Shown: positions 1 to 29,348 of the stretch, one piece after another | Layout: each line of letters starts with the position of its first letter | Position numbering within the stretch: the stretch's first letter is position 1 | Virus record (IMG/VR): IMGVR_UViG_3300013136_000033 | Coordinates: 1 to 29,348 of that record | Direction: 5' to 3' (one strand) | DNA: 29,348 nucleotides | Origin: a virus | Position numbers and translations under genes: made by a program | The notes under the pieces: model-generated | The model's database searches: none | Told to the model about the DNA's origin: nothing | Seen by the model: the letters and a program-made list of their open reading frames with translations, nothing else

Positions 1-284
1 GAACAAACATTTGCTAAACCAATAGTTTTTACAGGAGAACCTAAGGTTCCCATAATATCAGTAGCAACTATAGATTCATAGAAATTTCCACCATTAGAAT
101 TAATTACTACAGTAACAGGAAGATTTGGATTAATTTGATCTAATCCTACAAGATTGGCGTAGAGTTTTTCTATTAAAGTATCGTCTATTGGACCATTAAT
201 CCAAATTTCTCTTTTCTCTAATCTTTTTTTGAAAGATTCGAGCTTAATAGAGATATTTTCATTTATTGATAGTTGGTTGTTCAT
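1..284 (-). CDS. ClpP-like prohead protease, N-terminal part (runs off left edge)
   Basis: The reading frame opens at ATG 284 and stays open to the window edge, giving 94 complete codons. The translation fits the ClpP/S14 serine protease fold: a strand with IWINGPIDD (about residues 26-34), then VVINSNGGNFYES (about 63-75), which is the usual INSxGG loop, then DIMGTLGSPVKTIGLAN near the edge. In phages such proteins mature the prohead, and the position just after terminase and portal agrees. The nucleophilic serine is normally in GxAxS; here the last visible residues are GLANVC and the next codon begins TC, so it must be serine, two residues later than expected. The start overlaps the previous gene by 26 bp. 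Family assignment is fairly sure; activity cannot be judged because the catalytic His and Asp lie outside. Confidence 0.8.
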   Translation of the reverse strand, partial: MNNQLSINENISIKLESFKKRLEKREIWINGPIDDTLIEKLYANLVGLDQINPNLPVTVVINSNGGNFYESIVATDIMGTLGSPVKTIGLANVC

Positions 285-573
285 TCTGTAATAATTTGCT
301 AATATTGTCACCGATTGTCTTTTGATTTTCCTGAATTTCCTTTATTTTTTTATCCAGTTCAGTAATTGCCAATCCCATTAATTTTTGATTATTTACAATC
401 TTCATTATTATATTTGCAATTTGTTCAAAATTATACTTAGCTGCTACATTATGTCTTCCAACAGTTAAAGGTTCATTTGGATTACCTGATAATGGTGCAG
501 GTAACTGAATATTTAATAAAGGTTTGTTTTGTGGTTCCTCTTTATTTTCCTGTTGTACCTGTTGGATTGGCAT
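259..573 (-). CDS. hypothetical protein, Pro/Gln-rich N-terminus with helical C-terminus
   Basis: A 104-residue protein that I do not recognise. The first 35 residues are rich in Gln, Pro and Asn and probably disordered. Residues about 45-100 are rich in Ile, Lys, Glu and Asn with a heptad-like pattern (NIIMKIVNNQKLMGLAITELDKK and onward is a likely coiled coil). There is no signal peptide or membrane segment. It overlaps the upstream gene by 32 bp and the protease start by 26 bp, so it is probably co-translated in the head-gene block. A small head-assembly or scaffold-related role is possible from position only. Confidence 0.6.
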   Translation of the reverse strand: MPIQQVQQENKEEPQNKPLLNIQLPAPLSGNPNEPLTVGRHNVAAKYNFEQIANIIMKIVNNQKLMGLAITELDKKIKEIQENQKTIGDNISKLLQNEQPTINK

Positions 574-991
574 AAGTTGGATTAAATTTTAATATTTTAG
601 GCTCTATTTCTGTTGAAGAACTTGTATAAACTGTATATTTGATATCGCTAATTTCATATGGGTCCACTCCAGTTGGATAATTTGGATAATATGGTGTAGG
701 ATAATATGGTTGCCAAGGTGTTATAGTTGGTTTTTGAGGACTATCCTCAATTTTCTTAATCATTTCTTGCCAATCTTTTTCCTGTTTATTCAAATCTCCC
801 TTTTCAATCTTGTTGTTACATTCCTGACAAAGATATTTAACTACTTTTTTATTGGTTAATATAATTGCGTCCTTAAAATTGATTTTCTTTTTACAACTAA
901 TACATTCTACCTCTCTATTTTGACCAATACCTAATTGCTCTGCAATTTTTTCAAGCTCTTTAAGTTTATCTTTATTTGTTAAGTTTCTCAT
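542..991 (-). CDS. hypothetical zinc-ribbon protein with Tyr/Pro-rich segment
   Basis: About 149 residues from ATG 991. The open frame reaches back to 1060, but the extra N-terminal part (hydrophobic, then KRGLNG) only mirrors the upstream gene in another frame, so ATG 991, just 5' of the stop of that gene at 996, is the better start. Two CxxC pairs (CISC and CQEC, about 27 residues apart) suggest one zinc-binding ribbon. A segment rich in Tyr and Pro (PYYPTPYYPNYP) follows, then a Thr/Ser-rich tail. Such architecture occurs in small phage proteins of unknown role. No enzymatic motif is seen. Confidence 0.6.
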   Translation of the reverse strand: MRNLTNKDKLKELEKIAEQLGIGQNREVECISCKKKINFKDAIILTNKKVVKYLCQECNNKIEKGDLNKQEKDWQEMIKKIEDSPQKPTITPWQPYYPTPYYPNYPTGVDPYEISDIKYTVYTSSSTEIEPKILKFNPTYANPTGTTGK

Positions 992-995
992 TTTT

Positions 996-1256
996 TTATG
1001 GTCGACTGCCAAACCATTTAGTCCCCTTTTTAACACAATTAGTACACATATAATAATCAATCTTTTTCATTACTGGTGGTTTATATAGTTTTTTACCATT
1101 TTCAATCTTAAATTCGCCCTTCTTAACCATGTCTAATCTAATTTGGTGCATTCCTACAGCTGTCATATTATGACAGAAACTACATTTAACCATAGGTGCA
1201 ACTACCTCCTCTGTTTCATTTATTTTCTGTTTTTTGGGTATTAGTATTTTGTTCAT
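996..1256 (-). CDS. hypothetical zinc-ribbon protein
   Basis: An 86-residue protein with two CxxC pairs, CSFC near residue 25 and CTNC near residue 72, separated by a basic, hydrophobic stretch; this spacing fits a small zinc ribbon. It starts 41 bp inside the end of the upstream gene. A GAGGT ribosome site (plus-strand 1265-1269) lies 8 bases before ATG 1256 and supports this start. It shares the two-CxxC layout with its downstream neighbour, so the two may be diverged duplicates, but similarity beyond the cysteines is weak. Function unknown. Confidence 0.6.
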   Translation of the reverse strand: MNKILIPKKQKINETEEVVAPMVKCSFCHNMTAVGMHQIRLDMVKKGEFKIENGKKLYKPPVMKKIDYYMCTNCVKKGTKWFGSRP

Positions 1257-1548
1257 TTTTGTTTACCTCAACTGGAATTGCGTCCTTTCCAAAAGGTGTG
1301 CTTACTGGTTGATCTGGAATTGCTTCAAGATACCATACAACAACATAAGCTTTATTTTCAATAGAATAAGCATTTCTTCCATTAAGAAAACGTTTAGTAT
1401 TATCTATTGTTTCTAGAAAGCTGTTTACTTCCTTATCAAAAACTTCTAACTGTTGTGAAGTAGGATTATCAGGAGATACAAATGATTTAACCTTCATATA
1501 GGCACGAACTGTTCGTTGCCCTGTATTTGGAATATTTTGTGGGTTCAT
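1216..1548 (-). CDS. hypothetical protein, head region
   Basis: A 110-residue protein that I do not recognise. Residues 10-85 look like a small alpha/beta domain (RTVRAYMKVKSFVSP, then AYVVVWYLEAIPD); the last 25 residues are Asn, Gln, Thr and Lys-rich and probably disordered. It is the first gene behind a good promoter and has an excellent ribosome site, AGGAGG at plus-strand 1557-1562, 8 bases before ATG 1548. It may therefore be a highly expressed structural or assembly protein, which is an inference from the expression signals and position only. Confidence 0.65.
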   Translation of the reverse strand: MNPQNIPNTGQRTVRAYMKVKSFVSPDNPTSQQLEVFDKEVNSFLETIDNTKRFLNGRNAYSIENKAYVVVWYLEAIPDQPVSTPFGKDAIPVEVNKNEQNTNTQKTENK

Positions 1549-1556
1549 AAACTTAT

Positions 1557-1562
1557 CCTCCT
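1557..1562 (-). promoter_or_regulatory. strong Shine-Dalgarno site
   Basis: On the minus strand the hexamer reads AGGAGG, 8 bases before ATG 1548. It is one of few perfect Shine-Dalgarno sites in the window and fixes the start of the gene that follows. Confidence 0.8.
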
Positions 1563-1586
1563 AACTAAAACTAAAAACTTATAATA

Positions 1587-1615
1587 ATTATACAAGACTA
1601 ATTTTTAAAAGACAA
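1587..1615 (-). promoter_or_regulatory. sigma70-type promoter in front of small head genes
   Basis: On the minus strand TTGTCT (1615-1610) and TATAAT (1592-1587) are separated by exactly 17 bases. It lies in the 74-base gap after the portal gene and upstream of the gene starting at 1548. Transcription would start near 1580, giving a leader of about 30 bases with the AGGAGG site. The -10 box is a perfect match and the -35 box matches TTGACA at four of six positions. Confidence 0.65.
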
Positions 1616-1622
1616 CAATCTT

Positions 1623-3221
1623 TTATTCTTCTCCTTGACTTTCAGCTGGTGCATCATCATTTGCTGGATCTTGATCTCCACGTCCTCTACCTTGAGTTCC
1701 TGATGATGGTTGAGTTGTATCAGGAGAAGTTTTATCTGGTTTCTTTCCTATTGCTTTTGGAACTTCAATTAATGAATCGTTTTTAGTTCCAACAAGATAA
1801 TATTTATTTGCCCAAGGTTCATCTATTGGTAGTTGACCCATAGCTATTCTTGCTTCATTAAATGTATATAATCCTTTAGTCCAACCTGTCATAAAATCTC
1901 TACGAGATGATTCTGCTTCTTCAAGACCTGCTGTTTTAAAGTCAAATCTCCAACCCTCAATCCCTTTTCCCTCTTTTACAATCTCCTGTGTTATTTTCTG
2001 TGATATTAATTTTCTTAATATAAAGATATTAGAAATATAGAATGATCGTCTTGCTTCAGCTGATGTTGCTCTATTTGTAGTATCTGGAATACCAACCAAG
2101 AATAAAGGAACACCATATTGTCCTGATATTAATCTTGTTCCATAATTAAGAAGCTGAAGATAAGCCATATCTTGAGGAGTAATACCTAATGGTGAAGCCT
2201 TAGCTCCTTTAAATGATACTAAGGTTTTTCCTGCATTATGTGGTCCTTGATAATTTTTTTCCCAAAATGCTGATACTGCCTCTGCATCTGCTTCAGTAGA
2301 ATCTTCAGGAAGTTCAAGTTGAAGTGGAGGACGACCACCATTTCTAAGAATATTAATATTGTAAGTTAAAGCTCTTAATAATAATTGATTACCAGCCATA
2401 TTATCTTCAAGCACAGCTCTACCATAAAGATCTGCTTTTCTATTAGGTCGTCTTATTTGACAAATTTCTGAAGCCTTATATATAACTGCCTTTAATCCAT
2501 CTGTATTACGTTTATATCCTGTTTTTTGTAAAACACCTTTCTTTTTTAATTCAGCATCCACAAGAATAGACATTTTAGTAGCATCTAATGGATATAGCTC
2601 TGCAACAGTTTGATGTTTTTTATCTTTGCTTCCCTTAGTTGGAACCTTTTCCATATACCAGTTACCATAGGCAAGATAGCTTTCAACTCCCATTTGAACT
2701 AAGGTTTCAATTGTGTCGTCTGGATTAGGTCTGTCAAAAAATTTAATTAATTCTTTGAGATCTGATTTTTTACCTTTATCATCTTGTTCTGCTTTAATAA
2801 CATATCCACCACCTAGTACAGCATCACGAATACGAGAAGCACTTTGGATTGAACCTGGAGAATCTGAAAATAATGTTGAAAGTGTTTCATAGTTTTTACC
2901 TGAAGTATATAAATTAGCAGTTATTGTATCTGTTGGAGTACCTATACCAGTAGTAACATATCTTCTTGCACTACCAAATTTTCTATCAATTGCCTTAACT
3001 GTTTCAATAGACCAACCTTTCTTAGCAGCTTCTAGGGCTTTATTAACTTCTTCTATTACTTCTTTATTATGTTCAGTTTTAAGTTCTTGAGTAATCGCTT
3101 TTTTAATTTTATTGACTTCTTCTTCTTTTTGCTTTTCCCACTCAATCTTTTCAGCCTTGACTTTTGCTTTTACATTATCACTTTGAAAAATAGCATTTTC
3201 TAAAATTTTAGGGATTTTCAT
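1623..3221 (-). CDS. phage portal protein (HK97/PBSX-like)
   Basis: A 532-residue protein forming the dodecameric ring at the head vertex through which DNA is packaged. Typical portal features in order: an N-terminal charged coiled-coil extension (about 20-70), the core entry SIQSASRIRDAVLGGGYVIKAE (two parts around 130-145), a FFDRPNP segment, SYLAYGNWYMEKV (about 185-197), the strand region with YPLDATKMSI, the YGRAVLEDN segment, and a C-terminal wing with QYGVPLFLVG. The last 45 residues are Gly, Pro, Ser and Asp-rich and disordered. It follows the large terminase by an 88-base gap, the usual order. No strong ribosome site precedes ATG 3221. Confidence 0.87.
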   Translation of the reverse strand: MKIPKILENAIFQSDNVKAKVKAEKIEWEKQKEEEVNKIKKAITQELKTEHNKEVIEEVNKALEAAKKGWSIETVKAIDRKFGSARRYVTTGIGTPTDTITANLYTSGKNYETLSTLFSDSPGSIQSASRIRDAVLGGGYVIKAEQDDKGKKSDLKELIKFFDRPNPDDTIETLVQMGVESYLAYGNWYMEKVPTKGSKDKKHQTVAELYPLDATKMSILVDAELKKKGVLQKTGYKRNTDGLKAVIYKASEICQIRRPNRKADLYGRAVLEDNMAGNQLLLRALTYNINILRNGGRPPLQLELPEDSTEADAEAVSAFWEKNYQGPHNAGKTLVSFKGAKASPLGITPQDMAYLQLLNYGTRLISGQYGVPLFLVGIPDTTNRATSAEARRSFYISNIFILRKLISQKITQEIVKEGKGIEGWRFDFKTAGLEEAESSRRDFMTGWTKGLYTFNEARIAMGQLPIDEPWANKYYLVGTKNDSLIEVPKAIGKKPDKTSPDTTQPSSGTQGRGRGDQDPANDDAPAESQGEE

Positions 3222-3232
3222 ATTTTTTTGAG

Positions 3233-3258
3233 TTTTTTCCCAGTTTTTTAGGAAAAAA
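3233..3258 (-). repeat. inverted repeat (8-bp arms) in portal leader
   Basis: The arms 3233-3240 and 3251-3258 (TTTTTTCC and GGAAAAAA) are perfect complements around a 10-base loop. The element lies 12 bases before the portal start, so in the mRNA it could cover or expose the translation start. It could also be chance in this A/T-run-rich gap. Confidence 0.4.
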
Positions 3259-3272
3259 GAACTTCTTTAATG

Positions 3273-3301
3273 ATAATAAAGTATTTTTTTTAAAAATACA
3301 A
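3273..3301 (-). promoter_or_regulatory. candidate sigma70-type promoter for portal gene
   Basis: On the minus strand TTGTAT (3301-3296) and TATTAT (3278-3273) are 17 bases apart, in the gap between terminase and portal. It overlaps the hairpin that follows the terminase stop. The boxes are less perfect than those at 1587-1615 and 25363-25391 and the surroundings are A/T runs, so confidence is moderate. Confidence 0.45.
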
Positions 3302-3311
3302 TAGTATTTTT
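3281..3311 (-). terminator. overlapping A/U hairpins after terminase
   Basis: An 8-base arm at 3292-3299 (AAAAATAC) can pair either with 3304-3311 across a 4-base loop or with 3281-3288 across a 3-base loop. As RNA from the minus strand the first hairpin starts inside the terminase stop codon and its 3' arm ends in five U. This could act as a weak terminator or RNA-end stabiliser, but the stem has almost no G-C pairs and no separate U tract follows. Confidence 0.3.
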
Positions 3312-6300
3312 AAGCTCCAAGAAATCCTCGACCAGGACTACCTTGTGCTGCGTGATAACAAACTCCTGCTACTGCATCAGCCACATCTTTACTTCCACGT
3401 CTAGGGTGGTCAATTTTAGTTCCTTTAAGTTCTTCTAATTGTTGCAATTCTTCTATTAATGGTGGATAGAAGTAAAAATTTAATCGACTATCTAATAATG
3501 CAGATTTTAATGTATAGTAAGCTTCTGGGTTTCTATCAATTGAAAATAATTCAGCATTGAACCCTGCTGACTTTAATGTTTGAATTGAGTCAATTGAATT
3601 ATGAACAAATATACCAGCACTTAATCCAAAATTATGAGTTTTTGGAACTTCTATATCATAAACATCTTCGTATCCATAAAATTTAACTGAAACAACTTTA
3701 TGGTTATTTTGTGATTTATAATCTCTGAAACCTTTATATCCTAATGATTTTAATCTTCTAATTACAAAATTGGTATTTTTTAGATTTAATTTACTTTTAA
3801 TTTCTTTTAATGTTTTACTTTCTAAACAGGTTTTAAATAACAATTCATTACTTATTTCTTTATTAAAATGTGGTGATTCTTTTCCAGAATAAACTGGTCT
3901 ATTTTTCATTTTTTCTATATATTTTTTATCATTATTCCATTTATTTCGAATTATCAGAGCTATTTTTTTAGCAATTTCTTTAGTAGGTGGTTTTAATAAT
4001 AATGGCAAATTGAATTTTATATTTCTTTCTCGCATTAATTGTGCTTGATTTTCTCGAACACCATCACGAGACCATCTTATTTTATTTGATTTTTGTGTTA
4101 ACTTTTTATGATATGCAATATGTTTTTTAATATGTAAATATTGAAGGTTATTTGGACTATTATCAATACTTTTAAAGTTTTTATGATGTACAACATTATC
4201 TTTAGGTTTTTTTCCATAAATATTTCTAGCAACCATATCATGAGTCATTTCCCAATTATTTGTTTCTGGTTGTAAAACTTTTTGATAGTATCTTGGTTTT
4301 ATGTCTGTTTTGTTTTTTCTTACTAAAAAATCAGTATATAAAGGCATTAAACTGTCACCTATATTTAAAAATTCAACTTGTTTGTATGTACCATCTTTCA
4401 TTAACATTGGATGTTCTTTTGTTAAATAAACTTTTTCTCCATTATCTATTTCAATTTCATACACAGGTGCTTTAATTCCAGTTCTTCTTACTGGTTTACA
4501 AAAAGCTGGAACTATTTCTTTTTTAGTTAAATCATATGAGTAAATCCATGCACCATTTGTAATTTCATCCATTCTCATATCTGTACCATTAAGTAATTTA
4601 ACCATTGTACTTCCAATTTCTGATTGCCAACCATCAAATGAGATTTTAGCAATATTGTATCCAATATCTTTAAGTTTATAAATCCATTTTCTCACTTCTT
4701 CAAATTGAATTTCATCTCTTGCGCTTTTTGCTTTAATACGAAGCATAAAATCAATAAATATTTTTGGTCTTTTTTCAATCTTTCCTTCTATACTTTTATG
4801 TTCTCCCCAACCTGCAAATTTACCCATAGCAAAACCTGCACAGTCTCCCTTTCCTTCTTTATTTAAACCTAAATCAATATGAATAAATCGTTTATCTGAA
4901 TCATAGTTTTGATTGCTTTGAAGATTATAAAACCATTCTGCAAAATCTCCTGTTTTTAAATCTATTGGATGTTTTCTATTATAATTCGCTGCATTTTTAA
5001 TAGTATCTGGATCATTAAAGAATCCTTGAATTGCCATTGAAGGTTGTGCTCCATAATCACGCATAGCTCTTTCAGGATTTTGTTTAAATTCATCTTCATA
5101 TTCAATAGGAACTTTTACTCCTTTCAAATTAGGTAGATAATCACCAAGATCAAAATATTTACCACAAAATACTTCTTTAGGCATTGCATCCCATAAAGGA
5201 ACTCTGCGTTTGAATAGTTTTGGATTAATATCACCTTCAGCAAACTTTTTTTCAGCAAAATCATAGACGTAGCGTGGAGAAGTAATAATAAAAAGTTTTC
5301 CCTTCGAAAAGAAACGAGAACGAATACGTTTCTTAATCTGATTATAAGATTCTTCAGCATAGTCTTTATCTTTAGTTAAAGTATGAAACGAAGCCTCATC
5401 GATAACAGCTCCAAAAATATTATATCCAAGTGGAGCTTCTTCGTTTGAACCCACAGGAAGAATATAGATATTTTTATGCATTCTCATTTTAGATTTAATA
5501 CGAGGATCTTGAGGATAGAATGTTTGGAACCATTTATTATTATCAAGTCTATTTTTTATTTCTCCAAAAACAACGTCTTTAGCTTGATTAAATGATTTAG
5601 AAACATTAATAAAGGCTATTTTAGTTCCTTTTGCCATTTTAAAGTATTCTTGAGGATTACGAATACAGAGAAGACGATAAATACTATAAACTATCGCCAT
5701 AGAAGACACGTAGGACTTACCACTATTATGGGTAACGGTAAAATCATCCATTAAATAAAGATGGTTTTTATCAAGTTCAAAACCATAAAAGTTATCTATT
5801 TCTAGTTCTTCTATTTTAAATCCAGTATAAAGAACATTTTTTATTTGCTTTCTTTTAGTACATTGTTTTCTTTTTAATTTAGTAGGTATTTCTTCTAAAT
5901 TTCCTGATATGGAAACCCTAAAGGAAGAAAGTGTTTTTCCTTTAGAAGAAGTTTCTCTTTGTTTTATGTATGCAGCAAATCCTAGCGAACGACATAGATA
6001 TGCCACGTCTTCACATAAAATAATATTTTTATTAGAAAATTCTAAACAATTATTTCCTTGATATCCATCGCTATCAATTAATCCTGCCAATAATTGTAAT
6101 CTAATTTTTCTGGAATTTGTTTTATAAACCAATGGAATATGTTTATTATTAAGCAAATTGTATTGTTTTAATTTCTCCAATAATGAATTTCTATTCTTAC
6201 TTCCGAGATTAGTACCAGTAGTAATATTATAGGTTGGACATGCTTTATTCTCATTTTGATTTATAGAGACTTGAAGTTTAAGTTTTTTTGCTTGTTGATA

Positions 6301-7044
6301 AATATACTCCATTATTTCTTTATCTGCCGTTGTTATCCCTGTATTATTTTTTGAACCGTCTCCTAGCCAAAGTCCAAGAAGGTATGGATTTATTTCAATT
6401 TTCTTTTTGTTAAAGTTAATTCCAGTTCTCCATAATTTCAGTATTCTCTTCATTTTTTTACTTAATTTTAAGTAGTCTGCAATAGATATATTAACTATTT
6501 TCCCCGCTTTTTGATCTAACCTACCATTTTTTGCAATAATTCCTTTATTGGTTCTTTTAAGAGAAATCTTGTGGTTTTCATTAACAACAAAAGGATTCCC
6601 TTTGGTTGGGATAATTTTATACATTTTTTGTTTACCCCTTTTTAAAGAAGTTACTTTTCTTGAAGTACTATCATCTCCCATCAGCAAATCGCCTACTTTA
6701 ATATCTTCAACTTTTTTTATCTCACCAGAGTATAAAAGGATTTTTGTTCCTTTTGCATGACATCCAATTCCTGCTATATAGAGAGCTTCTTCATATTTTC
6801 CTAAGTTTTCAAATTCTTCAAAAGTTGTACCACTATCGAAGATATCGATTAGGAGTTGTTTATTAAAAGGTCTTGGAGCATCCTGCGGATCAACAAAATT
6901 AGGATTTTCCAGAAACTCCTTCATCGTTATTGGTCGATGTTGGTATTGCGGGTGGCTCATTAGAAACTCCATTGTTTCCAACTTGCCCACCTCTGCGTTT
7001 TCCAAGTACTTCACGAATTGCTGTGAGAATAGTAGATTGTTCAT
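3310..7044 (-). CDS. terL: terminase large subunit carrying two inteins
   Basis: The 1244-residue precursor of the ATP-driven DNA packaging motor and headful nuclease. Two inteins (residues 95-440 and 808-1149) interrupt it; joined exteins give 556 residues, a normal terminase size. After splicing, the Walker A motif reads AGIGSGKS (A91-G94 joined to S441-S444). Walker B is AVIDEA (D549, E550). The RNase H-like nuclease domain has D724 (IHIDLG), D804 (ISFDGWQ) and D1220/D1223 (SKDVADAV). Translation may start at ATG 7044, or later at residues 25, 30 or 41; the segment PITMKEFLENP (38-48) looks conserved, so residue 25 (position 6972) or 30 is plausible. It overlaps the gene upstream and precedes the portal gene. 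Family call very secure. Confidence 0.93.
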   Translation of the reverse strand: MNNLLFSQQFVKYLENAEVGKLETMEFLMSHPQYQHRPITMKEFLENPNFVDPQDAPRPFNKQLLIDIFDSGTTFEEFENLGKYEEALYIAGIGCHAKGTKILLYSGEIKKVEDIKVGDLLMGDDSTSRKVTSLKRGKQKMYKIIPTKGNPFVVNENHKISLKRTNKGIIAKNGRLDQKAGKIVNISIADYLKLSKKMKRILKLWRTGINFNKKKIEINPYLLGLWLGDGSKNNTGITTADKEIMEYIYQQAKKLKLQVSINQNENKACPTYNITTGTNLGSKNRNSLLEKLKQYNLLNNKHIPLVYKTNSRKIRLQLLAGLIDSDGYQGNNCLEFSNKNIILCEDVAYLCRSLGFAAYIKQRETSSKGKTLSSFRVSISGNLEEIPTKLKRKQCTKRKQIKNVLYTGFKIEELEIDNFYGFELDKNHLYLMDDFTVTHNSGKSYVSSMAIVYSIYRLLCIRNPQEYFKMAKGTKIAFINVSKSFNQAKDVVFGEIKNRLDNNKWFQTFYPQDPRIKSKMRMHKNIYILPVGSNEEAPLGYNIFGAVIDEASFHTLTKDKDYAEESYNQIKKRIRSRFFSKGKLFIITSPRYVYDFAEKKFAEGDINPKLFKRRVPLWDAMPKEVFCGKYFDLGDYLPNLKGVKVPIEYEDEFKQNPERAMRDYGAQPSMAIQGFFNDPDTIKNAANYNRKHPIDLKTGDFAEWFYNLQSNQNYDSDKRFIHIDLGLNKEGKGDCAGFAMGKFAGWGEHKSIEGKIEKRPKIFIDFMLRIKAKSARDEIQFEEVRKWIYKLKDIGYNIAKISFDGWQSEIGSTMVKLLNGTDMRMDEITNGAWIYSYDLTKKEIVPAFCKPVRRTGIKAPVYEIEIDNGEKVYLTKEHPMLMKDGTYKQVEFLNIGDSLMPLYTDFLVRKNKTDIKPRYYQKVLQPETNNWEMTHDMVARNIYGKKPKDNVVHHKNFKSIDNSPNNLQYLHIKKHIAYHKKLTQKSNKIRWSRDGVRENQAQLMRERNIKFNLPLLLKPPTKEIAKKIALIIRNKWNNDKKYIEKMKNRPVYSGKESPHFNKEISNELLFKTCLESKTLKEIKSKLNLKNTNFVIRRLKSLGYKGFRDYKSQNNHKVVSVKFYGYEDVYDIEVPKTHNFGLSAGIFVHNSIDSIQTLKSAGFNAELFSIDRNPEAYYTLKSALLDSRLNFYFYPPLIEELQQLEELKGTKIDHPRRGSKDVADAVAGVCYHAAQGSPGRGFLGA
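3598..4623 (-). other. intein 2 in terminase: Ser1 intein with HNH endonuclease
   Basis: Residues 808-1149 of the precursor (342 residues). The splicing domain starts at Ser808 (SEIGSTMVKLLNGT, aligning with the usual C-xx-GDT-x-I start), has block B at GEKVYLTKEHPML (about 869-881), and ends with block F (VYDIEVPKTHNFG) and VHN before Ser1150. Joining Q807 to S1150 restores the usual terminase string DGWQSIDSIQTL. The centre carries an HNH endonuclease: VVHHKNFKSIDNSPNNLQYL (951-970) and the following HIKKHIAYHK, then a helix-turn-helix tail (about 1065-1110). It sits next to nuclease aspartate D804. A serine as first residue is less common than cysteine but known among inteins. Confidence 0.88.
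5725..6762 (-). other. intein 1 in terminase: Cys1 intein with LAGLIDADG endonuclease
   Basis: Residues 95-440 of the precursor (346 residues). It begins with Cys95 (CHAKGTKILLYSGEIKKVED), has a block B-like NPFVVNENHKISL, and ends with block F (FYGFELDKNHLYLMDD) and VTHN before Ser441. The two LAGLIDADG helices are YLLGLWLGDG (221-230) and LLAGLIDSDG (318-327), each with an acidic residue at the metal site. It splits the Walker A loop between G94 and S441, so the terminase has no ATPase until splicing. Boundary codons were checked: TGT at 6762-6760 and AAT at 5727-5725. Confidence 0.92.
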
Positions 7045-7561
7045 CTTTTCCTAGTTTATGAAACTCTGTTGCATAATTTGTTAATTTTGTTTCTTCATTA
7101 ATATCAGGATTAGTTGCATCTCCTAATTCTATTCCTTCAATCTCAGACATCTTATTTAAAATTGATAAAGCTGTATTTAAAAAACTATTTTTAATTGCTC
7201 CTTTAGCATCAAGATATTGACGTATAGCTTGATTATATAAAAATTTTAACTTATCTAAAATTTCTGCTCGTTTTTCAGGGTGTGGGACTACTGAAGCCAC
7301 ATCTTCTTGTCTTATATAATCCATATCAGATTTTATTATGGCTTCTGATAATGGAACTTTAACTGTTATATTCCCTACTTTTATTCCTTTATCTAATATA
7401 AGAACTATTTGATGTGGCTCATATCCCATTCTTACCAATTCACGAACTTTACCCCTTCTTATGGCTATCTTATTTATTTCCCCTATCTTAGAAGCATCTT
7501 CTTTTAATGCTTCTTCAGATATAGGAAATACATTATCTATATCAAGCGCTACCTTTGTCAT
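6899..7561 (-). CDS. probable terminase small subunit
   Basis: A 220-residue protein directly upstream of, and overlapping, the large terminase. The N-terminal third looks helical with a helix-turn-helix-like stretch (KVRELVRMGYEPHQIVLILD, about 38-57), as expected for the DNA-recognition domain of a small terminase. The middle (about 100-150) is a long helical region, and the last 30 residues are Asn, Pro, Ser and Thr-rich and disordered. The gene starts 20 bp inside the ParB-domain gene. The call rests mainly on position and domain layout; I see no motif that proves it. Confidence 0.6.
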   Translation of the reverse strand: MTKVALDIDNVFPISEEALKEDASKIGEINKIAIRRGKVRELVRMGYEPHQIVLILDKGIKVGNITVKVPLSEAIIKSDMDYIRQEDVASVVPHPEKRAEILDKLKFLYNQAIRQYLDAKGAIKNSFLNTALSILNKMSEIEGIELGDATNPDINEETKLTNYATEFHKLGKDEQSTILTAIREVLGKRRGGQVGNNGVSNEPPAIPTSTNNDEGVSGKS

Positions 7562-8186
7562 GTGTTTGTATTTTTAAATATTCAAGACAAATTTTTACAA
7601 GACCTTCTGCTGTACTTTCTTCTCCTATTTCTTTAAGTGCTGTTTCAATAATCTTATGTTGTTTATCTGTAAGCATTACTTCAAATTTATATTCAGTTGG
7701 CACATCTGATGGTAAATCTTCTTCCTCTCCTTCATTATATTGATTAAAATCAAAATTCATTAGATTTTCCAATCCTTCCTGTTCTTCTTTCGTATATCCT
7801 AATTTTTCTTCTATTTCTTCAGTAGAATAAGTTTTATGTAACTCATGAATGACTTCTGCTTCTTTTATTGGGTCATTCTCTCCACGTGCTTTATTTAAAC
7901 GTAATGTAGAAATCATAGCTTCAGGAGTATCTTTTGCTTTAACTTCAACTTTAATTGTTTCATATCCAAGCTCTCTTGCTGCTTTCCATCTATGTTCTCC
8001 ATCAATAATTATAAATTCATTTGGTTTATCAGGATCTTCTCTTACTATAATCTCTCCCATTAATCCATCTTCTTCTATGCTTTTGAGAGTTAATTTATAA
8101 GTTCTGTCATCCATTTTATTTGGATTATAAGGATTAGGATGAACGAGATTAATATCGACTTCCCTTATATCAGGTTTGTCTTTCAT
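7542..8186 (-). CDS. ParB/sulfiredoxin-domain protein
   Basis: A 214-residue protein. Residues about 7-100 form a ParB-N/Srx domain: VDINLVHPNPYNPNKMDD, then IEEDGLMGEIIVRE, then FIIIDGEHRWKAARELGY (about 58-75), where GEHRWKAA is the nucleotide-binding signature. A helical segment with TYSTEEIEEKLGY (helix-turn-helix-like) follows, then an acidic linker and a C-terminal helical domain. Relatives in phages act as DNA-binding or CTP/ATP-using partners in partitioning, packaging or DNA modification. It begins 3 bases after the stop of the DpdA-like gene and overlaps the terminase block, so it may help modify DNA or prepare it for packaging. The DpdB protein of bacterial deazaguanine systems is, as I recall, also of this superfamily. 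Confidence 0.82.
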   Translation of the reverse strand: MKDKPDIREVDINLVHPNPYNPNKMDDRTYKLTLKSIEEDGLMGEIIVREDPDKPNEFIIIDGEHRWKAARELGYETIKVEVKAKDTPEAMISTLRLNKARGENDPIKEAEVIHELHKTYSTEEIEEKLGYTKEEQEGLENLMNFDFNQYNEGEEEDLPSDVPTEYKFEVMLTDKQHKIIETALKEIGEESTAEGLVKICLEYLKIQTHDKGSA

Positions 8187-8189
8187 AGT

Positions 8190-9026
8190 TTAAATAAGAT
8201 TTACACCACGTCTTAACCAGACTTCAGTGCATAATTTATAAAATTGATCTATCATGATTATATTAAATCTAAGTCGATTATAATACTTTAATTTTCCTGC
8301 TTTTTTCTCATCTAGAAGATCAATAATATTAGGATAAAGTCTTTGAATTTGTTTTGTATATTTTAAAATCTTATCTTTATCTTTATAACTGACACCTACA
8401 AAATTATTTATTGTTGGAATCATTAATGTTCCTGTTATACAACCAGAGAGCCAAGATGTAGCATCAACACTATAAAAAGGGTATTTAAGAATAAGTCTTG
8501 GAGCAAAAATAGCAAAACCATGAACTTTTAATCCTTTCTTTTTAACAATTCTTGAAAAACAACTATTAAGCCATCGATCTAACTTATCTCTTTGTCCCCG
8601 AAGCTGTGCAACTCCACCTAAAGCAATATAGTCATAATCTCTTACATAAATATCAAGATATTTAAAATCTTCACCATGATGAAAAGTAGCAAGTGGCATA
8701 AGTCCAGCTTTTTGCATATAAAGTTGATTTTTATAAGTCTGTTCTGCATCTCCAATAACATCAAGTCCGCAATAAACAGTAATTTTATGTTTCCATCTTT
8801 TTATGAAATCAATATAAGCATCTATGTCTATTTTAGCTCCTGTAGTGAAAGCAGAGAAGGCTCCAGAATCAAGAAAAATATCTTTCTGTCCATAAAGATT
8901 AAATATTTGAGAGTTCTTTTTTTCATTCTGTGTTATTGAATAATATGAACAAAGAAGTGATTTTGCTTCTGGAATATTTTTTAAAAAATCATAGAATCCT
9001 TCTGATCCTGCCAAATAAAATTTCAT
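8190..9026 (-). CDS. dpdA: DpdA-like 7-deazaguanine DNA transglycosylase
   Basis: A 278-residue protein of the tRNA-guanine transglycosylase superfamily. Visible motifs: IFLDSGAFSAF with D53; YCGLDVIGDAEQTYKNQ with D89; YIALGGV (133-139); KVHGFAIF (167-174); and FYSVDATSWL with D188, matching the SVDST nucleophile loop. The zinc-binding Cys cluster of tRNA enzymes is absent, as is usual for the phage DNA-modifying DpdA branch. It would exchange guanine in DNA for a 7-deazaguanine base. The genes upstream encode base synthesis; the start overlaps the nitrilase-like gene by 4 bp. The substrate base (CDG, preQ0 or a derivative) cannot be told from sequence. Confidence 0.85.
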   Translation of the reverse strand: MKFYLAGSEGFYDFLKNIPEAKSLLCSYYSITQNEKKNSQIFNLYGQKDIFLDSGAFSAFTTGAKIDIDAYIDFIKRWKHKITVYCGLDVIGDAEQTYKNQLYMQKAGLMPLATFHHGEDFKYLDIYVRDYDYIALGGVAQLRGQRDKLDRWLNSCFSRIVKKKGLKVHGFAIFAPRLILKYPFYSVDATSWLSGCITGTLMIPTINNFVGVSYKDKDKILKYTKQIQRLYPNIIDLLDEKKAGKLKYYNRLRFNIIMIDQFYKLCTEVWLRRGVNLI

Positions 9027-10015
9027 ATTTTCTTATTAAAAGATTTTCTTTTAAATCTTAATTCTTTTAATTTTTTAAAAACTTGTTCTTGATATGTATC
9101 ACCCATCATTCTCTTAATAATTCTATGAATTTTAAACATCATTGTATATTCATTTATTGAAAAAGGAGGAAAATGACCTACTCTATCAGCAAAGCTAAAT
9201 TTATCTTCTCTATATCCTCTTACTGCTTCAAAATTAATATCTTCAGTAACTACAATATCTTTTTCTAAAGCTTCTTTTGTTACTTCAAGTCCATCTTTAT
9301 TTTCATATGGATAATAAACTCCTACTAAGGGTTGAAACTTCGCTTTAAGACCCCAAGAATTTGTTGAACAAGCAATGGGACACATTAATTCAAATTTAGA
9401 AGCATATTTAAGTCTTTCTAACCAAATATCCCCACCACACCATTCAATACTTTTTACTTTCATTAATCCAAAAGCATTCTTTTCATTTTTAGGGTATCCA
9501 GCTATTCCAAATTTAACTTGTGAAACTACAAGATCAGGTTCTAGCATACCTAATCCTGCCATCATCATATCTCCAAAAACTTCCCAACAAAAAAATCCTG
9601 TAACATTTAATCCTTTTATCTTAAATGTTTTTAGTCTATTATCAAGATTGTCTTCGGGTTTTAAAGCATAAGTTCCTTTTCCTAATACACAATAATTAGG
9701 TTCAGCGAATTTAGTTATTTCTCCTTTTAAAGTACCATCAATAAACCACATTTTTTCTTGATTATACTCATCAGTTATCTTTTCAATAAGACCTACAACT
9801 AAAGCAGTATTTGTTTCTTGACTTAATTTTTCAAGTTTAGGAAGAATAAAAGATCGTTCAAAAGCTTTTTCTTCAGGCATAATATAATCTCCACCAAAAT
9901 ATTCCTGCGGGGTTATGAATATATCTGTCTTTAAAGCTTTAACTTGAGTTTCTAACCATTCAAATTTATCTTTAAATGTATATTTTTGGAATGGAATACA
10001 AGTAGTAATCTTCAT
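9023..10015 (-). CDS. nitrilase-superfamily (carbon-nitrogen hydrolase) enzyme
   Basis: A 330-residue protein with the nitrilase/amidase fold pattern. Candidate catalytic triad: Glu38 in TPQEYFGG, Lys102 in GEITKFAEPNY, and Cys143 in GFFCWEVFGD, in the right order and spacing. Supporting segments are ALVVGLIE (71-78), PDLVVSQVKFG after the Cys, and a sandwich-like C-terminal half. Enzymes of this superfamily hydrolyse nitriles or amides, or act as glutaminase domains. It sits between folE and dpdA with 4-bp overlaps on both sides, so it very likely belongs to the deazaguanine pathway. It may convert a preQ0-type nitrile to amide or acid, or supply ammonia; this is inference. Family call good, reaction open. 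Confidence 0.72.
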   Translation of the reverse strand: MKITTCIPFQKYTFKDKFEWLETQVKALKTDIFITPQEYFGGDYIMPEEKAFERSFILPKLEKLSQETNTALVVGLIEKITDEYNQEKMWFIDGTLKGEITKFAEPNYCVLGKGTYALKPEDNLDNRLKTFKIKGLNVTGFFCWEVFGDMMMAGLGMLEPDLVVSQVKFGIAGYPKNEKNAFGLMKVKSIEWCGGDIWLERLKYASKFELMCPIACSTNSWGLKAKFQPLVGVYYPYENKDGLEVTKEALEKDIVVTEDINFEAVRGYREDKFSFADRVGHFPPFSINEYTMMFKIHRIIKRMMGDTYQEQVFKKLKELRFKRKSFNKKI

Positions 10016-10572
10016 TTTTGGTTTATTAGTTGATAAAATTCTTCTTTAGCATGAGGTTTAGTAAAGAAAGCTCCATATAGTTCTGCTGTTTTAACTCCTT
10101 CTGCTTCTTGAACACCTCTAAATTTCATACATCCATGAACACCATATACAACAATAGCAATTCCTAATGGATCAACTTTCTTTTTAAAATAATCAACTAT
10201 ATCTTTAGTTAAATCTTCTTGAAGTATAGGTCTTGCACATAATCTTTTTATAAGACGAGGAATTTTAGAAAGCCCTAATACTTTACCTTTTGGGATATAA
10301 GCAAAAGAGATTTTAAATTCAATAGGTAATAAATGATGAGGACATATTCCTACTGCTCTAATTTCTTTAAAAGAAACAATTCCATTATATTTACTTGGAA
10401 ATACTTTAAAATTATTAAAATCTTCATATAGTCCTAAATTCATTTCTTTAAAAGCTCTAGTTACTCTATCTGGTGTTTCTTTAAAATTAGGATCTTTTTT
10501 CCAATTTATACCCATTCCACTTAATAATAAAGATATTCCATTTTTTACTAATTTTTCATCAAATTTTTTCAT
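10012..10572 (-). CDS. folE: GTP cyclohydrolase I
   Basis: Converts GTP to dihydroneopterin triphosphate, the first step of 7-deazaguanine synthesis. From ATG 10572 the protein has 186 residues. Motifs: KETPDRVTRAFKEM; GICPHHLLPIEF with zinc ligands C77, H79 and H80; YIPKGKVLGLSKIPRLIKRL; RPILQEDLTKDI; and VVYGVHGCMKFRGV with H146 and C148. ATG 10572 shares an ATGA overlap with the queE stop and has AAGAAGG before it. An upstream ATG at 10593 would add seven residues (MGSKKKG) without a ribosome site. The 3' end overlaps the nitrilase-like gene by 4 bp. Confidence 0.93.
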   Translation of the reverse strand: MKKFDEKLVKNGISLLLSGMGINWKKDPNFKETPDRVTRAFKEMNLGLYEDFNNFKVFPSKYNGIVSFKEIRAVGICPHHLLPIEFKISFAYIPKGKVLGLSKIPRLIKRLCARPILQEDLTKDIVDYFKKKVDPLGIAIVVYGVHGCMKFRGVQEAEGVKTAELYGAFFTKPHAKEEFYQLINQK

Positions 10573-11420
10573 ACCCTTCTTCTTGCTCCCCATAGATTAA
10601 CATGTAATCTATCGAGTAATCTATAACCTCGATTTTTAGCAATTTCTACCACCTTCTTGGCATTTTCTGAAACTTCTGTGGCAGTTATACCTTGTGGCAT
10701 TAAAACTATTTTATTTACATCTAAATTAAATGGTTTAATAAAATCGTTTTCTACTTCTTCAACATCTTGTTCTCCCATAACTACAAATTTAAATTGAACA
10801 TCTATTTTATTTAAAATTTTAATTACTTCTGGTTTAATTCTTGCTGCTCTTATGTTTTTACTATTTTCAAGTTTAGGAGAACAGTTAAATTGACATTTTG
10901 CAAGTTGTTTCTTAGTTGGAATAATTGTTCCATTTGTTTCTATTTCAAACTTCCAATCAGGCATTAAATCCATTAATTGATCTATCTTATCTCTTTGAAG
11001 CAGAGGTTCACCTCCAGTGATAACTACTCTCTTTTGCTTCTTTGGATTCTTACAGAGCCAAGCTTCTTCTAGTCTTTGAGCCACTTCTTGAGGAGTTAAT
11101 TCATAGCTTTCTGTCCAAAATTCTTTACATTTAGGATTCCATGCATACCAAGCATCACACCAAACACAACGAAGATTACAAATATGAAGTCTTAAGAAAA
11201 CAGTAGGTTCTCCCATCGATTTTCCTTCTCCTTGAATAGTATAAAAAATACCATCTCCTGAAAGTCTGAATTTATCCATACTTAATCGTATATTTTGAGG
11301 TTTTCTTAATGAAGGATCGACTTCTTGATCTGCAACATCAAAAGCACGAATTAATTCAGGATCAAAACTTTCTTTTATTCCTCCCCCATATTCTCTTATA
11401 ATTTGTTCTTTAGTTGACAT
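10569..11420 (-). CDS. queE: 7-carboxy-7-deazaguanine synthase (radical SAM)
   Basis: Rearranges carboxytetrahydropterin to CDG using S-adenosylmethionine and a 4Fe-4S cluster. From ATG 11420 it has 283 residues. Signature segments: FYTIQGEGKSMGEPTVFLRL, then CNLRCVWCDAWYAW with cluster ligands C81, C85 and C88 (CxxxCxxC), RVVITGGEPLLQ (SAM-binding GGE), FEIETNGT, and FKFVVMG. The N-terminal extension of about 50 residues before the core is longer than usual. The frame also reaches a TTG at 11456, but ATG 11420, which overlaps the queD end by 11 bases, is more likely. A phage metK nearby could supply its cosubstrate. Confidence 0.93.
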   Translation of the reverse strand: MSTKEQIIREYGGGIKESFDPELIRAFDVADQEVDPSLRKPQNIRLSMDKFRLSGDGIFYTIQGEGKSMGEPTVFLRLHICNLRCVWCDAWYAWNPKCKEFWTESYELTPQEVAQRLEEAWLCKNPKKQKRVVITGGEPLLQRDKIDQLMDLMPDWKFEIETNGTIIPTKKQLAKCQFNCSPKLENSKNIRAARIKPEVIKILNKIDVQFKFVVMGEQDVEEVENDFIKPFNLDVNKIVLMPQGITATEVSENAKKVVEIAKNRGYRLLDRLHVNLWGARRRV

Positions 11421-11922
11421 ATTCGCTATAAATTGCTGAATTTGTAGGTGTTTCAAAAACTATAATTTCTTCTAGTTTAATATTTTTAGCAACTGCTTTT
11501 AAAACTGCTTCTAAATCTTTATAAATATCATGAGCAATATTTTCTGCAGTAGTGTTTTCATTCATCCATACAATCCACTCTTTTTCAGTATCAACTTCTT
11601 CTAAAGATTTTTCTATTGCTTCATTTAAAGGATCTCCTACTTTAAGAAGTAATTTATGATCGTATTTTTTATCAATATGATCTTTCATTACTTTTTTTAA
11701 ATCTCCAAAATCCATCGCAGCTCCCCAATGAAGTAGATTGTTAGAAGAAACTTTAACTTTAACTAAATATGTATGTCCATGAATTTTTTTACATTTACCT
11801 GCATAATTTGAAAGTCTATGAGCAGCATCAAAAGTTATTTCTGCTACTAATGAATATTTCGATTTAGTTCCTTTATCTGTTCTTATTTCAGAATTCTGGT
11901 TGTCCAAGGTGTTTTCTAACAT
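11410..11922 (-). CDS. queD: 6-carboxytetrahydropterin synthase
   Basis: Makes 6-carboxy-5,6,7,8-tetrahydropterin from dihydroneopterin triphosphate, the second step to CDG. The 170-residue protein shows the PTPS-like fold: ITFDAAHRL with H35, CKKIHGHTY with C44 (catalytic), H48 and H50 (zinc), AAMDFGDLKKVM, KYDHKLLL, NENTTAENIAHDIY, and the glutamate in VFETPTNSAIY. About 22 extra residues precede the fold. It starts 35 bp inside the nuclease-like gene upstream and overlaps queE, suggesting translational coupling. Confidence 0.92.
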   Translation of the reverse strand: MLENTLDNQNSEIRTDKGTKSKYSLVAEITFDAAHRLSNYAGKCKKIHGHTYLVKVKVSSNNLLHWGAAMDFGDLKKVMKDHIDKKYDHKLLLKVGDPLNEAIEKSLEEVDTEKEWIVWMNENTTAENIAHDIYKDLEAVLKAVAKNIKLEEIIVFETPTNSAIYSEYVN

Positions 11923-12220
11923 AGTTTAAAAATTTACCTAGTAATTCTAGGTTAATAACTGCTAATTCAAACTTACTATTATGTTCTCTTACAACAAGAA
12001 TAGGAGTATCTGAAGGTTTTTTACAATATTTATCTTTAAGTTCTCTATAAAGTGAAAAGATTTGAGAAGTTTTTCTATATTTAGTATCTATTTTAAAAGA
12101 AGGAAAATCTGGAATTTCTACATCTATATCTGAAATCCCGAAGTCATAACCTCTTGAAATACGCTTTCCTTTTAGGACTTTTGCTGTATCTCTTTCGAGC
12201 TGTTTCCATTGATGACTCAT
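11888..12220 (-). CDS. PD-(D/E)XK-like nuclease or resolvase-type protein
   Basis: A 110-residue protein. The pattern WKQLERDTAKVL (helix with Glu), KRISRGYDFGISDIDVE (loop with Asp pair) and FKIDTKYRK (D-x-K) fits the small PD-(D/E)XK nuclease fold found in phage Holliday-junction resolvases and related endonucleases. It is the first gene of the deazaguanine block, overlapping queD by 35 bp. It could process DNA junctions before packaging or cut DNA selectively by modification state, but only the fold is supported. A weak TATAAT-like box (minus strand, 12249-12244) lies just upstream without a well-spaced -35 box. Confidence 0.55.
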   Translation of the reverse strand: MSHQWKQLERDTAKVLKGKRISRGYDFGISDIDVEIPDFPSFKIDTKYRKTSQIFSLYRELKDKYCKKPSDTPILVVREHNSKFELAVINLELLGKFLNYVRKHLGQPEF

Positions 12221-12286
12221 AATTTTACTAAAACTTATACCTTATTATACTTAATCATTTTTTAATTAAAAATACAAGTGTTTTTG

Positions 12287-12466
12287 TGCAGGAGTCAGGA
12301 TTCGAACCTGAGTTTACTTATTTTTCATTTATGTTTAGAGGGAATTGAATCCACGAGTAATCGTAGGCTCAGGCTCCCTCGAAACTAGATTGATTGTTGA
12401 CATAGAGCTAGAGAGCTTGTTTTAGTATGTCGGGTTAAGTTGTGCTAACCACTGCACTACTCTCGC
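12287..12466 (-). tRNA. interrupted tRNA with 115-base structured anticodon loop
   Basis: The 5' end gives an acceptor arm GCGAGAG, T8, A9 and a perfect D arm (GTGC, GCAC, loop AGTGGTTA). The 3' end gives a perfect T arm (TCAGG, TTCGAAT, CCTGA) and acceptor CTCCTGC plus A. The acceptor pairs with one A-C mismatch and one G-T pair. The anticodon stem ACTTA (12440-12436) pairs perfectly with TAAGT (12320-12316), but 115 bases lie between instead of 7. This insert folds into two hairpins: 12399-12431 (arms GACATA, TATGTC) and 12338-12380 (arms GAGGGA, TCCCTC with an inner bulged stem). Anticodon and amino acid cannot be assigned. CCA is not encoded. Confidence 0.55.
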
Positions 12467-12515
12467 ATTATAATGTTGACATTATAATGTTATATTTTGA
12501 CTACATTATAATGTT
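12466..12515. repeat. three copies of an AT palindrome (CATTATAATGTT)
   Basis: The 12-mer CATTATAATGTT occurs at 12466-12477, 12480-12491 and 12504-12515. Its core ATTATAAT is palindromic, so each copy holds TATAAT on both strands. The set lies in the 96-base gap between tRNA-Asn and the interrupted tRNA, and the first copy touches the 5' end of the latter. It may be a promoter or operator, or a small repeat cluster; no well-spaced -35 box is visible. Confidence 0.5.
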
Positions 12516-12519
12516 AAAG

Positions 12520-12535
12520 AGCTTTTAAAAAAGCT
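12520..12535. repeat. inverted repeat in tRNA spacer
   Basis: Arms AGCTTTT (12520-12526) and AAAAGCT (12529-12535) are perfect complements around two bases. It follows tRNA-Asn in the direction of transcription. No U tract follows, so a processing or weak termination role is only possible. Confidence 0.35.
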
Positions 12536-12562
12536 TATATATATTTTCTTAATTATCAAATG

Positions 12563-12634
12563 CTCCTTCGTCAGGGCTCGAACCTGTATCACTCGCTTAA
12601 CAGGCGAGCGCTTTACCAATTAAGCTACAAAGGA
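12563..12634 (-). tRNA. tRNA-Asn (anticodon GTT)
   Basis: A full cloverleaf: acceptor TCCTTTG/CGAAGGA (one G-T pair), T8, A9, D arm GCTT/AAGC with loop AATTGGTA, anticodon stem CTCGC/GCGAG with loop CTGTTAA, T loop TTCGAGC with four pairs plus an A-A mismatch at the base, discriminator G. CCA is not encoded. Its 5' end is one base from the CCA end of the preceding tRNA-Gln. Confidence 0.88.
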
Positions 12635-12635
12635 T

Positions 12636-12711
12636 TGGTTCTCCGCCAAGGTTTCGAACCTCGAATTTCTGGGTTCAAAGCCCAGCGTGTTGCCAATTAC
12701 ACTAGTGGAGA
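12636..12711 (-). tRNA. tRNA-Gln (anticodon TTG)
   Basis: Cloverleaf: acceptor TCTCCAC/GCGGAGA with an A-C mismatch at the 6-67 pair, T8, A9, D arm GTGT/ACAC with loop AATTGGCA, anticodon stem CTGGG/CCCAG with loop CTTTGAA (anticodon TTG, codon CAA), T arm CGAGG/CCTTG with loop TTCGAAA, discriminator A and an encoded CCA. Confidence 0.88.
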
Positions 12712-12810
12712 TTTATTTTTAAATGTTCTTATTCTATGACAATTTGCACAAACTACGTCACATTTTTTAATTTCTAATTTTTCAGACTTCTTTTTATTAG
12801 GAAAATTCAT
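12697..12810 (-). pseudogene. remnant of an HNH endonuclease gene (C-terminal piece)
   Basis: A 37-codon frame from ATG 12810 in the spacer between tRNA-Arg and tRNA-Gln encodes LEIKKCDVVCANCHRIRT (residues 12-29), which matches the C-terminal half of a common HNH endonuclease (E-x-x-KCDVVCANCHR). The N-terminal half with the DH motif is missing, and the frame ends inside the 5' part of tRNA-Gln(TTG). It looks like the relic of a homing endonuclease that once sat in the tRNA cluster. A tiny expressed zinc-finger protein is the alternative. Confidence 0.6.
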
Positions 12811-12831
12811 AGGGTTTTATTTGAGATTTTG

Positions 12832-12904
12832 TACCCCATAGATGATTTGAACATCTATCCTTGCCTTAGAAGGGCATAGCTCTGTCCAATTGAGCTAATG
12901 AGGT
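12832..12904 (-). tRNA. tRNA-Arg (anticodon TCT)
   Basis: Cloverleaf: acceptor ACCTCAT/ATGGGGT (one T-G pair), T8, A9, D arm GCTC/GAGC with loop AATTGGACA, anticodon stem TGCC/GGCA plus an A-A mismatch at its base, loop CTTCTAA (anticodon TCT, codon AGA), T arm AGATG/CATCT with loop TTCAAAT, discriminator A. CCA is not encoded. AGA is a frequent arginine codon in this AT-rich window, so the tRNA would support phage translation. Confidence 0.87.
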
Positions 12905-12924
12905 AACAATAAAATTAATTTTCA

Positions 12925-12999
12925 TGGTTCCCATCCAACGATTTGAACGTTGATTAACTGGTTCAGAGCCAGTTGACCTGCCTATTAGTCGAGTTGGGA
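12925..12999 (-). tRNA. tRNA-Gln (anticodon CTG)
   Basis: Cloverleaf: acceptor TCCCAAC/GATGGGA with an A-A mismatch at pair 6-67, T8, C9, D arm GACT/GGTC with loop AATAGGCA, anticodon stem ACTGG/CCAGT with loop CTCTGAA (anticodon CTG, codon CAG), T arm CAACG/CGTTG with loop TTCAAAT, discriminator A, encoded CCA. Like the other tRNA-Gln it has a mismatch at 6-67 and encodes CCA. Confidence 0.83.
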
Positions 13000-13005
13000 A
13001 ATAAG

Positions 13006-13077
13006 TCAGAATAGCTAGTGCTGCCCTAGCCGCCTCTTGGTCCCAGGCCAAGCGTTCTGCTGCTGAACTATATTCTG
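13006..13077 (-). tRNA. non-canonical tRNA-Pro-like (anticodon TGG)
   Basis: All four stems pair perfectly: acceptor CAGAATA/TATTCTG, D arm GTTC/GAAC, anticodon stem CTTGG/CCAAG, T stem GCTAG/CTAGC; length is 72 with discriminator A. The loops are abnormal. The anticodon loop CCTGGGA has C33 in place of the universal T33. The T loop is GGCAGCA, lacking TTC and A58. The D loop AGCAGCA lacks the GG pair. Anticodon TGG would read proline CCN codons. Intact stems with altered loops suggest a kept but unusual RNA rather than simple decay. Confidence 0.65.
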
Positions 13078-13083
13078 AATAAG

Positions 13084-13154
13084 CATGTTCTAAAGGAGTT
13101 GAACCCTTACTATCCGCTTTGGAGGCGGAGGTGCTACCATTACACCAAGAACAT
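13084..13154 (-). tRNA. tRNA-Trp (anticodon CCA)
   Basis: Cloverleaf: acceptor ATGTTCT/AGAACAT with seven pairs, D arm GTG/CAC with loop containing GG, anticodon stem TCCGC/GCGGA with loop CTCCAAA (anticodon CCA), T arm AAGGG/CCTTT with loop TTCAACT, discriminator G. CCA tail is not encoded. First RNA of the cluster in transcription order. Confidence 0.87.
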
Positions 13155-13160
13155 TATTAG

Positions 13161-13207
13161 GCTAGAGATAATATGACTACCCGAAGGTAAATCTGTTTAT
13201 CTGTAGC
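13161..13207 (-). ncRNA. structured RNA element upstream of tRNA cluster
   Basis: As minus-strand RNA, GCUA-C-AGAUAA at the 5' end pairs with UUAUCU-C-UAGC at the 3' end (ten pairs, one C-C mismatch), enclosing an inner stem UUACC/GGUAG closed by a cUUCGg tetraloop. Total length is 47 bases. A TATAAT box on the same strand (plus-strand 13211-13216) would start transcription about at its first base, though its only -35-like TTGTTA is 22 bases away. It could be a 5' stabilising or processing hairpin of the tRNA transcript. It matches no riboswitch consensus I know. Confidence 0.45.
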
Positions 13208-13237
13208 TTAATTATATTTTACTTCCTATTTTTTAAT

Positions 13238-13423
13238 TTAACAACTGTTTTTATATTCTTTATATAATTTATCTATTTTATAATCACAATAACTACGAAT
13301 GTTCTCTTTAAATATTTCTGAAATTTTAGGATCTTTTTCTTGATTTTCCAGAAACTTTGCTAGAGAAACCATTCGTTCTAGAAAACAACTAAGTTTTATC
13401 TTTGTTATTTTGTAATGTGGCAT
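13238..13423 (-). CDS. hypothetical small protein
   Basis: Up to 61 residues, unrecognised: Lys, Tyr and Ile-rich and mostly helical, for example MVSLAKFLENQEKDPKIS. ATG 13423 overlaps the upstream gene by 35 bp; an internal ATG at 13372 would remove the overlap and give 44 residues. No ribosome site separates the two. It is the last protein gene before the tRNA cluster. Confidence 0.4.
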   Translation of the reverse strand: MPHYKITKIKLSCFLERMVSLAKFLENQEKDPKISEIFKENIRSYCDYKIDKLYKEYKNSC

Positions 13424-13649
13424 TTTCTAGATAAATAGCTGGAATTTCAGAACCTGATAGGTAAGAATCTATGCTTTCTTCTGAAATCTCTACAAATCTA
13501 TTTTTTATACCACAATTAAAACAATATCTTAAATTGCGTTTAGAAAACTCATTATTTTCTTTATTTTCCAATTGAATAACTTCCTCTTTACTGATTATAT
13601 AATGAACTGTATTACAGTTTTGACACAGTGCATATCTAGCATTTTCCAT
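13389..13649 (-). CDS. hypothetical zinc-ribbon protein
   Basis: An 86-residue protein with CQNC (residues 9-12) and CFNC (about 43-46), the two knuckles of a likely single zinc ribbon, with a hydrophobic/acidic spacer. The C-terminal half is acidic. It starts 3 bases after the stop of the upstream gene. The layout resembles the zinc-ribbon proteins at 996-1256 and 542-991, though sequences differ. Function unknown. Confidence 0.55.
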   Translation of the reverse strand: MENARYALCQNCNTVHYIISKEEVIQLENKENNEFSKRNLRYCFNCGIKNRFVEISEESIDSYLSGSEIPAIYLENATLQNNKDKT

Positions 13650-13651
13650 AT

Positions 13652-13948
13652 TTATTTTTTAGCTGATTTTTCTTCTTTTACATTAGTTTCAGGTTTTTCG
13701 TTTGAAGCAACAGGTGTTGTTTCTTTCTTTTCTTCCTTAACTTTAAGAGTTTTTTTAGTCGCATCTTCTGTCTTGCTTTCTACTTTTGGTTTTGGTAAGT
13801 AGTCTTCTTTTGGATCAGTCAAGACAAAGAATTGAAGCTTATCAGCGACAGCTAGAATTTCTACTTTAGCTACTGGTACTCCTGTTCTATTAAAACTACC
13901 AACAGCTTGATTTAGTTTTCTGATGTCATCGTATTGATATAGTTTCAT
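13652..13948 (-). CDS. hypothetical protein with charged tail
   Basis: A 98-residue protein. Residues 1-50 look folded (KLYQYDDIRKLNQAVGSF, then VAKVEILAVADKLQFFVLTD), a small alpha/beta unit. Residues 50-98 are almost all Lys, Glu, Thr, Pro and Val and must be disordered. The start overlaps the membrane-protein gene by 4 bp. A GGGAGGTG ribosome site lies 12 bases upstream, slightly far. I do not recognise the family. Confidence 0.55.
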   Translation of the reverse strand: MKLYQYDDIRKLNQAVGSFNRTGVPVAKVEILAVADKLQFFVLTDPKEDYLPKPKVESKTEDATKKTLKVKEEKKETTPVASNEKPETNVKEEKSAKK

Positions 13949-14298
13949 GGTCTAATTATGCACCTCCCTTCGATATTGCATGGATGTTTTAAATAATAGA
14001 CTAACAAATAGAATAATAATATATTGATTAATACAAATGCAAGACCAAATAGACTTACAACAATATCAAAGTGTTTTTTATCAGCAAAAAAAGAAGCAAG
14101 TCTATTAAGTTTTTTTTCAGAGAGCCACATTGTAAATCTCTTATGTATTATATCGTCAAACGCATCAGTACAATGTTTTAATGTAAGTTTTTTCCAAAAG
14201 CATTTTATAGCTTCTAGTAGAAAGACTCTTTGATTAGGTAGAAATAAAGCCAAAATTGCAAAGTAGAAAATTAAAGCTAAGCATGTTAAACAAAACAT
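13945..14298 (-). CDS. two-helix membrane protein
   Basis: A 117-residue protein with two hydrophobic helices, about 2-25 (MFCLTCLALIFYFAILALFL) and about 77-100 (DIVVSLFGLAFVLINILLFY), separated by a basic, amphipathic loop of about 50 residues. It should sit in the host inner membrane with the long loop on one side. The Cys-containing end (HPCNIEGRC) is odd. Its role is unknown: a holin would be smaller and elsewhere, so an early membrane effector is a guess. Confidence 0.55.
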   Translation of the reverse strand: MFCLTCLALIFYFAILALFLPNQRVFLLEAIKCFWKKLTLKHCTDAFDDIIHKRFTMWLSEKKLNRLASFFADKKHFDIVVSLFGLAFVLINILLFYLLVYYLKHPCNIEGRCIIRP

Positions 14299-14316
14299 AT
14301 ATTTGATTATAACAGA

Positions 14317-14553
14317 TTACTTAAAAATATCTTCAGAAACTATTGGTTCAGGTAATTCAGGAATTAATGATCCTTCTTTAAGTTCTGGATATTCTTCGCT
14401 TTGAATAACAACATCAAAGTTATTAGTAAGCATATTATAATTTACTCTTATTACTTCTGCATCTTTGGGAATGCTATTCTTCATAGCTCTTTTACAAAGT
14501 TCAGCTATTATTTGAGCTGGAACCTTTAAGTATTTTACTTTAAGACTTTTCAT
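14317..14553 (-). CDS. hypothetical protein
   Basis: A 78-residue protein with a probable alpha/beta arrangement: KVKYLKVPAQIIAELCKRAM (strand plus helix), KDAEVIRVNYNMLTNNFDVVIQSE (two strands), then an acidic Pro-rich tail. Not recognised. It overlaps the upstream coiled-coil gene by 4 bp, so the two are likely co-translated downstream of metK. Confidence 0.5.
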   Translation of the reverse strand: MKSLKVKYLKVPAQIIAELCKRAMKNSIPKDAEVIRVNYNMLTNNFDVVIQSEEYPELKEGSLIPELPEPIVSEDIFK

Positions 14554-14765
14554 TTTGGTAATGAATAATAACCATTAAAAGCTGATTTACAAACTTTAAC
14601 TCTATTTGCAATTTTCTTTTCTTGTTTTTCTATCTTCTTTTTTAATTCTTCAACTCTTTCTTTTGTTGGTGGTCTATTTAATAACTCTCTTTTTAATTGA
14701 TCTCTATAAAAATGTAAAATTTCATAATCTCTATCTCTCATAATTCTTACTCTAGTTGTTTTCAT
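14550..14765 (-). CDS. hypothetical coiled-coil protein
   Basis: 71 residues from ATG 14765, which forms an ATGA overlap with the metK stop; the frame also extends four codons further upstream (MGKN), which is less likely. The body is one long basic coiled coil (DYEILHFYRDQLKRELL, then KERVEELKKKIEKQEKK). The C-terminus NGYYSLPK is short. Not recognised. Confidence 0.55.
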   Translation of the reverse strand: MKTTRVRIMRDRDYEILHFYRDQLKRELLNRPPTKERVEELKKKIEKQEKKIANRVKVCKSAFNGYYSLPK

Positions 14766-15739
14766 ATTTTTTCCCAAGGATACTCTTTATTTCCAAAATG
14801 ACCTTCTCTTGCTGTTTGTAAATATATTGGTCTTCTTAAATCAAATTTTTCAATAATAGCTTCGGGTCGACAATCATATCTAAAGTCTAATTCATGTTTT
14901 ACTTCTCCATTAATAATTGCAGTAGTCATAATAGGTTCTGTCTTACCTATAACATATCCAATTTTAACTAAAACTTCTTTTGCTCCATAAGTCTTCATTA
15001 ATTTAAGAGCAATCCAACGAGCCATATAAGCACCTGATCTATCAACTTTAGTTGGATCTTTTCCTGAGAAAGCACCACCACCAATAGGAACTCTTGGACC
15101 ATATTGATCTACTACTATTTTTCTACCTGTTACTCCACTATCAGCATCAAAACCACCATTATTAAATGATCCTGTATTATTACAATAAGCATTAAAGTCT
15201 GTTTTATGTTTAAAGAAGGTTCTTAAGTATAATTCTAAACTATCTTTTGTTTCATGTTGAATAGAAAGAACAACCTCTGTTATTTTTCCATCTTTAATAG
15301 TAACTTGACTTTTACCATCTCTTGCTTCAAAAGGATTAGAGCTCCAAGATTTAAGTAACTCTTTAGCAAGATATAATTCTTGAGGTATTTTCATTTCATT
15401 TTCATCACAAGCGTAACCTATTACAATTCCTTGATCTCCAGCGCCACCTTTATTTACTCCTTGCGATATTTCAGGACATTGAGTAATAATATTACTTAAA
15501 ACTCCAATATCTTTTTTAGTTAAAGAAAAATAAGTATCTCTTGCTACTTGTGCAAAATCTACCCTTCCTTTTGTAGTTACTTCTCCTATAAGAATAAGAG
15601 AATTATGTCCTCCTAAAGTCTCTACTGCCACTCTTGAAAAAGGATCTTGTTTAAGACATTCATCAAGAACTGCATCAGAAATTTGATCGCAGATTTTGTC
15701 AGGATGTAAAAAAGTAACTGATTCAGCTGTGTGTGTCAT
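14762..15739 (-). CDS. metK: S-adenosylmethionine synthetase
   Basis: Makes SAM from methionine and ATP. The 325-residue protein is shorter than the usual 380-400. Motifs: AESVTFLHPDKICDQISDAV (residues 5-24; the usual GHPDK has Leu for Gly), GAGDQGIVIGYA (99-110), DADSGVTGRKIVVDQYG (198-214), GGGAFSGKDPTKVDRS (220-235), and the C-terminal EGHFGNKEYPWEK. All ATP, methionine and phosphate-loop motifs are present; loss is in peripheral loops. It may feed the SAM-using QueE and the adenine methyltransferase of this phage, or raise SAM against host defences. It overlaps the upstream gene by 17 bp. Confidence 0.92.
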   Translation of the reverse strand: MTHTAESVTFLHPDKICDQISDAVLDECLKQDPFSRVAVETLGGHNSLILIGEVTTKGRVDFAQVARDTYFSLTKKDIGVLSNIITQCPEISQGVNKGGAGDQGIVIGYACDENEMKIPQELYLAKELLKSWSSNPFEARDGKSQVTIKDGKITEVVLSIQHETKDSLELYLRTFFKHKTDFNAYCNNTGSFNNGGFDADSGVTGRKIVVDQYGPRVPIGGGAFSGKDPTKVDRSGAYMARWIALKLMKTYGAKEVLVKIGYVIGKTEPIMTTAIINGEVKHELDFRYDCRPEAIIEKFDLRRPIYLQTAREGHFGNKEYPWEKI

Positions 15740-16106
15740 AGTTATCTTTATAATTTTTAATATATTTCTTAATTCTTTGTCTTTCTCTTTTTATATCTAA
15801 AACTAAAGATTGTGCCAATCCATTTTTCCAAACATTTATTGATCTTTTAGGAATATCAGATAAAAATATTTTCCATTGATCTTTATATCCTAATTTATCT
15901 ATTCTGTTTTCTGCAACTTTACTTATTTCTATTTTTTCAATTTTTGCTCCTTGAGTTAAATAAAAAGCAGCTTCATAAGTACAATCAGTAAAATAATCAA
16001 CTTTAATATATCTATTGCTTGGAGTTTTTGAAGTTACAGCTCCAGGAATATCTTTATTAAGGTATGATGCAATTTTATTTAAAAATACTGCAATTTTATG
16101 TTTCAT
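15723..16106 (-). CDS. hypothetical protein
   Basis: A 127-residue basic protein, unrecognised. Possible order: an N-terminal helix (KIAVFLNKIASYLNKD), a strand-rich centre (RYIKVDYFTDCTYEAAFYL, KIEKIEISKVAENRID), and a basic C-terminal helix (DIKRERQRIKKYIKNYKDN). It overlaps genes on both sides (4 and 17 bp). No catalytic motif seen. Confidence 0.5.
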   Translation of the reverse strand: MKHKIAVFLNKIASYLNKDIPGAVTSKTPSNRYIKVDYFTDCTYEAAFYLTQGAKIEKIEISKVAENRIDKLGYKDQWKIFLSDIPKRSINVWKNGLAQSLVLDIKRERQRIKKYIKNYKDNYDTHS

Positions 16107-16399
16107 TTTTCTTTAAAAAAAGAACGAAAATCGTTTTTATCAAGAACAACGATTTCTGTTCCATCTGATAATTCTATTGATAAACAAGGTAGCTTTCTAC
16201 ATTTTAAGGCTTCTTGATAAATCTTATTCCAAATATCTTCTGTTATTGTAAAGCCTTTATGTTTTGTTGTCTTACAATCAATTAAAAATTGACCAATATC
16301 AACATCCCCAGGTGCAAAAAATAATCCTCCACTTCTAGGTCTTAATTTACCTCTGAAAAGAGTTTTATCTTTAAACTCCTTTTTCTGCCACTGTTTCAT
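16103..16399 (-). CDS. PD-(D/E)XK-like nuclease
   Basis: A 98-residue protein with RGKLRPRSGGLFFAPGDVDI (residues 16-35), FLIDCKTT (38-45) and KLPCLSIELSDG (about 69-80). The D34...D41-x-K43 array with a preceding Ser-Gly-Gly-rich loop is the small PD-(D/E)XK core seen in phage resolvases and endonucleases. It likely cuts DNA or DNA junctions; substrate unknown. It lies between a membrane-protein gene and a hypothetical gene with overlaps on both sides. Confidence 0.6.
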   Translation of the reverse strand: MKQWQKKEFKDKTLFRGKLRPRSGGLFFAPGDVDIGQFLIDCKTTKHKGFTITEDIWNKIYQEALKCRKLPCLSIELSDGTEIVVLDKNDFRSFFKEK

Positions 16400-16622
16400 T
16401 TTTTATTTTCTTACTGAAAAAATATTTAACTCCTATAATCCCTATTACGAGTACAACTAGTACCCAAAATAACCATCCTAAAGAATTTCCTTTAGGTTGT
16501 GGTGTAGGAGTTGGTTCAGTAAATTGAATAATAGATGAATGAGTGCTTATCTCTTCACCATTAATATCACCTATTGGAATAGGTGTTTCTATGAAATTTC
16601 CATTTCCATCAGCAATTAACAT
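16371..16622 (-). CDS. single-span membrane protein
   Basis: 83 residues from ATG 16622. An upstream in-frame ATG at 16631 abuts the GGAG ribosome site directly, so the second ATG, 9 bases from it, is preferred. An N-terminal polar domain of about 45 residues ends in a Pro-Thr-rich linker (TEPTPTPQPKGN), followed by one membrane helix (GWLFWVLVVLVIGIIGVKYF) and a basic tail. Topology is probably polar domain outside, basic tail in the cytoplasm. Function unknown. Confidence 0.6.
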   Translation of the reverse strand: MLIADGNGNFIETPIPIGDINGEEISTHSSIIQFTEPTPTPQPKGNSLGWLFWVLVVLVIGIIGVKYFFSKKIKNETVAEKGV

Positions 16623-16674
16623 ATTATTCATCTCCTTTTATTAAATATTAGAATTTATAATAAAACCTAAATAA

Positions 16675-16929
16675 TTATTCTTTCCACCATGCAATAATAA
16701 CCAATAACCAAAATAAAATATCAACATAAGACATAATAGCAAGGTTTATAAATAACATAAAAATACCAAGCATAACCATATAAAAATTGACCTTCTTATT
16801 TTCTTTTAGACTCATATAAGATAAGTCAAAAAAGACTACGAATGGTAAAAGTTGTAGAGCTGTAATTCCACCAATTAATGCGAAAACTATTAATATTAAT
16901 GCAGATCCTGTAAGTGCTTTTTTAAACAT
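16675..16929 (-). CDS. multi-span membrane protein
   Basis: An 84-residue, very hydrophobic protein with probably three membrane helices: about 8-35, 48-65 and 66-81, with a short basic loop (SLKENKKVN) near residue 42. It ends in WWKE. Size and helix number would suit a holin-like or other small pore protein, but no lysis gene is near and I do not recognise it. Confidence 0.5.
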   Translation of the reverse strand: MFKKALTGSALILIVFALIGGITALQLLPFVVFFDLSYMSLKENKKVNFYMVMLGIFMLFINLAIMSYVDILFWLLVIIAWWKE

Positions 16930-16982
16930 AATATTTTATTCTTTAATTAATAATTATAATAATATATTAATATCAAATTATT

Positions 16983-17423
16983 TTAAAAAGGAATGTCTGA
17001 GGGTTCGATATTTTCTTTTAAATCTTCTTTCTTTAGTTCTTCAACTTTTTTATCGGGTTCGGGTGTATCTTCAGATTGTTGTATTCTTTTTTTATTATCT
17101 AAAACTATAACTTCATTTGCAACTATTTCAGTAATATAATGATCTACTCCTGCTTTATCTTTCCATGTTCTATTTACTATTCTACCTTCTACAAAAACCT
17201 TACTTCCCTTCATAGTAAATTGAGGAATAATTTCTGCTAATTTACTCCATGCAACTATTCGATGAAACATTGTTTCAGATTTTTCTTGTCCTTGAGAATC
17301 TTTCCATTCTCTATTAGTCGCAACTGAAAATTGACAAACAGCACTCCCATTAGGAGTATATTTTAGTTCAGCATCTCTTGTAAGATTTCCAATCAAGAGT
17401 ACTTTATTTAGTGATCTTGCCAT
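16983..17423 (-). CDS. ssb: single-stranded DNA-binding protein
   Basis: A 146-residue bacterial-type SSB: an OB-fold starting MARSLNKVLLIGNLTRDAEL, then CQFSVATNREWKD, TMFHRIVAWSKLAEI, GSKVFVEGRIVNRTWKDKAG and YITEIVANEVIVLDN (to about 108). The flexible acidic tail ends in SDIPF, the conserved tip that recruits recombination and replication partners. It binds exposed single strands at the phage fork. The gene overlaps a small ORF upstream by 20 bp. Confidence 0.93.
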   Translation of the reverse strand: MARSLNKVLLIGNLTRDAELKYTPNGSAVCQFSVATNREWKDSQGQEKSETMFHRIVAWSKLAEIIPQFTMKGSKVFVEGRIVNRTWKDKAGVDHYITEIVANEVIVLDNKKRIQQSEDTPEPDKKVEELKKEDLKENIEPSDIPF

Positions 17424-17556
17424 ATGATTTGTGTATAATTTTTAACTCTTTCTCCCATCGTTCAATATCTTTTTTTGCTTGTCTACCAAACGTGGGGTGG
17501 TTTAAATACGCTTTTGTAGCGTGAATTTTTAATTTTAACCACAGAGATCTTGGCAT
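17404..17556 (-). CDS. small basic hypothetical protein
   Basis: A 50-residue frame from ATG 17556: MPRSLWLKLKIHATKAYLN, then HPTFGRQAKKDIERWEKELK and a short tail. It fills the 216-base gap between the nuclease-like gene and ssb and overlaps the ssb start by 20 bp, as other pairs here do. Composition is like a real helical basic protein. The ribosome site is weak (GAGAAAG). The remaining 83 bases up to 17639 show nothing that I can support. Confidence 0.45.
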   Translation of the reverse strand: MPRSLWLKLKIHATKAYLNHPTFGRQAKKDIERWEKELKIIHKSYGKITK

Positions 17557-17639
17557 TCTTTCTCATAGCTCTTTACTTATAGAAGCTAGAAGAAAACCAA
17601 ATTCCATATAGTTAAGCTTTATAGAAAATTCTTTTAGAT

Positions 17640-18146
17640 TCATATATGAAAAATTATTGTTTCACTTATATCTTTTATAAATTCTTTTAATGGAATTGCA
17701 TAAGAAAATGTTGTATACATATCATTTTCTGCTCTTATTTCCTTATAATTCTTCTTAATCTTATCTGCGTTTTTCATAACATATAACCATAAAAGGTGCA
17801 TAGGAATTAACAATATTCTATTTATTGGCTCATAGAAATAAACAATATAATCACATTGATCTTTAAAAGTCCATCCAGGTTTCTTATTTTTTTCATCTGA
17901 ATAAATTTCTATTAAAAAATCATAATATGCACTCCTTCTTATTTTTTCATCAATGCTGATATTGCTCCCATCTTGAAAGTGTAAAATGACATCTATCCCC
18001 TTTTTTTGTCTTAAAATATCATAAACTCTTTCAATCTTAATAAGTTTTCTTTTATTAAATATAGATTGATAAAATTTATCTAATTTCTCAATTATTTTTT
18101 TATCTAAAGAATAACTATTATCTTTCTTAAAATCATTAATTTTCAT
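17640..18146 (-). CDS. nuclease-like protein beside methyltransferase
   Basis: A 168-residue protein. The segment KGIDVILHFQDGSNISIDEK (residues 49-68), with D52 and the E67-K68 pair on successive strands, resembles the D...ExK core of the PD-(D/E)XK nuclease superfamily; a hydrophobic segment with DYIVYFYEPINRILLIP follows. The start overlaps the ParB-methyltransferase gene by 4 bp. A restriction-like or nicking activity linked to the methylase is possible, but equally it may be an inactive relative. Fold call tentative. Confidence 0.45.
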   Translation of the reverse strand: MKINDFKKDNSYSLDKKIIEKLDKFYQSIFNKRKLIKIERVYDILRQKKGIDVILHFQDGSNISIDEKIRRSAYYDFLIEIYSDEKNKKPGWTFKDQCDYIVYFYEPINRILLIPMHLLWLYVMKNADKIKKNYKEIRAENDMYTTFSYAIPLKEFIKDISETIIFHI

Positions 18147-19216
18147 AATTGATTACCAAAAACAGTCCATTTATCATTATATTTCTGTCTAGCAAATAAT
18201 TCTAAATATTTACCATTTGGAAAATATTTTTCTATAAGAGAATAAAAATAGTTTGGTTTTTTACTATGACTTGTTCTTTTTTCTTTATAAACAGAGGATG
18301 CTCTAATATTGGGATCTGGGACTGAAACTTGTCCTTTAGTTGCGACTAATAATAATTCATGCTGTCCTCTAAACCAATAACCCATACCTATTATTTCTTT
18401 ATCCCATATCATATGTGTTTTATATTCAAATCCCCATGCTTTGATTACTTCTAATGCCTCTCTTAATTTTGGTGCTGTTGCCCATAAAAAAATAACACAA
18501 TTTTCATTTAGCAGGTTTGTAATAGGCATATTTTTTATTTCCTCTAATTTCATAGTTGGATATTTATTTTCAATTTCTCTATTTTCTGTCTCTGTAAAGT
18601 CATATTTCCAAGGTGGATCGGCATAAATAACATCATATTTCCCCTCTGGCAATATTGGAATTGGTAAATTTTTATGTTCTTTTTTTATTAATTCTCTTTT
18701 TACCTCTGGTATTGTTTTTTTCCCTTGTTTTACTTCCTCGTATAAATCAGGGGATTCCTCTTTTAATTTCTCAACTTGTCTTATATATTCTTTATTTGCC
18801 CCTACAAGTTTTGCTGCTATTTGTTTAGCTTCGCCTTTTTCTCGTTCCGCAATTTTTTGTGGAACGAGAGTTTTATCGCCTTGTTTTAAATTAGATAGTT
18901 GTCTTTCTTTAGCTTCTTTTTCTAAGTTGGGTAATACGTCTAATGCTATACAAGCTAATTGAGAGGAATTTAAGTGTCGTCTTTTTATATTAAGAGAAAG
19001 AACATAACTTACAGGGCTATCCCCTTGATAATTTTCATATTTAGGTTCAATATTTAACTCTTTACAGGCTTTATAACGATTTCTACCGTCTAATATCTTA
19101 TACTCATAAAGCATAATAGGGTTAAATAATCCATTGGTTTGAATATCAAGTTTCAATGCTTTATATTCGTCGTCAGACATATTGGGAATGATATTGGCCA
19201 ATTCATGTGTTTCCAT
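18143..19216 (-). CDS. ParB-domain / MT-A70 adenine DNA methyltransferase fusion
   Basis: A 357-residue fusion. Residues about 1-80 form a ParB-N domain (IQTNGLFNPIMLYEYKILDG, then RNRYKAC). Residues 85-180 are helical with a KorB-like helix-turn-helix (AKQIAAKLVGANKEYIRQVE). Residues about 190-357 are an MT-A70-type N6-adenine methyltransferase with YDVIYADPPWKYDF (catalytic DPPW 200-203), VIFLWATAPKL, THMIWDKEIIGMGYW and the SAM-binding KYLELFARQ near the end. Such phage enzymes methylate DNA to evade restriction or mark replication. The ParB part likely supplies DNA targeting. SAM may come from the phage MetK. Confidence 0.88.
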   Translation of the reverse strand: METHELANIIPNMSDDEYKALKLDIQTNGLFNPIMLYEYKILDGRNRYKACKELNIEPKYENYQGDSPVSYVLSLNIKRRHLNSSQLACIALDVLPNLEKEAKERQLSNLKQGDKTLVPQKIAEREKGEAKQIAAKLVGANKEYIRQVEKLKEESPDLYEEVKQGKKTIPEVKRELIKKEHKNLPIPILPEGKYDVIYADPPWKYDFTETENREIENKYPTMKLEEIKNMPITNLLNENCVIFLWATAPKLREALEVIKAWGFEYKTHMIWDKEIIGMGYWFRGQHELLLVATKGQVSVPDPNIRASSVYKEKRTSHSKKPNYFYSLIEKYFPNGKYLELFARQKYNDKWTVFGNQL

Positions 19217-19217
19217 A

Positions 19218-20192
19218 TTATTTTGAGTTTAATTTTATTAACTTTTCTTTGAATTCTTTATTATTTCTGATTTCATTTTCTAGCTCCTCTCTACCCTTAA
19301 AAGATTGTCCTAAAATATCATATATTGGGCCACGTCTAATGATTTTACCTTGTATAAGTAACATCGATACTAATTCATCAGCATCGTCAAATACTACTTG
19401 TTTATCTTTACTTTCTAAGTCAGGATGATAAAAGATAAAATAACCATCTCTGAAAGGTGGGCTTACCTTAGATTTAGTTACTTTAAACTTCACATGTTGT
19501 CCTATTATCTTCTTATTCTCCTCCATTAACTCCCCACGTCTTACATCTACTCTTAAAGAAGCATAGAAACCTAAAGCACGACCACCTGTGGTAGTTTCAG
19601 GATTACCATAGGCTGTAGGCTTTTCTCTAATCTGATTAATAAATAGTATTAATGTTTTATTTTTAGAGGCTTTACCTGTGATTTTACGAAGTGCACGACT
19701 CATAAGACGAGCATGAAGTCCCATTGTCTGTTTTTCCATTTCATTCTCCTCCTCATAAAGAGGAACGAGACTTGCCACCGAATCAACAACTATTAAAGCT
19801 ATTTCTGTTTCAAGTAGTTTGTTAATAATATTAAATACTTCTTCACCTGAAGATATTTGAGAAATAATTAAATCTTTAGTATTAACTCCTATTACTTCTG
19901 CGAAAGCAGGATCAAAAGCATTTTCAGAATCTAGATAAGCTACTTGCTTACCTAGTTTTTGAAATTCTACTATTGTTCTTAGAGCAATTAGACTTTTCCC
20001 GCTTGAAAATGGACCATATAACTCTACAGTACGTCCTAAAGGAAATCCACCACCAGTTGCCCAATCTAAGTAAGGACTACCAGTAGATACTCTCTCTGTT
20101 TCAATAGTAGGCATATCTTTTAATCTACCTATAGTATTTGCTCCGTACGTTTTATTTAGTTCGTTAATAGTTTTCTCAATTTTGTCTGTCAT
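19218..20192 (-). CDS. recA: RecA recombinase
   Basis: From ATG 20192, 324 residues; the frame extends eight codons upstream. Bacterial RecA features: TGSPYLDWATGGGFPLGR, Walker A GPFSSGKS, IALIVVDSVASLVP (Walker B), the L1 region MGLHARLMSRALRKIT, and L2 INQIREKPTAYGNPETTTGG followed by RALGFYASLRVDVRR. It forms filaments on single-stranded DNA for strand exchange in phage recombination and repair. The C-terminal domain is short and ends with a basic segment. The start overlaps the upstream small gene by 17 bp. Confidence 0.95.
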   Translation of the reverse strand: MTDKIEKTINELNKTYGANTIGRLKDMPTIETERVSTGSPYLDWATGGGFPLGRTVELYGPFSSGKSLIALRTIVEFQKLGKQVAYLDSENAFDPAFAEVIGVNTKDLIISQISSGEEVFNIINKLLETEIALIVVDSVASLVPLYEEENEMEKQTMGLHARLMSRALRKITGKASKNKTLILFINQIREKPTAYGNPETTTGGRALGFYASLRVDVRRGELMEENKKIIGQHVKFKVTKSKVSPPFRDGYFIFYHPDLESKDKQVVFDDADELVSMLLIQGKIIRRGPIYDILGQSFKGREELENEIRNNKEFKEKLIKLNSK

Positions 20193-20430
20193 AAGTTTCA
20201 GGTGAATGGCTCGCATACATTCTTGCTTTTAACTCTTGGTCTGCTGAAATCTTTTTCTGAAGCATTTCCTGTTTAAAGAAGTCATCTACAAGTTTTTCTC
20301 TTTCTTTAAAGTCTTCAAATACAAATTCTGCTCGTCTTTTATTTGCCCAATCTACTGAAAGAAGTTTTTTCTCGTTCATAATGAGCCACGAAGCTATGTG
20401 GAAGTTTGTCGTTTTATATTGTTCTTTCAT
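20176..20430 (-). CDS. DUF5659-like small protein
   Basis: An 84-residue protein with the pattern YKTTNFHIASWLIMNEKKLL, then RRAEFVFEDFKEREKLVDDF, then SADQELKARMYAS. This resembles the short DUF5659 family found next to phage replication and recombination genes (a strand-helix start, F-x-F strand, then helix). Function is unknown. It is translationally linked to recA by a 17-bp overlap. Family recalled from memory. Confidence 0.55.
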   Translation of the reverse strand: MKEQYKTTNFHIASWLIMNEKKLLSVDWANKRRAEFVFEDFKEREKLVDDFFKQEMLQKKISADQELKARMYASHSPETYDRQN

Positions 20431-20463
20431 ATTTTCTTTATTTTCAATTGCTAATAAATTGTA

Positions 20464-20868
20464 CTAAATTTGTAATGATTTTACAACTGTTTTTTGTCTT
20501 CTTACTTTATGTGCTTTATCTAAAGATTTTAACAATCTTTTTCTAGTTTGTATACTCCTTTTATATTTTTGAACTATATTAGATCCTTTTTTAAGATATT
20601 GTCCCTTTTTTAAATATATTTCTGCTCCACGATCTTTAATTGCTCTACGTAATTTAATTTTCATTTCTTGACATATTAATGATTTTGTTACATCTAATCC
20701 TAATAATTGCTTATATTGTCTTGTTGTTATTTTATGATGTTTTGTTATATGTCTTGCTAAACTTCTACACCATTTACCACATGCTGTTCTAGATCCATCT
20801 TTTCCTATTATAGGAAATTCACAAAGTAAAGCATCTGCTAGAGGATCATATTCAATTTTCCCAAACAT
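20464..20868 (-). CDS. Ros/MucR-like zinc-finger protein
   Basis: A 134-residue basic protein. Residues about 15-65 match the Ros/MucR zinc-finger arrangement: LLCEFPIIGKDGSRTACGKW, CRSLARHITKHHKITTRQY, then KQLLGL. Probable zinc ligands lie among C30, C34, H40 and H44/H45. The C-terminal 60 residues are very basic. In bacteria and phages such proteins bind AT-rich DNA and regulate transcription. A perfect 20-base (10+10) palindrome near a TATAAT box lies about 220 bases upstream and may be a regulatory target, which is inference. Confidence 0.6.
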   Translation of the reverse strand: MFGKIEYDPLADALLCEFPIIGKDGSRTACGKWCRSLARHITKHHKITTRQYKQLLGLDVTKSLICQEMKIKLRRAIKDRGAEIYLKKGQYLKKGSNIVQKYKRSIQTRKRLLKSLDKAHKVRRQKTVVKSLQI

Positions 20869-20907
20869 ATTTTTATTTAATTTTCAAAATCGTCATTATT
20901 GACTATT

Positions 20908-21054
20908 TTATGTTCTCCAAAATGGTAATTTATGGTGTTTCTGCCAATAATTTGATATCCAAATAATCTCTCTTTCTACTCCTATTGTCTTCCATAATAT
21001 TTCTTGGACTAACCCTGCTACTGCTTTTTTAAGCTTTTGCATAAAGTTAAGCAT
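20908..21054 (-). CDS. small hypothetical protein
   Basis: A 48-residue frame from ATG 21054 in an otherwise empty 254-base gap: MLNFMQKLKKAVAGLVQEIL, then WKTIGVEREIIWISNYWQKH and a short end. The protein is Trp-rich, amphipathic and sensible in composition. A TATAAT box lies 7-12 bases before the ATG, leaving almost no leader, so translation might begin at the second ATG (residue 5). No strong ribosome site is present. Confidence 0.4.
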   Translation of the reverse strand: MLNFMQKLKKAVAGLVQEILWKTIGVEREIIWISNYWQKHHKLPFWRT

Positions 21055-21060
21055 AAATTT

Positions 21061-21106
21061 ATTATAGTACTTAATTTTTAGAAGTCCTTCAATTTCTTGA
21101 AGGACT
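21061..21106 (-). promoter_or_regulatory. TATAAT box with adjacent perfect palindrome (possible operator)
   Basis: On the minus strand a perfect TATAAT (plus 21061-21066) is preceded by a palindrome with 10-base arms AGTCCTTCAA and TTGAAGGACT (plus 21083-21092 and 21097-21106) around a 4-base centre. A TTGAAG inside the palindrome lies 20 bases from the TATAAT box, longer than ideal. The same element just follows the stop of the upstream gene, and as RNA forms a 10-bp hairpin with GAAA loop, so it may instead be a terminator lacking a U tract. Confidence 0.45.
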
Positions 21107-21122
21107 CATCAACAATTAAGTA

Positions 21123-21485
21123 TTACTCTAAACCAAATTGTGCTTTTGAAACCATTTTATTATTTTGAAACATTGCATTCATATTTCCCATTATTGAAGT
21201 TCCTTTCCATTGATACATAACAGTTTTATATTCAGCAATATCAGAACTAGATAATAATTCCCCCTTAGAACCAAGAATTTCTACAACTTCTTCATAACTC
21301 ATACCTTCTTGAATTTTAGTAAATTGTTCCATAGTTACACCTGTTACCTTCTTTTCTATTGATTTAATTATCGCTTTTTCTTCAATAATAGGACTAATTA
21401 TTTCTTTCTTTTTATTAGGAGAAATAATTGAAATAAAAATAAGAATTCCAAATATAATTAAACCCCATTTAAGTATTTTTTTCAT
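21123..21485 (-). CDS. membrane-anchored DUF3862-like protein
   Basis: From ATG 21485, 120 residues; a GAGGTGA ribosome site lies 7 bases upstream and decides against the GTG at 21494. One N-terminal membrane helix (KKILKWGLIIFGILIFISII) is followed by a Lys/Glu-rich linker and a small domain: VTMEQFTKIQEGMSYEEVVE, ILGSKGELLSSSDIA, YKTVMYQWKG, and a C-terminal KMVSKAQFGLE. This is the pattern of the DUF3862/SmpA-OmlA-like fold common in low-GC bacteria and their phages. No lipobox Cys is seen, so it is probably anchored by the helix and faces outward. Confidence 0.65.
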   Translation of the reverse strand: MKKILKWGLIIFGILIFISIISPNKKKEIISPIIEEKAIIKSIEKKVTGVTMEQFTKIQEGMSYEEVVEILGSKGELLSSSDIAEYKTVMYQWKGTSIMGNMNAMFQNNKMVSKAQFGLE

Positions 21486-21509
21486 ATTTATCACCTCACT
21501 TTCTAAGAA

Positions 21510-21743
21510 TTAATTTTTAATTTGCCATAAATGAAAACAGTTAGGATGTAGATTCACATATTCCTCTTTAGGAGGAAATAGCATCGCAACTGTTATTTCA
21601 TTTGGCAAGTATTTATAACGAACATCTCTAATTTCGTCAAAAGTAGGATAACGTATAGGATGAGAAATGCTTAAATGCCAAAATCCAGCATCAATCGAAA
21701 CTATAATCAAAAGCTCTTTTTCTCTAAATACTCCTTGTTTCAT
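21510..21743 (-). CDS. small conserved phage protein (DUF7694-like)
   Basis: A 77-residue protein with IDAGFWHLSISHPIRYPTFD, EIRDVRYKYLP, MLFPPKEEYVNLHPNCFHLW. This string of W-H-x-S, P-T-x-x-E-I-R and P-P-x-x-x-Y-V-N ending in H-L-W fits a short phage family that I recall as DUF7694. Role unknown. It overlaps the helicase-loader gene by 4 bp, so it may act in replication. Confidence 0.6.
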   Translation of the reverse strand: MKQGVFREKELLIIVSIDAGFWHLSISHPIRYPTFDEIRDVRYKYLPNEITVAMLFPPKEEYVNLHPNCFHLWQIKN

Positions 21744-22420
21744 ATTTTTTTTCTCATAAATTCTCTTTTATCATTAGTTGTTATTTTAATTATTTTACAC
21801 ATCTCACTAATACGAGATGAAATTCTATCTCCAAATCTTTGAGTTAGCTCATCTAAATCAAAATTACTTGTTATTATAGTTGGAAGCATACGACTATATC
21901 TTTCATCAATTAAGATATAAAATGTTTCAGAAACCCAATCAGAAGGTTTTTCTGCTCCTAAATCATCAATAATTAATATAGGGGCTGTTGCTAATTTATC
22001 AATCATTTCTTCATTCTTCCAACTACTACGCCTATCTTCAAAATTACTCTTTAATGAAAGTAAAAATCTAGGTGCTTTTATAAATTTAGCTTCTTTTAAG
22101 GCTTGAAATATCTTAACTGAAAAATATGTCTTTCCTGTTCCTGCTTCTCCATAAATATAAAGACCTTTTATTGGATTTTTAATAAATTGATCTACAGCTT
22201 CAAAAACCTTTCTATTTCCTTCTTCTCTAAGTTCTGGTGGCAGTTTCCAATATTTTTTATGTATTCCCGACTTATCCATTCTATTAATAAAATACATACA
22301 TTCATTATGTATTTTAGGCTGATCCCAATGATCCCATTCCCAAACTGCTTTTATATCTTTTTCACAAAACCAACATTTAATTGGTTTAGGTTCTTCTGTT
22401 TTAATCTTGGATGTGGGCAT
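21740..22420 (-). CDS. dnaC: DnaC-like helicase loader (AAA+ ATPase)
   Basis: From ATG 22420, 226 residues, chosen because AGGT lies 4 bases upstream; an ATG at 22462 would overlap the initiator by 62 bp. An N-terminal zinc knuckle (CWFC at residues 16-19, C41) is followed by an AAA+ domain: Walker A GEAGTGKT (91-98), Walker B ILIIDDLGAE (D152, D153), sensor 1 TIITSNF, and an arginine finger region RISSRI. It would load the replicative helicase at the origin together with the initiator encoded just upstream. Confidence 0.87.
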   Translation of the reverse strand: MPTSKIKTEEPKPIKCWFCEKDIKAVWEWDHWDQPKIHNECMYFINRMDKSGIHKKYWKLPPELREEGNRKVFEAVDQFIKNPIKGLYIYGEAGTGKTYFSVKIFQALKEAKFIKAPRFLLSLKSNFEDRRSSWKNEEMIDKLATAPILIIDDLGAEKPSDWVSETFYILIDERYSRMLPTIITSNFDLDELTQRFGDRISSRISEMCKIIKITTNDKREFMRKKI

Positions 22421-23177
22421 ATTTACCTGGTTTTGCCCTATTAGGGTTTTGATACTGTCCATATTGTTGAGTCCCCTTTTTTGGTACTAAATTTATTAAC
22501 CTTTCTACATGTTCGTCATTTTTCATGATCCAATAAAAAGTAGCTTTCCAACCACGATTATTATTACCTGAATAGAAATTATCCTCATAAGCATGAGTTA
22601 TTGCTAATTTAAGGTCGTCTGCTGAATAACTTTTCATTCTTGTTTTTAATGATCTAAGTTTTTCTTGTGTTAATCTTTCTTTAGTTTTTGATTTTTCTAA
22701 ATAAAAATTAAATATCTCACTAAAGATATTATTATCAATAGTATTATTATTATTATTAATATTATTATCTACGTTTAGTTTTCTAAACGAGTCTCGTTTA
22801 GTTTTCTTAACGACCTCGTTTAGTTTTCTAAACAAGTTATCACATTTAGACAATAATCTAACATATTTTCTATTACCTCCATAATCAATATCTTTTTGCA
22901 TTATTGTTTCTATAAATTCTTCTTCTTCTAATTTTTTAATTTTTGGAGTAATTGTTGCTTTTGTTTTTCCTTTTAAAATAGGAGTTTCTTTTATATAAAA
23001 TCCATAGTCAAACCATGTATATTTTTTACCATCTTTTTCTATTCTCATTTTTTCAACATCTTCTGAAGGACTACTACAGAGCCAATATAAATAATCAAGC
23101 AATACAGCTTCTTCAAGACTTATTTCAGATTCTAATTCTTTAAGAGCTAATAAATTTATCTCAACTTTATATCTCAT
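22401..23177 (-). CDS. replication initiator (DnaD/helix-turn-helix type)
   Basis: From ATG 23177, 258 residues; the frame extends to a TTG at 23195. The N-terminal half is a winged-helix unit (SEISLEEAVLLDYLYWLC, then KGKTKATITPKIKKLEEEEF). A linker with many Asn (NINNNNNTIDNN) follows. The C-terminal domain resembles the DnaD-like phage C-terminal module: SADDLKLAITHAYEDNFYSG and GWKATFYWIMKNDEHVERLI. It should bind the origin, recognise iterons within its own gene and pass the helicase loader to the DNA, as in lambda O-type systems. The product overlaps dnaC by 20 bp. Confidence 0.78.
   Translation of the reverse strand: MRYKVEINLLALKELESEISLEEAVLLDYLYWLCSSPSEDVEKMRIEKDGKKYTWFDYGFYIKETPILKGKTKATITPKIKKLEEEEFIETIMQKDIDYGGNRKYVRLLSKCDNLFRKLNEVVKKTKRDSFRKLNVDNNINNNNNTIDNNIFSEIFNFYLEKSKTKERLTQEKLRSLKTRMKSYSADDLKLAITHAYEDNFYSGNNNRGWKATFYWIMKNDEHVERLINLVPKKGTQQYGQYQNPNRAKPGKYAHIQD
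22725..22771. other. AT-rich tract (candidate DNA unwinding element)
   Basis: A run of TAT and ATT triplets inside the initiator gene, encoding its Asn-rich linker, directly beside three repeats. It is the most AT-rich stretch of the replication block, as expected for the melting region of an origin. Confidence 0.5.
22772..22838. other. three iterons, candidate replication origin
   Basis: Three copies of CGTTTAGTTTTCTAAAC (the middle copy has CTTAAC) begin at 22772, 22795 and 22817, with repeat steps of 23 and 22 bases. Each contains the palindrome GTTTAG/CTAAAC around four T. Because the steps are not multiples of three, the middle copy is read in a different frame (VKKTKR against FRKLN), so protein sequence cannot explain the repetition. 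Together with the AT-rich tract and the position within the initiator gene this is a typical phage origin layout. Confidence 0.65.
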
Positions 23178-23243
23178 ATATTTTGTTTTATCCAAAAAAT
23201 ATCATTTTTATTCTATATTTTCATATCAATTTCTAAACATTGC

Positions 23244-23277
23244 GGGTAAGGTTTGGGAGCTTTACCAAACCCGACCC
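23244..23277. repeat. GC-richer hairpin after DNA-binding protein gene
   Basis: Arms GGGT (23244-23247) and GGTTTGG (23250-23256) pair with CCAAACC (23265-23271) and ACCC (23274-23277), with a small internal loop. It lies in the 107-base gap before the initiator gene, right after the stop of the upstream gene. As minus-strand RNA it is a strong stem but not followed by U, so a processing, regulatory or origin-related role is as likely as termination. Confidence 0.5.
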
Positions 23278-23284
23278 ACACTGA

Positions 23285-24112
23285 TTAGAAAGGAAGGTCC
23301 TTTTTATCAGCAACACTTTTACTAGTATTCTTTTTCTTCATAGTAATCTGTCCATCAATCTCAACATCGTCAACATTATATCCTTTACATCCTTTAGTCC
23401 TCCAATTGGAACAAGACCAAAAGATACCACTTCCATCTTTTCTTGCAACCAACATCATAGTTGCTCCACAGTTAGGACATTTAGGCGGAACTTGAGCTAA
23501 ATCCATCTTAAATTTAGTCATTAGTTCTTGTTGAGTTGGATAACCTTTACTAGAAGAATTAGTTGTTACTTGTCTTCTTGTTTGAGAAACAAATTGTGGT
23601 GTTAATTTCTGAACTTTACCCTGCTTTATGAATAGTTTCAACATTTTTGCTACTAATTCCATTGGGAATAATTGATTCATAGCATTTCTTTGAGCTTTAC
23701 TCATAGCTTTAGCAGAAGCAAATCTATCATCAATTTGACCACTTCTTGTTGATTGTTTGGTGTAACCTCTAGCCATACCCCAAGCACCAATCTTTCTTAA
23801 TTCATCATAGGCATAAACAGCGACATCAATAAATCCATCTCCTTGAGTAACTATTACCTTATCTGTTACTGTCATTCGCGTAAATTTCTTTTTATTGAAT
23901 TCCCACCAAACTGCCTTTGTTCCTTTCCAAGACAATCCTGTTATCTCTTTTCCTGTAGTTTTATCAAGAAAACTATAAACAAGAGCTTCATCAAGTATTT
24001 TTCCTTCGATTTCATTGACTATTTTATTTTCATCAACTAAGTCCATAGCTTCATAAGGAGTTATATCTGATTCTTCTATTTTAACTTCTTCTTTAGTTTC
24101 TTTTCCAGACAT
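23285..24112 (-). CDS. putative ssDNA-binding or annealing protein with zinc ribbon
   Basis: A 275-residue protein. The core (about 25-170) contains EGKILDEALVYSFLDKTTGK, ITGLSWKGTKAVWWEF, and RFASAKAMSKAQRNAMNQLF; the A-x-x-K-A-x-S-K-A-Q-R-N-A motif is common in phage recombination-associated proteins. A topoisomerase-like zinc ribbon follows (CPNCGATM, then CSNWRTKGC, about 213-243), and the very end is DLPF, like an SSB tip. It probably binds single strands during phage recombination or replication, perhaps of the Rad52/RecT/ERF type. It has a GAGGTGA site at plus 24119-24125. Function not proven. Confidence 0.5.
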   Translation of the reverse strand: MSGKETKEEVKIEESDITPYEAMDLVDENKIVNEIEGKILDEALVYSFLDKTTGKEITGLSWKGTKAVWWEFNKKKFTRMTVTDKVIVTQGDGFIDVAVYAYDELRKIGAWGMARGYTKQSTRSGQIDDRFASAKAMSKAQRNAMNQLFPMELVAKMLKLFIKQGKVQKLTPQFVSQTRRQVTTNSSSKGYPTQQELMTKFKMDLAQVPPKCPNCGATMMLVARKDGSGIFWSCSNWRTKGCKGYNVDDVEIDGQITMKKKNTSKSVADKKDLPF

Positions 24113-24130
24113 TTTTTTTCACCTCGCTTT

Positions 24131-24337
24131 CTAGTCTAATAATTTATAACTTCTATCATTAAATTTATCTGGGTGCTCTATACTTTCTATAAAACAATTT
24201 TGACAACCATTAATCCAATTCCCACGATAATTTATAAGTGTTCTATCACAAAGTTCTCTTTTTTTTTCACAAAAAGGACAAATATATCTTTTTTTTACTT
24301 GCTTTTTCTTTATATGAAATTCTAATTTCTTTTTCAT
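24131..24337 (-). CDS. zinc-ribbon protein
   Basis: A 68-residue basic protein with CPFC (residues 20-23), C30, and CQNC (about 45-48): at least four cysteines suited to one zinc ribbon. The N-terminus is a poly-basic helix (MKKKLEFHIKKKQVKKR) that could bind nucleic acid. It overlaps the YkgJ-like gene by 4 bp. Not recognised further. Confidence 0.55.
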   Translation of the reverse strand: MKKKLEFHIKKKQVKKRYICPFCEKKRELCDRTLINYRGNWINGCQNCFIESIEHPDKFNDRSYKLLD

Positions 24338-25338
24338 GTTTTATTAGCTAAAGTTTTAACAAAAGACTCAAAATCATTCATAGATGGTTTTTTTTGCATT
24401 AATTCAACAAAACCTTTTACTACGTCAAATACTTTATTTTCAACATAAAGAAAATCATCTTGTGTAGAGTTTTCATCATAGATAGTTTTAATTACTCTTG
24501 GGTCTTCTGAAAAAGTATTAAATGAATCAAAGTTATAAATAAGATTACCTAAAAATACTATTACATGTGAATTTGGACTAAATAAAGGTTTTATATCAGA
24601 ATTTTTATTTTCTTCTGTCATAGCATAAAATCCATTAGAAGTTAGAAGATTTAAAATTTTTGAGAAAAGATTACTTCCTTCTTGATGTTCTCCAAAACCT
24701 TGAGAAGATAAATAATCTTTTAATGTTGTAGTTTCTTTTTCTTCAAATCCTGGACAAAATCCTTTTTGGTCTGTTTGAAGCATAAACATTTCTTCTCTTT
24801 CACCTGTTTTTTTCTCTATTTGTTGGAATCTTCCACAAGGATATAAACGACAGATAATTGGTCTATTTTTATGAATACTACAAACCCATCTATCAATTTT
24901 AATTCCACTTAATATTTTTGCTGCATTTTTAGGATCAGTTTTTATTTGTTCAATAAGATTTTTCATTTCTTCTTTATTTCCTTGTGCTTTTTCTTCGATC
25001 TTTTTTAAAGCATCTTTTATATCAATTGCAGGCATTAAGAAAGGACAGTGAGTAACTTTAGTATCACCCATTTTAAGAAAGTTTAATCTAAGAACAGGAA
25101 GACCTGAAGAAGGACCTAAATAGAAATCAACAAAATCTTTTTGGAAAATCTCTTTCGTAGTCAGTTTTAATTCATTTCTTAATCTAATCATATCGTAACA
25201 ATTTATCAGTACGTCAATATTCCAACAGCATTTACCACATGCTGTACATTTGAACTGAAACTTATCATCTGGTTTAAGTTGATTCTCTTTTTTATTTAAG
25301 AGATTTTCTACTATTTTCTTTTGATCTTTTATATTCAT
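24334..25338 (-). CDS. YkgJ-family cysteine-cluster protein
   Basis: A 334-residue protein with the zinc/iron-chelating YkgJ domain: FKCTACGKCCWN (C31, C34, C37, C38), HCPFL (C98) and WVCSIHKNRPIICRLYPCGR (C153, C163, C168). The spacing between the second and third clusters holds a helical insert (about 105-145), longer than usual. The C-terminal 130 residues match nothing I recognise. Family members bind zinc or an iron-sulfur centre; their function is mostly unknown. It is the first gene behind the promoter at 25363-25391. Confidence 0.75.
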   Translation of the reverse strand: MNIKDQKKIVENLLNKKENQLKPDDKFQFKCTACGKCCWNIDVLINCYDMIRLRNELKLTTKEIFQKDFVDFYLGPSSGLPVLRLNFLKMGDTKVTHCPFLMPAIDIKDALKKIEEKAQGNKEEMKNLIEQIKTDPKNAAKILSGIKIDRWVCSIHKNRPIICRLYPCGRFQQIEKKTGEREEMFMLQTDQKGFCPGFEEKETTTLKDYLSSQGFGEHQEGSNLFSKILNLLTSNGFYAMTEENKNSDIKPLFSPNSHVIVFLGNLIYNFDSFNTFSEDPRVIKTIYDENSTQDDFLYVENKVFDVVKGFVELMQKKPSMNDFESFVKTLANKT

Positions 25339-25362
25339 ATATTATCTTAATTTTCTTTTTTA

Positions 25363-25391
25363 ATTATACTATATTTTGGCTTCAAAGTCAA
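25363..25391 (-). promoter_or_regulatory. sigma70-type promoter for replication block
   Basis: On the minus strand TTGACT (25391-25386) and TATAAT (25368-25363) are separated by exactly 17 bases. The -35 box overlaps the stop codon of the gene upstream. Transcription would start near 25356, about 18 bases before ATG 25338. Best promoter match in the window. Confidence 0.75.
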
Positions 25392-26041
25392 CCAAAAATA
25401 ATATCACTGAAATATTCTGCAACCTGATTTTGAACCTTTGATAGTCTTTCTATAATCTTCTGTGCCCCTTCTTTATTTATCTTTCTTTTATCAAGATGAG
25501 TTAAGATATTTTCAACCTTTTCAAGATATTCAATATAATATCCAAGTTCATTTTCTTGAATATCTCCAATTTTATGTCCTTTTATTTTTTTAATTTCTTG
25601 TGCTAGTCTTGTACTTGACCAACCTTCATCATGAGCTTTTTCAATCCATTTAAATCTTGAATTTCCATCAAAATTATTCTTCGTCTTACTATAAGAGTCA
25701 GTGAATGAGGCGACTAAAAAATGACTCCATGTAAGATTCATTTCTCTATAATGTCTGGGATATGCTCTTGAAACTCTCCTATAATGATTCATTGTGGTTA
25801 AAGACTCATGAACATCTTGAGCAAATTTTTCTAATCCTTTTTCTCCATAAACACTATTGATTTTATTAACAATATCCCCCTTAAACCATTGATTACGTAT
25901 ATCAACTTCCTTTGAGGTCATCCAAAGACCAACAAAATCCTCCCATTGATTGGCTTTAACTAAATATGTAGGATCTAAACTTATTGGATCAGTATTAACA
26001 ACCTCTCCTGTTTCCACAGGTTTTATAGCTTTATCTTCCAT
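25388..26041 (-). CDS. hypothetical DNA-associated phage protein
   Basis: A 217-residue mostly helical protein: WEDFVGLWMTSKEVDIRNQW, VNKINSVYGEKGLEKFAQDV, YRRVSRAYPRHYREMNLTWS, KWIEKAHDEGWSSTRLAQEI, and a C-terminal coiled coil. The GW-S-S-x-x-L-A-x-E-I part looks like a helix-turn-helix. The general pattern (KIN..YGE...FA) recalls helical DNA-binding proteins of mobile elements and phages. The role is unknown. It overlaps the gene upstream by 11 bp. Confidence 0.5.
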   Translation of the reverse strand: MEDKAIKPVETGEVVNTDPISLDPTYLVKANQWEDFVGLWMTSKEVDIRNQWFKGDIVNKINSVYGEKGLEKFAQDVHESLTTMNHYRRVSRAYPRHYREMNLTWSHFLVASFTDSYSKTKNNFDGNSRFKWIEKAHDEGWSSTRLAQEIKKIKGHKIGDIQENELGYYIEYLEKVENILTHLDKRKINKEGAQKIIERLSKVQNQVAEYFSDIIFG

Positions 26042-26402
26042 ATTTTTTTTTGAGTAAGCCTAATTTATATAACTTAGAACGTATAATACTATTCTGAAAT
26101 ATTGATTTAGATAGTTGTTGAGCTTCGTGATCCCAAATATTAAGTCTCAAATCCCACAAGGTCTTAATTTGCTCAGTGCTTACTAAATCTTTTTTAGTGT
26201 AAACATAGGCAATAAGCCTTAAAGCAAAATCAGAGAATTGGTTGGGTGGTAATTTTAACCTATTTTCTATCCCATAACCACCTTTAGAAATCATATTTAC
26301 ATAAGCGTCATTTATTCTGCCTCCTGTAAATAATTCAAAACCTATAAAGTTGGAAGTAATTGAATCAATCCTAATTTTAAATACTGTTATTTCTTCACTC
26401 AT
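26031..26402 (-). CDS. hypothetical protein
   Basis: A 123-residue protein, not recognised. An N-terminal strand-rich part (EEITVFKIRIDSITSNFIGF, LFTGGRIND) with LKLPPNQFSDFALRLIAYVY is followed by helices and a basic C-terminus (SKLYKLGLLKKKYGR). It overlaps both neighbours by 8-11 bp and lies in the same operon as the phosphatase. Confidence 0.5.
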   Translation of the reverse strand: MSEEITVFKIRIDSITSNFIGFELFTGGRINDAYVNMISKGGYGIENRLKLPPNQFSDFALRLIAYVYTKKDLVSTEQIKTLWDLRLNIWDHEAQQLSKSIFQNSIIRSKLYKLGLLKKKYGR

Positions 26403-27204
26403 AATCTTTTGCTAATAAATCAAATAAATAAAAGCTTTCTTGAAAATAGAATTTCTCTGCTGGTAATTCCAACGCACATAACCTTTGATTTGCTGGTGGA
26501 CAACAGGCACAATCTATTCCAATCTTATTATCCATAACAATAGGCATAAATTTCTGGTTTTTACCCCAAGAATTTTTAGAATTATAATATTTTCCACTAT
26601 AATCTGCTGTATGTCCAAAAATAACCTTTTTTGACCATTTCCAATCACTTTCTATAAATCCTTCTCTTGCCCATATTAAAGTATCAGGGAAATTTAGATT
26701 TTCTGCAACAGTTTTTGTTTGTGGAACTAATCCTGCATGAACAAAAACATAATCTTCTTCTTCATGTAAATATACAGTTTCTTTGAATAAGAAATCAAGG
26801 TGTTTTTTAGGGAAACTACCATTTCTAGGTGGTATCCATTCTGTTGTCCTTCCTAGATTATCCTTATGAAACTTACCAAAATGACCATTATAGTTCACAT
26901 AAGTAGTTTTACCACCATTATAAAACCAATTATAAGGACCATAACGAGGAGCTCCATTTATCCAATCTCTAAATATATCTTCATGATTTCCATATAAAAA
27001 TATGAAGTTTTTATATTGAGAGTGCCATTTTATAAGTTGATTTACTACTTTTCTTGAGTCTGATCCTCTATCTATGTAGTCTCCCATAAATATTACTTTA
27101 TCTTTTTCATAGTCAAGACCAGCTTTTTCAAGCTTTTTCATTAGAGCCATCATTTCTCTATAACAACCATGTAAATCAGCTATACACCAAATTTTATTCT
27201 CCAT
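26395..27204 (-). CDS. Ser/Thr protein phosphatase-type metallophosphoesterase
   Basis: A 269-residue calcineurin-like phosphoesterase with all metal motifs: CIADLHGC (D10, H12), GDYIDRG (41-47), YGNHED (GNHE 72-75), VFVHAGL (about 153-159) and VIFGHT (about 194-199). The bacterial/lambda-type PPP pattern GDYIDRG-x-GNHE-HAG-GHT suggests phosphoester removal from proteins, RNA ends or nucleotides with two metal ions. Its start overlaps the RNA ligase gene by 11 bp, so end-trimming for RNA repair is an attractive but unproven role. Confidence 0.88.
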   Translation of the reverse strand: MENKIWCIADLHGCYREMMALMKKLEKAGLDYEKDKVIFMGDYIDRGSDSRKVVNQLIKWHSQYKNFIFLYGNHEDIFRDWINGAPRYGPYNWFYNGGKTTYVNYNGHFGKFHKDNLGRTTEWIPPRNGSFPKKHLDFLFKETVYLHEEEDYVFVHAGLVPQTKTVAENLNFPDTLIWAREGFIESDWKWSKKVIFGHTADYSGKYYNSKNSWGKNQKFMPIVMDNKIGIDCACCPPANQRLCALELPAEKFYFQESFYLFDLLAKDYE

Positions 27205-28324
27205 ATTTTAATAGAAATTGTGGATTAACTATTTTAAAAGACAACCTGCCTAAATCTTTATCTTGAGTTTCTTCTAAAGGACGAACAACAACTCCCTCTG
27301 CCCAAATATATTTATTAATAACTGATTTTTTAGTAGCATACTCAACCATTTCATCAACAGTATTTTTTAATTCAAAATTACTATCTAAAATAGGTACGGT
27401 TTCTACTCCAAGATTTTTACAGAAAGCAATAAATTCTTTATAAGATAAATATTTTCCTGTGCTAATGTTATAAACATTAAAGAAATAAACTTTTTGACCC
27501 CTAATCAATAGTTTATTATTTTGAATACTTTCTCCTACTAATTCTCCTTGTAGAGCATAATTACCTAATTTCTTGAATTTTTCTTCAATATTAAGGTCAA
27601 TAATAGCTTTCCAAAATTGATTAGTGATATCTCTTGGATACCAAATCTTACGACTACAAACACCAATTTTCCCATTATTGTGAAAAAAAGTAAGACTAGA
27701 ACCATCTATTTTTTCGGTAATGAAAAACTTTTTATTCTTATGTCTATCTAATACTTTAGGTACAGTTTGTAGTCTTATTTCATCTGTTTTAGGAATAAAA
27801 CTTGGGAAAGGTTTTAAATTACTTCCCCATAGTTTAACTGCAAGTTTAGGCCAATGAATCTTAATAAACATTCCCATCTTAACTGGAAGCCAATTTGGAA
27901 ATACTACAGGAATACGAGTTGCTGGGGTATTATTTTGAATAATATATCTTTCATATTTGATTACTCCTAATTCTTTAGTTACATCATCTCCCTCCTTATG
28001 TTTTTTGGTTAATATTGAAATAGGTAGTGCTAATCCCTGAGAAATTTGTTTTCTTAATTTAATCGTTTTCAAACGATATCCACTATGTTCTTTTTGATCT
28101 TCTCCAAGAATGGTTCTTATTCCTGTATCTTTTAAGAAATCAAAACAAGGTAAAACAGGCAGTAATGAATCCACCTCAAAAAATACACAAAGATCCCCCT
28201 CTTTAAATTCTTCTCTTTTAACTACTACATGCCAACCTAAAATATTGGCAACCTCAATACGATCTGCATTAGGGATTTTAGATAATTTATCTATTTTTTG
28301 GATAGTAACAAGTTTTCTATTCAT
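27194..28324 (-). CDS. RNA ligase (DRB0094/Rnl5-like)
   Basis: A 376-residue ATP-dependent RNA ligase. N-terminal OB-like domain: MNRKLVTIQKIDKLSKIPNA, LGWHVVVKREEFKEGDLCVF, FFEVDSLLP. Nucleotidyltransferase domain: motif I KIDG with lysine K205 (FFITEKIDGSS), GKIGVCSRK, motif IV AEGVVVRP (near 344-351) and motif V LSFKIVNPQFL. It joins 3'-OH to 5'-phosphate ends, typically in RNA repair. With the phosphatase next to it and a phage tRNA cluster in the genome, repair of cleaved tRNAs under host defence is the likely role. Confidence 0.87.
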   Translation of the reverse strand: MNRKLVTIQKIDKLSKIPNADRIEVANILGWHVVVKREEFKEGDLCVFFEVDSLLPVLPCFDFLKDTGIRTILGEDQKEHSGYRLKTIKLRKQISQGLALPISILTKKHKEGDDVTKELGVIKYERYIIQNNTPATRIPVVFPNWLPVKMGMFIKIHWPKLAVKLWGSNLKPFPSFIPKTDEIRLQTVPKVLDRHKNKKFFITEKIDGSSLTFFHNNGKIGVCSRKIWYPRDITNQFWKAIIDLNIEEKFKKLGNYALQGELVGESIQNNKLLIRGQKVYFFNVYNISTGKYLSYKEFIAFCKNLGVETVPILDSNFELKNTVDEMVEYATKKSVINKYIWAEGVVVRPLEETQDKDLGRLSFKIVNPQFLLKYGE

Positions 28325-28333
28325 GGTTTAAAA

Positions 28334-28675
28334 TTAATTATTAGTTTTATTTTCTTTAATATTTGTTTTACTTTTAAGTAAAGATAACTGTTTAACACTT
28401 TTCATATTTTTAATTTTCTCTCTTAATTCCTTTATTGTCTTATGTAAATTTTCTTTTTCAAGCACAGCCTTTTCCTTAGTTGTTTTTAATGATTTACGAA
28501 GTTTCTTTCCTTCTTCTATTCTCATCTTATCAAGACAATTAGGAGCAAATTTCATGAAAGACATTAATCTTACTTTATCTAAAGCAAAATTAACACCAAG
28601 TTTTTTATTTGTAAGAATAACTTTTTTATCAATTAATTCCCACTTGTACTCGTTTAGATTACGTGCTAATCCCAT
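28334..28675 (-). CDS. hypothetical coiled-coil protein
   Basis: 113 residues from ATG 28675; AAGGAGGTGA (plus 28681-28690) lies 5-14 bases upstream and decides against the GTG at 28684. The first 50 residues look folded (NLNEYKWELIDKKVILTNKK, LMSFMKFAPNC). Residues 55-100 form a basic coiled coil (LEKENLHKTIKELREKIKNM). The tail is Asn/Lys/Thr-rich. Not recognised. Confidence 0.6.
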   Translation of the reverse strand: MGLARNLNEYKWELIDKKVILTNKKLGVNFALDKVRLMSFMKFAPNCLDKMRIEEGKKLRKSLKTTKEKAVLEKENLHKTIKELREKIKNMKSVKQLSLLKSKTNIKENKTNN

Positions 28676-28701
28676 AATACTCACCTCCTTAAACTATTAA
28701 A

Positions 28702-28788
28702 TTAAACTAATCCTAATTTCTTCATTCTTCTTTCCTGTCTTCTTTTTCTTCTTTCAGCAGTATGTTTTTTCTTTTTACCCTTTGACAT
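28702..28788 (-). CDS. very small basic protein
   Basis: A 28-residue frame from ATG 28788 that is almost only Lys, Arg, Glu and His: MSKGKKKKHTAERRKRRQER and a short end. It overlaps the end of the upstream membrane-protein frame by 14 bp, the usual overlap style here. Such tiny basic helices bind RNA or DNA. The frame is too short for certainty, but composition and packing fit a real gene. Confidence 0.45.
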   Translation of the reverse strand: MSKGKKKKHTAERRKRRQERRMKKLGLV

Positions 28789-28918
28789 GCTTTGCTTTGA
28801 CGAATTTTAACTTAATAAATAGTATAGGAAATATTAAAGAAACAAACAACAGTATTATTGGCATTACTATCCAACAAATAACTAACGCTATTACAAATTT
28901 ACTTATTCTTTCTTCCAT
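28775..28918 (-). CDS. small single-span membrane protein
   Basis: A 47-residue frame from ATG 28918: a short charged start (MEERISKF), one long hydrophobic helix (VIALVICWIVMPIILLFVSL and on), and a basic end (KLKFVKAKHVKG), so the N-terminus probably faces out and the basic end in. It begins two bases after the stop of the upstream gene (TAATATG arrangement), the same as the pair before it. Function unknown. Confidence 0.5.
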   Translation of the reverse strand: MEERISKFVIALVICWIVMPIILLFVSLIFPILFIKLKFVKAKHVKG

Positions 28919-28919
28919 A

Positions 28920-29126
28920 TTAAGTTTGTTTTTTAACTTCTTTTCCTAACTCTTTAATTTTGTCATAAGTTATAACATTTCCAATTAATACTCCTGTAAT
29001 AAATATCATTGCTTTTCTATAAGCTTCACGAACTTCAGTTGCTGACATTTCTTCAGGGTCTTTATCCTTTGGAAAAACAACTCCAATAAGATCTAAAACT
29101 TCCTTAAATTTTTCTTCTAAAGTCAT
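28920..29126 (-). CDS. hypothetical small helical protein
   Basis: 68 residues from ATG 29126; the frame extends five codons to a TTG. Mostly helical and acidic: MTLEEKFKEVLDLIGVVFPK, then EMSATEVREAYRKAMIFITG and VLIGNVITYDKIKELGK. The hydrophobic stretch IFITGVLIGNVI is short for a membrane helix. Not recognised. Confidence 0.5.
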   Translation of the reverse strand: MTLEEKFKEVLDLIGVVFPKDKDPEEMSATEVREAYRKAMIFITGVLIGNVITYDKIKELGKEVKKQT

Positions 29127-29127
29127 A

Positions 29128-29292
29128 TTATTCTTGAACAATTTTTAATTTTGTAACGAACCAATTAAAATTCCAAACAACATAAAATGGAAAAGCTATT
29201 CCAAGAGTTATCCCTATTAGAACAGCCCAGCCCAACGTATATAACAAATACTCAAAACCTTTACCGCTAAATTCAAACTTGTATGTTTTCAT
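29128..29292 (-). CDS. small membrane protein (DUF898-like start)
   Basis: A 54-residue frame from ATG 29292: MKTYKFEFSGKGFEYLLYTL, then GWAVLIGITLGIAFPFYVVW, then NFNWFVTKLKIVQE. The F-x-F-x-G-x-G-x-E-Y start and the TLGIA-P segment resemble the first repeat of the DUF898/YjgN membrane family, here in a minimal one- or two-helix form. It ends with the TAATATG junction to the next gene. Function unknown. Confidence 0.5.
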   Translation of the reverse strand: MKTYKFEFSGKGFEYLLYTLGWAVLIGITLGIAFPFYVVWNFNWFVTKLKIVQE

Positions 29293-29294
29293 AA

Positions 29295-29348
29295 TTACTT
29301 TTTATAAATTTTTAACATTGCCACTGCCAAACAAACGACTGAAAACGA
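29295..29348 (-). CDS. C-terminal end of a gene entering from the right
   Basis: An open frame enters from the window edge and ends at TAA 29297-29295. The 17 visible residues (SFSVVCLAVAMLKIYKK) look like the end of a membrane helix followed by a basic tail. Spacing to the next start (2 bases) fits the packed gene order. Too little is present to name it. Confidence 0.35.
   Translation of the reverse strand, partial: SFSVVCLAVAMLKIYKK

What the first reader, a model, noticed from the sequence alone, without database searches (positions are those of the whole stretch)
8190..11922. Deazaguanine DNA-modification cluster with a nitrilase-like enzyme and no QueC
Seen: queD, queE, folE, a nitrilase-superfamily gene and dpdA are joined by overlaps of 4 to 11 bp. 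Known: FolE, QueD and QueE make CDG; QueC turns CDG into preQ0; DpdA inserts a 7-deazaguanine into DNA; phage and bacterial DNA with carboxy, amide, cyano and aminomethyl versions has been described. Inference: the nitrilase-like enzyme acts on the modification. If preQ0 (from host QueC or a gene outside the window) is inserted, the enzyme could hydrate or hydrolyse the nitrile to the amide (ADG) or acid (CDG), replacing DpdC. Otherwise it may provide ammonia to CDG. A nitrilase-fold member of such a cluster is not one I know.
Basis: partly seen in the sequence, partly recalled or inferred. Interest (0 to 1): 0.82.

Follow-up and report, generated by a model that had tools for sequence, protein, structure and literature searches.

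The report
Nitrilase-like enzyme in QueC's place
A virus fragment and eleven other virus lineages carry a gene set for putting a modified guanine into their DNA in which the usual last enzyme, QueC, is missing and a previously undescribed nitrilase-fold enzyme sits in the cluster instead, which points to a DNA base, or a route to one, that nobody has yet measured.

Summary
The cluster is real: queD-queE-folE-X-dpdA, tightly overlapping, with no queC. X alone has no hit in Pfam, PHROGs, NCBIfam or the PDB, but a DpdA-guided scan of viral contigs found homologues that join it to the nitrilase superfamily. Ten of 13 family members match Pfam CN_hydrolase. A 13-sequence AlphaFold model (pLDDT 82) matches only nitrilase-superfamily structures among its best 50 PDB hits.

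X occurs in 12 distinct virus groups, always in a dpdA cluster. In complete clusters, queC is absent from 8/8 with X and present in 40/47 without X (Fisher 5e-6, not corrected for phylogeny). In two cluster layouts the same slot holds queC, X, or a class-I methyltransferase.

DpdA loop residues that, by analogy with TGT, lie near the 7-substituent differ between queC clusters (L/M-V-P/G with G172) and queC-less ones (V-A-Q with A172). This argues that X-cluster DpdA does not insert preQ0, so a nitrile hydrolysed in DNA is unlikely.

Best reading: X works on the free base at the CDG/ADG/preQ0 level so that a carboxy- or carboxamido-deazaguanine is inserted; the exact reaction is unproven. One oddity: the canonical catalytic Glu aligns with an invariant Gln37, with Glu38 next to it.

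The parts
11410..11922 (-). queD (6-carboxytetrahydropterin synthase)
   Evidence: PTPS 3.4e-32, phrog_2389 1.4e-34, TIGR03367 above its cut-off; CxxxHGH present
10569..11420 (-). queE (CDG synthase, radical SAM); ATG start chosen at 11420, the longest ORF starts TTG 11456
   Evidence: phrog_2076 2.9e-53; CNLRCVWC cluster motif; 11-bp overlap with queD
10012..10572 (-). folE (GTP cyclohydrolase I); ATG start chosen at 10572, the longest ORF starts 10593
   Evidence: PF01227 4.3e-43; its weak QueF similarity is below the QueF cut-off
9023..10015 (-). X: nitrilase-superfamily protein in the queC slot; invariant Q37-E38, K102, C143
   Evidence: family of 13; profile-profile E 9.8e-11; AF2 pLDDT 82.3 and Foldseek best E 2.7e-12 to nitrilase-fold enzymes
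8190..9026 (-). dpdA (DNA deazaguanine transglycosylase) with the V139-A140-Q141 / A172 pocket signature
   Evidence: phrog_887 1.1e-45; conserved DSGAFS, LD, YSVD motifs
7542..8186 (-). ParB-like protein directly downstream (context, not needed for the claim)
   Evidence: PF02195 1.4e-12; ParB also follows dpdA in L003 and L183
11888..12220 (-). 110-aa protein upstream of queD; a related 110-aa protein is upstream of queD in L183 (context)
   Evidence: no significant Pfam hit; L183:3365-3697 in the same position

Best explanation
X is the finishing enzyme of a queC-less 7-deazaguanine DNA-modification pathway. Steps shown by sequence: the virus encodes FolE, QueD and QueE, which by established biochemistry make CDG; it encodes a DpdA whose base-pocket loops are of the queC-less type; and X, a nitrilase-fold protein with invariant Cys143 and Lys102, stands where related clusters have queC. 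Inferred: DpdA inserts the carboxy base CDG or its isostere ADG, not preQ0. The reaction I think most likely is hydration or hydrolysis, on the free base, of the nitrile or amide that host QueC makes from the virus's CDG. X would turn preQ0 or ADG back to CDG, or stop at ADG, so that the pool stays in the form this DpdA accepts. This explains why X and queC never occur together, since they would work against each other. Confidence that X is a cluster enzyme acting at the CDG/ADG/preQ0 level: about 0.75. Confidence in this particular reaction: 0.38.
For: X is always beside dpdA, and in every record long enough beside queD/queE/folE; three records without queE have X at or near a contig end. queC 0/8 with X against 40/47 without. 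Slot exchange in two layouts: queD-queE-[queC | X | MTase]-folE-dpdA and queD-queE-folE-[queC | X | MTase]-dpdA. On the DpdA tree the X label needs at least 4 changes on strongly supported branches, 9 on the best tree. Nitrilase fold. DpdA signature: A172 in 13/19 queC-less against 1/42 queC clusters, p 5e-8; A140 15/19 against 4/42, p 1.5e-7. QueC passes through an ADG intermediate (PMC13329287), so nitrile and amide substrates can exist in a host with QueC.
Against: No X record encodes anything that makes a nitrile or amide, so the substrate must come from the host, and hosts are unknown. The aligned catalytic Glu is Gln37 in all 13 members; Glu38 may or may not replace it. The methyltransferase that fills the same slot has CDG or dCDG as its only obvious substrate, which suggests that X too may act on CDG directly. 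On the DpdA tree only 4 independent pairs lie on supported branches, too few to prove the pocket link or the X/queC exclusion after phylogenetic correction.
Confidence: 0.38

Rival explanations
1. X acts directly on CDG, or on dCDG already in DNA, by chemistry unusual for the fold: for example decarboxylation to 7-deazaguanine (the job given to DpdL in the literature, from memory) or conversion of the carboxylate to another group.
For: All X viruses with a long enough record make CDG themselves and lack queC and queF. The queC slot is shared with a methyltransferase that also has only CDG or dCDG to act on. The canonical Glu position is an invariant Gln, so X may not be an ordinary hydrolase. 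DpdA signature common to X and MTase clusters.
Against: No nitrilase-superfamily decarboxylase is known to me; making an amide from an acid needs energy input and no ATP enzyme is present.
Confidence: 0.33
2. One reading: preQ0 is inserted by DpdA and X hydrates or hydrolyses the nitrile in DNA, replacing DpdC.
For: Nitrilase fold; phage 9g DpdA alone inserts preQ0 in E. coli (PMC6884629).
Against: DpdA of X clusters has a pocket signature different from queC-cluster DpdAs; no queC in any X record.
Confidence: 0.09
3. X is an amidase with a counter-defence role, for example cutting the CDG-protein amide made by QueC-like enzymes in Qat and type IV CBASS defence, and is kept beside the CDG genes for that reason.
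For: Nitrilase-superfamily enzymes cleave amides; CDG-protein conjugation in defence has been reported (PMC13329287).
Against: Would not explain why X excludes queC or sits in the queC slot; no direct evidence.
Confidence: 0.06
4. X is a glutaminase or amidase that supplies ammonia.
For: The best weak sequence hit in the PDB is the glutaminase part of NAD synthetase (E 0.003).
Against: No synthetase partner in the cluster; queC absent whenever X is present.
Confidence: 0.04

Closest known systems
Phage 7-deazaguanine clusters with FolE-QueD-QueE-QueC-DpdA (e.g. phages CAjan, Rosebush; PMC6884629)
   Same: Same CDG-making genes and DpdA; same gene neighbourhood types
   Different: QueC replaced by X; DpdA pocket loops of the queC-less type
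queC-less phage clusters (Mycobacterium phage Bipper and clone 7AX_2, named in PMC6884629; Cellulophaga phage phiST)
   Same: CDG genes and no queC
   Different: No X homologue in any of 50,697 phage records; phiST has a MazG-like and unidentified small genes instead
Nitrilase superfamily (CN_hydrolase PF00795), nearest solved folds N-carbamoylputrescine amidohydrolase, Nit2, cyanide dihydratase
   Same: Fold; Lys and Cys of the triad
   Different: Gln at the aligned Glu position followed by Glu; about 14% identity or less to solved structures; found only in deazaguanine clusters here
DpdC of bacterial dpd clusters (preQ0 to ADG)
   Same: Possible reaction
   Different: No comparison made here; from memory DpdC is of another family

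Membership tests
Nitrilase (carbon-nitrogen hydrolase) superfamily | Sequence profile match | tested here: met
   10 of 13 family members match PF00795; the window's own protein alone does not; family profile against CN_hydrolase profile E 9.8e-11, decoys score about 19 or less, best of 200 shuffles 33.8 against 78.7
Nitrilase (carbon-nitrogen hydrolase) superfamily | Nitrilase fold | tested here: met
   AF2 pLDDT 82.3, pTM 0.83; the best 50 PDB matches listed are all nitrilase superfamily, best E 2.7e-12, TM 0.5-0.7
Nitrilase (carbon-nitrogen hydrolase) superfamily | Catalytic Glu-Lys-Cys triad | tested here: inconclusive
   K102 and C143 invariant and aligned. Glu: ungapped alignments pair it with invariant Gln37, a one-residue gap would pair it with invariant Glu38
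Nitrilase (carbon-nitrogen hydrolase) superfamily | C-N hydrolysis activity | not testable with these tools
   needs an assay
Phage 7-deazaguanine DNA-modification cluster | FolE, QueD, QueE and DpdA encoded together | tested here: met
Phage 7-deazaguanine DNA-modification cluster | QueC present (preQ0-type cluster) | tested here: not met
   PF06508 absent from all 14 X records, controls positive
Phage 7-deazaguanine DNA-modification cluster | Modified deoxyguanosine in virion DNA | not testable with these tools
   no virion available
DpdL (CDG decarboxylase) | Homology to the described protein | not tested
   The paper (10.1093/nar/gkad657) is not held. Indirectly, no X homologue in phage records, and the only significant viral fold match is a cyanophage protein

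The most novel reading that the evidence does not exclude
X is a nitrilase-fold enzyme with remodelled catalysis (Gln at the Glu position) that converts CDG or dCDG itself, for instance by decarboxylation or into a new carboxy-derived base. The queC slot of viral clusters would then be a general 'finishing' slot whose content (queC, X, methyltransferase) sets which deazaguanine the virus carries, with DpdA evolving to match.
Probability: 0.3. Interest if true: 0.88.

Novelty: new variant of a known kind. Interest (0 to 1): 0.74.

Why it matters
It shows a second (and with the methyltransferase a third) way to end the viral deazaguanine pathway, predicts DNA bases or routes not yet measured, and gives a short sequence signature in DpdA that may predict which base is inserted. 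That makes the open question of what sets the base in each virus directly testable.

Tried and rejected
Direct searches with the window's X alone: nothing significant in Pfam, PHROGs, NCBIfam, PDB, phages, plasmids or GTDB genomes. Single-sequence AF2: pLDDT 33, useless. DNA-pattern scans on CWEVFGD and QEYFGGD: no new homologue. 793 genomes from two bacterial phyla (those of a Bacteroidia and a Pokkaliibacter genome) with the X profile: none at E 1e-12, with no positive control. P-SSM2, the only viral fold match, has no annotated queuosine genes, so it is not linked. The QueF-like hits in X records are FolE seen by a related model, all below cut-off. K113 was considered as the catalytic Lys and dropped because it is not conserved. 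Host identification was not possible with the tools at hand.

Full report
Observation. The window is a 29,348-base virus record with no end repeats. On its minus strand lie queD (11410-11922), queE (ATG 11420 to 10569), folE (ATG 10572 to 10012), X (10015-9023) and dpdA (9026-8190), joined by overlaps of 11, 4, 4 and 4 bases. Pfam and PHROGs confirm QueD, QueE, FolE and DpdA. X alone hits nothing significant in Pfam, PHROGs, NCBIfam or the PDB.

A second virus, L003, keeps folE-X-dpdA-ParB-TerS-TerL in the same order, with X 74% and DpdA 59% identical. X is therefore a conserved protein and more conserved than its neighbour.

What X is. A two-sequence profile of X against a nitrilase profile built from 45 sequences gave a full-length but modest profile-profile match: score 34.3 over 227 columns, against at most 23.9 in 200 shuffles. 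To find relatives I scanned viral contigs with a DpdA alignment and searched the neighbourhoods. X homologues appeared in L186, L226 and copies, and L256. Three of these pass Pfam's own CN_hydrolase cut-off. A second scan with the enlarged family gave 17 loci. De-duplicated by DpdA sequence they make 12 virus groups, the window's included.

In the family alignment Gln37, Glu38, Lys102 and Cys143 (FCWE) are invariant. Ten of 13 members match PF00795. The 13-sequence profile matches the nitrilase profile at E 9.8e-11, while five decoy profiles score about 19 or less. AlphaFold2 with this alignment gives pLDDT 82 and pTM 0.83. The 50 best PDB matches are all nitrilase-superfamily enzymes. TM-scores are only 0.5 to 0.7 and rmsd is large, so details of the C-terminal part are unsure. 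I consider the fold settled.

A caveat on the active site. Lys102 and Cys143 align with the catalytic Lys and Cys. In ungapped alignments, however, the proline before the catalytic Glu pairs with Pro36, the glycine six residues later with Gly42, and the Glu itself with Gln37; Glu38 follows. Either the Glu has moved by one residue or it is replaced by Gln. I could not measure the model's geometry, so this stays open. It matters because the Glu is the general base in known members (general knowledge).

Place in the cluster. Among distinct loci with queD, queE, folE and dpdA all present, queC is found in 40 of 47 without X and in 0 of 8 with X (Fisher p 5.3e-6; the test ignores phylogeny). PF06508 is absent from all 14 X records while the same search rings in all 14 control genomes. 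All of these records may be fragments. QueE is found in 11 of the 14; the other three have X at or near a contig end. Of the seven queC-less clusters without X, five have a class-I methyltransferase and two have nothing extra.

Two layouts recur. In one, queD-queE-lysine-rich gene-[slot]-folE-dpdA, the slot holds queC (L222, L224), X (L266, L269) or the methyltransferase (L251, L252). In the other, queD-queE-folE-[slot]-dpdA, it holds queC (L191, L192), X (window, L273, L276) or the methyltransferase (L183). L183 also shares a 110-aa upstream gene position and downstream ParB genes with the window. A few X genes lie elsewhere in the cluster (L268, L271, L275). On the DpdA tree the X label needs at least four changes on strongly supported branches, so exchange has happened repeatedly.

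DpdA. I compared DpdA columns between queC and queC-less clusters. The strongest columns fall in two loops: 139-141 (queC: L/M-V-P/G; queC-less: V-A-Q) and 172 (queC: G in 43 of 44 rows, second DpdA copies included; queC-less: mostly A). Counts by cluster: A172 13/19 against 1/42, p 5e-8; A140 15/19 against 4/42, p 1.5e-7. By analogy with tRNA-guanine transglycosylase (from memory: the GGLAVGE loop) these loops line the base's 7-substituent.

X clusters share the signature with methyltransferase clusters and one of the two clusters with nothing extra (L254; L184 departs from it). The simplest reading is that all of these insert a carboxy-type base (CDG, or its isostere ADG) and not preQ0. Limits: L266, L268, L271 and others only partly follow the pattern, and after phylogenetic correction only four independent pairs remain, too few for significance.

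Mechanism. Shown: gene content, fold, conserved residues, absence of queC, DpdA covariation. Established: FolE, QueD and QueE make CDG, and QueC makes preQ0 through ADG (PMC13329287). Inferred: DpdA inserts CDG or ADG; X works at the free-base level. The chemistry most typical of the superfamily is hydrolysis or hydration of a nitrile or amide, here preQ0 or ADG made by host QueC from the virus's CDG. That would keep the pool in the form DpdA accepts and would make queC and X incompatible. I give this 0.38. Direct action on CDG or dCDG (decarboxylation or another change) gets 0.33, helped by the shared slot with a methyltransferase and the Gln at the Glu position. Insertion of preQ0 followed by hydrolysis in DNA is disfavoured by the DpdA data, and ammonia supply by the lack of any partner.

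Known or new. I found no description of a nitrilase-fold member of such a cluster in the held literature, and no homologue in 50,697 phage records. The 2023 paper on dCDG, dDG and DpdL could not be read, so I cannot exclude a mention there. The cluster is of a known kind; the enzyme and its exchange with queC look new.

Noticed in passing
L251:6758-7612, L252:7265-8260, L209:7567-8433, L187:5284-6192, L183:6210-7010: A class-I methyltransferase family (MRNFYAQ...FFSSLDVMNYIQHH...LDVCCGRG) fills the queC slot in five queC-less deazaguanine clusters; L251's copy has no homologue in the phage collection. It may methylate the carboxylate of CDG or dCDG.
   Followed up: partly
L221:7332-8048 and L221:5068-6768: A cluster that has queC (apparently interrupted by an intein) also carries a separate short CN_hydrolase protein between folE and dpdA in which the catalytic Glu position reads Ser (FPSSF).
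   Followed up: partly
window 3310-7044: The large terminase gene carries two inteins, one splitting the GxGKS nucleotide-binding motif (after GIG) and one near SFDGWQ; the relative in L003 has neither.
   Followed up: partly
window 14762-15739: A virus-encoded S-adenosylmethionine synthetase (all three Pfam domains), possibly serving the MT-A70 methyltransferase at 18143-19216, which has a ParB-like N-terminal part.
   Followed up: no
window 12280-13154: Five tRNA genes (Asn, Gln, Arg, Gln, Trp), and near 12280-12465 tRNA-like ends that ARAGORN does not call, possibly an interrupted or decayed tRNA.
   Followed up: no
L184, L254: Clusters with only queD, queE, folE and dpdA: candidates for plain dCDG.
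   Followed up: partly
L271:6929-8978, L274:5242-6875, L275:7108-8741: Two dpdA genes in tandem in X-bearing clusters; the second copy differs in the pocket loop in L271.
   Followed up: no
NC_006883 (Prochlorococcus phage P-SSM2): The only viral structure significantly like X in BFVD (Q58N00) is a CN hydrolase of P-SSM2, in a genome with no annotated queuosine genes.
   Followed up: partly
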